Source of the DNA: Lichina pygmaea
Taxonomy: Eukaryota > Ascomycota > Lichinomycetes > Lichinales > Lichinaceae
Direction of reading: 5' to 3'
Assembly (NCBI GenBank): GCA_963422465.1
Contig: OY730172.1
Location: 3,658,001 to 3,722,000 of the forward strand
DNA: 64,000 nt
Position 1 is the stretch's first letter, and the number at the start of each line of letters is the position of its first letter. A program made the position numbers and the translations under genes. Shown here one piece after another: positions 1-64,000 of this stretch. The notes below the pieces were generated by a model that saw only the letters and a program-made list of their open reading frames with translations, ran no database searches and was not told the DNA's origin.

Positions 1-925
1 CCCTCGCCCGTGTTGTCTGTCGCTCCCCTCGGCTCGGGCCCGGCGCTCCCTAGCCCCGCAGGCCGCAAGCAGAGATCGTACTCGGATAGCAGCACCAACT
101 CGGAGACTGTCGAAGACATGAGGGAGCGCATGAAGCACACCCGTGACTTCAAGATCAAGGGTTTCAAGGGCAACAGCCGCGGGAACGTCATCCAGGCACC
201 CTTCACGACGCTCGAAGAGATGTTCAAGAAGCTGCCCGAATCGGTGGGGTTCAACATAGAGATGAGTACGTTTCTCGGAGATGGGAGGTGAATTGCAGCT
301 GACGCCTGGCTCCAACCAGAGTATCCGATGTTGTTCGAGAGCGAGGAGCAGGGCATGGATACGTATGCCGTCGAGCCTAACTCGTTTGTCGACAGCGTGC
401 TGGAGATGGTGCATCGGCACAGCGGCAAGCGCCACATTATGTTTTCGTCGTTCAACCCAGACATCTGCCTCCTGCTGTCGCTCAAACAGCCATCGATCCC
501 GGTGCTCTTCCTCACCGACGCCGGCACTACCACGGCCGGCGACATCCGGGCCAGCAGCCTGCAGGAAGCCATCCGATTTGCGTCCAGATGGAATCTGCTC
601 GGGATCGTCACGGCGGTGGAACCGCTTCTGCTCTGTCCGAGGCTGGTTCGGGCCGTCAAGGAGTCGGGACTGGTCTGCGTCTCCTACGGCACGATGAACA
701 ACGTTCCCGAAAACGTCCAAGTAAGGATGCCCATGCCTCTCCGCTGTTCCGCAGCAATTGTTATCAAGCTGACCATCGCCTTTCGATATCCAGCTGCAAG
801 TCAAGGAAGGCATCGACGCCGTCATCGTCGACAGCGTGCTCGCCATTCGTAAAGGGCTCACGGGTGGCGACGTCGTCGCTCCACAGCCGAACGGAAGTGA
901 CGCCACGAGAGCGACCGATCTCTGA
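1..925 (+). CDS. GDE1: Glycerophosphodiester phosphodiesterase Gde1, C-terminal part (5' end outside the window)
   Basis: The exons are 1-265, 320-720 and 794-925, open from the window edge, and encode the last 265 residues. The sequence follows the second half of the GDPD domain of fungal Gde1, which hydrolyses glycerophosphocholine to choline and glycerol-3-phosphate. Recognisable segments are RGNVIQAPFTTLEEMFKKLP, GFNIEMKYPML (with the conserved catalytic Glu), FSSFNPDICLLLSLKQPSIP, LFLTDAG and VSYGTMNNVPENVQ. The end reads LQVKEGIDAVIVDSVLAIRKGLT before a short tail. Intron 1 (266-319) interrupts NIEM-K-YP and intron 2 (721-793) follows NVQ. Full-length fungal Gde1 proteins carry an N-terminal SPX domain and ankyrin repeats before this region; that part would lie upstream. 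A Pho81-type protein shares the layout but has a degenerate GDPD, so Gde1 fits better. Confidence 0.93.
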
Positions 926-2398
926 TGGATCTCTCTCTTGATGCAACAGAGGGGCACCGACAAGGGCTGGCTAGAGCTTCCCCCCAACAGTCGTAGCATA
1001 CTAGGTACTGTAGTAGGTACACCCACCCTCCAACCTCTCAGCTATACCATGCAGTACAGGGAGTCTCCCTCAACGGATCTGCTCTCTATCGTCAATTCAC
1101 ACTACAGTACATACGTACCGTACACTATAAATACCAGTCTCAGAGTTTTACAGATGGAGAGACCAGACCAGACCAAACCAGACCAGACAAGTCTTGTTCT
1201 CATCAGCTCTCATCAACCTGTTAAGAAAAGCACTGCAGCTATTGTTGATTGACTACCTGTAGTAGTATTCCTCTACAGCGATCCACATAAGTAGTGACAC
1301 ACTTACAGTAAAGTTACTCACTGACAAGATCCCTCTTATAGGTCAGTAGCTACATTAAGTAGTTTTCTAGATTGATCTTCATTCTGATCTCACTAGTACT
1401 GTGAGACTGATAGTGTCTTGAAGCTAGTCCGAACAGTGTCAGTGGCTACAATAGCAAAAAGAAGTATCTCTCCAGAGACCTGACAGTAATACAACAGGTA
1501 GTGCTGCGGAGTCTATAGAGTAGATTAGACTGGTGATGATCAGACTACTGAGAATCTTGGGCGTTCTGACAATCACACAGGTGGTACACTGCAGGTCAGG
1601 TGATCTACCTGGTCATGGCTGAGCCAAGAGGGCTGTGTGACTTATAGGTGTCGCTGGCTACTTAAGTAGTGCCGGATCACTTCTGACAGGTACTTGATTG
1701 TATTTTCTGTTGATGGTGTTTTGCTACTATACTATACGGAAGTACTTCATTCACCTCCTCACTTGTATCTGTCTGTTCACGTCATCAGCAGAGCAATTAG
1801 TCTATCAACATTCAGCCAACGAGTGGCTACATCCAATCTCTCGACAGGTCAGAAAACCAAGTGCATCCGTGCAAGTAGTCACAGATTTCTTTCTGAGAAA
1901 CTTGTTTGCTTGATGGAGTCAGCCTGTCGGAAGCGCAGAACAATTCACCAGAAGATGTGGATCTCATTGAGCGTGCTCTCTCTCGAGGGGAGATCTCGCT
2001 ATGTAAGCTGACTCTAGAGAGTCCTCGCCTGATTCCTTCCTGAGACGGCTGATCTGTCTCTTCCTTCATGTGCAGCCATACTGAGAAAAAGCTCTGCTCA
2101 GACCTAAGATGGAACCAGGGACCTAGCGCCATGCGGCTCCCGGGGGGTCACCTGACTTTGTCTGATCGTGATCCTATCAATGCTGCCGGCAAAGACCCAG
2201 GAACATCATACCCAAGAACTAAATCCAGTTATTCAAACACCCCCAGTGAACTTCCAGTGAACTCCCAGTGAACTCCAGTAAGCCCAAGCAATACCGTACC
2301 CAAGTGACACCCAAGCGAGTGAGCACACTCAACTCCCACCTAAAGAAAAGAAAGAAAGGAACCAACAGGTTCGTCATTATCCCTACTTCAAAACTCCG
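926..2398. other. Gene-free stretch between two convergent genes
   Basis: No convincing coding frame is seen on either strand. The DNA is poorer in GC than the flanking genes and rich in TAG/CTA words. It holds a short GACCA-type direct repeat near 1160-1190 and a 10-bp tandem repeat near 2243-2280. The 3' UTRs of both neighbours probably lie at its ends. Confidence 0.6.
2243..2280. repeat. Short tandem repeat of CCAGTGAACT
   Basis: The decamer CCAGTGAACT occurs three times in tandem with one- or two-base spacers, followed by a partial copy. It lies about 120 bp beyond the stop codon of the minus-strand gene ending at 2399. No function is evident. Confidence 0.7.
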
Positions 2399-4558
2399 TC
2401 ACTTCCGCACAATGCTCAAAAGAGGCTGTATCCGAGCTCTCTTGCTCAGCCCGACGCGATAGCCCGCTCTGCCGCTCACTCCTTGCGTTTGTCTTGTTGT
2501 TGGACTTGGACTTGCGATGTTGTAGGGCTCCGTCGGCGTCTCCTGAGTCTCCGTCCGCATCTCTAGAGTCATTGTCGGCGCCGCGGCGATGGTGGTGGCG
2601 GTGGGGATTTCTGAGTCTGAGCGGGGTTCTGCTTCTGAGACCAGTGGCGCGATGGTGGTGGCGGTGGGGATTTCTGAGTCTGAGTGGGGTTCTGCTTCTG
2701 AGACCAGTGGCGCGATGGTGGCGGGTGTTTTGTCTGCAGATACTGCCAGATTGAGTGCCGCTGCGCTTCTTCGATCCGTGCTGGGTCCTTGCGGCATTTC
2801 TTCCTTGTCTTCCCGTGGTGTGGCTGTCTCTGGTTTCCCCAAGAGTAGTGCTTGTTTGTTTTCCGGCTTGACTTTTTGTCCGTTCAGCCGATCTGAATCT
2901 GAATCTGAGTTCGAGTCCGAGTCTGAATCAGGTACTGCGGTGATACGTGACTTGGCCTTTGCAGGTATGCTAGACGATGGGGCATCAGAAAAGACTGCAT
3001 TCTCCTTCTGGTTTTTGACGCTTGGATCGGCAGCAGAAGCCCCGCTGGCTCCCGATGGCGCAGCTTTCCTCTCACCGTCGTTCGTGGCGGAACTCAGGTC
3101 TACCGTCAAATGCACCGTTTTCTTCTTATGGCATGCTTTGCCCTCCGTAGGCTTGAAGTCCGTTGATGCCTCTAACGACTCGATGCCCTCGAGGCGCCCG
3201 TTGATGCTGCTTTGTACCCTGCCTTCCGCCTTGCCCATCCCTCCCTCGAACCCGACCTCGACAGCTTTCGCACCCCGTGAGCGGCTTGGACGGGGGTTGT
3301 AGACCTCCGGCGGCAGACCAATATCTTCTGTCAGAACAAGGTGGTCGTACTGATCCGTAGCGGCCGCCATGTCATCGCCTTGGGCACCGTCTTTCTTGCC
3401 CTTTAATCTTCCTCGTCGTCTCTTATCTGGGGGCTTGGCGGGAGGGATGTCTGACGGGGACTCCAACCTCACGATGTGCACCTCCTGCTCTGGAGACACG
3501 GGACCCGTTTGCGTCCGAGAAGGGGTGTTCTCTTTCAAATCAGGCCTGGGTCGACGTGAATTTGCCTCGCATATAGCGTTATCTCTGTCCACGCTTCCGT
3601 GCGCTTCGCCGGCGCCCAGGTCCGTCGCATCGACCTTCGGCGTCAAAGTCCGTACCAGCAGCGATTCCGGGGAGTCTCCCATATCTCTGTCGCGTGGTGC
3701 GCATGTCGCGCCAACTTTGCCATTCCCAATCTGTTCGTGGCCGCTCACCAAAGGTCCTGACCATGGATCCTCTCCATCCTTGGGAAACCGGGAGCTTTCC
3801 ACCGAGGACGAGATGGCATTACTCACCGCCTCGTACTCGAGCTTCTGAGTCTCCGAGAGACCCGTGTCCTTCGTAAGGTCCACGACCACGGCCGGTCCGC
3901 TTGGCTTCTGGCTTTGTTCCCTGTTGCTAGCACCTCTATCGCCATGCAGCTGTGCCCTCTTCGCCACCAGCGCGTCCGCTCCTGGGCCGCAATCGCCCTC
4001 TGGTGTCTTGCGTGGCCGCTTGCGCTTTCCCAATCCTTCCATGAGACCGACACTCCCATGGCGACGAGTTGTCCTGGGGTTGCACGGTTCCTCCATGATC
4101 TTCGACTTCCTGGGTGGCTCCCAGTCGTCAGCATCATCCTCGTCGTGATGCCAGTCGAGACGCCAGCCTGGCTTTGCCTTTCTTGATTTCGCGCCAGTCG
4201 AGTCTGCTCTGCCACCGAATGGCTCTTGGGCAATCATCGATTCTGCCTTGTTTCCAACAGATGTTGGATCATAGCTTGAGCCTCCGCTGCTTGGAACGTC
4301 CCACGAACTGTTTCGGGCAGGCGATAGCTTTTGTGGCCTCCTCCGTTTAGGTTCAGCGTCGACATGCATTGCCTGCTCGGGCCGCCTCTTCCAGTGAAAT
4401 GTCTTTGATCGGTCGAGGATGGAGAAGCCAGCTTTGGGGTCGCGGTCTAGCTTTGGAAATCTGGACCAGAGTCCTGGCGCATCTCAGCCTTGGCCCTGCC
4501 ATAGATTCGAGGCCAGAAGAAGAGTTGATGCTATGCGACGACATTCCTTCCATGTCAT
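2399..4558 (-). CDS. Uncharacterised nuclear-type protein with AT-hook-like motif and conserved-looking C-terminus (699 aa)
   Basis: The model has a 16-nt first coding exon (4558-4543), an intron of 60 nt (4542-4483, donor GTCGTC) and a long exon 4482-2399. It starts MTWKEYAPGLWSRFPKLDRD, a well-structured start suggesting a real short N-terminal domain (through about residue 45, with ILDRSKTFHWKRRPE). The rest is low-complexity, charged and Ser/Pro-rich. One basic stretch, KRRRGRLKGKK, resembles an AT-hook, and there is an acidic SDSDSDSNSDSDSD run. Near the end a 21-residue unit is tandemly repeated (63-bp DNA repeat). The last residues, GYRVGLSKRARIQPLLSIVR, form a compact basic motif similar to the RAD51-binding end of RAD51AP1. 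A chromatin or DNA-repair role is inference only. The start exon is less certain than the body because its donor is weak. Confidence 0.7.
2586..2716. repeat. 63-bp tandem repeat inside a coding region
   Basis: About two copies of a 63-bp unit, with the same word (GCGATGG) recurring at 2586, 2649 and 2712. The copies differ by one or two bases. The unit is 21 codons long, so it stays in frame and encodes a repeated IAPLVSEAEP-SDSEIPTATT segment of the minus-strand gene. The near identity points to recent duplication or slippage. Confidence 0.85.
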
Positions 4559-5308
4559 TGTCGCGTACGACCGTCGTGACCTGACAGTTGTCAGCTTACT
4601 TTGCGCCTCTAGCCCTGCGGCTGCACAGCTTCCAAAACTTAGAAGTAAGGATCGCAAAATTTCTGATATGGTGTAAGGTACGTATGTACGTACGTACTAC
4701 CGGTACGTGCCCTTGTGCCTTAAAAGGTGGCTCAACACACTCCTGACAGGCAAGCGTGAAGAAGTCCAAAGATAGAGCATGGGAACAAACTCATGCTCGT
4801 GGTTTTGAAATAGCCCTAATGATCGATTAAAGCACACTAGTACAGCACCCCATGTCTGGACGATCGACCTCTTGGTTTCCGTACGATTTTGTAGACGTCC
4901 CAACCAAATCTAGCCTAGCTAAATACGTATGGGTACGACGTAGAATGGTGTAAGAACACAAGTCTTTCTTATATCTTGCAGTAACTACCACAGCCTAATC
5001 ATCGCAACCCTCTATTGGACAGCTCAGATAACGTACCATACGTACAGTACGTATGTACAGTAAACCCAGTACGAAGCCGAAGCTGAAAGAGGGGGTTTTC
5101 TCCCTTTCTTTCTTTCTTTCTTACTTTGTCGATTGCTCGTCTGGCATCAGACAGGAACAACACGTATCGTGCCCACTATTCTACTCCTCAACCAGGCAAC
5201 TCGGCAACTCGATGTCCGCGCGCCACCTTGGTCCGCCGCAAGACTCTGCTCAGCTCTAGCTCCTCAGCGAGATCAACTTTCCGCCGATGAGGCCACACAG
5301 GCTGTTTG
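4559..5308. other. Intergenic region with GTAC-rich tracts and a CTTT microsatellite
   Basis: This is the promoter side of the gene starting at 4558 and the 3' side of VPS11. GTAC/ACGT-rich words cluster at 4679-4707 and 5033-5062, and a (CTTT)n run lies at about 5100-5124. No gene is seen. Confidence 0.6.
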
Positions 5309-8300
5309 TCAAGCGTGGTCGATGGTAGGTGTCGTCATAATACCTCTGCCGAAAAATTCGCTGATTGTCCCAAACTTATCTCTGGACCTCGACAAGGCCT
5401 CCTTGAATATATCGTGGCGTTCGGCGGACTCTTCCTGGGCTAGAGATGGGCGGGTCAGCCGGCTTGCCTTGCAGGATCCGCTCCTCGCATAAGACGATGT
5501 CTGTCGATTCCTTACCTCGGCGGATGGCCCGAACCGTGGCATTCTGCGAGGCGCATACCGGGCACTCGGCGTTCTCGTCGCTTCGATCGAGACACCGCTG
5601 GTGGAAGGAATGCTTGCACAGGAAATGCACTGTCGGAAGATCGAGTGTGCCGCCGCAGGCCGAACACCGCGTCGCCTGGAACACGACCGGTTTGCTGCCG
5701 AGTTCGTCAATCTCTTTCCGTTTCGCTTCCGTCTCCGTGCGGTAGCTCTCGATGAGTCGGCGATTCTACGGTCGTGTAAGCCTCTGCCGCAACGCAAGGC
5801 GTGGCATACGCACGTTAGAGATCTCCCTCCTTTCCTTCTCGATCGTCTCGCCGAGGTACCTCTTCACCAGCCCCACCGTGGCCACGTCGTTGGCGCTCAG
5901 TGTTTGGATGACCTCGAGAGGTGCCATCAGGCCGTCCTTGTCAATCTTCCTCAATACGGCGCGGACTTCTTCTCCGGCTTCTTCAAGGACCTTTGGGCTA
6001 GACGTAAAGTACGCCAGAGCGGCGGGGTAGAGCTGTGGCTCGTCTTTGCCGTACTTCCTCAATGCTTTGATCGCACCGGCCGTGTCGTTGGCCGAGGTGT
6101 ACGAACGAAAGATGTCAAACTGCAAGCCTTGCTTTTCCCGCACCAACGTGGTGCCCTCGGGGAACTGTGACAGGTGGGACAGCAGGAGGATATTAGAGGA
6201 ATCGATGAGAACCTGTTCCCGCATCAGTAAACTGACCATCGTTATCAGGATCGTGCGCTCACCTCGCCACCGTCAATCAGCTTCCTGGCTTTGGCCGACC
6301 AGTTCTCGCGCTCACTGTAACGGCTTTCTTGTGCGAAGTGAAGGTACATCTCAAACAAGGTGGTGACGACGTCAGCTTTGTCCTCGCCGGACAACTCTCC
6401 ATGTACCAGACATGCTTGCAGAAACTCGGCAAAGCAGTCTGGGTGATCGACGAATGACGAGAAAGCCTTGCGCGGCTTGGGTGTCTCATACGGAAACTGT
6501 TCCACGGAGCGCGCTTCGGCGTCTTGTGCGGTGGAGTCAGCGGCTTGACCGGTTGGGCCCGGCGGGGAGGTGGTGTTCGAGATTGTACTGTATGGAAGAG
6601 GGATGAGAGATGTTAGAGTCTGAATTGCCGTTGTGCCCACGCTCTGTGGCGACTGGGCGTCAACCACTTCGGACACGTTACGCCTTGGCGTGTAGGCACC
6701 GGTGAAGTAGTCGATGAAAAGCTTTGTGCTCTCGGCCGGACAATGCTCCAAGAGCACCATCGCGTACTTCATCAGGTTTCGATAGACCTGAGATTGTCAG
6801 GCGTTAGGTTGGGTCTCACGAAGGTCTGGTAGTCAGGTACGTACCACTTCTGGCTCTAGCAACCATATGTACTCCAGCGCCTCCGCGTATTCTTTAGAGT
6901 CTTCGACCAGTATGGTCAACACAAGGTCGTGCTCCTCGTGTTTCGTGGCTAGATATACCGCTTGTCGGTAATAGCCCCCTTGACGGCACATGGAAATGGC
7001 GATGTCAAGGTCAAACTTCAGATCCCCAGGGGACTTGATGAATGCTTCGAGTTTGTCTACATCTTTCAGCTTGGCGTAGCAGTTCAACAACAGTGTCGTG
7101 TGGTCTGCGTTGGCCATATGGTGGTCATGAAGCTCTTCAAGGTATTCGATGAGATGGTTTATCCTTTGGGTATCGAGGAACTGGACTAGTCAGCCTCGAA
7201 GCAATGTCCGTGCGGGTGGGCCTCAGCTTACCTTCCTAATCACCTGCGACGGTTCGGTATTGGCAATCGCTTTGAGGTATTGCTGCATCGCTCCATCAAA
7301 GTCACCCTTCGAGTAGAGGAAATCCGCGTACTTGCGGTAGATGACATTCTGTTCTAGGGCGTTCATTCCAGCTTTCTGCGCTAGGTTAATGGCCAAGACA
7401 TATAGATTCCGCTGGTACAGTATCTCGAGCTTGCGCAGCAGATCCTTCTCGTGGTAACGATAAAGCTAGTAATGTCTCAGCACAAGATCCCCGAACGAAA
7501 CCGATCGAGTGCTAACCTTTCCGTCGAGAGTCAAGACGAACAGATCGCCCCACTCGACAAAGAGCCCTTTGACGGGCGACGATAGCGCTTCGGAATGAGC
7601 TATAAATTTAAGATCTGTGTCCAGAATGGTAAAGGTCGAGGTGCTAAACCGCTCGACCGTTTGGGTGCGCCGGAATCTTCCCAGGCCGCTTGATTTGGCC
7701 AGCCCACTGGACTGAGGTGGGGACACCAGAACCGTGTAGTCGTCGTATAGGCTGATTAGATTCTTCGGCCCTTCATGCGCATACACAGGACCTCGTCCGG
7801 GCGGGCGGTAAAAGTAGATGGCATCGTCCCGCGCCACGACGATATCGCCGTTGCGTTTGTCGACTGTCATACACCCTACTGCGCATCCAGTCTCCTCCAA
7901 GGTGCGGGCGGGTTGTCGTTGGCCTTTGCCAGATATGACCAGCGTCAGCAGTCTTGCCGTTGTCGAGATGTATAGTGTCGTGATCTTGCTGCCGTCTCGA
8001 AAACCGACTCCGGTGATGGGCTCCTCGGATTCGAAGACGGTTCTTTGCTTTGCGCCAAGGTCATTGATCAAATCTCCCCGTACGACCGTCACAGCACCAT
8101 TGGCGAACCCGACCGCTACCTGGGACAGGTCGTCTAGGATCGCGAACGCCGATATCTGTTCCGATAAGCTGCCAGACCTGCTTTGCATCTGCTGAACAAG
8201 CGCATACCGGAAACTGCTTTCGGCCATTCTGGATCGACAGGGTGACTTGACATTTCGGGATGCCGGTCTTCTTGTCCGGCTTGTTCAAAGCCCACACCCT

Positions 8301-8704
8301 GAGGACTGGCTCGCTGGAGAGATCTTCCTAACCCACGTGAGTTTCAAAGTCTCTTCGTGTGATCCTAAAGATGCTCACTGCTATTGTCACCAACAACGAG
8401 GTGCCCTCGACTTGCTTCATATGCGTTATCGACCCGGTCTCATGCGCCTGAAATGTCCTGACCACCTTGAAGGTGCGTGACAGGATGCGCACGACCCCAT
8501 CGGAGCTGCCGAGGAAGACGTTGTCCGAGCCCGAACAGACACAGCTGATGTCGTTGCGCTACGAGAGTCAGACCCGAGTCCGAGCATTGATATCTGCGAG
8601 GGGAGTACCTCGAGAACCCCCAAGCTTTCTTCGTCGTCTGGAGGCTTCACCTGGGAGACGTCGAAGAAGTTGAAGGTCTTCCACTGGGCAACAATCAGTA
8701 TCAT
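5309..8704 (-). CDS. VPS11: Vacuolar protein sorting protein Vps11 (HOPS/CORVET core, RING-H2)
   Basis: The ten coding exons are 8704-8609, 8558-8379, 8327-8208, 8155-7517, 7465-7232, 7180-6845, 6787-6263, 6212-5814, 5765-5516 and 5439-5309, giving 969 residues, the usual Vps11 length. The N-terminal beta-propeller starts WKTFNFFDVSQVKPPDDEE and continues with ISCVCSGSDNVFLGSSDG and FPISAFAILDDLSQVAVGF. The alpha-solenoid contains LLEPEVVYRNLMKYAMVLLE and FDIFRSYTSANDTAGAIKAL. A RING-H2 finger (C-x2-C-x11-C-x-H-x2-H-x2-C-x10-C-x2-C) lies near residues 877-914, followed by the typical tail HDIFKEALSRSRDKFGTISE. Vps11 is a core subunit of the HOPS and CORVET tethering complexes at endosomes and vacuoles. 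The first codons (MILIVAQW) differ from the usual MALTSW, so a further 5' mini-exon is possible; the rest is firm. Confidence 0.95.
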
Positions 8705-9467
8705 TCGGTCTTTAAGAGCACAGTTGACCACATACAGACGCCAGAGACATATTGTCAACCCTCCTGTGTCGAAAAGCAAAAGCTGTAAGTGCCTGGCAAC
8801 GTCAAGAACCCAAAGTCACAGTACAAAGATCGTTCGCGATCGAGCTGTCACCGTTGCCTACAGAGTAACCTAAACTGTAGCGAATGAACCACCTATGCTA
8901 ACTTACAAAGTTAGGCACCTTACGCCTATGGAAGTACCAGTTACCAGCGCTTCAGACCCTAGATTAGCAGCTTCATTTGGGGGCCATGGTGCCTAATGTT
9001 TAGTGAGACACCCGGCGGAGTTACTGTCCTGACGATTGAAGGCAACATCCCCGTGCTAATGACACCAGATCGTTGCCATGAACGAGACGCCTACGCATTA
9101 CCTACGTAATCGATAATCCCTGTCGGAAAGCCATCACGGCAAGTAAGCAGGCTCTTCAATACGGGACTGAATGCTAACGAATCAAGTATCAATGGCAGTC
9201 GTTCGAAGCAGCAGCAGAGAAGAGTATGTTCGTGATGAAGCCGCTCATGGCATATGATAATACCCGACCCAGCGCTACATGAGTGACCACAGGGAGAAAC
9301 CGATGCTCATTCGACATAAGACGTAAACAGGCTCGGGAAAAATCATGAAGCCAGAAGGGAGGCACCAACAGTGCTTAGACGAGAGAAGAATGACTACGGT
9401 GACAGATGTTATGGTAAAAGGTAAAAAGAACAGGAGACGGGTACTGTAGCGATGTGCTCGAACACGG
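8705..9467. other. Intergenic region between VPS11 and the Nud1-like gene
   Basis: Both flanking genes are on the minus strand, so this holds the VPS11 promoter and the 3' UTR of the upstream gene. No coding frame, RNA gene or repeat stands out. Confidence 0.5.
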
Positions 9468-12400
9468 TCAAGGCTCCTCATCCCAGTCGCAAGGGGACTC
9501 TCTGAGAGGTGATGCCAGGGCCGGGGCATCGGGGATAACGCCATGCACGACCAAGCCTCTCCACACAAGGTCGGTGTCCGTGGGTTGACGGCAAGTGAAA
9601 GACAGGCCGTCAACTATTCGCAGCGACTTGCAGCGGTGCCACAGCAGCAGATCATACGCTCTTCTGCACAGTCTTGTAGCTTCATCAGATCTCTTCCGGT
9701 GGGCCCGATCTACTTCCGGGTCCAGCGAGGGGAGAGCGAATGGATCAGGCTCGCTTGTGGCGCTGCCTTCATCGGTGTAGTCGAGTGTGTCGGCTGAATT
9801 TCGAGGAAGATCGACAAGGGGATGGAACCCGAGCGTGAACGGATTGTATCGTGTGTCCAGCTCTTTGAGCGTCCGAAACCCAGAGAGCGTGTTGATGGCG
9901 GTCCGCATGTGGCTGATACGGTTGCTGGCCAGCATGAGCCGCGAAAGTCGAACGATCCCTTCAAGAGGCTTGATGTCGCTGATGGCGTTGAAGTTTAGGT
10001 TCAGCACCCGGACATTCGTGAAGGTACGGCCGAACGATGCCGGAAGGCTTCGGAGACCACAGCTTGCCAATTCGAGATGCTGAAGGCTCAAATAATTGAC
10101 ACCGGAGTTGAACGAAGGCGGAATATTTGCCGAGAGACGAAGCGTCCGTATATCCTGACATTCATCGAGGACGGATGGCCTCGCTCCACCCCCAGGAGCA
10201 TCGTTACCTTGGTCTCGCATGGAGAGGCACTCAAGATGCATAGCCGTATGTAGGCCCACGAGTCGCTTGATTCTGTTGCCGTCAACGCGTAGCAAACGAA
10301 GGTGCGGGGTCTGATCGAGATTCAGAATCTTCAGCTGGTTGTTGTTCAGGCTCAAGGACCGGAGGCTCAAGAGCACCGTTGGTCCGCCGAGATTTAGGGA
10401 TGTTAGTGCGTTGTCATCTAACAAAGGTCAGCCTGGTCGACGGCAAGGGGTGCGGACAAATCAAGCTCACCAAAATTAGCGCTTTTAAGCGTCTCCAACG
10501 TCTTCAGGTTAAGAACCTCCGTGAGATCGTTTCCTCGAGCATCCAGCTCGAGAAGGCGGCCGCTGCTGCCGTATCAGCTTCGAAGCTGGGGAGAGGAGAT
10601 TGATATCGGGGCTTACAGCTTTGAGCCGGCAAAGTCCAAAGTCTTGAACTCGTTTCCTCTGATATCCAGCTTCAAAAGCCCGTCAAGGTCGAGAACACCT
10701 TCCAGCGAGGAGAGGAGATTGTGTCCCGCCTTCAGCTCTCGCAGATGAACGAGCCCCTGGATGGCTCCTAGGCTGTCAATCTCATTGTATGACACGTCCA
10801 GGTAGTGAAGGTTTTGTAGATGACCGTAGGTGGTGAGACCTGAGAGACAGTTGTTTGTCAGCCGGAGCAGACGAACGCTCGACGGCACCCCATTCAATTG
10901 CCCTGCGCGGTTGTGACTGGCGTCGAGCTTCTCCAACCTCGAACAGAAATCGACCAGCCCGTGGAAGGCAATGAGTCCCGAGTTGCTTAGATCGAGCTGG
11001 CGAATGTGTTCCCAATACGGCTCGTACGGCTCCAGGTCCGTCAGGCGTCGGACCAGGTCGAGAGTGACAAGGGATAGAGTTCGCCTTTCCCTCGTGCGCG
11101 GGAAGTCCAGCGGTCCCTTCTCGAGGCGGCCAACCTCATGTGCGAGGCTCTCGTCGGGCTGGTTGACGGTGAAGTCGGGTAGCGGACTGAGGTGGAAGGT
11201 CACATGGGAGAGTCGCTCGGCCGTCGGCCAGCGTCGCTGCGCTGTGCCGTCATGTGGCCCCGTCGGGCGACGCGGCGTAGCTGGTGCAAAGCCACGGCTC
11301 GTTCTCTTGCTGATGCCGATGCTGCTGTGATTAACGTTGATATTGCTCAACGCCATCGACTCCTCGTTGAAGCAAGATATACTGCGGTTCAGTACCGTTC
11401 GGCCCATGGTCGACAGCTGACCACGTCTTTGCCCAAACATTGAATTCTCAGAAGCGACGGGGGCTCCGAAGCGGAAAGTAGCATGTTCAGAATGGGTCAG
11501 ATCCCTTGCCGCGTGCCGTGGCTCCAGGACCGAGTTCGTCGCTGGCTCCGGCTGGCTCACAAAGGCAGAGAGATGTGCATCTTCGTCTTCCTCCGTACAC
11601 GGGCCTTGAGCGGGAATCTGGAAGCTGCGGGAGACAAGCGGAGACGAGAAGGTGATGGTCACGTCTCTCTTCGGGCGGCGCCGTCCAAAGGCCGGCTCTT
11701 CCGGCTCGCGACCCTCATGGGCTTGAATCTCGGCCTCGACCTCTTCAACAGGCTCTGCCAAGCGAGTCGCACCGGCTGCAGTACGGCTGAGACAACCCTT
11801 CACAGACCCAGCATCAGTTATCCGTTCGGAGCTTTTGGGACCGAAGTTGGTCTCCCCGCTTGCTTGAACGACAATCGATTCTTCGGGAGGGCGATTGTCC
11901 GCAGCGGCGCGGCCGGTCGTAGAAGACGACTTGGCCACGCCCAACTGTCCTGGCTCATCTTCTGCATCTCCCTCAAGCTCTGCTGCACCGGCTCGATCGG
12001 AACGAGGCGTGATCGTCCTGGCTACACTTTCACGGTCGACCTGAGCCTTGTTCCGAGTCTCCGCCTGGACACAGACTCCTCTCATGATGTTCAATTCCTC
12101 GACTTCGTCGACAGTCAAGTCGGGAATGTTCCGAAAGGGATCTTCCGTGCTGTCCTCTGAAAACAAGGGTGCATCTGGCGCTCCATTGTCGTTGTGAGTG
12201 GCTTTGCGCTTCAGCCAGACCTGCTTGTGATGGTCAAATGTCATGCCCGCAATCTCTCCAGCTACCAGGTGCGTCACCGCCTGAGGGGCGATGACGACTT
12301 TGGCGTCAGTTCGTGTCGAAGACCCTGTGCGCAGGGTACGGCTGGACGAATCTCCGGAGCGGCTTGTGGAATGCTGGCCTGCCGAGCTCTCGGCGGTTCG

Positions 12401-13657
12401 GCCGCCTACTTTAATTCCGGTCGCTGAGCGCGACTCTGCCTGACGCCCCGCGTCCTCGTTGATGCGTATTTTGAGGTCGTGGTTGATGACCGATCGGTCG
12501 CCGCTGCGCAGGCTGCCCTGATCCGCCAAGCGCTCGCGCGAGGTGCGATCAGCATCCGTTGTGGGTCGCGTGGCAGGGTCTGCCGTCGACTCTAACTCCT
12601 GAGTATCCGCATATCCACGCAGATACTCAAGAATCTTCGGATCCGTTTGGATCATAGGGTGCGGTGCAGCCATCGGGTTCTGGTTTCTGCTTGGTGGCCT
12701 GGAAAATCGATCCAAGGTGGACTCATAAGCAACCTCGAAACCGGACTCATCGACCGCATCTTCTTCGATATCCGGCATCCCATGACTCTCTCCCATACGT
12801 CGTTTCGACGGGCCAAAACCGCGGTCAGGATTGCCTCTAGCACGGATAAGTTCCATCACCCGCTCGGCCTCGTCTAGGAAGTCCCGCGTCTGGACAGATC
12901 CCTTTCGGCTCTCGTCGACCATATGTCCTTTCCGCTGCTGAGGCTCTTCCAAGGAGCGCGCTCCTTCTCTGTTTGTCTTTTCCGTCTCTGTGGTGTCGTT
13001 ACCCAGCTGCGTCTCTTTCCGGGTATCTTCGAGGACGTCTGGCCGAGTCGGGCTTGAGCGAACTTGCGCGAGAGTGGACTGTGGCGAGATGCGATCTATG
13101 GGTTTCCCCCGAGGCGTTGGTGGTCGGAACATGTTCTCCAGCCGGATGGGACTGAACAGGTCATTCGGGGCGCTTGGCGAACTGTCTTTTCCCAGCAGCC
13201 TCCGCTTCCATTCCATAGTCTCCACAGGACGTCGATTCTTCGGCGGTGACATACTCAGAGACTTTTTAATGTGTGTGCCATGGTGTTGCATCGTCTGTAC
13301 CCTAATCGAGGGAGGAGGTGAGTTGACAGGCTGAGCGTCCGCAGACGAGTATGTGGAGCCCTTGCGAGAGGCTTGGGGGATCGTTCGAATTGAAGGATTC
13401 GCATTGCGCTCCGCCAGAGCACCTCGATCGCCACGAAAAGGATACTCCAGTGGCTGCCGTAGACGTAGGGACGGGCGACTGTCTCCTCGACCGTGCGACC
13501 TGTGTGATGCCGCAACTTGTGTGGACCCACGTCCGGCACTCTTGAAGGCGATTCCTTCATCATGATTCATTTGCGTAGGAGTCCTCGGTAATGGCGGCGA
13601 TGACGACCTGGCCTGTGGAATCCAGTCCTCGGAAAGGGAATCCAGCCATCCCTCCAT
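9468..13657 (-). CDS. Nud1/Cdc11-type leucine-rich-repeat scaffold of the septation/mitotic exit network
   Basis: Three coding exons, 13657-10617, 10565-10471 and 10417-9468, give 1361 residues. The N-terminal two thirds are disordered and rich in Ser, Arg and acidic patches. From about residue 880 come leucine-rich repeats with LxxLxLxxN spacing, e.g. YWEHIRQLDLSNSGLIAFHG, LEKLDASHN, LHYLDVSYNEIDSLGAIQGL and LLKLDIRGNEFKTLDFAG. The cap reads FRTLKELDTRYNPFTLGFHP, then CKSLRIVDGLSF and VWRGLVVHGVI. This layout is that of S. pombe Cdc11, S. cerevisiae Nud1 and Aspergillus SnaD, the spindle-pole-body scaffold that recruits the septation initiation/mitotic exit kinases. Intron 1 ends in a tandem CAGCAG acceptor, so one residue may vary. 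Assignment rests on architecture and cap motifs rather than an alignment. Confidence 0.85.
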
Positions 13658-14408
13658 ATCGTCGACGGGTACAACAACGTTGCCGAAGTGGAGATGTGCC
13701 AGGACGCGCTCTCAGGCAGGGCTAAGAGATCACTGTAAGCATTGCCTTTCAAAGGAAAACCCTTGCCCACGATGCAGTGGGACTGATCCAGGACAGCCTG
13801 GCAGCGAGGGGAAGGTCGATGGAGTAATGTTTCGCTTCCACCACAGGTAAGCCCGACTTGCTCTACATACGTACCTTCGCATGCCTCCGTACAAGTACAT
13901 GTGGGGACGCGATGTTGTTGTGAATCGACCACTATCTTAGTAAGCAAGGGCTGACCTGGCTAGGTAAGTACGATACGTACGCGGCCTCGTCTTGTGGTTG
14001 CCCAGGAAACAACCAATCTCGTGACTTGAGCCTCAATCCTTGTGGCAACCGAACCCTTAGTGATCCATGAACTGTGCACGCCATGGCGCTACCTATGTAG
14101 GGAGGTGCTAGTGTTAGGCTGGTATGGATCATACAAACATGTAGAGATCTGGCTCGACTTCGCCTTGCTACGTTAGAGCAGTCTCTGTGGCTCGCAAGTA
14201 GAGCGTAACGCATTCTCCAAGACCTCGTTTCATCAGCGACTGCAGCAGGAACGATCTACCATGCCCAGTAGCACAGCGGCAACTCAATCGATACCGGGAC
14301 GCGGCATGGGTTGGCTTGAAGGAGTTCTCTCATAGAGAAGTCGTTGTCGTTCCTCCAGAACACGGACGTGAATCAGCGGAGGTAGAACAGCAAATACAAC
14401 CTCTCGCA
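13658..14408. other. Divergent promoter region
   Basis: Head-to-head spacer between the Nud1-like gene (-) and the gene starting at 14409 (+). It includes a short GTAC-type word cluster near 13965-13982. No open frame with coding character is seen. Confidence 0.5.
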
Positions 14409-16981
14409 ATGTCTGGATTCGAGAGAACACTCCCCTTGGCCTTCGAGCCTTTGTGGACAGAGGCCGCGCAGGTCATCGTTGCCGGTTCCGACCCAGAAGA
14501 CGAAGGCTACCGAAATCCAGCAAAGCGAAGACGGGTCGAGGATCTAGCGAGACGATATGTTGCTGGCCATCCGTTGAACATCATCTCGGCGAGGCTCCGA
14601 GGCCCTTTCGACAGCCGCTGGGCAAACCCCTGGTCGACGAGGAAGGCGAGGGCGTCGGCGACGAAAAGGGCATGCGTGCCCAGTCCTTCGACAAAGGAGG
14701 GCGCCGGACTCGTCCGACATGAACCCCGGCCTCATGCAGTAAAGGCTCGCGGCCTAAAGTCGCCGTCGTCGTCGTCCACATTCCTAGAACGTGTACGGCG
14801 CACGCAGGGCGGTCGTCTGGAAATGTCGAGACGTGAGCTCAGACGGGGCCACGGAGGCCACGAGACTGTCGCTGGGCCCAGCTCACTCGAGGAAGATGAG
14901 ACGATGCGGAGCCCTGTCAGCGACCGGTTGACGGGTGGATTCGTAGCCGTGAACAGCCGTCAGGCGGCCAGAGGTCCGCCCAGGGAGGAATGCCAGCTGG
15001 ACGGAGCCGGAAGACGCCCTGCCCGCTACGACGAAGCGTGGTCGAAGACAAGCGTCCGCCATGGGTCTTCGAGAACGGACGACTACGAGGAAGCAACGAC
15101 GGCCAAGAACGCGCAGGCACAGTCATCTCCAGCTCAGCGGAGGTACGTCGCTCTCCGCCATGTCTCGGCGATCTTGGACGCCTACTGACGACGTTTAGGG
15201 TCGAGCGACTCCCTGCCAGCAAAGCAGCAGAGCGAGGCTCGCTCGGCCCGGCAAGAAGCGCCCCGACACCTACGAGAGAGCATGGAGTGGCAGCGGTCCG
15301 GGCCAGTCTGCAAGGTTACAGTCCCGAAAGCCTTCAGGGACGTCGAGAAGGCCCTCCCGCCGCAGAGATGGAAGTCGAGCTTTCGGTGGTCGTCCAAGAG
15401 ACGAATCTCGGCGAGGCCGACGAGGAGACGATTCGGTCAATGGGGCACGCCAAGGCCCTGTCCTCCTTGGCGGCATCGCAAGCAAGTCGGGCCAGTTCTC
15501 TCGGCGCCTACAAGCCACCATCCGTGCCAGACCGCGCTGCGTCGGAGGCGGGCAGGGCGCCGCCGACGACGTTCGAGCACACGCCGCCGTCTCCACCGCT
15601 CGAGGAAGTGATCAACCCGCATCCTCGCCGCGTCGCCTTGTCGCGGCCTGAGCCAGGTGCAAGGGCAGAAGCTCGCGAGCACCACGATGCGAGCAAGCAG
15701 CACGCGTGCGCCTCTCCCTCCCGGGCATTGGCTCGTTCCATCCACGTCGTTCCACCGTCGACGGACCTACCGGCATTCAGATACTGGCACACGAGAAACA
15801 GCGGCGCGACAAGCCCACGGAGACGTGCCGACGAGAAACCCTCGGCGACCCGGGACGGTTCGGCAGGGCCCGTCACCGCCACGCCACCGTCTCCGGGCAG
15901 CTCTGGAAAAGATCGCCGAAGCGCCGACGCGGCTCCGCCCACGGACCTGGGCCAGGCCACGGCCGACGGCGATGCGCACATCGAAGACGACTGGAGTCTG
16001 GTCGAGGAGTACACCAACAGGGTCATTCCGTCGGAGCCACATGCGCAGGACGGAGCTTCGCAGAAACCGCTCAAACAGCGGCTACTCGACGCCGTGAGGC
16101 GATCGGCCACGTCCGAGCGTCGGCCGCAAAGCAGCAGCAGCCCACGTGACCGGAGCACGTCACAGGCCGGGCGGGGGCCCCCGAAAGGAGGTCCGCGTCG
16201 CCCAGGCCACGACGAGGCTCCGACGGAACCCACAGACAAGGACGACGACGACGACGACGACGATCCGATCGAAGACGAGTCGTCTTTCTCGACCCAGACG
16301 GCCGTCGCCAAGGTGCAGCGTCTGTTTCAGGCGGACATCACGACCCCCGGTCAGGCTTCGGGAAGGGCGAGGGCGGCCGGCCGTTCGTCCGGCCAACACA
16401 AGCGACAGGCGCGGACGTCGGCGGGTCAGACGGCGTCGCCCCGCTCGTCGCTTGCGCCGGCCGAGGGCGACGGGCACGCCGACGCCGCCTCCTGCTCGAA
16501 CGACGAAGCAGCACTTGGCGACGGCGGTGGGAACGGCAACGGCAACGACAACGAAGGGGGAGCGATCAGCACGCAGATGCTGCTGGAAGCCGTCTCTCCA
16601 TTCGCCGTGAGCACGGCGAAGAAGCAGTCCCGCACCCGACGAAGCTCGAAACGGGCGTTGTCGGCCGAGATGGCCCGGTCCGACGGCCACGAGGCCGCTC
16701 CGTCGACGTCCCCGTCGGGGAGTCGCCGACCTGTCCGCGATGTCTCCACGCATGCCAGCCTGCTCGGGTCGAGCCCGGCGGTCGAGCGTGGCCCGGCCTC
16801 TGCAGCCTCTTCCAAACGGCCGGATGCCCGGCTGGACGACGGCACCTACAACCCGGCACAGCTCGACGCCGTCATGGACGAGATGTTGGGCGGCGTCCTG
16901 GGCACCTGGGACATCCAAACCGAACTACAGAAGGGCGCCCGCCGTCGTCGCCGTGCTGCTGCCGCGCCGGCAACGGACTAG
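14409..16981 (+). CDS. Conserved fungal protein of unknown function, largely disordered (838 aa)
   Basis: Exons 14409-15142 and 15199-16981 are joined through a 56-nt intron (GTACGT...TTTAG) that keeps the frame across QR-R-VER. The start chosen is the ATG giving MSGFERTLPLAFEPLWTEA. The only compact part is the N-terminus, with VAGSDPEDEGYRNPAKRRR, then a helix (DLARRYVAGHPLNIISARLR) and GPFDSRWANPW. I recall similar N-termini in ascomycete proteins carrying the uninformative name 'protamine P1', which is memory and not a search. The middle is Arg/Ser/Pro-rich with an Asp8 run encoded near 16240-16265. A second compact element lies at the end, YNPAQLDAVMDEMLGGVLGT followed by WDIQTELQKG and a basic tail. 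The DPEDE and NPW segments and the nuclear-like composition are visible; function is unknown. Confidence 0.75.
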
Positions 16982-17208
16982 GCATCGACGCGGGCACACG
17001 GAAGCCCCACCAGAGCTCTCTCGTTTCCCGGGGGGGGGGGGCCCATGAACCGTTTCTCCGATGGCTCTGCGAGCAGTCACGCCAGCATCACCAGTCTCCG
17101 GCGGCGCATGAGGCAGCGTCAGCACGGATCCGTGGTCGCACGGCGATGAGATGTTCCTAAGTGCTGCCGTGGCTTACGACGGGCGCATCGACAACTACAC
17201 GTTCACCG

Positions 17209-17209
<1 letters not shown>

Positions 17210-17272
<63 letters not shown>

Positions 17273-17291
17273 GTCATCGTCATCATCATCA
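17210..17291. repeat. (TCA)n trinucleotide microsatellite
   Basis: About 27 consecutive TCA/TCG triplets, interrupted only by two TCG units near the right end. It lies about 230 bp after the stop codon of the upstream plus-strand gene and may fall in its 3' UTR. The poly-Ser reading on the plus strand is not part of a supported gene. Confidence 0.95.
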
Positions 17292-19427
17292 CCCTTCAGC
17301 GCTGCTCCCGGTCAGGGTGAGAAACGACTAGAGGGCGCCGCTGCCGCCGAGGTCGTGGGGAAGGAGCCAGCAGGCGCAGGAGCATGAACAGGGGCAGCCG
17401 ATGCGAGAATGACCGCATCGCGGTTCTGTACGTTGGTTCCCCCCTTTACGCGGCGATGCGCCCCTCGATTCCAGTCGCGCTCGGTACTTGCGTAGCGGCA
17501 GTCGTACGGCCCCGCCCGCGCCTTGTTCTCCATCCTCGTCCGGCCCCCCATGTGCCGAAGCGCAACGGTCTCGTTGGAGCGATGTCGAGGAAGCCCCGGC
17601 CGTTGCATCGACCAGCGACGGAGTACTCTATGGAGGACCCTACGGAGTTCCCCGTACAGGGTACAATCCCATCCTGTTCTCTACGATTGCCAAAGACGGT
17701 AAAGTCGATGAGCCATCCCTCCCCATCCCCCCCCTCACCAAGATCGGTTCGGTATCTCGGTACGTACTCGTACTGTGCGCTGTACACACGTGTACGTGCG
17801 TATCCCCGGAGCAACATCAACGTCTCTGCTGCCGGTCCATTCTGTCCAAAGGCCGGGGAAGGCGGGATGGCGACAAGGGGCTGCAGCAGACTCTCTCGAC
17901 CTGCAGCCTGCGACCGGCGGCCGGTGTGCTGTGGAAGCTTGTGGTCCTGTTAGACCGACCACGTTCCTCCGTGATTGGACTTCAACCAACAGGGATCACC
18001 AACAACAAGCCTTGTCTTGACCTGCAAGAGCGGAGCGTCCTCTTGCAACGACATTGGAGAAACCGTCCTTGAGGTCGATGATCTCTACGAAGTACTCGTA
18101 CATAAGTACATCATCGCGTCTATACTTTGTACGGCCAATATGTACTGTACGAGTAGATCGTTTCGGGTTTTTTTTCCTTCCCTCCCCGCCACCACCGATT
18201 TAATCATCAGATATTTTGAGCGTCGTCGGAGTGAGTAACAGGCCTTTGGATGTCTGACCGCCAAATAGAATCTGCTCAATTGGACAATGTTTCATCAAAC
18301 TTCGAAGCGGGGACAAGTTTTATACATCCTGTTTGCGGGGAAAAAAGGTCAAATGCAGTCGTGCGACAGAAGTTTGAAGGAACGGATTCTTGCTTACTAA
18401 CAGACCTTTCGTAAATAATAAGAGAATTTCCCGTACCCCCGTACAGAGTAGTACTCATACTCAGTTGCTCTCCGGTGCTCTCCTATGAGTATTGTCCGCA
18501 CGGAACTAGCCGGAACAAAATCTGGCACGGGAGCGTGTCCAGACTTATGTTGTATTCCTGAGCAGTTAGAGGTTCTCCCGCACCACACCTCTCTTGCGTC
18601 TTCATTTGGCACCGTCTCGTCGCATCCGAGTATTTCGTCGCAACAATGCGGTTGAGCTTCGGAAGATCGTAGATGCCATAGATGCAGGTTTCCTCCGTCG
18701 GCGTCGCATCAACAATTATCCAGACAGATGGTTCTTGTGGGCAGGCCCGTCACCAGGGGTCGGAGGTACTGTAACGTAATGGTGCCAAGCCATTGCAGCT
18801 TAAGCGGTCGGTGCATTGGCACTACGATGCCTAAATCAGGACAACCTGAGTAGGCTGCCCTCCAGGCTGCCCTCCAGGCTGCCAGGCTCTCCTCAAGCTC
18901 AGAGCACTGGGAGGCCACGGAGGCCGTCGAGCCCCTCTTTCTGGTGACAGCTGCCCCACTACAGTGCGCCGCAGGGACCACATGGCCGCCACCATGGCGC
19001 TAACGTGCGTTCGTACGCTACGTACGTACTGCCGGCCCGCACATTGACAGTAGCGCCAAAAGGCCCTGAAGCGTAGTGTAGCGCTAGCTGCCTCTGACAG
19101 TCGATCCGGTGGCTTACCTAATACAGAGTAGGCGCTGTACTCGTAGGGTACCGTAATCATCTACCGCGGTGAAAAGTCTACCGTAATGACTTTGGCTCAC
19201 CACCGCCCCAGGAAAGACTCCACATTCGACCGATATCTAAGACGACAGCCTGCGACTGCCGAAGCTGGGTGGACGACTGGCCCCCTCGTCGAGGCTGTGG
19301 ACTCGGACGTCGCTGCCGGATCAACAAGAGTGATCGTCACGTCTCAGAGGCCGGATACAAGGAATTAGGAGCAGCGGTGTCGGCTCGACTGACCCACCCG
19401 GTGAGGTTCCGGGGCGGCGTTCTGCAG

Positions 19428-19433
19428 TATAAA
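19428..19433 (+). promoter_or_regulatory. TATA box candidate for KCS1
   Basis: TATAAA in the context GCAGTATAAATCC, 123 bp upstream of the KCS1 start codon and followed by pyrimidine-rich DNA. The spacing suits a fungal TATA element with a short leader. Confidence 0.5.
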
Positions 19434-19555
19434 TCCTCCTCGGCATCGTCGACCCTTGGCAGATCGTATCTGTGAGACCCAATCATCCCGAACCATCGTA
19501 GCCCATTGAAGCTTCCCTGTTCTCTTCACATCTTTCTTCCGATGCAGCGCCACCC

Positions 19556-22500
19556 ATGTCAAGCTCCCCCCGCCTGACACCCAAGAAGTTGTCGCATGCT
19601 CGATCAGGGTCCGGCGGCGGGCTTGTCGACGTCGACGACGACGACGAAGATGGACGACCGTCCTCCTCGGCCGACCTGGCCGTGGCCGCTGCGACCGGGT
19701 CTCACCGTGTCAAGAGCTACTCCAGCATCCCGTCGTCGAGCTCGTTCCCGGGAGGGCCGATCCCGCAGCTGTCGGATCGTGACTCGATCTTCGCCACGCA
19801 CTACGCCGAGACAGCCGTGGCCGACGTCGTCGACGCTGGGAACGCGGTAGCGAGCGTAGGCCGTGCGACCGCCGCAGCGGCCGGACCGTGGGAGGCCAAG
19901 ACGGCGGGATCCGATGCACGAGACCGACAGCGTCCCACCGACGTCCGGCCGACGAGGGAACGGCCTGGCCCCGCTCGAGCGGAGTCACGGCCGCGAGTGC
20001 ATGTCGCAGCGACAGGGACGCTCTTGGCGCCCGTCCGCCGTCCGCCGTCCACGTCGCCGCCGCCGGGTGAGGGTCCTCGGAGCCGCCGGGACCAGCAGGT
20101 CGAGACGAGCGAGAGCAGCGGCAAGAGCGGCGTCGCTCGGGAACGTCTGGCGTTGCGACCAGCCGCCGCCTTTGGAGTGACTCAGCACGAGGTGACGGTG
20201 TCTGCTCCCGGTGGCCGTCCCCGCGACCGAGCCCCCGAGGAGTCGGTCGCCCGGCCATCGAAGCTCGCAAGCGCGCCGGTGTACAGGCTGTGGTCGATCG
20301 GTGATCGTGATCGGGAGGGAAGCGCATCCCACAGCGGCCCCGTCGAGAAGAGCGTTGCGGCCACTCGCTCCGGTGGCACCGAGTCGGCGACCCGGAGTCG
20401 GAAGACGAGCTACAGCCTGGGTCTGTTCAAGGAGAACGTAGAATCGTCGGCGCACAGAAGGCGCGACCCGCTGCGGAGCGACGAAGCTGGTCGCGACGGC
20501 CATGCTCACGAGACTGACTGGCAGAGTCGCGACCCTCGGCGCGACGAGCCTTCTCCGTCGTTGCCGGCCGTGACCGAGCCTGGACTCCTGGACGATGACG
20601 CAGCCGGCGCGCAGCTGCCCGCGACGCTCCGCCCGAGGACGTCCAGCCCAGCGTTTGGGCCGTCGAAGGAGACTAGGAGCGGAGAAGGGAGTGGAGAACG
20701 TGATGCTGGCCGAAGCCGAACTTCCAGCTTGGATCCGCTGCAGGCGCGGTCTCGTCTGTCGCGGCCGCCTTGTACGCTCCTGGAGGGTCCCGCAGAGAGC
20801 TCGGCCTCGACCGAAGAGGCGGAGCCGCAGCCAGGTCGTCCACCGTCCATCAAGGAGGAGGAGGAGGAGGAGGAGGAGGAGGGTGCCCATCACCTAGCGG
20901 CCGGGTTGACAGATTTTGAGCGCGACGACGACACCCTCAGGGCCGTCAACGCGGCGGAGCCGACCGGTCGAGGGGTCGGCCCTTCCAGATCCCCTTCCAC
21001 TCCTCCAAAATCCAAGATGGTCGACCCTCTAGCCCGGACGAGGGCCTTGCTCAGGGAAGACGAGGACGATGATGGCTCCGAGAAGGACGAGATCTCGTCG
21101 GCCGTCTACGTCCCCCACCGCACGCCCTCGATGGAAATCATCGAGGAGGCCTCTCCTCCCCAGAGCCGCACGGCGGACCGTGGCGTACGCGCTCGCTCGC
21201 AGCCGCCGCCTCCAAAATCACCACCACCACCACCACCACCACCACCACCACCACCACCACCACCACCACCACCGCCGCAGCTACCGCCATCACCACTAAC
21301 ATCACCACCACCACCCCCACCACCACCACCATCTGCTCTGGTCTCCGAGCACCTGGGCGCGTCGCAGCAGCCAAGCAGGCGGAAGACGTCAAGGGTAGAG
21401 CCCACCGACGACAGCGGCTACCGCACAAATTCTTCCACCTCCGAATATGACTTTTCGGCAACGGAGTCCGAGGCGGACGCGGAAGACGAAGCCATCAGAT
21501 CTGGTGTCGGGATCGGGCTTGGTCCGGAAGCATCCGAGGATAGAGATGTCACGCCCACGGCCTCGCCTCGACCTCGAGGACCCCCCACGTCGGGGTGGCC
21601 GATGAGCCAATCGGGCGAGCCGGCGCTCGGCGCCGTTGAGCTGAAGCCGTACAGTCATCAAGTCGGTGGCCATACGACCGTCTTCCGTTTCTCACGACGT
21701 GCCGTGTGCAAGGTGCTGAGCAACCGCGAGAACGAGTTCTACGAGACCGTCGAACGTAGACACCCTGAGCTGCTCAGCTTCCTGCCAAGGTTCGTGGCGT
21801 GAACGCACCCCGTTTATCCCGTGCCTCTGGAGTTTTTGACGCTGAGACTTCGGTCAAGATGCCTCAGGCGGCCCATCGAAGCCAGTCTCTACATCCCCGC
21901 GAGCAGTACCTGTTTCCCTTGGGCTAATGGCATGTGTTTTGCGCCTGGGCTAGATACATTGGCGTCTTGAACGTGACTTATCGGAAAGCCCCAAAGAGAA
22001 GGCGAGCACACCGCGAGGAGGAATCCCGTGGCAGCGGCGACGGTGGCGGTGGCGGCGGCGTCCTCGATGCCACGCGGACGTCCCTGCCCAACAGCACCAC
22101 CATACTTCCAGAATTGAGCCATGCGCCGCCCGGCGCAACGATCGGCGTGCCCCACGCCGGTGGCTCGACGAAGCCCGAGAATGTCCCTCGTATCGTCAGT
22201 CACTCTCAGCGGCCCACGGCGGTGCCTCAGGTGGTCTTCGAACATAACCGACACATCATTCCCCACGATCTATTCCGTCGTTCCTTGAGGCCCGCGGCGT
22301 CCAGAAGCACGACATCGCTCGAAGGAGACACCGTGTCTTCGACTCGTTCAGAAAGCTCACTCAAAGTGGATCATCTAGGCGCAGCGGCCTCAGACGTCGA
22401 CGGGTCGCCGGACAAGCATCACAAAGTGCGACCGGGGCCAGCGAGGCATCCCTACAGCTGGGGCGCCACGACCGTGAACCGCAAGCTTCAGGAACAGGTT

Positions 22501-24126
22501 CTGCGAGAGGTCTTCGGGCCGCCTCTGGTCCACTACTACCGTCGTCAGCATCGGCGTGCGCGTGGTCGCGCGCATCTGGCGATCTCGAGCCAGGATCATA
22601 TGTACGGCGGGCAACCAGGGTCCGGAAAGAGCTTTCCACGCCGAAACAGCATGCATTCCAAACCGACGTACGAGAGGGTCTCGGACGAGCAGGCTGCGGT
22701 CTCGCCCGCGAATGCGAGGTGCAACGGCCTGCGACGCGTGCACTGTACAGACGGCAGGCCAGACTACCGGGGCAGCGGCCTCGAGCACGACTACGACGCA
22801 GCCTCCAACGGTCATCTGCGCGTGGGCGTTGACACATCTGTAGCCATCCCACGTTCCCGACAACCGGAGCGCAGTGGGCGACGGCCGTCCGGCAGCAGCC
22901 CCTTGCGCCGACGATTCCGTCCATCGACGGCTCCGGGGCGTCGTCGACGAGCTTCGGACGAAGATGCTTATGGAGCCGACGACGAAGATGTGTTCGGCAT
23001 GGAGGATGATTTCGTGGCCGTCACTTCTCCTCTCATTCGACCCACAGGAGATGACAGATTGTCACTCTCGGGCCTGGTCGGCGAGCCAGGTGGCGAAGGG
23101 ACGTTGCATCCGCTGTCGCCGAGCGTCGATAGGAGCCCACGACCAACGAACAACGCTCCGTCGTCCGCGGCAGAATTTAAAGCGTCGCGGGAGACGACAG
23201 AGACGTCGCCGGCGCCGGTGCCGACCCAGCTGGCGGCCGACGAGCGGGTCGAGCACTTTCTGCTCCTGGAAGACCTGACGGCCGGCATGAAGCGGCCGTG
23301 CGTGCTCGACCTGAAGATGGGCACGCGGCAGTACGGCGTCGACGCGTCGGGGAAGAAACGTCTCTCGCAGCAGCGCAAGTGCCAGCAGACGACGTCGCGA
23401 GAGCTGGGGGTCCGCATGTGCGGCATGCAGGTGTGGAACGCCAAGGACAAGGTTTACGTCTTCGAGGACAAGTACTTTGGCCGACGGTTGAGGTCAGGCC
23501 GAGAATTCCAAGAGGCTCTGACGCGGTTCCTGTACGACGGCGTCGGCTACGCCGCCGTTGCGAAACACCTGCCGGTCATCCTCGAGAAGCTCGCGCGGCT
23601 CGAGCGGCTCGTGCGGAAGCTGCCTGGCTATCGTTTCTACGCCAGCAGTCTGCTCATGCTGTACGACGGCAGCAGGGGTGACGAGGGTGATGAGATGGCG
23701 GCGTCGGAGCCGGCGACCGACGACGTCACCACGGCAACCGCCGTCGCCGCCGCCGCCGCCGCCGCCGCCATCGGCCGAAACCCATCGGGCGATGGCAGCG
23801 CCCCGACGAGGAAGGAGGCCAAGCGAGTGCCCATCGACCTCAAGATCGTCGACTTTGCCAACTGCATCACGGCCGAGGATGCGATGCCGGCGTCGACGCC
23901 ATGCCCACCTCGCGACGCGCGCGGTGTCGACCGCGGGTACCTGCGCGGTCTGCGCACGCTGCGCATGTACTTTCAGCGCATCTGGAAGAACATCAACAAG
24001 GACGAATGGGTCGAGCGCGGCGAGGGCGAGGGCACCTTTGCGCTTCCTCCGGGCCTCGAATGCGAGGCCGCGGGTGCCTGGATGGAGGACGTGACGGAGG
24101 AAGACTCGGGTGACGTCAGTTTCTGA
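19556..24126 (+). CDS. KCS1: Inositol hexakisphosphate kinase Kcs1 (IP6K)
   Basis: Exons 19556-21789 and 21954-24126 are joined by a 164-nt intron (donor AG/GTTCGT, CTAAT branch-like word, acceptor CTAG) and encode 1468 residues. The kinase makes the pyrophosphate 5-IP7 from IP6. The conserved IPK fold begins near residue 705 with [33 protein letters not shown] and, across the intron, [14 protein letters not shown]. The catalytic core has [14 protein letters not shown] (PxxxDxKxG motif, near residue 1192), [11 protein letters not shown], and [10 protein letters not shown] near residue 1373. Long disordered segments precede and interrupt the fold, as in other fungal Kcs1 proteins. They include poly-Pro (about residues 552-592, DNA 21211-21333), a Glu run near 20858-20880 and an Ala run near 23743-23770. 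The protein ends [15 protein letters not shown]. Confidence 0.96.
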
Positions 24127-24161
24127 GGGGGTTGTCTGTGGGGGATTAATCTCACCTTCCC

Positions 24162-24178
24162 TTTTTTTTTTTTTTTTT
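24162..24178 (+). repeat. Poly-T run behind KCS1
   Basis: Seventeen consecutive T on the plus strand 36 bp after the KCS1 stop codon. It probably lies in the 3' UTR; a pyrimidine-rich element could influence 3' end formation, but that is inference. Confidence 0.85.
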
Positions 24179-24575
24179 AGAACGCCCGTTGCACATATGC
24201 AAGCATGCACACATGCACGAATGGCAAGATGAAGATGTACCAAACAATCATAGTTGTTGGCTTCTTTTATACCTTTGCTCGAGAGAAGATTTCTACGGTC
24301 GGAGAAGTTTTCTTTTTCTTGTCTCCTCGCCGAAGATTGTTGCTTCTGTTTTCTGTCTGTGCTGTTTCTCTTATTGTCATGATTCTTGTTGTTGCTGTTA
24401 TTCTTGTGATCATCATCGTCATCATACATACATATCAGTCTAAATCCCATCATCACAAATCGCATCAACAGAAATATCACAAACATGTCTCACCACCCCT
24501 GTATAATTATTGTCAAGCAACAAGAGTTCTAGACTGACCAGACTGGCCAGACAAAACTGGGAGGCCTGGGGAGAT

Positions 24576-24577
<2 letters not shown>

Positions 24578-24617
<40 letters not shown>
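24578..24617. repeat. (GA)n microsatellite
   Basis: Forty bases of perfect GA dinucleotide in gene-free DNA downstream of KCS1. Confidence 0.97.
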
Positions 24618-24619
<2 letters not shown>

Positions 24620-25144
24620 CAGGCTGAAAGTCTCCCGGGCCAGAGCAAGCCTAAAAGTGCTGGGGAGTCGAGTAATCTGGGAGGTCCAGGAGTGAGTAGG
24701 GGGAAGCTAACTCTGCCAAGAAACTTCTTCTTGGTCTAGTTGGCTTACTCTACTCTACTCTACTTCAGTCCCAGTTCCAGTTCCAGTCCCAATCCGCAAG
24801 TATATTTCCAGAAGTGAACCAATTTTATTCTACTCCGTACCTGTTGCGACCACAGGGCTGAGCCTGGCTTAGTCAGTATGGTATTGTTAGTCAGCTACGC
24901 TTCCGTAGATAGAGGCCCATATAGCCCTCCGGTCCGAGAGGGTCAATAATCATCATCTTCTCCCCGCTTGTAGCTCCAGCAGTACCGGGTACAAGTACGG
25001 TAATCATACTCCAGGATAAAACACCCCGGATTGACTGGAGGGATGACCTATTCACCAAAAGGGAGGGGGGGCAGGAAGAAGAGGATCCTACCAGTAAAAC
25101 GCACATTGATACTTTTCTTCCTTGCCTGTGACGAGAGAGAGAGT

Positions 25145-25525
25145 GTGTGTGTATTCCTACTCTAATCTAAAGCTAGCTAGGTGTCAGGAGCTAGTTGCCC
25201 GACCGGGTGCTTAGTCAGCTGGGGTCGCCTGGCTAGGCAGGCGGGTGCAGCCGCACTTATCTATCGCTAGTACGGAGATGTCGGGCACTAAGCCCAGACA
25301 TAGTAGTTTTTTTGGCTCAGTTCCGCTCTAGCCTACTCCGTACGGCTGCGCGCGACACTAGGCTACTGTAGATTATGCTGGGGATCTATAAAAACTGGTA
25401 AGGAAAACCCTGAGGTCATGTGGTCCAGCCACCGGCCCTTGGGATGAAAAACCTCCCCTGTGGTCCCTGGTCGGGCACTGGTCTACCAAGAAATTGTAAA
25501 ACAAGAAGAGGGGCTGTGGCTGTGA
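25145..25525 (-). mobile_element. 5'-truncated Tad1-like LINE copy, split by a solo LTR
   Basis: The segments 25150-25181 and 25358-25525 match, in the same order, the 3' end of the LINE copy at 33640-34497 (both on the minus strand). Shared words include TATTCCTAC, AGCTAGCTAGG, AGATTATGCTGGG, TGGTAAGGAAAACC and GAAAAACCTCCCCTG. The only interruption is a 176-bp insert bounded by CTAGG duplications (solo LTR). The element is oriented minus, with its tetranucleotide-like tail at the low-coordinate end (GTGTGTGTAT). An 8-bp AGAGAGTG at 25137-25144 and 25526-25533 is a possible target-site duplication, but lies in simple sequence, so it is weak. Only 3' UTR remains; no coding part is present. 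Confidence 0.6.
25182..25357 (+). mobile_element. Solo LTR (176 bp) of an LTR retrotransposon, fossil
   Basis: The insert begins TGTC and ends GACA, the TG...CA form of a long terminal repeat, and is flanked by the 5-bp direct repeat CTAGG (25177-25181 and 25358-25362). It interrupts an older LINE copy. No internal coding region is attached, so the element has been reduced to one LTR, presumably by recombination between its two ends. A related copy lies at 26628-26783. Superfamily (Ty1/copia or Ty3) cannot be told from an LTR alone. It is younger than the LINE copy it sits in. Confidence 0.7.
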
Positions 25526-25597
25526 AGAGAGTGCAACCATATATATATATATATACGGAGTACTTCGTACACACACAGTCACTATACGTGATGTAAC

Positions 25598-26477
25598 ACC
25601 GACGACCGGGCCGACGTCGCCGCGCCTACATCTCACCAGGCCAGGCGCGACACCGCTGGGCAGAATTGATCCTTTGGCCTCAGCGGACACTGGAATTCAC
25701 CAAGGGCTCTCTGGGCCTGCCCCCGTGGGCCGACAGCCACCCCGCAGTCACTCCAACCCTAGGCACCCCCCCCCCCCCACGAACAGTCTGGCAGGTCTGC
25801 TTGCTATCGGAGCAATGGTGCTGGGAGCGATGGCACAAGCTCCACGGCGGGCCCCCACCTCAAGTCCAGCTGCTGGACCCAGATCCTGGACCCAGATCCT
25901 GGAGGGGGAGACAACTGGAAGCCGGACGAGATGCCGTACTGGGTGTCTCTCTGGCTTTGCGCCAGCCTATCCAAGGCCCAAAGCAGCATCCTAACGCAGA
26001 TGCGCACACGTAAGATCAGGCTGGCAGCCTTCCTCTGCAGGCGACGAGTCCCCGGCTTCCTGACGCTGGCTTGTTGCTGCGGAGCGCAGTGGGAGACTGC
26101 CAAGCATGTTGTTCTAGAGTGCCCACGCCTGCAGCGAGTACGCCGCAGTCTTTACACTGCGACTGCTACTACTGACTACCAGGTGATGATCTCGCGCCCG
26201 CGGCCCGCCGCCGCCCTCACCTCGTGGATCCCACGCCACGGAGTTCTCTCCCAGTTCTCCTGGGCTCAGGAGCAGCTGGATACTGGTTACTAACCAGTCA
26301 CCCCCCCCCCCCCCCCCCCATGTTCTACAGATTACTCGAGAGGATAGCGCTGCCTGAGGCGCTGCAGGGAGAGGTTTTTTTACTCTGTTGAGTTTTCCTA
26401 GCCTAATTCTATAGTTGACCCAGCGTAGCCTAGATACACTAGTGCTAGAATGGTGTAGGAATTCAATCAATCAATCA
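25598..26477 (+). mobile_element. 5'-truncated Tad1-like LINE insertion with 14-bp target-site duplication
   Basis: The element is bounded by the perfect 14-bp repeat ATACGTGATGTAAC at 25584-25597 and 26478-26491. It keeps the end of ORF2 and the 3' UTR, and ends in a TCAA tetranucleotide tail right before the second duplication. The readable C-terminal segment (about 25931-26293) carries QMRTRKIRLAAFLCRRRVPG and a C-C-x-C...H-x4-C knuckle (ACCCGAQWETAKHVVLECPR), as in the post-RNase H region of Tad1-clade LINEs. The upstream part reads RHWAELILWPQRTLEFTK in another frame, so the coding sequence is no longer continuous; C-runs at 25766-25778 and 26301-26319 contribute. It cannot move by itself. 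A perfect duplication suggests a fairly recent insertion. Confidence 0.88.
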
Positions 26478-26627
26478 ATACGTGATGTAACGTAACTCCA
26501 GCTGTAGCCTAGATCTAAGCGATTATTAGACGATTAGCAGACATCTCTTCGGTCCGACAGAACAGAGGAGTGTTTTGTCTTTCCCCCCCCCCCCCCCCCC
26601 GGCCCGCCGCGCCGGAGCGGCTTCACG

Positions 26628-26783
26628 GACCGGGCGCTTAGTCAGCTGAGGTCGCCTGGCTAGGCAGGCGGGTGCAGCCGCACTTATCTATCGCTAGTAC
26701 GGAGATGTCGGGCACTAAGCCCAGACATAGTGGTCTTTTGGCTTAGTTCCGCTCTAGCCTACTCCGTACAGCTGCGCGCGACA
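26628..26783 (+). mobile_element. Partial second copy of the same LTR, fossil
   Basis: About 156 bp are nearly identical to the solo LTR at 25182-25357, from GACCGGG to the terminal GCGCGACA, with a few differences. The first 26 bases of the LTR are missing or unrecognisable, and the DNA before it is a long C run followed by GC-rich sequence. No clear flanking duplication or internal region is seen. It is an old fragment. Confidence 0.65.
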
Positions 26784-27679
26784 ATGCCCTGTCCATGACC
26801 CTGACCCTGACCCCAAGCTCTGCCTCAGCCCTGTCCCCCTCCTCTTAACAATCTCAAAATATGACGGATTTCAGCATGTAGATTGGTCACTCTGATGAGT
26901 GCTTTAATGTCTGGTTAGACCCCCGGGGGGTGGTGGCTCAAGCATGGCGAGTAGTCTAGCGACAGTGACAGGAATTAGTGACCGACTATACACATCTAGG
27001 GGGTGTGCGTACAGCAACGCTAGTGGGGGTGTACGTACAGAAAGATTAGGGGTGTGCGTCCAGTAAAGGGGGTGTGCGTGAAACACGACCCTTTCGTTAA
27101 TGTACATAGGAAAGAGAGTTCGGTCGTTCGAATGCAGACCTTGGATCAACTGGCGCTCGACCCGCTTGTTCTGCTTCTCCTTGGCGGATGATTATATCAT
27201 CTAATCACTTTTCTTCTCGAGAGGAATGAAATAAAAAGCAGAGGCGTTGATCGGACATTTATCGACGAAGAGAAAGAGAAGACTGATTTCGGGTTTTGTA
27301 TGGTGCTGTGTTGTGCGTACAGCACGTACATCCCTTTTGACTAGTAATTAGGCGTGAGAGTATAAAGAACTTTTAACGCACGATTCCGTCTTGGAGAGAT
27401 GTGGTACGGTAGTGGTTTGGCTTGGTGCTGGTCGTCAAAGAAGCAACGACATCGAGGACTGTGATTATTTTCTTGCGACTGCTGGGAAGATGAAGAATAG
27501 AAGTACATGACACGATTGGGCTTTTTTCCTGTTGCCTTCTGATGAAGTACATGGTGTGACGGACAGTTGCGTCAAGACAGTCGTCTTGTCCGTGTCAGGT
27601 TGTTGTCCGGCTAATCTGTGCATGTTACTTAAGAGTCGAGCGCCAGGCTTAAAACTCGATTGTTGGTACGTAGGCCGAC
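26784..27679. other. Gene-free region downstream of the tyrosinase gene
   Basis: It begins with a CCCTGA-type short repeat near 26785-26815 and continues with AT-rich DNA. No open frame with coding character. The tyrosinase 3' UTR is expected near its right end. Confidence 0.5.
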
Positions 27680-30319
27680 TCAAGGTCCCGGCGCTCCACT
27701 TGGGTCGAGGCTAGCCGGGGCCTTGATCCCGATTGGCGGCGGCGCCTGCGACTCGATGCCGCCGTCCTTGCCCGCGGTCGGCGCAAAGTGCGTCATCGTG
27801 TCCGACAGGCGCGGAAGCTCGGCGCCACTTTCACTGTACGTGACGATGGAGCTGACGACGGCGATTTGCAGCGACGGGATGTTCGATGCCGGGATACGAC
27901 CGGCTGGAGCGGTCACCTGTGCCGTCATGAACGCACCCGTCAGCTGGCTGGCACCTTCTCAGTAAGGCAAGAAGGGCGTCCTTCTCATTCGACAGACTGG
28001 GCAAGAGGAGAGTGGCGCAGTGCGCTGTCGCTGTGACCATACCCGCTCGATTTCCCAGCGGAGTTCACGGGTCAGGTACGGCACAGCGTCCTCCGCTTTG
28101 AGTGCAATCTGCTTCTCCACCAGCGCCGTCGTCAATGGAGCCGTGTAATTTGTGAGCCTGCTGCCGGTGGGTCTCTGGTTGGCATCGCCCAACGTCGACA
28201 CCTGGCCGGCCAGATCTGTTCCTGATCCTAGGTAGAACAAGATCTTGATAGAGCCGGGAGCTTCGACGGCCTTGAAGAGGACGTTGACCGAGTACTCGCG
28301 CCGAGCCGTCGCCGCCGCCGCTTCCGGCGCTTCCGGCGCTTAATTTCAACATCCGGTCAGCCCGGGCCGAAGACACGCAATCGAGATGGACTGGGTCGTC
28401 TGGGGAGCGGCAAGGGCAGCAAGGCGGCACAACTTACTTTGCGGCACGACCGATGTATTCGCTGCAAAAGAGGCACTCCTTAAGGCCGGACCGGAGCCGG
28501 GTCCGTATAATCTGTTCACTTCCCGCGTGGTAAATGCTTGCAAATCGCTTGTCGTCCGGCCCTGCGGGACCTCAGGGTACGAGTATCCGTAGGTGAAGAT
28601 GCTCGGGGCCCCCCTGATTTGGTCCGAGGTCCACTCCTCTGCGTTGGGGTTGCGGAAAGGGTAGAGCGGGGTTTGCAGATCGTCCGTCCCTGACACCGGC
28701 AACTGAAGAGTAGCCAAGGGCGACCGTGGAGCGGGCGTCAGATCCTCCCCCGGCCTGATCGCTTGAAACATGGCAGCGAGGCGGTCGACATTGGTGTGGC
28801 TGCAATGGTTTGCTGTTAGGCTAGACTGTACCTGGCTGCAGAACCATGCTGGAGGGATCGTGGATCGCCCCGCAGACGACTTCACCTGGGAGAACTCACT
28901 GCAACCTGCGAGTCATGTCAGTAAGAGCTCTCGCGAACTTGCTAGTCCGGATGAATGTGGCTTACCAGAAGATGGGATCAAATGCGGACCGAACGATCGT
29001 CCTCATGTCTCCACCCACGCCGGCTACCCATCTCGGCATCAGCTTCGACACCCGACGATGATAATCCGGAAGTGCATCATCATTGCCAAGGAGGAAGAAG
29101 CAAGCGGCGCCACCCACTGTGCACAATGTTGTGAGGAAGTTCCGCTGCGGATTGGTACGAGTTGAAATCTGTGTTCCGGGTGAAAGCGTTGTAAGTGCTC
29201 GACCGAGTGACGCTGCACTCGTCAGCAAAAGTCCCAGGCCTGAGAACGAGGTGATGTGAGCAACGCGGCTTGAAGAACGGCGACTGACGTTCCAAAATCG
29301 AACGTGGATGCTGCCGAATCACGAATCGTCGTATCTCGATCGACTCCCTAAGACAGCCGATGTCCGTCAGCGATCGGCTCCGCCTTGTCAAGGCAGTTGC
29401 CCTGGGGCCGTGCATGGGAGTTGAGCAACTCACGAATTCTGGATGGCGTTGGAGGAAGCGGTAGGCGAATAGCGGGTTCGTAATAGTCTCCCTCGTCGGC
29501 GCGCCGCCGGTGCCTGGCCGAGTAACGCTGATCGTGCTCTGCCGCGCTGCCGGCGGGATGGTTGACTCCGCGGTCGACGCCCAATCCCAGTATCTGCGTG
29601 GCACACGTCATCCTCGGCTCTTCGACACCTACTGCGCCTGCACAAAGCCTTCGGATGGCGACCGGATACCACACCAGGCGAGACGGGGATGATAAACTTA
29701 CGGAACTCTGACGTCGTCCGCGGCGGCCTGATAGCGGGCAGCGTCCGAGCCAGTGAAGTTCTGGGCAATGCTGACGGCAGCGTCGTGGAGCTCTTGCTCA
29801 AATAGAAGGAGATACGGGCGGTGCCAGGTCAAGAACAGCGCACTCGAGTGCGTGCAGTAACCCACGCCCGGGTTGACAATGGTACCGTTCGGGTACTGCC
29901 AGGTGATGTAGGGCGCCCCGTGGATTCCTGTAGAGAAGGAACAAGACTTTCAGCCTACGGTCTTCCCCGCGCCAGCCCCGGCCAACGTCTTATCGAACTA
30001 GCGGGGAAAGAGGAGTGAACCAACCGGCCACCTGATAGAAGCTCAGCAGGTTGGATTCAGCACGGCGCGCCACGTTGTCCCATGCCAGGATCAGCATGTT
30101 GAAGATATCGGGAAAGTCGTTCTGCAAGGTGTTGAGCGAGCGACGCTGAACTACCCTGGTAAAGCCGCGGATGGGCGTAAAGGCCGGGGTCTGACGCTTG
30201 AAGAGCAGGCTGGACCCATCTTGCAAGGACCTTGTATCTATGGCAGCCCCGTAGGCACTCTGGCTCGTGAAAGCAACAAGTCCGATGAGGCCAGCGGCCA
30301 GCTTGTCGAGCCAGCGCAT
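27680..30319 (-). CDS. Secreted tyrosinase (type 3 copper phenol oxidase)
   Basis: The ten coding exons are 30319-30025, 29927-29702, 29593-29434, 29347-29289, 29212-29114, 29031-28966, 28905-28900, 28799-28438, 28338-28043 and 27943-27680, giving 610 residues. Tyrosinases oxidise phenols to quinones, feeding melanin formation. A signal peptide is visible (MRWLDKLAAGLIGLVAFTSQ, cut near AYGAA), followed by a KR site that may be a Kex2 cleavage point. The CuA site has GIHGAPY, GYCTHSSALFLTWHRPY and LLLFEQEL. The CuB site has LPHNIVHSGW and WLHHTNVDRL. The C-terminal part has NRLYGPG and EYSVNVLFKAVEAPGSIKIL. WLHH is completed only by a 6-nt exon (GTTGCA). The last introns are less certain than the copper-site exons. 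Flanking genes give no sign of a melanin gene cluster. Confidence 0.92.
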
Positions 30320-33300
30320 TTTGTGACCGATTGAACGATTGATCGGCTAGAGAGCGAATGGACGACGTGGTGGATGACGCCGACGTGGCTGTCGAGGGAG
30401 ATGGACAACCAATGCTATGGGAAAGAGACTCGGAGGTGGCGGCTAGAAGGCGAGAGCAGCGACCTTTTATATCTCTCGCCGTCCTGAGTATCCACGCTCT
30501 CTTGGTCTTCGTGTGACACAGGTTGATGCTTGCAGGGTCCAGACCCCAAACTCTAGGCCTCATCCTCATTCCTGGCTTGAGCCTCTGAGCGTACGTGAGG
30601 GCGAAGTTGGCTGACCACCAAAGGCCGTTGTGGGGGCGAGCCGGTGCAGCTTCCCTTGCTCTTTGTCTCATGAACGGTAATGCGCAAGGTCGGCAACGGA
30701 AGCAGAAGGTGTGATCACAGAGCTGACGAGCGACAGAGCCTCACCCGAGCAACGCTGGCTGAGTTGTCAGGGTCGGAGGCGTACGCAATCCCGCTGAAGC
30801 CCGGGGTAAGCGAGTCAGCCGTTGAAGCGATGATGGGCAAGGCGAAGGATACCGGAGTTCCTGCCAAGGGCCGGTCCAATGACCGTGCTGGAGCCGGCGT
30901 GCTGATCAGAGAACCGGTACCTTCGTACGGATCCGTGGAATCTCTGCTGTCGCAATCTGGTCCTCTGAACAAAGTCTCAGCAGTCCATACCAAGCCGTGT
31001 CGATGTTGGCTGTGGGTACCAACACCGTCCCTCGGAATCATCCTGCTGTCTCTCGGCCGGGGCCGTCCCACGAGCGATGCTGTAGCACGTATGCCGTACG
31101 GCCATGCAGCTGGCAAGGTTGCCATTCGAACCATCGGAAGCAAGTAACGTCGTGATGCTAGATGTTGCAGCAGCATGCATTCGACCCCGAGGAACGGAGC
31201 GGAGGTCCAATCCCAGCCCGATCACATGGCGCTCGTTTGCGTTCCTCCTGGGGGCTCTCTAACGTAAAGCGGTAAGACTTCATTCTGTCAGCTCCAAGCA
31301 GCTTCAGCCCGGAGTGTATTTCAGCTCCGAAGCACGTACGTTCCGAACGTACGTACATACGTACGACATGGCCAATTCGTACGTGCGGGAAACATTGCGC
31401 TTCTGATCCAGAGTGCCGACAGACCATGCAGCATTGGGCGGCAACGTCTTCGTCTGCCGTGGTATTGCAGCAACTCCGGGGGAACCGACAGCAAAAGGTG
31501 CCGACGTTCGTACCAGTGGACGTACGTACGGTATAACCTTCCCCACGGGCTTGGTATCAGTCCGTACAACGGCCATTGTTTGCCACCTGCTGACAGGTGG
31601 ATCTGCATGGACCCCGTGGGACCGTAGCGATCACTTCTCCGCACATGCCTGTCCGTCATCCCCCATCAGCAAGAGCATTCATCGCAAGAAGCCCACCCGC
31701 TGTCCGCTCACCGAGAATAGCATTGCAGCTGCCGTCGAACAGCCCAGCAAGGTCGCCTTAGCGTTGACGTCACTGTCACCACGCTCACCTACCACGTTAG
31801 GCCCGCTGTAGCCTGATTCTCGCTTCCAATCCTATTGTACAGTAGAATTAAGCGTGCATATATCCGTGGGCACGGTACGCGTCGTACTCCGTGCTCATGA
31901 CTATATAAGGAAGTAATTAGTGGGTGGTTAGCCACGCACGTCACGACACGTAGGTACATGCACCTACAGCCATTTGAGGGATACGTCAACGTACGGTGAG
32001 CCTTGAGTGTAGCTGGAGTCTCAGCCACGGCTCAAGGCTGGCCGTCGACTGTACCTCGTACCTCGTACGTACGTACCGTACCTCGTACTCACGGGCATCT
32101 GACGTCGAGGCTCTTTCTCCTCCGATGGCGTCATATGCACAGGTCTGAGTCTTCGGTGGGCGTTCGGCGAACGTTCGGCGAGCTTTCGGCTAGCTCTAGT
32201 CAATCTGTAATTCATCTACATCGACTTTGTATCACACAGCCATGAATTACGGGAGATGACAGGGTCTCCTGGTACGGAGGTTTTGCCAAAAAGGTCATGT
32301 TCTTGGGAACGACAGATCCCATCTCCTACATGTCTAGCATCTTGGAAGAGAGACTGGAGCTGTACCGTAGGGAGTGATGTGGTCATTTGCTTGATGGTAC
32401 ATATCTTTTGGGGTCTTTGTTGCAGCGCGTACCTGATTTTCAGATTGTTAGACAGGACTACGTACTACTGAAACTACTCTGACTTGAGCTCCCTAGCTCA
32501 ATATAAGCTGATTGAAACACGTACATCGGCGATTTGGTATGGCTTTCTAACAAAGAAAGAATCTATCCTCTGGTGATAGAAGCCGCCCCTGTCGATGTCT
32601 ATCCTTCATCAGATGTATTACGACCGTCATTGCTAGAACCCTAGACATCGGGGACTAAACTGAAGCCGCGAGGGACACGGAGGAATTGAAAGCCTGTGAC
32701 ACATGTTGGAGAACATTCCTGAGAAGGTACCGAGAGCTGACGTGAGTATCTACAGCGCTAAGTCAACACTAGAAATCAGCACAGAGTATTGAGAGCATGC
32801 ATCGTGATACAGACTGGCGTAGCACTAGGAGTAGGCATAGCACATATCAGCAGACTTCATCTCCCGACCGCGAGAATCGAGTATATACCATGCTTACATG
32901 CTGGGATGTTTGTTGGCTCTGCTCTGCACCTGAACGAGTGTACCGTACAGACTAGTAAGAGGCCGGCTGTGGGGTTGATCGGCTCTGCGCAGGGATGGGG
33001 AACCACGCAGACTGCCGACGAATGGATTGGTGGCTAACCAAAGCTGTTGAATGATAAGTACTGTACGGTAGTGGTATCTCGTGACGAGGTGGCAGACATG
33101 CGGACCTCCAGAGTCTATGTTCTCGTACGTATGTGTGTCGGGGCTATTCCACTCACCTGGAGTAGCTACATAGATCTGCAGGACACACTACCCATCATCA
33201 AACGTTCTTCTCGACAAGTTGAATCAGATATTCACTGTTGATCGTGACTGCATGTTCTCTATGTACTTTTCACCTACCAACTCAATCTTCTTGTTGAAAA

Positions 33301-33626
33301 AGAATATCATTGAGAATAATTGGCTAGTTTCTGATTTGTTGTACCTTGTGAATGGTGTTCGGTCTGTCTGTCTGGTCATCTGTTTCTTTATTTGTTTGTT
33401 TTGAATTTTTGACGTGTCTGAGGGGGAGGTGGGGGAACTATTAATGTTTTGGGCCCATGGTGAATAGTGCTGACAAAATGACCGTGAGATTGTTGGACTG
33501 AAAATGTACCAAAAGACGAAGGACGTGGATTTCTGTCATCAGTGGTGTAGAGCTAATGATTCTACGGCGGCACAAGGCCAATGAATACACGCACCAGAGG
33601 GAGTAAAGGTCCAAAAGCCTCCGTTC
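30320..33626. other. Gene-free 3.3-kb region upstream of the tyrosinase gene
   Basis: The first few hundred bases hold the tyrosinase promoter. The remainder has GTAC-rich palindromic words (31330-31366, 32055-32095) and AT-rich stretches (32450-33420). Several open frames of 60-155 codons exist, but none shows a domain, a splicing pattern or a signal peptide that I trust. Confidence 0.5.
30465..30471 (-). promoter_or_regulatory. TATA box candidate for the tyrosinase gene
   Basis: TATAAAA on the minus strand (context AGATATAAAAGG), about 145 bp upstream of the tyrosinase start codon. The position suits a core promoter of a regulated gene. Confidence 0.6.
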
Positions 33627-33639
33627 TTTGACTCCACTT

Positions 33640-34497
33640 GTATGTATGTATGAATTCCTACACCATTTTAAAACTAGCTAGGCTAGATTATGCTGGGTAT
33701 TCTGTACGGTAGAGTCGGTAAGGAAAACCTCCAGGTTACAGCCAGTGCAACCCTAGGGCGAAAAACCTCCCCTGCGGCCCCTAGGCGGGTGCCATCCTGT
33801 CGAGAAGCTATAAACAAGGGAAGTGACTAGGGTGTAGTCAAGTAGGAGGGAGCTGCTCCCTGGCCCAGGAGAACTGGAGAAGGAGATCTAACCGGAGGAA
33901 CCACGTCGTCAATGCGGCGGCTGCCCGGGGGTCCGACGTTAGTCGCTGAAAGTCAGTGGTTAGTGTTTTCTGACGTAGTTGCCACCGCTCCTGTGTGAAG
34001 CGGGGGCAGTCTAAGACTACGTGCTTGGCTGTCTCCCACTGCCAGCCGCAGGGGCACGCCGGAGACTCGAAGCCTGGAACCCGGCACTTGTGTAGGAAGG
34101 CTGCCAAACCTATCTTGCCTGAGCGTATCTGTGTGAGGAGGCTGCTGTGGGGCTTCGGGAGGTCAGCGTGTAACCGGAGGGCTGCTGTTTTGTGCGGCAT
34201 TTTGTCAGGTAAGCCTGCCAGAGCGGCTGCCGGGGGGGGGGGGGGGGGCGGTTGTTGGCTGGGGGTGGGGCGGGGTCGGGGCGGGGGTGGTCCGACCAGG
34301 GGGGAAGACCGAGATTGCTGGAGATATCTTCCATGCGTTGCTGTTGGCGCCAGAGGAGATTCCTAGCCCAGATGCGTCGTGTTTTGCCTGGTGTGGGGCC
34401 GGCGGGTCGGCGGGGGGCCGTGGTGGGAGGCGAGGTGGCTGCGGGGGCGGCGGCAGGCACGATCAATCTCCTGCCTAGCACCGGAGGCTTCCAGGCG
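33640..34497 (-). mobile_element. 5'-truncated Tad1-like LINE insertion with 13-bp target-site duplication
   Basis: The perfect 13-bp repeat TTTGACTCCACTT lies at 33627-33639 and 34498-34510 and brackets the element. On the minus strand it carries the end of ORF2 and the 3' UTR, ending in an ATAC tetranucleotide tail. The last readable frame (34200-33838) has SLLTQIRSGKIGLAAFLHKC, CRVPGFESPACPCGWQWETA and KHVVLDCPRF, the CCHC-type knuckle region of Tad1-clade LINEs. Upstream coding is broken around a 17-base C/G run at 34232-34248. The copy is the closest relative of the plus-strand element at 25598-26477 and is equally 5'-truncated. It sits about 300 bp beyond the stop codon of the gene ending at 34794. 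Confidence 0.9.
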
Positions 34498-34793
34498 TTT
34501 GACTCCACTTACTAGGGACAATGAGAATTTTTAATGGTTCTACCGGATCGGGGAAAGGATGAGAGAGGTGGTTGAGGGTGTAGTATTTGTCGGTTATCCC
34601 CAGCTGGCGATACTTCAAGTCTCTAGAACCAAGTCAAGTAAAGCACGCGCTCGGCTACAGTCCCCCAGCCCACCGCTTTAGTAACCCCGCCGTAAGCAGT
34701 ATCAGTGATTCCGTATTTCAAAGTCCATCCCCATGTCACCGAGCGCCGAGCACCGATCACCAAGAGAGAGTCTCAAGCCAGTTGCCCGGCGAG

Positions 34794-37733
34794 TCACTCT
34801 CCAGGATAACGACGGCTCGCGCGGGTAGGGTCGACGTAGACGCGCGGCAGCAGGTATTCTCCCGCCTCCGGCGGCGAGAAGATCCTTTCGTTTGGGTACC
34901 GGATCTCCTTGGCGTTGAGCAGCGGAGGACCGGTCTGCTGCATCTCCGGAGGCTGTCTTCCTGGGCTGGATGCCACCTTGCGGTGCACCCGCGGTCCGGG
35001 CTGGGCGATCTCGGTAGGCTGGCTTTCGGGAGCTCGCATCGCATTGGCGTGGATCGGAGACCCGGCTGGCATTTTCTCAGGAACCCGAGCGGTGAGGACA
35101 GGGTTCGGTGTGGAGGACCGCATGGCAACCGAGTTCGACCGCGGCTGAGTAGCCAGACGAGCGGCTGGCGTAGCCCGACGAGAAGTACGGGTGCCCTGCT
35201 GAGCCCCCTGAGGGCGCGGGCGAGAGCCTTGCGTGGCCTGGCGAGTGACCCGCGAAGGCGATCCAGAAGCCCGAGTGGTCTCGGGAGGGGCCTGTGTGAT
35301 CTGGCGATCGGCGCGCGAAGAAGATCCAGAAGCCTGCGCGGTCCCGTGAGAAGGCTGCGTAGCATGGTGAAAGGCATGCGCAGCCTGACGAGGCGTCCGG
35401 GTTCCAGAGCGAGACATCTTCATGGGCATGTGAAACCAATGGTTCTCGTGCGGCAACGCTACAGCCGCCTGCTCGACGCTGCCTTCGTCATTGTCATCGA
35501 TAGGCTCATCCCCAATTTTCTGCAGGACCTGTCGCTGAAGATCATGAAAGGCCAGCAGTATCGTGATACGGGCCCCCAGCAGATCCAGGACTCTGTAAGC
35601 GTCTGCCAGATGGCAGCGCACGACCGGGTTCGGGTTGCAAAAGTTATTGGGCGACAAGTCGGCGATGAACGCCTTCCACTGATTCAGCATCGTGATGGCT
35701 CTGACGTCGGTATCGCGAGGGTCGCCGTAGAAGCGAACGGTGTTGAAATTCAGCCCGATGAGCTCACGCTGGCTTGCCTGGTCGAGGCGGAACTCGACCG
35801 CGTTCGGCCGACCCTTGCTCTTCCACGCCTCCATCACGCGCGTACGGCTCTCCTCTGAGATCCGGCCCTCGACGTTTTGCAGGTTGAGATAATTGTTCGC
35901 GGTGACGCAGATCATTAACTCTAATTCGGAGTAGAGTCTGACCTGGTCCAGACGATCCAGCGAGATACGAAGCACCGGAGGCGCAGAACCGTCCTTCGGG
36001 GCCGTCCCGGCAGCAAATGGGTTAGGGAGGCGTCGAGAGACATCCTCGGACTGGACCGACCAAGTCAGTCCCACGAGGATCGATTCTGGACCTCGAAATC
36101 ACACTCACCAAGTTTTCAAATTTGCGCATGATCCTGCCTTTGAAAGAGGAGCTTCGCGGCTGTACAGCCGACATTTCCGTGCTGCTCGTGCTGCGGCTGA
36201 GCCAGCCGTTCTCTCCGAACATTTTCTTCATCGGTGACCGTGGTCTCTTGTTCGGCGACGAAGGCTCGTCGTTGTTGACCTCCTCCGAGAGATAATCGAG
36301 GTAGCGAAGTGAGCCCTCGCGCTCTGTTGTCGTTGTTATAGCTGTTTTGATACTGCGAGCGTCATATGCAGGGGATCCATGTGCAGAAGTACCCTGTACA
36401 GGAGTTCGAGGTGCAGGAGTACCATACGCAGGATTCCCATGTGACGGCGACTCATGCGACGGAGATTGTCGTGCCGGAGTCCCGGGTACAGAAGACCGCT
36501 GTGGACTGTCGTAGCAACTGCTCGGTGTGTTGTAGCCCGATCCTCTGCCGAATCGAGCACCGTGAACAGGCTCAAACCCTTCCAAGAGACCAGGATTCCC
36601 TGAATGCGCCGAGCACCCTGAACGTGTGCTGTGATCAGCAAAAGGGTCGGAGACCCTACCGTGTTGCTGCAAGGCGGTACGGGCAAATTGCTCTAGCGGG
36701 GACAGGATCTGAGTGATGTCCTCTGCGAGCTCGGAATCGTAATCGTCATTCCAAAAGTCTTCCTCGTCGTCATCAACTCCGTCGAGGCTGAGTGCAGAAT
36801 GACGCTTTTCGACCACAGCACGCGTCGTCGTCTCGAGTGCGAACCCGTTGTCGGTCTCCGAAAAGACCTCAGAGAAGGAGTCTAGGTCATCGCAAGTGCC
36901 GTCCAGTCCAAGCAGTGCCTTTTCAGAGCTGGATTTCACAATCTGTTTCTTCTTATCCTGAGCAGGTTCCGGGCCACCGGTCCCGTGTTCCCTTTCCCTG
37001 CGAAACATGCCGGACAGCTTGAGGGACAACCCTCGCTTGGGCCGACCTTTCGCATCAAGGGCAGGCTTTGCCGTACTATCGTCACCCTCGGGCTCTTGAC
37101 TGAGTACAGCTTTGGCTTGCACGCCGCCATGGCGATTCTTTTGCTGCTGAAAAATGTGTGCATGCGTGAGCGGTGCGCACTTGATGGCTTCTATTGCACA
37201 GCATCAATACGTACCTCTACACCTGACTGCAAGATCTGCTCGATGGTGACATCGACCGGCTCAGGTATGACAATTGGGATGCACTTTTTGGGCTTCGCCG
37301 ACAGAGCGGTTGATGAGGCAACGGCAGCTTGAGAACGAGGCGCTCCAGGAATCTCCAAACCATCCTGCAGGATGTCAGTACCGGCGGATGCAAAATCAGT
37401 TGCCAGCTGTGTTGGCGTGCAACCCAGGGCAACGGCTTCGATCCATACCTTGTGAAGCTTGTACTCATGACGCCAGGACCGCCAGAGATCACCGTCATCA
37501 CCAAGGCCAGCCGCGTTGTCGTCTGATTCCAAGAGTTCGTCGAAGAGGCGCATGACGTTGACATAGTCATCGTCGCCAAAGCGCTTCTTGACGCGCCGCC
37601 GCACCTCATGGATGCCTTCAGAATAACGGTAGGACCTGGCAATCTCGATGCCCAGTTCATGCACAAGAAAGTCTCTACATCTCTCTTCATCGAAAGATAT
37701 ATCTTGCCCCTGAGGGACGGTCTCTCCGGCCAT
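34794..37733 (-). CDS. Uncharacterised fungal protein (937 aa)
   Basis: Three exons, 37733-37215, 37146-36109 and 36050-34794, all joined in phase 0. The ATG chosen gives MAGETVPQGQDISFDEERCR. Two parts look folded. The first is the N-terminal 110 residues, mostly helical and charged (FLVHELGIEIARSYRYSEGI, DDDYVNVMRLFDELLESDD, LHKVWIEAVALGCTPTQLAT). The second is the start of exon 3 (LRISLDRLDQVRLYSELELM, VTANNYLNLQNVEGRISEES, ITMLNQWKAFIADLSPN, YRVLDLLGARITILLAFHDL). Between them is a phospho-site-like disordered region with a degenerate HGSPAYGTPA repeat and a poly-acidic patch. The C-terminus is Arg/Thr/Gln-rich low complexity. I do not recognise the family. Intron 1 ends in a tandem CAGCAG. 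The even phase 0 splicing and two conserved-looking blocks make it a real gene. Confidence 0.82.
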
Positions 37734-39806
37734 CGCGGACGAACGTCTGTCCTTGACCAACGGAGTCAGTCAGTGCAGGATGAAGCAGTGTACGGTCTTA
37801 AGAAGAGGTTGGGGATTGGTTTGTTTGGGAGAATCTCCTCACCAGCGGTGTTGTTTTGAAATTTAGAAACACAGAAGCTTTGCCCTAGGTTATCCAGAAG
37901 GGGGCTTAGCGCCAGTGAGGCTCCGGCGTTTCCCGAAGATTCCCCAGGACCGTCGCGAGAAAGGGATCCTGGGCGGTTTACCCCGGGGGTACAGCTGCGA
38001 TGGGCATCTCCAGACTACATTCGTGCAGGTCACGTGCGCGGAGTCCCGGTTGATGCACAGGCGATGGGGGGAGTGGGGGCGCCCATCTGCAACCCCATCT
38101 CCGGTGGGAAGATCAAGTTGGTGGCATTGACAGAATACATTGCTGGGTTCTGCTGGCCACTGCCTAGACCAAGCTCGAGGATGTGTTCCAGCAGAGTGAC
38201 ATAAGACGGGAGGTTTTGGCTATGATCGGGCCAATTCATTGCAACCAAGAAAACCATCTATACAGGAAAAGCATAGGAGGCTGACTCTACTGAGCTAGTA
38301 GAGCTTGTCATTCCTGCTTGTGGCGGAGAATGAGTGCTGGAATACCACGGAGCAGGATAATGGCCCTGAAAGGCGTGATGGCGGCTGCAAACATTGAGAC
38401 AGGATGTCCTGCGTTATATCAACACAAGATCACGATTTGGTCAAGGCAGACAAGACTCGAGGGTGATCGACTTGGCGAGCTTCTGAGCGACCTCACAGAT
38501 ACATCCAGAGCGGCTGCAAAGTGGGAGGAAAGAGCCCATACTGAGAGTTGGAAACGCGGCGCGTCGATGGCATTTTAGGTTGTTCCTTGGTTTAGGTGGG
38601 CTCACCTCGAACCTAAGCATCGAGTACTCAGTGATAGGAGAGAATGGCTCTGTGCATCCATTGTTTGCTGTGTGTCGACACTGGCGGGTCGGTGTCCACA
38701 TGAAGTATGCTACTACAACTCCGAAGAGACTCTCTCTCCCCAGCGCTGAGCGCAAAGAGGCCTCTTCTCCTTCTTCAAGATCAAAGATCTTGGGAATGGT
38801 ACTCAGGCACGTCAGGGCCCGAAGCGGGCAAACCAGCATGGAAGGCCACATTTGATATCCTTCTATTCTTCTCCTTTGCAAGAGCTATTGAAGACGAAGA
38901 AAAGATATCCACAATGACATTAGCATGTCTTGGACGGACCACACATCAGCAGAACCTCCGTAGGGCACTACCCCCCCACGGCATGGGTAGAGTGAAGATC
39001 TAGGTCGTGGCATCCCTTGGGGAGAGGGTTGAAGTTGGTGGCAAAGATCTCGGGTACGGTAGTCCGAAACCGCACTAAGCAGAGTCTTTAGTCATGTGAC
39101 CAATGATTACTCAGCGAACAAACAGCAGCCACGCTGTCACGGCAGGGCTGGAGTCGAAAGACCGCCAAAGGCGGCCTATAATCACTGGTACTTAGATACC
39201 TCGTCGCTTTTCCCAGTTTACGAGAACTTCTGTCAAATAACCTGGCACGGCGAGACGAGTACAAGCCTGTCCTCAAGACGTACGAGGTGCCATCGTACCT
39301 CGATCAACTTACATACCTACTCGTAATTTGTCAAAATTTGAGTCATGTCCGATGCAACGATGAGTCTAGCCATAAGCGCATCTCCTTTTGGATGCCCATG
39401 TTCCGTCGATTCTGTCCACAAACCTCATGCGCACTCCAGCGCATAAAACTTACAAGACATGATCATCGTCGACAAATTATCACGTGGCTATGAGTTTGGT
39501 GTTGTTGGCTTTCGTAGGATACAGTAAAACGCTGCTGTTTCGTGCAACAAATATGAGCAAAATTTCTGCACTTGAGACGTCGTGAGAGAATGTTGCCAAG
39601 GGAATATTGTAGGCGTGAAAGAGATGTGCAGACAGAAAAGCGTGGTGCTAGAAGACTGAGAGTTCCTGAGCGAGGGCTTGAATGGGTATAGGGAACACAG
39701 TTGATACAAGATGAGGAGGCCAACAGTACATGAGGAAGAACCTATGGATCCCAAGCCCAACGCCGTGATAAAACATCAGAATGCCAGTGGATGTCAGAGC
39801 GCCATG
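37734..39806. other. Gene-poor 2-kb region
   Basis: Promoter of the 37733 gene at the left and 3' side of the polymerase delta subunit gene at the right. Open frames of about 85-145 codons overlap on both strands at 38318-38881. They carry no motif that I recognise and no intron logic that joins them, so no gene is called. Confidence 0.45.
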
Positions 39807-40506
39807 CTACTCAGTAACAAATCTGGACGCCAACAACTCGTCAACGTGTGCCCTCTCAGATCTGACGTTCCCTTTGTCATCCTCTCTGAGGATAACAGCC
39901 AGGACCTCGACAGGGGGATTCAGTCGCAACCTGTGCGCTCGATTCCATCGCTTCATGCGCGGGATTCCAACGGACGGCTAATCAGGCTGTTAGTATGACC
40001 GAAGAAGCACATACTTTCAAGGGTCGAAAGGAAACTTACACCGTACTGAGCCGACAGGTCAAAGTGTCGCAGAATCTTTTCGTGTATGGTCAGCTCTTCT
40101 TGGTGGACTGTGACCAGAAGGAAGTTAGCCCTGGCCTGCAAATACGCAGCAGTTGCTCAAGAGCCGTCAGACCTCTTGGGGCCTTGCGCTCAGATTCCCG
40201 TTGCTGCCAATACCGTTTGAGTTGAACATCGCTGACTTTGGCGGCTCGCTCCTCTTCCGGACTCCGAGATACCGCATGTATCTCCTGTTCTGCCTGCTGC
40301 TGTATAACGATGTTCCCAACGGTTGGCTTCGCCTCGACTTCAACAGCTGGCGATTCGGGTGTCTTGACTTGAACTGTGCTGGTAGCCGCCTGTTTCTTGG
40401 CTGAAAGGATGGGGAGACTCGGCTTGGTGACTCTGGACTTGTTTCCAAACGCTAGAGTCGACTGTGCGCCTTGCCGCGCGGGCTGGCTCTTCCCTCTGGG
40501 TGGCAT
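39807..40506 (-). CDS. DNA polymerase delta subunit 4 (POLD4/Cdm1)
   Basis: Exons 40506-40173, 40107-40040 and 39977-39807 give 190 residues. The N-terminus carries a PCNA-binding-like segment, GAQSTLAFGNKSRVTKP, matching the basic N-terminal motif of Cdm1/p12. A disordered linker follows, then VQLKRYWQQRESERKAPRVH, QEELTIHEKILRHFDLSAQYG, PSVGIPRMKRWNRAHRLRL and NPPVEVLAVILRE, the signature of the POLD4 family. The protein is a small accessory subunit stabilising polymerase delta at replication forks. The first donor is a weak GTCTGA, but the join VHQEE rebuilds the family consensus. Intron 2 ends with a TACTAAC-like branch site close to the acceptor. Confidence 0.93.
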
Positions 40507-43500
40507 GTCTATGACGTGGGGATGAGATCGCTGAGGTTGGCAATGGATTACTTTGTCTTGTCCCTTGTCTAATGTTTGTTTTGGCCTGGCCGCAAGGTCG
40601 TCCCCGAGATGGTTACTGTTGACTAACAGTCACATGACAAGCAAAGCTGGCTTAGTCAGCGAAAGTAGCACTTACGTTAAGTAGGTACATACGGAGTACG
40701 TACCCACGGTGCGTACCAGTACGAGTACGAGTCTGGACGATGTTTGAGATTGATCACCTACCCGGGGATCAGTCATCACAATTGTGAATGACTGCTCCGT
40801 ACTCAGTCCGGAGACAGAAATGATCGAAGCTCAAACAAGGATATGCAGCCAAGGGATTAAATACCAACCTCCAGGCTATCACGTACGTCCCCTGACTGAG
40901 TACCGTACGGCAGGTTGGGACGACAATAAGTAGAAGCCGACAAAGACTACGTAAGAATCTGGCCTTCTACAATGCTCATTGGGCATTTGCTATTCGAAGC
41001 AGATGGCGACATGCGGATAATGTGCTAATCACTAGCTTCAGGTCTGACTAGAGCAGATGGTGATCCAAGTCGAAGCTGCACTGCCAGGAGATTGACACCA
41101 CTGGTGGCCCCAGGCAAGAGCGGCCGTAGGCTCTCTGCAGGAGCCTAGCAGCTACCGGTAATCAGTCAGCAGAACTCGACCTCGTAGTCGAGTCAGATAG
41201 CTACTCAGTGAATTACCTTCCTCTCTTCCTTTGACTTCGCCCTCTAGTAGGCATAGCGAGGATGCCAGAGATGATCCGTAAGCACGCCCCTCTCGAGATA
41301 TACATCTTGTCCATCTGACTGGTAGCCTTCCTTTACGATACACTCCACGCTGAAGCTAACAAAGCGATCTAAATCGGGCAGAGTCATTGATAGCAACGCC
41401 CGCTGCTCTGTCGGAATCTTGGGAGAGCTTTTGACTGCTCTTGTTGTCTTCCCATGGTGCGAAATACTCGCAGTGCGAGACGCTCGCATATCGATACGTA
41501 TTTGTACTATCTCTTGCCGTCTCTCGACCTACAATTACTCAAACAACTCTTTTCTGCTTTTTCCATTCTTTGAAATTTTTCTTATCTTATGAGAAACAAA
41601 CTGACATCGTGCTTATGGCCTTGGGGTCGTGGCATACGTGATATTTGGCTGTGGGACTGGTGATGGCTCACCGCTACCACCTTCTGGAGGTGGTTTACCT
41701 TCGGCGAGGAGTCGACCTTGCCGGGCCCAATCACCGTCGGGACCATCACCAATGCCGCAAATATCCACGCGGCTCTGTCGCCCCCGCCGCCTGCAGGTCT
41801 GTCCCCCACCACAGGCCCTCTGGTCTACCTTCGGGGTGGCGCCGAATTCCACTTTCATCTTCGCATCCACATGAGGCCTGATATGCGACGGGGTAGCAGG
41901 CGCTAGAGATACTGTCCTAAGAGCAGGTGAGGTCTTTAATCTTTCTGTCTTGACATGTAGCTTTTATTGTGATGGAAGCTGGTGGTGTTGTCAAGTCAAA
42001 GATGTACTGTGGTGGTATTATCGCAGCAGCGGCACTGACCGTGCATGTAGGACACATCCATCGTTGGTTTGGAGGGAGGGGGGGAACAAGAAAAGTGGCT
42101 GAGGCGCAGGGTACATATCATACCACTCTACAACCCTACATACTTACAGTAAGTACATCTCTACCTTGTTGAGGCGGCGTACATCCCTCCACGAGCAGTG
42201 ATGGTCGCTGTTGTGGACTCCTTCCGTACAAGGAGAGCCGATTCAACGGAACATATAGCTGTTGACTATCAGTATGTCAATAGTGAATTCATCAGTCGTG
42301 AGCACATAGTATCAAAGAAGCGCTACCATAACGCCCAATTGCCACCGGCGCAGTATAATCATTGCATCAGCGAGGAGTAGCACACCTAGAAATAGTCGAG
42401 CAATGGACGAAGGGTCACTGACTTGAGAAAGATTTGTCCAGGGACTTTTCTCCACAAATACCGGGTCCCCGGCTTCTCGTTCCTGACTTGCGCCTGTGAG
42501 TGGCAGTAGGAGACAGCCAAATACGTGATTTTCGACTACCCACACTTCACTAGGGAGCGGTACCGGTAGTCACGGTGGCAGGTGGTTTCTACCATCAACT
42601 TCCAGCTGTTAACATCCGGGCCCCGGGCAGCCGGCACCTTAGTAGCGTCGTTTCTACACTTAGATCTTCTGCCGCAGTTCTCCTAGGCCCGTGACCAACT
42701 CCCACCTCTTGTTCGACTGCTAGGCAGTCGTAATCCCTGTTTACAGTTTCTCGATAGGAGGGTGTTCATTCAGGGCCCGCAGGGAAGCGGTTCGCCCTGG
42801 GGTGAGGCGACTGGAGCAGGCTTCTTGTCATCTGACCCGGAAGTGTTCTTACCATCTATATAGTCGCCTCCGCCGCCCCACAACCAACCTCGTTAGCTTC
42901 AGCGTGTTTCGAAAGCTCGACTATTGTAGAAAAAAGGGGCGGTCCACTCGACGAATCGTCAAGTGCGCGAGAAGCCATCCAGGGAAGAAGGCAGTGACTT
43001 ACCTAGACAAGTCGCGGCATGGTCTGAGGTTACGTGGAAGTCGGCGTGAGTGGTAGTCGTGGTGGAGCATCACCTCGTTTCGGGGTTTGGTGGTGCGGGC
43101 GTCAGCCATGTTTGTGATGGCCGGCCAACTGACGTTGAACTCGACGTCGCGAATCTCCCGACTCGCTGGGAGTGTTTGAACAGCTACTCCACAGTAGCTA
43201 TCTGTTTCTGTCCCTTTCTCTGTACGGCACCGCCAACAGGTATCGAACTCATTGTGTAGGATCGTCGAGGATAGTCGGGCCCGATATCCTTTGAGCTTGC
43301 TAGCAGGAATAGAATCCGAGGTATCACACTGATATTTCAACGTATTGCGGTCAGTGAAACCAAACGTCCCCATCACCGATAGTACGACGAAGGGTTGAGG
43401 AGGTAAGAACTAGACACCTGAGCTAAGCACCTGATTATTGATCATGAAGTATTATCAACAGTGCAGTACGAGCCAATGACATTTTGACACGCAATCGATT

Positions 43501-43749
43501 GATGCTCATGGTCAGGTGAATGACGTCTGGCTGCCGAATGCAGCATTTCAACTGCTTGGAGCTCGTAGGTTCAAATTAGTGTCATTCTCATTGAACGTAA
43601 GTAAGTACAGGTTAAAGATGGATACCGAAATACAAAAGACGCTCTTCCCAGCCCCGCTGACAGACAAATGACGAAGGGTAGTTACATGTAGATATATTAC
43701 ATTCTAAATATCTTCGCAGCTGCGGTCGTCCCGCACCGGCGGAAAACCC
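40507..43749. other. Gene-poor 3.2-kb region
   Basis: It contains the promoter of the polymerase delta subunit gene, with GTAC-rich words at 40679-40735. Open frames at 41582-41906 and 42999-43376 exist on both strands, but none shows a known domain. The left and right halves are AT-richer than the genes. No RNA gene is recognised. Confidence 0.45.
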
Positions 43750-44591
43750 TCAGAAACGTCGGAACTTGGCCGGGATGTTCTGCTCGACGATCTGCATCAA
43801 ATCTAGCTTGCTCTGCACATCCTCGGCGTCCTCGATCGCATCGTGCTTCTTGAAGTGTGCAATGTCCTCCGGGTGGGTCAGGTCTTCCTCTTTGGTATCT
43901 GCAAGCGCGTTAGGAGCTGATTCGACTCCACTTGGTGTACTGGGCTTACCCTCGTTGTGATACCTGACTCAGAAGTTAGCTCAGAACTCGCATGCGAACC
44001 AGATACATCTGAAGCTCACTTCTCGAAATGATGTATCTCGTATTCGTACTCCTCGTCGCCATGATGACCTGGGCCAAGCTGCGCCATGATACATCGTTAA
44101 CCGCTGCCAACATCAGGACCATGCTAGTCTGGCCTCATACCCCAAAGTCGGGAAGATGGCCGCCATCGTTGCAGTACTTGATATACTCTTGCCTGGTGAT
44201 CTTGCCATTGCGATCGAGGTCTACCTTCTTCAACACCTCCCTCAGGACATCATCCCTCTGATGAGACGATACGTCCTTTGATCGTTCGTCCTCAAGCCCG
44301 TACGTGCGAAGGATCTCGTCGGAAGTCCAGGTACCCGACTGATCGTAGTCGTGCAAGGTAAAGAAGGTTGCGGCATCGAAGCCTGTGATGTGATGTTCCT
44401 CTGGAGTCGATTAGCTCCGTGAAGTCGAAGCCGCAACGGTCACTTGGGATTGGAGGTAGCTTCTCACCGGCCATGTGCCGAGCCGCCCAGTCGCCCTCAA
44501 CAATCGGGACTTGAACAGGAGGATGGTGGCCTGCAACTGCTAGGATAAGGATAGATGAACAGAGCCTGGATAGCAACGGATATCGCGTCAT
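43750..44591 (-). CDS. Ssp120-like secretory-pathway EF-hand protein
   Basis: Exons 44591-44468, 44400-44141, 44078-44020, 43963-43950 and 43898-43750 give 201 residues. A signal peptide starts MTRYPLLSRLCSSILILAVA. The next part, VEGDWAARHMAEEHHITGFD, is typical of yeast Ssp120 and related to nucleobindins. Two calcium-binding EF-hand loops are visible: DYDQSGTWTSDE (near residue 65) and DLDRNGKITRQE (near residue 107). Further on come GHHGDEEYEYEIHHFEKYHN and HPEDIAHFKKHDAIEDAED. The family is linked to cargo receptors in the early secretory pathway in yeast; here the role is inferred from similarity. Exon 4 is only 14 nt and is needed to rebuild the EKYHNE segment. The stop follows KFRRF. 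Confidence 0.9.
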
Positions 44592-44988
44592 GGTTGCGCC
44601 TTGAAGCTACTTAACAAGTTTAGGTTGTGGTCCTGAACGTGGTTCGGCTGGCGTCACTGCCGTAGCTCGTGGCAGGGATCAAGCGAAAGCGCGGTACGGT
44701 AACCTACAGTAGTACGGAGTACCGTACGGAGTACGTAAGGTACATGCCTACGAAGCACGTCAGATTCTTCGCGTAAAGTGGTCATTACGTGTCGTTACAC
44801 TACCGGTACACGGTACGTAGCTCGACGTACGTACGTATCCACCACGTTTCACCTGCGCAGCTCTACGACGGGTAATCAATTACTGCGATCGCGGGAGTGC
44901 TTCCAGTACGTAGCCGACGAACGTACGTTGGCAAGTAGAACCATAAGGTGTCTACCTTCCAGTTTGAGAAACGCGGATCATCTCTCAG
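44592..44988. promoter_or_regulatory. Shared divergent promoter of the Ssp120-like gene and ORC6
   Basis: The 397-bp spacer between two head-to-head start codons. It is unusually rich in GTAC/ACGT words (44693-44745 and 44805-44845), which make several overlapping short palindromes. No TATA element stands out. Confidence 0.5.
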
Positions 44989-46434
44989 ATGGAACGGTCG
45001 ATAGAGCAGACATTGTCTAGCCTGGTGCCGGCATTCAATTCTTCTCCTCCGGAGTCCTTGGTCAACCTTGCGATGTCATTACTAGCCCAGTCAAGGACGA
45101 AAGCTAGCAACCTCAGGAACGCAGAGGAGATTGCCCGAGTTTATGTTTGTACGCATATGGCTTGTGAGAGGTGATGTTACTACTCACCAGATCAGGGCAT
45201 GCTGATGGGGACTGCTGACGCTCTGACTACAACCAGGCTGAAGCGCGCCCTCGACATCCCGTCATACACTGTCCGGCCTCCATGTCCTCCTAGGATCTAC
45301 AATAAACTGTACAAATACTTTCATCAGGTCCTGGAGGTAAAATTTTCCAGACCACGAGCTGCCAGAGTCTCAAATGGCGAGGATCTGGTACCTGCATCGT
45401 CGAGAAAACGGAGCAGGCCATCGTCAAATGAGACTCGAATCTCCGAGTTGAAGAATAGGCAGCAGCAACTTCAAGATGAACCCAGCGTTGAGACGCACGT
45501 ACCTGATTCTATGACACCATTGGTGGAGCGGCTATGCGCGGAGATCATGGACGCTACAGCTGCTCGTCATGTGCTCGCGGGTGTCAATGCTGTTCTTACA
45601 TCATCACCTCCACGTCCACCCAAAGATGCTGAGACCCCAACTGAGACCCTAAAAGGCAAAACGGCTGCGCTTGCCATCGCAGTTTGTTTCTATGTCCAGG
45701 CTCGCATACATGGAGGGCAAGCAGCCGCGAAGGATCTCACCGCGAAGCGCAAAGCAGCTGTTGAGATTGCCAACAACTCGCCAGATAAATGGAACGGCGA
45801 CGAAATGACAAAGGATGAAGATGTGGAGCGTTGGATGCAAGAGCTCCATTCGAGAGGCTGGCTGAGATTGCCATGGTTCACCGACATCGACAGCGAGTTC
45901 ACAAGTCGATCGACAACCGGGAGCGATCACGGGGATGATTCGCTTGGGCAGCAGGACCGCTCGTTGGGGAGTGCGGGCCATGAGGAACAGGACGACGACG
46001 ACGACGACGACGACGATTCCGAACCTCTGCGTCCAACGCGAAAGAGACAGAGGCCACTCCCAAACTCATCTCAGCGGCAATCCTGGCGAAAGGAAATTGT
46101 CGAACCAGGTCTCAACACGATGGTATGTATCTCCGATTCTCCTTCGACCAGTCGATTTCTTTCCCGTTCGCTGTCCCCTAGGGTCAGCTTTTTGCGTTAG
46201 CTATGGCCCGTGTGTCCTTTGAACTTCTTCCATGCCCTCCATTCCCACTCCGACCGTCTTCGCCATCGACTAGTCAGCTGACCCGCTAATCACGACGTGG
46301 GTGAAAACCCTTCTCGGCGCAAGCAGATGCAGCCAAAGCTGGACTTTCTCTCGTCCGATTACAAGGCAGACTATCGCACCTGGGAAGATGCCGTGTTAAG
46401 CCGCATTTCGGAGAGTGTGCGGAAACGCCGGTGA
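44989..46434 (+). CDS. ORC6: Origin recognition complex subunit 6
   Basis: Exons 44989-45170, 45237-46122 and 46327-46434 encode 391 residues. The N-terminal TFIIB-like cyclin fold is clear: MERSIEQTLSSLVPAFNSSP, NLAMSLLAQSRTKASNLRNA, EEIARVYVCTHMACERLKRA and LDIPSYTVRPPCPPRIYNKL. A second helical block (MTPLVERLCAEIMDATAARH) continues to WMQELHSRGWLRLPWF. An acidic run of Asp lies near residues 311-320. The short last exon, MQPKLDFLSSDYKADYRTWE, matches the C-terminal element by which Orc6 contacts the rest of ORC. The protein is part of the six-subunit complex that marks replication origins. The last intron (204 nt) is longer than others in the window, but the ending fits the family. Confidence 0.9.
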
Positions 46435-49103
46435 GGCTGATGGTCAGTAAATTTGGAGCAAGAAAGAAGAGAGGGAAGAGGAGGAGGCTTGCAGGGAGTA
46501 GCGTCACTTTTAGGCCTTTTTCGTCGTTGAGGGGGAGGAAAGGGGTGATCTGTTGGTCGTCAGATATCCATCTGCTATCTGCTGTTGCCTCCCACGTAAA
46601 CAGATCTTGTGTCTGATGTGCGTTTCTTTCTCCGGATGATAAACCTTCTCTTCAAGTCAAGACACGCCCAGCAGAGAATAGTAGAAAGGACACACGAAAG
46701 ATGGCTGGCTTGCGTTTGTCCTTGATGACGACTTTTGTTACACGCGCAACTTGTATACACAACTCGTACGTACTGTACGTGCCGTAGCTTACGGTACCGT
46801 GCTTACGTTATGTAGCGGTGGTGACGTACGTACCTCGTACTATGTGCGTATAGTACGTACTCCGTACCGCAACGTGACTTAGTCGTCGCCTATCACAACG
46901 ACCTCGAGTCTCGATTCCTCACAATGATCATCTTTGAACCTCACGATGATGCTGCCTCCAACAGTGACTCCCCACACTGTCTCCCTTGCCCCCTTGCTTG
47001 ATGTACGGTACCATGGGGAATACGGTACCGTACGGTACCGGTACCGTACGTTAATAGTGGAACAAAAATGGAGAAACCCTCCGTCTTTCTTTCCTTCGAA
47101 GAGAAGACTGTCACTGGTCTGCCTACGAAACTGCTGCCGACAAGTTGTTGAAACCATGCTTTCCTATACTTAACCGTCTTGGCTATCGGAATTTCACCCT
47201 TCAGGCAGTAATTTCTTGGATGGACTGGTCAAGTCCTTCAGCTCAGCCACGATCGTCCATCGAAAGAAGGGGCAGATTTTATCCTCGCTCTATGTGAGCC
47301 ATACCGATGTGCTAGTGATCATCATGATCAACATCAGCAATGGGGTGAGGAGGAGGAGGGAAATGAAGACCGGCGAACAGCCGAATCTGTACGTGAAAGT
47401 AATGAAGGACGAGGTGCAGAGTGTAACAGAGCTCGCTGACAAGGTGAAAGATGTATCCACGGTGTGAAAGCTACTGAAGAAGTACGGCACTGCGGTGCTA
47501 GTAGCACTATCAACAGTGATCCTCGTTCGGTCTCACAAAAAGAATACTAGAGGATGACACGTGAGATACGATGGGTATGTGGGAAGCCTGAGTGCGTTAC
47601 GACAAGCAAGCTGACCTTGGGGTAGAACCATTACAGATCGCCTTTGCGGCGGTAGCCACTGGGGCTGGCCCGGAGTTGTCGAACGGAAACCCACGAACCG
47701 TGGCCATCTGCCTTGGCTTGAGTGATCTTCGGCACATCTCAGTTGGGGCATCAGCCCCAATCTGGCCCAATATCTCTTGTCTTCAGACACGCTCGGAGGT
47801 GATTAGGAGCTGATGGGATTAAGCCGCCCGCAGGCTGACTCAGAGGGGCAGTGGCCTAGTCCGACGCTACTTGCACCAGTGTCTCCGTGGGACAACACAA
47901 AAAAGGTACGCCGCGAAGATGATCAGCCTTCAGCGCAAGACACTGTCAAGTCTTGGCAACAGCATTGGCAAATGGGAAGCGACCTTCAACAACGACTTCC
48001 GGGCTGATTTCGCAGAGGCTATGACAGCTCTTTTTGCTGGCAAGTACACCTTAGCCGATGCTTGGAATGGCCGAGAATTGGGGGATTTAGGCCAGAAACC
48101 CACCATCATATCGCTATACAGTATGTCATCAAAGAAGGGAGAACAGAAGGCGACGAGTGACATCAAGCTAGGATACTGGAAATAGTCTGTTAAGACAAAC
48201 CCCGTCTTGTCGAGCGGAAATCTCAGCTGGCCACGGCCTTCAGCACCACGACGGCCGCGACTACTGTCCGGTGTGGCGCCAGTGTTCTTCGAATACTCTT
48301 GGGCGTGGCCGAGGGCCAGTGAGCTAAACTCATTAGATTCACAACTGTTCCCTGTTGGTGCATGTGCCAAAAATCACATGTATCTTGACTGGCTGGATGA
48401 AGAACAGCAACCAGCCAATAATCATCAGGAAAGCCAAGAGAATAGCAAGCGAAGGAGACAGCAAACAAAAGTTGCGGAGATGACCTGCAGTCTAAAAGAC
48501 ATAGGTCTAAAGTACTTTCTGTCAGTCAATGCTGTGGGTTTTTTTGCTACACACTACCGAAAAGCGCTAGTAGAGGTAATCTCAGTGATCCAGATGAGAT
48601 ATCGGCAAAGACCTCGGGCTACTGTCTGAGGCACCGACCTCAGCACGCACAGCCGGGAGGATAAGTCGGTAACGATGGAGAAGGCCGGAGGGACATAATC
48701 CTCGTCAAGAGAGGCAAGCGCACATTTGTGAGTAAGAGAGTCACTATCATTATATGGCTGCTGGCCAGAGGAGCCCGACGACCTATGCGGCGCGCTTTCT
48801 TTTCCTCGCAGGGGCTGGCTCGGAGCTGATAGTGTCTTTTTGGAGGATCGACCGCGGTACGACGGCTGCTGCCTCGACGAGGTGTCAAGGTCTGGCAGAC
48901 GACAAGAAAGCTCCGTCAGTGTCTACGACATTTGAGTCTAATGCCAGATGTTTTCAAGTCCCCAGTACGCGCCGTGGGAAGCCTTGCAGTCCATCCTGCC
49001 TCTGGCGAAGCCTTTCCGCATGATGACCATGTATTTGGTGTTGGGCCTGCCGCCATCTGACCCGGGAAAACTATGACAAGTGCTAGATGAATAGCTGCCT
49101 CTC
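46435..49103. other. Gene-poor region after ORC6
   Basis: The left part has dense GTAC-type words (46762-46870 and 47003-47054), including a perfect 22-bp palindrome. Open frames of 80-150 codons at 47216-47467, 47871-48185 and 48207-48629 lack recognisable features and are not called. Confidence 0.45.
47003..47050. repeat. GTAC-rich tract with a perfect 22-bp palindrome
   Basis: Repeated GGTACCGTAC-type words. The segment 47029-47050 is a perfect palindrome with centre between 47039 and 47040, and could extrude a hairpin or bind a dimeric protein. It lies in DNA without a gene. Confidence 0.85.
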
Positions 49104-49115
49104 TCCTCAAGGAAG

Positions 49116-49168
49116 CATGTATGTATGTATGTATTCCTACTCCACTGTAAAGCTAGCTAGGCTAGACT
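49116..49168 (-). mobile_element. Very short (53 bp) 5'-truncated LINE insertion with target-site duplication
   Basis: The 12-bp repeat TCCTCAAGGAAG lies at 49104-49115 and 49169-49180. Between them are 53 bp that equal the extreme 3' end of the LINE copies near 25150 and 33640: on the plus strand GTATGTATGTATGTATTCCTAC, AAGCTAGCTAGGCTAGA (reverse orientation of the element). The insertion kept only its ATAC tail and about 35 bases of 3' UTR. It shows that the end of the element alone carries the sequence used in target-primed insertion. Confidence 0.8.
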
Positions 49169-49180
49169 TCCTCAAGGAAG

Positions 49181-49819
49181 TATGAGTGTTGTTTGGAAAA
49201 TGATCCACGCTTCCCGAACCCAGGCTTTCCAGCTCTGCAAGCTTCCCGAGCTTTGTCTGCCATCTCTCATCTCCAATGAGATCCTACATCTCCCTCTCCT
49301 TTAATCTTCTTTGTTGCTGGTAAAGTAGTCAGGAAGCAAGTAAACCGCGAGGAAGACTGAGATGGCTGTCGAAACAGTACCAGTAGACTAGGTAGCTGTC
49401 CCTACTAAGACAGACACCTTAGTCCTCTCGGTTATACCAGTACATCTGGTAGATCTCCTACTTTGATCAGCGAGCACGTTCAATCCGATTAATCAACCGT
49501 GGTCTTTGTTTGATTCTCTTGCGACAGCGCTCTTATCCGATCCAGTACTGTAGACAGATACATCAAGAAGTCATTCAGCCTGGTCAGGCCTAGCATTTTT
49601 TCTCTTTATAGAAATGATGTCCAAGACTTTTGGCCATCAGACAAGGTGAGCTTTAGCTCTTTGTGTGGAAAAACTGTTTGTTGATCGAGGGGGCTTTTGT
49701 CACTGTGATACAAATAGGAAAATATGATATGCTCCAACATGACTGCGAGCTTTGCTTTCGATATCTCTCCCTAGGAGTATATTTCTATGACTTCCGTTCG
49801 CCAAGCAACCTCGAGTTCG
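49181..49819. other. Intergenic region downstream of the phosphatase gene
   Basis: AT-rich, with no coding signal. Probably holds the 3' UTR of the minus-strand gene ending at 49820. Confidence 0.45.
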
Positions 49820-51946
49820 TCATGGAACGCCCAGGCCTATATACTCGAAGACGATGGGATCGACATATACGCTGATGAAACCGATACCTGCCTTGCAAGT
49901 GAGCGAGGGCGGGAAAGGAAAGAGTCGCTACCTTTCTGATACTATCACGGTAGGTGGGGAGGCACCAGGCCTTATTACATTTGTAGGAAAAGGTCATAAG
50001 GATGGAGAGTGTGTGGGACACCGACGAGGTTCGACTTGGTGACGTACCTGCGTAAACAATCAACTTGGTGACTACTTCAACGTCGTATCGGACTCGGGGC
50101 TTCATGACAGTGGACACGATCTCGGTCGACGCCTTCGTGGAAGGCTCGTTTGGTTGAGCGGCTTCAAACTGTCGACCGCAATCGTGGCTGATGTCTATCG
50201 GGGATTCCGTCGCGTGAGCGAAGTTGAGGAGACGGGCTGTCTTGAACGAAGGCTCGCTGGCGCCGACATCGGACGCGATTGTGGAATTCGACGACGGTAA
50301 TGATTCGGTACGGAACGGCTCGGGCAAATCCCTGAGCATGCCGTTCTGTTTCGGACGGTTCGGTATGGCCGATCCACTACTTTGGCTCCGCTTGTGCTCG
50401 TGGTACGCAAGAACCTCGAAGGCATCTGCCATCGATTGAGGTCCGACCGATACGGCACGCCGTCGCGGTTGACGCAACGATGACACCATGGACGAAATCT
50501 TGGAGACGGAAGGTAGCACCTCATCGTCTTTCAGCGGTGATGGTACTTTCTCGTACTGGCTGATCGGCAATTGTCAGCCGAGCTTGGAGAAATGAGAGGG
50601 CTGCTTCGGAGAGGACAACTCACGATGCTTGGATGAAGAAGCGGCGCGGCAAGCTGAGCCCCAGTCTCTCAATCACACGAAAGACAGGTGGGAGGCATCT
50701 CAGTAGGACCGGCTTCATGAGTCCTCGCCACGCGATCACCGACGCCACTCCGAATGCGATGCGTGCAACAACCTTAAACCATCCAAGCTTGTGCAGGTCA
50801 AAGGGGACCGTCGCCGGCGCAGGAAAGTCCAACGCCCAGCCACTGCGCGCATAAAGCCAATTGCCGCACTCCACACCAATCATGACTCCAGCAAAGGCCA
50901 CACTATCATCGAAACAGGGGCAGTCATCCGCAGGCTCAGGATGTACCCTGATCAGAGCACAGGCGACAAAGACGATGACAGGTAGTAACTGGTATGACGA
51001 CGAATAAAGCACGAGATCGAACCATTCGCCAAATGCCGACTCCGACAGGGCAAGAATAAAACCAACAGAGCCGCCAACACCTACGTCTAAGAAGCCATGC
51101 ATTCCACAGTAGAGTCGCCCAACCATGAGCGTCAATGCAAACCAGCAGAGAATACACTCGAAGATCAGTCGGACTGAGGGTTCAAGATCGAAAGTCCCAG
51201 AGCGCAGTAGCGTGAGCATGTATACCGCAACAGACATTGCATTCGTAGAGTGCGTCGAAGGAAAGCCGTACTCCAGTGCCGCTGTGCCGGACATAGTGAT
51301 GCGTCGAAGAGGAGGAGACAGCGGTCGAGGCAGACACAGGAGGTCTTTGAAGTATCCAGTCACGATGACGCCCAGTGCCAGAACGTGGACAAACCTGCAA
51401 TGCACACTCAGATGATACTCCTGATAAGTGGACTAGTCATCTGGCCACCCACGCTCGGCCGATGCTGGTCCATCCGCACCAGAAGAGAATGGGCAGGCCA
51501 ATCATGTAGAACGTATGTGTGCCAAGGTTGGCTGTGATAGCGAAGTATGAGTCCAGCACCGGCGACCTCGTGCGGTCCTGAATAGCGGCAAGATACTGCG
51601 TCTCCCATCGTATCAGAGGGATACAACGTTGTCGTAGACGCCAGCGCCATTCTGGCAACCTCTGTTGATCTGCCACGAGCGAGAGTCAGCCACGTACACG
51701 CCAAAGGGTCTGCATACTAACATCAAATACTCATCGTGGGGAAAAGGAAGGAGCTGGCTGTAGAAGAGAGCTTGAAAGCATATCTTCGCTCGAAGACACG
51801 TGGGCTCCTTTCTTGGACGTACAGTGTTCTAGGCTGCGCATCCCCGCATCGTGGGGTCGGCCGGATGGATGAGCCAGTCCATTGTTCTCTTCGAACGAGC
51901 CATTGAAGGCGCCGTCAGCGATCGACTCTGCAGATGTTGGACACAT
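49820..51946 (-). CDS. Long-chain-base (dihydrosphingosine) 1-phosphate phosphatase, Lcb3/Ysr2 type
   Basis: Exons 51946-51823, 51669-51453, 51394-50624, 50559-50048 and 49887-49820 give 563 residues. The enzyme removes phosphate from sphingoid long-chain-base phosphates at the ER membrane. The lipid phosphatase signature is complete: C1 KDLLCLPRP (K-x6-R-P), C2 FPSTHS, C3 GRLYCGMH. It starts with a soluble tail, then LEHYQQRLPEWRWRLRQRC and YFAITANLGTHTFYMIGLP, followed by several hydrophobic membrane spans. A long cytosolic, Ser/Pro-rich loop (exon 4) precedes a last span (VEVVTKLIVYAGIGFISVYV) and ends EYIGLGVP. All five splice joins rebuild family consensus. Its start lies head to head with RHO4, 500 bp away. 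Confidence 0.94.
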
Positions 51947-52446
51947 CGTCCGAACGAGGAGGGTTCTCAGATGGCGCTGGCCATGGATAACATCGTCGGG
52001 CCGCGGGGGGACAACTTATCCCAAGCTGTACCAATGGTCATCCCGGTCATCCAGGGGTACGTTATGTACTCCGTACGAGGGTACGAAGTACGTACGTATG
52101 TGTACGTACGAGTAGTACTACGTACTTGGACCCTGAAACTTGCGTCCTGGTGAAACAAGCGCAACTTATTCGCTGACTAAGAGATGACCATGCAGCAGTT
52201 GTCATGACAACAACAAAATCACATGTAACCACAACATTGGAAGATGATCAACTAGGAAACGACGGGTCTTCCATTCGTCCCAGCATCCGTTTCTTGTCAG
52301 TCTCTACAAAGTAGACGAGACTGTCATTCAGTTATTCGGACGTCTTTTCGAAAAACCATCACACATTTGATACGGGCAAGCGGTTTGGTTGGTCGACCAC
52401 ACCCCTCACCTTCTTCAATCCCAGAGACTGCGATTCCACCAGTCCA
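51947..52446. promoter_or_regulatory. Divergent promoter between the phosphatase gene and RHO4
   Basis: Spacer of 500 bp between head-to-head start codons, with GTAC/ACGT words clustered at about 52070-52135. No TATA box stands out. Confidence 0.45.
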
Positions 52447-53402
52447 ATGGGCGTCATGTCTAGAGCTCACGAACTCGCGACGACCGTCCCCCATCGCCAG
52501 TCTTCCCAGATGACACAGAAGACGGCCTATCGTCCAGAGTCGTCCCGCCGTCTGCCGAGTCGAAGGGATAGCACCCGGACCAGCAATGGTACCGTCAGCA
52601 CAACAATGAGCAGCACAGTCACTAGCACCTTGTCCGCGGCCACACACATCACACATCCTCCAGCATATTCGAAGAAGCTCGTCGTGGTCGGTGATGGTGG
52701 CTGTGGCAAGACGTGCTTGTTGATAAGCTACAGCCAGGGCTACTTTCCAGAAGTGAGCGCTGCACCACCATGACGAATGATCGCCTCTGACTGTCCGTAA
52801 CTGTACTAATCTGCCAGTAGAAATATGTGCCCACCGTCTTCGAGAACTACATCACGCACACCGTCCACCCTGCAACCGGCAAGACGGTGGAGTTGGCGCT
52901 CTGGGATACTGCAGGGCAGGAGGAATATGATCGTCTTCGGCCGTTGTCGTACCCCGAGACTGATCTCATATTCGTCTGCTTCGCCATCGACTGCCCTAAC
53001 TCCCTCGAAAATGTCGTGGACAAGGTGAGCGGAGTCGCCTAGCGTGACTTACCTAGACTTGCGACTGACAGATGCGCACAGTGGTACCCTGAAGTCCTCC
53101 ACTTCTGTCCGACAACGCCACTCATCTTGGTGGGACTCAAGTCTGACCTGCGGATGAAGCGCACGTGCGTTGATCTTCTCAAAACCCAAGGTCTGACCCC
53201 CGTCACGCCCGAGCAGGGAGCAGCGGTGGCACGCCGCATGGGCGCAGCATATATGGAATGCAGCAGCAAGGAGATGAGCGGCGTTGACGAGATCTTCGAG
53301 CTCGCCGTAACCATGGCGGTGGGGACGGGGACGGGCGCCTGGACCAAATCCGAGGCCCCGACCGGTGTCAAGAAACGAAAGCGCAACTGTAGGATACTCT
53401 GA
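52447..53402 (+). CDS. RHO4: Rho-family GTPase Rho4
   Basis: Exons 52447-52752, 52821-53024 and 53082-53402 encode 276 residues. The order is an N-terminal extension of about 75 residues rich in Ser/Thr (as in fungal Rho4), the P-loop GDGGCGKT near residue 82, the effector loop [13 protein letters not shown], the switch [20 protein letters not shown], the base-binding [13 protein letters not shown], and the ECSSKE segment. The protein ends in a basic stretch KKRKRN and the CaaX box CRIL, predicting geranylgeranylation and membrane attachment. Rho4 acts in septum formation and polarised growth. The two introns fall in FPE-KYV and VDK-WYP. Confidence 0.95.
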
Positions 53403-53706
53403 GAGAGGAGAGGGAAGGGGTGATGGAGTCAAATCGGGCTCCCTCCGCTACGACCTGTCACGCGCATCACGTCCACTCTTGGGTTCACTTTTTTCTCCAA
53501 TTCGGTTTGTATCATCATTATCGAGGGCTCAGACACAGAGGGTTTCAGGCGTTTGTGAAGGCTGCATTGAGGTGTTGATCAATGGAGACGGACTTGGCAT
53601 ACTTCTTACATTTAGCTGAGCTGACGACCTCACGGCCCTTGGCACGAAAAGCCCATAAAATCCATCCCCGCTTCCGGGGCATCCTCGGAAGCGTCGTTCG
53701 TTATGC
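53403..53706. other. Convergent spacer between RHO4 and DAD1
   Basis: A 304-bp spacer between converging stop codons holding both 3' ends. No other feature seen. Confidence 0.5.
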
Positions 53707-54324
53707 TCAGGCTCCTTGTTCTGGGGTGGTTACTGTAGTCTCTCTCTCTTCGGGCATGTTCTTTGCTTCAGAATCATCCTGTGGGTCGTTGGCTTGGACG
53801 TCACCGTCGTCTCTGCCCTGGTTACCGTCTTTGTCTGCATCGGTGTCGGTATCTTTCGCCATGACGCTTTCGAACTGTGACCACAGTGCCTCGACCGAGC
53901 TGAATTCGTTGCCGACCTTCACCCCTTCCCTGTCAGCCAGAGCGCGTCGATTCCATATCTCCGCATGGCGGGAAGCGAGAATAGAGTTGGCCAGCACAGC
54001 TAATTGCTGGAGCACATACCGCCGTGACGCTCTCCAGATTCCGGTTCAGCCGATTCAGGTTTTGGAGGACATGTTCTAGACTCTAGGAAAAGCCGTAGTC
54101 TGTAAGAAAGATGCAGACTTGTTGCTCGGCAATGGAGTCGTCATGCCAGGCACAACCGAGTCCCAGGTTCGGACGACGATGCCCGAGGGGAGACGGTGAT
54201 GACCTACTACGGCAATTTCCCCAACAAGCTCGTCACGCTGCTGCTCGAAGAGAGACTTTTCAGTCGTCGAGCCGTGGTCTGTAGTCCGGCTAGGCGCTGC
54301 AGAGTTCCTCGGCATCAACGACAT
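53707..54324 (-). CDS. DAD1: DASH/Dam1 complex subunit Dad1
   Basis: Exons 54324-54211, 54082-54020 and 53916-53707 give 128 residues. The core matches Dad1: SLFEQQRDELVGEIA, SLEHVLQNLNRLNRNLESVT and, across intron 2, AVGNEFSSVEALWSQFESVM. The protein belongs to the fungal-specific DASH complex, which couples kinetochores to microtubules. The last 40 residues are an acidic tail (Asp/Glu-rich), longer than in budding yeast. Intron 2 needs an AAG acceptor; the nearby CAG acceptor would not give the family sequence TAVGNEF. The first donor, GTAGTA, is also slightly unusual. Confidence 0.88.
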
Positions 54325-56706
54325 CTCCTAACGCAGTCTTTGATCGCCCAAGAACATGGGGACCAATGCAATCAGGGGTCAAAAATACTGTGACACCTTT
54401 TTCTTTTGCACAATGACGACGTTCGAAGATGATGCACAGAGATGCTGGAAGTTCTGTTGGTAGTCTCTGACCGAATTATGTCGGAAGAAATGTGACTGTC
54501 AAGTGTTTAAGCTACCAGCAAAATGCTGTCGTCTTTGTGCACTGGCTTCGTACTCAGGCCACTGGACGAGAAGTTCCTCTTTTCCGCTGTACTTACGTAT
54601 ATTCTGTCTGCTCTTGGACCATCGACAAATTTTGGTCATTTGCCGTATCCATTCAGCGAGAGGCTTTTACCCAAGGATACGGATTTGGACAATGATTATT
54701 CACAAGACAGGTCTATTGCATGTCTCTGCTCGGTTCAGCGATGCTATCAGGCCAACTGATGCACCGCTGCGGTTGATTCCTCGCGGAACACCATATGGAA
54801 CGAGAATGCCGCTCTCCATGGAGAATTGTTCATTGCTCCACGAATCCTGCTTCGGCTGTGTGTAACAGGTCTTCGAGGCCTTCTACACCATGCTTGTGCT
54901 CAATTTTGCTACCCTCATGACAGCCTTCATGCTTGTAGGAGTGCAAAGTCTGGCCATCAGGTCCACTCCGAGAGATGAAGATCATCCTCGCTCACCGGCA
55001 GAGCAAGGAAGTCGATGGCAGGGGGAAGCCCGACGGTTTAAGGCAAGCGCAGCTGCGAGCCGATGCAGCAAAGTATGCGGGTGAGAGACCTCCGCGACTA
55101 AAGATAACTTTGGGAGGGCATGTCACGGCGGAGAAGCTCATCGCCTTCACAAGAGAAGTGATTGAAATGTGATCGTATTGGATTGGGACACCTGGGATTA
55201 CTGGAGGAAATGGATGTGGGTTTGTCAAAGCTGGGGTGTAAGCCTGTTCTGAACTGGATGCATGCACGCTCCCGAATCGTGGACAGTGCTCCAAAGGAGT
55301 GACTCCCTCGCTCAACCTCTCAGCACAGACATTAACCCTTTCCGTCCCAATATCTTCAGATACATCAAGCCCTTGAGATGGATGGAGGTGAACAGGGAGT
55401 AGTCGATGACACTGTCTTCCCAGAAATCGTCAGACAATGTGGGACCGAGTTCGTGAGACAGCTCGAAGAACACTCGACCGAGCTTCCAGCTCACCTGACT
55501 GGCCCGTTGCGGCTAAGCCGTGAGGCAGGGACGCAGGAAAGTGACAGCTGTCCGGACCAGCGACAGACGCCCAACAGCATGCAATTTTCTTTCCCGTCTT
55601 TGGAATTCGTCCTGGACAACGATTTGCATTATCTGGGCTCATCACGATAGGCAGGAAAGGCTCCAGTCAAGCCTGGCAGGACCAGTGGACGTGCATTTCT
55701 GCCTCGGAAAGCATTTTGAAGCGGACGGAACGAAGAACAGGACATGAGTGACCCGGCGCTACCTTTATCACAGCCGCATCATTCAGCTTTTCGATTCTTG
55801 GAATTGCGGCAGTCGAGAATACTTCTCACAACAGAGGGAATTCCTCCGCACGAGCTTCTCCTTCTCCTCTCTGTCCTTCAGGTCCTCCAGCATCAACCCA
55901 CCGATATGTCCACTACTGGGTACTAAAGATTCAAATTCAACAAAGGGGCATATTGTTGATATTGGAGACTGTCGATGATCAGGGGAGTCATGACCAGCCA
56001 AGCAAGCAAGCTTCTCCAAAACGCAAACAATGTCCTATTCCAAAAACCCGGTGCAAACACACATCATACACCCAGATGATCTCTCCTTTTCCTACAGAGC
56101 ACTTTATCTACTAACGATGGTCAGCGATTTCGTCCTCTACTTTCCCCCTATCTCGTCATCCCCAACTTCCTCGCCGGCAGTGTCCTTCCTCGTCCTTCCT
56201 CCTTTCCCCCATTTCAACGTATTTCCCCTCCTCCCACCTATTGAATTCGGTCTCGGGCGCTTACGAGCATGTCTATGGGAAGAGCATGCTTTCTTCGCTC
56301 CGGCAAACAAGCCCTTACTGGTACCACCAGAGTTGCGGCAGCGGGCGGAACACCGCATAGATCAAGTGGCTACAGAAAGCTAGGCAAGACAGCTGAAGAA
56401 GCTGAGACAGCCAAGGCAGCAAGGGAGGAAGGCAGCCCGGTCTGGTAGCTGTGGCAGCTCTCTTTTTTTTTTAGATTACATACGCGTGATGCGTACCCTC
56501 TCGTGCCTCGTACCTCGTTCAGAAGTTACAAACCGTGCGAACGTCTAAGATGATACCAGGATACGGGACGTGCGAGCCCCAATTCTCGTGCTCGCAGTGG
56601 TATCTCCGTACATGCACGTACAGTAGGTCGGGTCTGGAAAATGGCCGAGTTTCGAGCGGACCAGACCGACAGTAAGCATGCGTTGGGTGAGATCACCCTA
56701 TTCTCC
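54325..56706. other. Gene-poor 2.4-kb region
   Basis: Open frames include one of 65 codons at 54975-55172 (+) and others at 55378-55650 (+), 55783-56019 (-) and 56030-56383 (+) or 56137-56358 (-). None shows a domain that I recognise and I could not join them into a convincing gene. A short poly-T run lies near 56463. Confidence 0.4.
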
Positions 56707-58578
56707 TCATCCTCGGTATGGACCTCTCGAACGACTGGGACCGGAACCACGACCGCGACCACGACCATGACCGTGACCATGTCCACGACCCCCTGCGCCT
56801 CTCCATCCCCCACCCCGTCCTCTACCCCAACCCCTCGAATTGCCCGCCCGTCGACCCGAGCCCGACTGCTGCGTTTGTTCGGCCAGCTTCATTCTCTCGT
56901 CTCTCTGCTCATCCGTCAGGAAGAATCGGTTCTCGATGCCTATCATGTCGCAGAAACGAGCCGTCTGCGGGTTGTTGTACTCCGGGGGCTGAGAATCTGG
57001 GGTGTCGGCTGGGTCGTCCGCAGATGCCGGGTCGACAGATTCGTAGGGTGGAGCTGTAGGCTCGAAATCCTCCGGGATGAGTAACCCGCCCTTCGTCACG
57101 ACGTGTTCTTCAATCCACGCTTCCTCTGCTTCGATCAGTGGCCGGTAATGCGCCTCGCCTCTGTTCGGTGGGACGGTCGCGTGCCGGTCGCCCAGTACGA
57201 GCTCGGCGGCAAACACTCGAGTGATGGCGAGCCATTCCTTGTCGTACGAGAGCCGAAGCTTGCCTTCATCCGCCTGACATCTGATCTCTTCTGGCCTTTG
57301 GCTCGCCGGTTGGACTTCGAGCAGCTGCAGAAACTTGCGGCCTGGCAGACACTTGTCGAGAGCCAAGAAATTTGTCGTCTCGTTCGTTATATCCGTGGGT
57401 GGAGCAGTCTCCGCAGTTTTCTGGGGGTTCCGGCTTGTGACGGAGAAGGAGCTGGGCAGTTGGTCCCGGATGCTCTGCGGAACAGTCGATGTGGTCGCTG
57501 CTTGGCCTTGTGGTTTCGGCGCTGGTTCTTGATCTTTCAGGGTCGACTCTTCTTCTGAATCGTCCATCTCGAGGTCGATTTCATCCTCGTTTCGTACAGC
57601 ATGGCTGGGCCCCCATTGGCCGTGCTGTCCCTGAGTTTTGGCATCAGTGTCATCTGAATATGATGCCGTGGCGTGCGCTCCTTGTACTCGCTCACGGGCT
57701 AATTGATCTTTACTTTCTTCGTGGTTGACCATAGCAGCGAACTTGACGTGCAGATGCGCGGCGAACCAGTAGGCTGGCCTCAGCCTGTCAAACACCCGTC
57801 TCGCAGCGACGCTCCCCAGAGTACCGTCCCTAGACTCGGCCTCGAAGTCGTTCTTTTTCTTGAAGAGAGTTTTATAGTCTCCATGCCACTCCACCGCCCT
57901 TGGCCAATCGTGACTGATGCCAACATCAACCTGGGACCGAACCTGTACCAGTTTGCGAACGTCAAGCTCACGGACGTGGTATATTGATCTCACGTCATCT
58001 TGGCTGTATGGTAATCGTTCATGATGGGTCTTGTTGAAGTTGTATCCTTTCCAGATGCCGGACAATCCTGCTATGCGCAAGGCTCCCAGCCGGACCACGT
58101 TGGCTGCGCCAAGATAGTAGATGTTGGGGGCAACCCACCCTCCGTAGTAGAGTTCAAAAAGATGACTGCTGGCTTCATGATTGCCCCCGACGAAGACAGT
58201 CAAGAACGGCGCTTTTCTAGCCCCGCTGTAGTATTCATGAAAGTCGCCAATCTCTCGATACTTGTGAGGTACGGCCATGCAGTTCAGGTCTTGTGGGTTG
58301 CGGACCGCCTGAGAGCATCCATCAGACTGGCCTGGCGTCATCGACCGACAGCTGGGCGCGGCTCACTTGGAAATCACCCCCGATGATCAGGAGATCAACA
58401 CCGTTCCATCCGTTGACCTCGCAAGTCTTTTGAATGGAACAGTATATGGCGTTGAGCGTCCCATGACCCTAAGGAAGCTTCAGTCAGACATCCCAAGGCA
58501 AGGCCCAACAACATGCTTACTGACACATCCTTCGACTGCAACGCGCAATCCGCTCTTCTCCACAACGACCGCAGCCAT
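56707..58578 (-). CDS. DBR1: Lariat RNA debranching enzyme Dbr1
   Basis: Exons 58578-58525, 58468-58367 and 58308-56707 encode 585 residues. Dbr1 hydrolyses the 2'-5' branch of excised intron lariats. Metallophosphoesterase motifs are in order: VAVEGCGHGTLNAIY (residues about 14-28), LLIIGGDFQAVRNPQDL, VFVGGNHEASSHLFELYYGG, AGLSGIWKGYNFNKTHHER, DVGISHDWPRAVEWHGDYK and YWFAAHLHVKFAAMV. The C-terminal Dbr1 domain includes NFLALDKCLPGRKFLQLLEV and LRLSYDKEWLAITRVFAAEL. It ends with an Arg/Gly- and His/Gly-rich tail, GWGRGRGGGWRGAGGRGHGH and similar. Intron 1 splits GC-GHG and intron 2 follows DFQ; both joins fit the family. The start is 199 bp from a divergent RNase P/MRP-type gene. Confidence 0.96.
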
Positions 58579-58777
58579 GATCAATTTTAAGTGCGCGTGC
58601 CGTCACTCAAACTGAGATCTAAAATGTACGTGGCTGTCCCGAGGTGAACGTCGATGGGACTTTCGTATCGTCTCCAGCAGGCACACGCACGAGCATCGGA
58701 ACGACGCCCACCAAAACCCGGGTGTTCCGCATCAACGAGGAAGGCTATTGCAACGATCTTCCCAGAAACGGCCGGTC
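58579..58777. promoter_or_regulatory. Bidirectional promoter of DBR1 and the Rpr2-like gene
   Basis: Only 199 bp separate the two start codons, so both genes must share promoter DNA. It includes AAATGTACGTGGC near 58621. No TATA box is seen. Confidence 0.5.
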
Positions 58778-59437
58778 ATGATGGAAAAAGCTGCAACGTC
58801 GCAACGACTACGTTTCCTACATGAGACTGCTTATGCTCTAGCCTCCAGTTCTCCTGCCGTTTCAGCACATCTCATGTCCGAGTTCTACAAGGTGGGACAT
58901 GACAACGAGGTCATCATATCCGACTCTCAGCGGCGAAAGGCTTGTGGCGGCTGTGGCACAATTTCGGTGCCCGGATGGACGAGTTCTGTCTCGATCGAGC
59001 GGGAGAATCTCACGTCGGTCCCGAAGACGAAAAGGAGACGAGACGGCAAACAAGCGAAATCGAAGCATGCATCTCCCCGGGACTCCTCTACAGCAACGAG
59101 GCCCGAGATCAATGTCAATGTCGAATGTTGGCTGTGCGGTAGAAAGCTAAGCCAGATCCTCCAGCACGGCTCGGCAACGATGACACGATTGGAGAGGAGG
59201 ACGCCCGACCAGGTCGTGACTGCGGCCCATCGAACCGAGACAGGTCCACGTCCTCGTGAGTTGGGCGAATCCAAGACGACGACGTCGAGTCAGAGAAGTA
59301 AGAAGCGCATGAAAGCTCGCAAGAATGACAGTCTCGAGAGCAAGGTTTCGAAGACGCAGGAATCGGCATCGGGGGCGACCTCCAGTCTTTCCAATATGAG
59401 GCTCATGGATTTTCTTCATCCTAATCGACCTGCTTGA
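58778..59437 (+). CDS. RNase P/MRP protein of the Rpr2/Rpp21/Snm1 family
   Basis: A single exon of 219 residues. The family is a zinc-ribbon subunit of RNase P (Rpr2) or RNase MRP (Snm1), acting in tRNA 5' processing or rRNA processing. The N-terminal helix pair is visible (RLRFLHETAYALASSSPAVS, HLMSEFYKV), then the zinc ribbon with two C-x2-C pairs: CGGC followed by GTISVPGWTSSV, and CWLCGRKLSQI. The linker between the pairs is longer than in human RPP21. The C-terminal third is basic and low in complexity (KTTTSSQRSKKRMKARKN). Whether it serves RNase P or MRP cannot be decided; the second start codon (58781) is adjacent and would remove one residue. Confidence 0.8.
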   Translation: MMEKAATSQRLRFLHETAYALASSSPAVSAHLMSEFYKVGHDNEVIISDSQRRKACGGCGTISVPGWTSSVSIERENLTSVPKTKRRRDGKQAKSKHASPRDSSTATRPEINVNVECWLCGRKLSQILQHGSATMTRLERRTPDQVVTAAHRTETGPRPRELGESKTTTSSQRSKKRMKARKNDSLESKVSKTQESASGATSSLSNMRLMDFLHPNRPA

Positions 59438-59735
59438 GCCGACGCGGTCGACAAGAAACGCTCACCGTTATGTATAGTCTTGCTACTTTTGTCACAACCC
59501 TGCAGTGTCTGGCGCTGGAGGTGGAAATGCTTGAGACTAGATCTAGCTAGGAATCGAAGATGGATTTGCGCAAGCACTGGAGCAATGTTTTTCCGACTTA
59601 GTAAGCGACCCCCCTACCTACGGATGTACCACCCTTACGTACGGAGTATTAGCGTACCTATCCACTTGCTTTGTAAGCCAGTCCCCACGTGCTTTTGGGC
59701 CCCACTACGTAGTTGCTCATGGGAGTAAAGAAGAG

Positions 59736-61356
59736 ATGGCTCAGGAAAGAGACAGTCACACATTCGAAGATGTTGGCAAGCAAGTCGACGCACTGCGCTC
59801 CGAGTTGGATACGGAGACGCAGACCAGTGTCACGGACAGCGGCGTCGGTCAAAAATTGGTGGAGGAGGTAGAGAGCCTCTGCATGAACTGCCAGAAAAAT
59901 GTAGTGGTGTATTGAGCCCCAGTCTATCTGCGATCTACCTGACTGACTGTATCATCGTGGTGGCAGGGAGCGACGCGCCTACTACTCACGCGGATTCCGT
60001 ACTTTCGGGAGGTTATCTTGATGTCGTTCTCCTGTTCCCACTGCGGCCTTCAGAATTCGGAGGTCCAGTCCGCAGGAGAAATTCAGGAGGATGGAGTCCG
60101 CTACAGATACGTCCTCTCCGAGTCACTGGACCTGCAACGCCAGGTCGTGAAGAGCGATACCTGCACGGCGAGGTTCGAGGACATAGATGTTGAGATTCCT
60201 GCAGGTCGCGGACGGCTTACCAACGTCGAGGGTCTGTTGCTGATGCTGGCCGAGGACCTGGGACTCGAGCAGCCGGCAAGAGAAAAGTCGAATCCTGATG
60301 CACACGCCAAGATTGAAGAGATCGTCAAGAGAGCGAAGGGGATGTCAAGCGGTGAAGGCTTTCCATTCACCTTCACGTTGGACGATCCTGCGGGCAACTC
60401 CTGGGTCGAGCCATCCATGACTGACAAGGGGAGCAAGCTGGTCCGGGCTCAATACAAACGATCGCCGGAGCAGAACCGGGCGCTTGCACTGGTCGACGCT
60501 GATGGTGAAAATGCCGACGGCGAAGCTCTACGACCGAGTCCGAAGTCAGACTATGCTCCGGCAGACGATTTCGTAGCAGAAGAAGTCTACTCTTTCCACG
60601 CTACTTGTCCTGGTTGCGCAAGACCATGCACCACCAAGATGACGATGGTCGATGTGCCAAACTTCAAGGAGGTTGTGGTCATGAGCACCACATGTGAACG
60701 ATGCGGGTGTATGAATCTACTATGCTCTATCGTCATGATATTTACTGATCGGCGCTGCAGATCGAAGCAACGAAATCAAAACTGGAGGCGCTGTGCCAGA
60801 TCGTGGAAGCCGCATCACCCTGAAGGTGGGGAACGCGCAAGACTTGAGCCGAGACGTTCTGAAGTCCGAGACTTGCACCCTATCCGCTTCAGAGCTGGGT
60901 CTCTCGGTCGAGCCAGGGACCATGGGTGGCCGATTCACCACGGTTGAGGGTCTTTTGACCCAGGTCCGGGACGATCTTCATCGGCACATCTTCGACCTCG
61001 ATGGCGACGACGGCGACGGTCGTGAGGGCGGTGATTCTCTGCCCGAGGGCACGAAAAGGGCGTGGAAGGAGTTCTTTGACAAGCTCAACAAGGCCATCGC
61101 GGGAGAAGTTGAGTTCGCCTTGGTCCTTCAAGATCCATTGGCAGGCAGTTACGTGCAGAATTTGTACTCGCCCGATCCGGACCCGCAGATCTCCATCGAG
61201 GATTATGAACGAACCGACGAAGAAAACGAAGACCTCGGCCTGAACGATGTTAATGTCGAGGGATACAGCGTGAAAGATGGGAAGACAGACGAAGGCGAAA
61301 ATATTGGCAACAAGCCGAGCGATGGGGGCCCGGACGCGGCTGACCAGGACCGGTAG
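59736..61356 (+). CDS. ZPR1: Zinc finger protein Zpr1
   Basis: Exons 59736-59900, 59967-60708 and 60761-61356 encode 500 residues. Zpr1 has two tandem copies of a C4 zinc finger plus a beta-barrel domain and acts as a chaperone for eEF1A. Copy one starts ESLCMNCQKNGATRLLLTRI, PYFREVILMSFSCSHCGLQN, SEVQSAGEIQEDGVRYRY and AGRGRLTNVEGLL. Copy two has FHATCPGCARPCTTKMTMVD, VPNFKEVVVMSTTCERCGYR, SNEIKTGGAVPDRGSRITLK and GGRFTTVEGLL. Intron 2 splits CG-Y-RSNE and restores the finger exactly. The C-terminus continues YERTDEENEDLGLNDVNVEG and ends in a disordered tail. The length fits fungal orthologues. Confidence 0.96.
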
Positions 61357-62202
61357 CGGTGGATTGACCAAGCAGCGGCTTGGTGACATCTCGAGGTTGG
61401 AACATCCATCTCTTTGTGGCCGGGGAGCGCACGCGTTTGTTTCTTGGTATCTTGGCCTGTCGTCCTTGTCCCACCAAATTTTCTGCCCTCGATCCGTCGT
61501 AGCTTCATTTGAGGATGGACGGGAAGTCGGCATGGGAGGAGGAAGGAGTCTGAGTGAGTAGACCTAGACCGTCAAGAAGCTTTCGGTGCACACAGAGAGA
61601 AACAGCCTTGAGCGTAGGTGGTTCGATCATCGCGACATGGCCCATCGAGAACGCCGTCGTAGTTGGAAATGACCAATATGTTTTTTGACAGATGTCGTGT
61701 CCGCGACCAGAAGCCGGGAGGGGGAGGGGTTTCTCCCTTTCACCAAAAACCCACGAGAAGCTGTCAACGAGGCTAGATGGGTCCCACATGGACGAAACTT
61801 GTCCTGCTTAGGCTGAAAGCAAAAAGCGTTCAGCGATATGGTTATGGTGACCGCAGGCAGCATGCTAGGAAATGTGGGAGGCCGCTGGTTTTGCTCGATC
61901 AGCATACTAATAGGAGGAGGAGGAGGAGGAGGAGGAGGGATGATGGTAACGCTGTGACTTCCAGCTGTCCAATACACCTTGCGAAAACTGACAGACAGAC
62001 GGCTGTCGCGGCGAACGAAGTCTGTGCTCTGCTTGCAGTTATAGCATGACGTTGTCGCCAATACAGGAAGATCTGGGCGGAGGATGGTATTTTCATCGTC
62101 ATCAAAAGCGTCGACCTTCTTTCTCTTGCCCAAAGGAAGTGATCGACCGGGATCCAGGGTCTCACAATCATCCGACCCGACGATGCTGTTTCGCCGCTCC
62201 GG
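61357..62202. other. Convergent spacer between ZPR1 and the cyclophilin gene
   Basis: An 846-bp spacer between converging genes with a (GGA)n run at 61912-61938. A minus-strand frame at 61627-62133 reads through the GGA run as poly-Pro; I do not call it. No other feature. Confidence 0.5.
61912..61938. repeat. (GGA)n microsatellite
   Basis: Nine GGA triplets in the spacer between two convergent genes, purine-only on the plus strand. Confidence 0.9.
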
Positions 62203-62936
62203 TCAAGGTGCCAGCGGGTTGGCGTGTATAGTGACGCTGTTGATCCGGATCGGATCCTTTGGCCGATATTTCTTGTCGACCTCGACGGCCTCCATGGCAT
62301 CTAGGGTGGAATCGGCGCCATCGATGACCTTTTTCGACACGACGAGTTCCATCGTCAGTCACGTCCAGCACATCCCAAGCACGGCACCGGAACTATCGCT
62401 AGACAGAGTCCTTACCTTGCCAAACACCGTGTTCTTCCCATCGAGATGCGGCGCCGCGGCGTAGGTGACGAAGAACTGGCTGCCGTTGGTGTTGGGCCCT
62501 CTGTTGGCCATGCTCACGATGCCCCGCGCGTTATGCCGCAGCGTATGTCTGATCTCGTCCTCGAACGTGCCGCCGTAGATCGACTCTCCTCCTTTACCCT
62601 TGCCGGTCGGATCGCCGCCTTGCGCCATGAAGCCGGCTATGTTGCGATGGAACGCCGTCGAGACGTAATAGTCGGACGCACATAGTGCCAGAAAGTTCTG
62701 CAGTCGACTCTCCCCTTCTTAGTCATGATGTCTTGGGATGAAATCCACTTGCACAATGGCATGACGTGACCGGGAGATTCGAGTCGCACCTCTGCCGTCT
62801 TGGGCACGCCCTCGCAGAATACCTCGACCTTCAGGTCCCCCAGATCGGTGTGTAGCTATGAGGCCCACGGTCCTATCAGCAAATCTGCGAAACAAGTCGT
62901 CGCAAGGGCTGACCGTATGCTCACCGTCACTGACAT
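62203..62936 (-). CDS. Cyclophilin, PPIL3-type peptidyl-prolyl isomerase
   Basis: Exons 62936-62925 (12 nt), 62855-62790, 62697-62416 and 62328-62203 encode 161 residues, the exact size of PPIL3. The protein reads [92 protein letters not shown] and [20 protein letters not shown]. The active-site residues Arg of FHRN, the FMAQGGD segment and GSQFF are intact. The ending [21 protein letters not shown] is typical of the group. PPIL3-like proteins associate with the spliceosome. The first coding exon holds only four codons. Confidence 0.95.
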
Positions 62937-63639
62937 CCTGGCCGAGTCACCCCTGTAGATGGCTCTGCTCAAAGCACTGCCATAGTTTCCTTGTTTCCAC
63001 TCGTGACAACCAGGATCAACTACAAGCGTGAGCTGTTGATCTACCTAAGATTAGAATTTCACATGCTGGCTGTGGCATGAGTACGTAACCTGGGCGTAGG
63101 CTCGGCTACAGGATTCAATTCGGGATGCTTACGAGACGTGCGACAATGGCATAAACGGCAGCCTTGCGCCCCAACTTACCCTGCGCGCCGACGGTTACAC
63201 TACTCCACCTTGCCACTGCTTGCGACGACCACTTCCGTCGCAGCGCATCACATTGCACAACGCGAACAGAATTCAGGTCGCGCTGGTCCAGCAGTACGTC
63301 TCATCACCTCTCGTCTCCAGATCAACAAGCAACATAGACGAGCAGAAAGACGCCCACCACGCCCCAACAACGAAGACGGAACGAAGCCCAGCTGTGATGC
63401 GCCCGAAGTTCGCCTTTCAGCCATCATTGCAGAATTGCATGGTGCTGCAGCCCTCGTCGCATACCATCGCATAGAAGACAAAGGCAGAGGACGCTTGGGA
63501 GGCTTCCTCGGCGTTCGAGCTGGCTCGATCTCTGTACGTGCCCGGTCATATTCAATGCGACATGAAGAAGCGCAGCATCAGAGTGACTGATGAATTGCTG
63601 TTTCGATGTGAAGGAGGAATCCATCAGTAAGCGGTCATC
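62937..63639. promoter_or_regulatory. Divergent promoter region of the cyclophilin gene and the arrestin-like gene
   Basis: Spacer of 703 bp between head-to-head genes. An overlapping open frame at 63138-63590 (+) has no recognisable domain and is not called. It could include a 5' UTR of the right-hand gene. Confidence 0.45.
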
Positions 63640-64000
63640 ATGGCGGTCCAGGTCCGCGTCTCAGGCCCACCAAACAGCAATTATCTCGTGGGCTATCCGG
63701 GCATCTCGGCCACGCTGGTGAGTTATCCTGTGCATCAGCTACTTGGTTCGAGATGGTGCGGCAAGCATGCCTCTGTCACAGCCCACTCACTTGTTCCACG
63801 CGGTGTAGCCTCGAATAGAAGGCAAGGTGGAGATTCGACCAGCGCCAGGCCCCGCTTCGTGTGTCACCGTCTCCCTCGTCACCATTGCGCTGATCCGGCG
63901 CGAGACGATCCACCCGTCGGCGGACTCGGTCACCAAGAAGCACCTGGCGGCACCGCGGAAAGAGATAACGGACATCGTAGGGAAGGAGATGCTGCTCTTT
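63640..64000 (+). CDS. Arrestin-like protein (probable Ldb19/Art family), N-terminal part, 3' end outside the window
   Basis: Exons 63640-63717 and 63809 onward run to the window edge in frame, giving 90 residues so far. The sequence starts MAVQVRVSGPPNSNYLVGYP, then, across the intron, PRIEGKVEIRPAPG, ASCVTVSLVTIALIRRETIH, PSADSVTKKHLAAPRKEITD and IVGKEMLLF. This pattern of an immunoglobulin-like strand with conserved SLVTIALIRRE and KEMLLF resembles the N-terminal arrestin fold of the fungal Ldb19-type proteins, which recruit ubiquitin ligase to membrane transporters. The assignment is by recollection of the family and is moderate. The intron (63718-63808) fits GT-AG. Confidence 0.6.
   Translation, partial: MAVQVRVSGPPNSNYLVGYPGISATLVSYPVHQLLGSRWCGKHASVTAHSLVPRGVASNRRQGGDSTSARPRFVCHRLPRHHCADPARDDPPVGGLGHQEAPGGTAERDNGHRREGDAAL

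Follow-up and report, generated by a model that had tools for sequence, protein, structure and literature searches.

A Probable Six-nucleotide Exon within the CuB Motif

The locus raises the question of whether six nucleotides, GTTGCA, can constitute a complete coding exon within the copper-site motif of a fungal tyrosinase. The hexamer (28900-28905, minus strand) lies within the window, the 64-kb stretch of DNA that was analyzed, between an exon whose 3′ end is GATCCCATCTTCTG (TTCTG at 28966, minus strand) and an exon that begins CCACACC at 28799 (minus strand). The coordinates given by an earlier, sequence-only reading for the exon ends, the hexamer, and the splice sites are all exact on the minus strand. 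Both of its translations were also reproduced: TG joined straight to CCACACC reads C-H-T-N, and insertion of GTTGCA is predicted to yield TGG TTG CAC CAC ACC (W-L-H-H-T) with the frame kept. With the hexamer included, DPIFWLHHTNVDRL is read within an open 10-exon model of 606 residues.

The hexamer is bordered by its own acceptor and donor (CGCAG/GTTGCA/GTGAGT), and complete GT-AG introns lie on both sides. Intron 6 (28906-28965, minus strand) comprises 60 nt, extends from GTAAGC to CGCAG, and contains CTGAC at 28921-28917; its donor is one base off the consensus. Intron 7 (28800-28899, minus strand) comprises 100 nt, extends from the consensus donor GTGAGT to TTGCAG, and contains CTAAC at 28819-28815, 16 nt ahead of the acceptor at 28800. 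Exon 7, the putative microexon, would contribute the last base of the Trp codon, all of the Leu codon, and positions 1 and 2 of the first His codon, with position 3 of that codon and the complete second His provided by exon 8. On the evidence of the sequence, it is very probable that the hexamer is a constitutive coding microexon in a 10-exon gene for a fungal tyrosinase, a type-3 copper protein.

Splicing Alternatives and Chance Controls

Every way of placing one or two GT-AG introns of 40-200 nt around the motif stretch was enumerated. Sixty-two of the 517 combinations were open and in frame, and the microexon form was the best match to the paralogues L017 and L018, with an alignment score of 124, followed by scores of 107, 102, and 88. 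When GC donors were allowed, 192 of 1,796 combinations were open, and the microexon form again ranked on top. These two closest paralogues carry the same stretch free of introns, as FDPIFWLHHCQVDRL and FDPIFWLHHSNVDRL. The WLHH codons of the window gene, TGGTTGCACCAC, differ from those of L018, TGGCTACATCAC, at synonymous sites only.

Given that six is a multiple of three, skipping of the hexamer leaves the frame unchanged, and removal of a single 166-nt intron (28965-28800) with a canonical outer GT-AG pair would give an open, in-frame product, FDPIF-C-HTNVDR, that is two residues shorter and keeps the CuB-ligand His. This form scores 87 against 124 on the paralogue alignment and 129.5 bits against the Pfam Tyrosinase family, so that 20.2 bits are lost with the hexamer. 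Nor does it account for the two internal splice sites and branch motifs that surround a hexamer restoring W-L-H, an arrangement observed in 0 of 50,000 shuffles of the 166-nt interval with dinucleotides kept. In the same control, an internal exon restoring W-L-H was possible in 94 of 50,000 shuffles when signals were ignored, and the relaxed motif [WFY][LIMVF][HQN] was obtained in 3 of 50,000 with the same good signals (at least three of four donor positions, YAG, and a CTRAY branch motif). Skipping as the explanation of this sequence is thus very unlikely.

The arrangement is also rare in the surrounding DNA. The pattern AG-G(Leu codon)CA-GT occurs at three sites in the window, both strands counted, and a good donor together with a branch motif is found only at 28905. 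In a control with window segments, 81 of 42,554 gave the exact motif and 27 of 42,554 the exact motif with good signals, the site itself included; as there is no second good-signal site in the window, these 27 segments would be self-overlaps.

A further reading retains the microexon and ends intron 7 earlier, at 28821 or 28836, which would make FWLHLTANHCSHTNVDR or FWLHQVQSSLTANHCSHTNVDR the main isoform. Both products are open and in frame and rank second and third of the 62, but these acceptors split the HH pair and lengthen the protein by 7 or 12 residues next to the ligand. The CTAAC at 28819-28815 lies downstream of both and precedes the acceptor at 28800 by 16 nt. Use of either earlier site in the main isoform is therefore highly improbable.

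Gene Model and Copper Site

The gene model, built by comparison with the paralogues, extends from 30319 to 27680 on the minus strand, where all of its features lie. Its 10 exons of 295, 226, 160, 59, 95, 58, 6, 362, 296, and 264 nt give 1,821 nt of coding sequence including the stop codon, without an internal stop or frame break. Exon 1 (30025-30319) carries the start codon and an N terminus that is hydrophobic by eye, and exon 2 (29702-29927) carries the CuA histidines in GIHG, YCTH, and TWHRPY. Exon 3 (29434-29593), from YWDW to RHPEF, and exon 4 (29289-29347), from GVDRD to FDFGT, were placed by alignment with L018 (at FDFG for exon 4). Exon 5 (29118-29212) encodes VTRSSTY to PHNIVH, including the first two CuB histidines by alignment, and exon 6 (28966-29023) encodes GVGGDM to FDPIF plus the TG of the Trp codon. 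Following the microexon, exon 8 (28438-28799) runs from the third base of the first His codon through the second His, the CuB ligand by homology, and then from TNVDRL to VVPQ. Exon 9 (28043-28338) covers the Tyrosinase_C domain region, and exon 10 (27680-27943) ends in the stop codon, its acceptor being chosen by frame and less certain. Donors across the gene range from weak (GTTGGT and GTATGG) to consensus. For introns 5 and 9, splice sites were picked by frame and paralogue fit and are less certain.

With the hexamer included, the model matched Pfam Tyrosinase (PF00264) at 149.7 bits against a curated cut-off of 22.6 and Tyrosinase_C (PF18132) at 37.4 bits against a cut-off of 26.9. By paralogue alignment, all six copper-ligand His positions are present, in GIHG, YCTH, TWHR, PHNIVH (two), and as the second His of LHH. 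We take the histidines of GIHG, YCTH, TWHR, and PHNIVH to be ligands in the window gene.

In abPPO4, a mushroom tyrosinase of solved structure, the HH pair is His282-His283. CuB is bound by His283, whereas the conserved neighbor His282 has an alternative copper position of low occupancy and may be a minor additional ligand (PMC4157443). By homology, the CuB ligand of the window gene would be the second His of HH. The sequence-only reading had the hexamer completing the CuB site; it does restore Trp-Leu-His beside the ligand, but the ligand His lies entirely in exon 8, so the microexon is not its source and skipping leaves it in place. For the same reason, the prediction that a model lacking the hexamer is copper-dead is unproven, the CuB-ligand His being still present in FCHTNVDR. 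Skipping removes two residues before the ligand His and places a Cys next to it; judged from the sequence, such a form is probably damaging, with loss of activity likely.

A Pfam search of the genome returned at least 12 exon matches at at least seven tyrosinase-like loci, the window gene included. The second His of HH is present at six of seven loci (the exception being the decayed L022), the first His at five of seven (Leu in L019 and Tyr in L022), and the Trp at five of seven (Phe in L019 and L020). In the alignments of PDB haemocyanin units shown, the Trp position is occupied by F, Y, M, I, or L in several units and the Leu position by I, V, F, or T, and the first His is Arg in one unit. 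LHH is thus common, but WLHH cannot be called invariant, as had been claimed; the motif reads FLHH in L020 and FLLHA in L019, and the haemocyanin units vary at the Trp.

Also considered was decay of the window gene, with the hexamer as a coincidental remnant. The branch leading to this gene is fast-evolving, so that relaxed constraint is possible, and another copy in the same genome, L022, is clearly decayed. Against this stand the open 606-residue frame, the matches of both Pfam domains above their cut-offs, the six copper-ligand positions kept by alignment, and the absence of a hexamer with good signals from all 50,000 shuffles. Across the 220 codons aligned with L018, where the encoded amino acids are 57.7% identical, dN was 0.41 and dS 1.81 (NG86), the latter near saturation; the resulting dN/dS of ∼0.23, a rough value, fits protein-level constraint. 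Decay of the window gene is accordingly very doubtful.

Ten of the 23 listed window open reading frames of at least 220 residues were scanned against Pfam, and four matched. These were a lariat debranching enzyme C-terminal domain (DBR1; 56707-58341, minus strand), an inositol polyphosphate kinase (IPK; 21934-24126, plus strand), ORC6, barely above the cut-off (45199-46200, plus strand), and leucine-rich repeats (10613-13657, minus strand).

Paralogues and Intron History

Introns inside the motif were observed in the window gene only, at one of seven loci and at none of the six other tyrosinase-like loci found in the genome, and their absence from these six suggests intron gain in the window gene. 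L020 (∼1840-1930) and L021 (∼1820-1915) have in common an intron position within the residue that follows HH; this intron has the phase of window introns 6 and 7, from which it is displaced downstream by 12 and 6 nt, respectively. Introns 1-5 were compared across L017, L018, L020, and L021. From the translations read, the position of intron 1 is common to the window gene and all four of these loci, and that of intron 2 is common to the window gene and L018. Counterparts of introns 4-7 were found in none of L017, L018, L020, and L021, and none of intron 3 was found in L017, L018, or L020. The corresponding, poorly aligned loop of L021 holds an intron that matches intron 3 in phase, and intron 3 may therefore be older.

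A five-gene tree joined the window gene to L018 (100/99), with L017 outside; the grouping of L020 with L021 was weak and is flagged as a possible long-branch join. The window branch, at 1.5, is about seven times as long as that of the sister L018 (0.22). Introns 6 and 7 were probably gained in the window gene after its split from the sister paralogue, and the simplest reading of the whole comparison is that the window lineage acquired introns 4-7 and perhaps also intron 3. As a possible alternative, the other copies may have lost several introns together. Gain of these introns and fast protein change coincide in the window gene.

Sources for the two motif introns were sought within the genome. 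With expectation values up to 10 and a search that skipped very common words, introns 6 and 7 matched only themselves, so that no introner source is visible. An introner origin, that is, from a recently repeated intron, was rejected because this search returned no near-identical copies of either. Among 36 intron pairs within the gene, two (1 with 9 and 2 with 5) reached a level of at most 4 of 200 shuffles, and neither involved intron 6 or 7. An 82-residue query from the gene had no relative in the viral contigs scanned.

The combination CTAAC N5-15 YAG N1-24 GTRAGT occurs at 50 places in the genome against 129 for a reversed-pattern control, and the CTGAC version at 191 against 140, an excess in which many of the matches listed are copies of a few repeats. 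The pattern matches include near-identical repeats on several contigs, for example CTGACTCTTTCCACAGGACCAGGTGAGT and CTAACCAATTCTTTGAGCAGGACATTGGTGAGT, which are probably mobile-element families.

The decayed copy L022 (G000 C6:1911800-1915000, with the motif at ∼1660-1700) is related to L018, has YY in place of HH, and contains an in-frame TAG. It is 79.7% identical to L018 over 1,137 aligned bases, and of the 231 differences, C>T accounts for 88 (56 of them at CpG) and G>A for 83 (59 at CpG). This bias suggests mutation that favors CpG, either repeat-induced or linked to methylation.

Proposed Splicing Mechanism

Intron definition is the usual mode for short fungal introns. Because introns 6 and 7 each carry complete signals, each could be recognized as a short unit in this manner. 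The intron 6 acceptor probably lies too near the intron 7 donor for both to be bound simultaneously, and the two introns would thus be spliced out sequentially, with either one going first. The mature mRNA would read FDPIFWLHHTNVDRL, with the CuB-ligand helix intact. With respect to fungal microexons, PMC11121469 refers to a fission yeast study of splicing by intron definition (Romfo et al. 2000).

As the hexamer is frame-neutral and adjoins a CuB ligand, regulated skipping is conceivable. Such a switch would alternate between two isoforms that differ by two residues at the copper site, FWLHHTN and FCHTN (the latter with the ligand His plus a new Cys), one of them active and the other with altered or no activity. 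The exon would have been born by two gains 6 nt apart, as part of a burst that gave one fast-evolving paralogue four or five new introns. This composite proposal is improbable.

Two introns lying 6 nt apart also recall stwintrons, reported from ascomycetes, in which one intron sits inside a splice element of a second and removal proceeds in two steps; in stwintrons (e.g., PMC9024468 and PMC5639578), two closely linked introns are removed sequentially, as proposed for the window gene, but no exon is left between them, whereas here 6 coding nt would remain. A stwintron is vanishingly unlikely at this site, since joining the outer exons directly gives FCHTN, which is a poorer family fit (87 against 124, and a loss of 20.2 Pfam bits, in terms of sequence fit only).

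Relation to Known Microexons

The constitutive microexon favored here has several precedents in length or setting. In the P450 genes of Phanerochaete chrysosporium, microexons are reported to be frequent and the shortest exon is 6 bp (PMC1184071). Like the window gene, these belong to a fungal enzyme multigene family with small introns (45-55 bp in their case) and exons down to 6 bp, or two residues. They differ in being basidiomycete P450s, for which microexons are proposed to promote alternative splicing (PMC1184071), whereas the window gene is a tyrosinase whose hexamer lies in a copper-site motif and would be used constitutively. Exons of 6 bp are thus already known in fungi, although exons so small readily escape notice, and the tyrosinase would add another.

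In PMC11121469, functional microexons are said to be previously undescribed in filamentous fungi, and a 20-nt case in Xlr2 of Trichoderma virens is presented. Both cases concern a filamentous fungus, a microexon missing from the annotated model, and completion of a conserved domain. By contrast, the Xlr2 microexon is not a multiple of three, is glucose-dependent, and was seen in RNA, whereas that of the window gene is 6 nt long, frame-neutral, and predicted from DNA. Chicken cardiac troponin T has an exon of the same 6-nt length in an animal gene, according to PMC8042270; the window gene is fungal, with short introns for which intron definition would be expected. The link to Agaricus bisporus PPO4 (PDB 4OUA) is by protein only, through the central tyrosinase domain and the HH motif in the CuB helix (PMC4157443). 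Among the matches listed in the literature searched, mostly open papers, no report of a fungal tyrosinase microexon was found; in the available text of one fungal paper that matched both tyrosinase and microexon, the latter word denotes a read-mapping option only.

In summary, recognition of the hexamer corrects the gene model at the active site and provides a compact case in which an enzyme gene has two introns separated by 6 nt while its close paralogues lack both. Should orthologues confirm that the gain was recent, the locus would offer a datable natural example of microexon birth and a test of the minimum exon for the fungal spliceosome.
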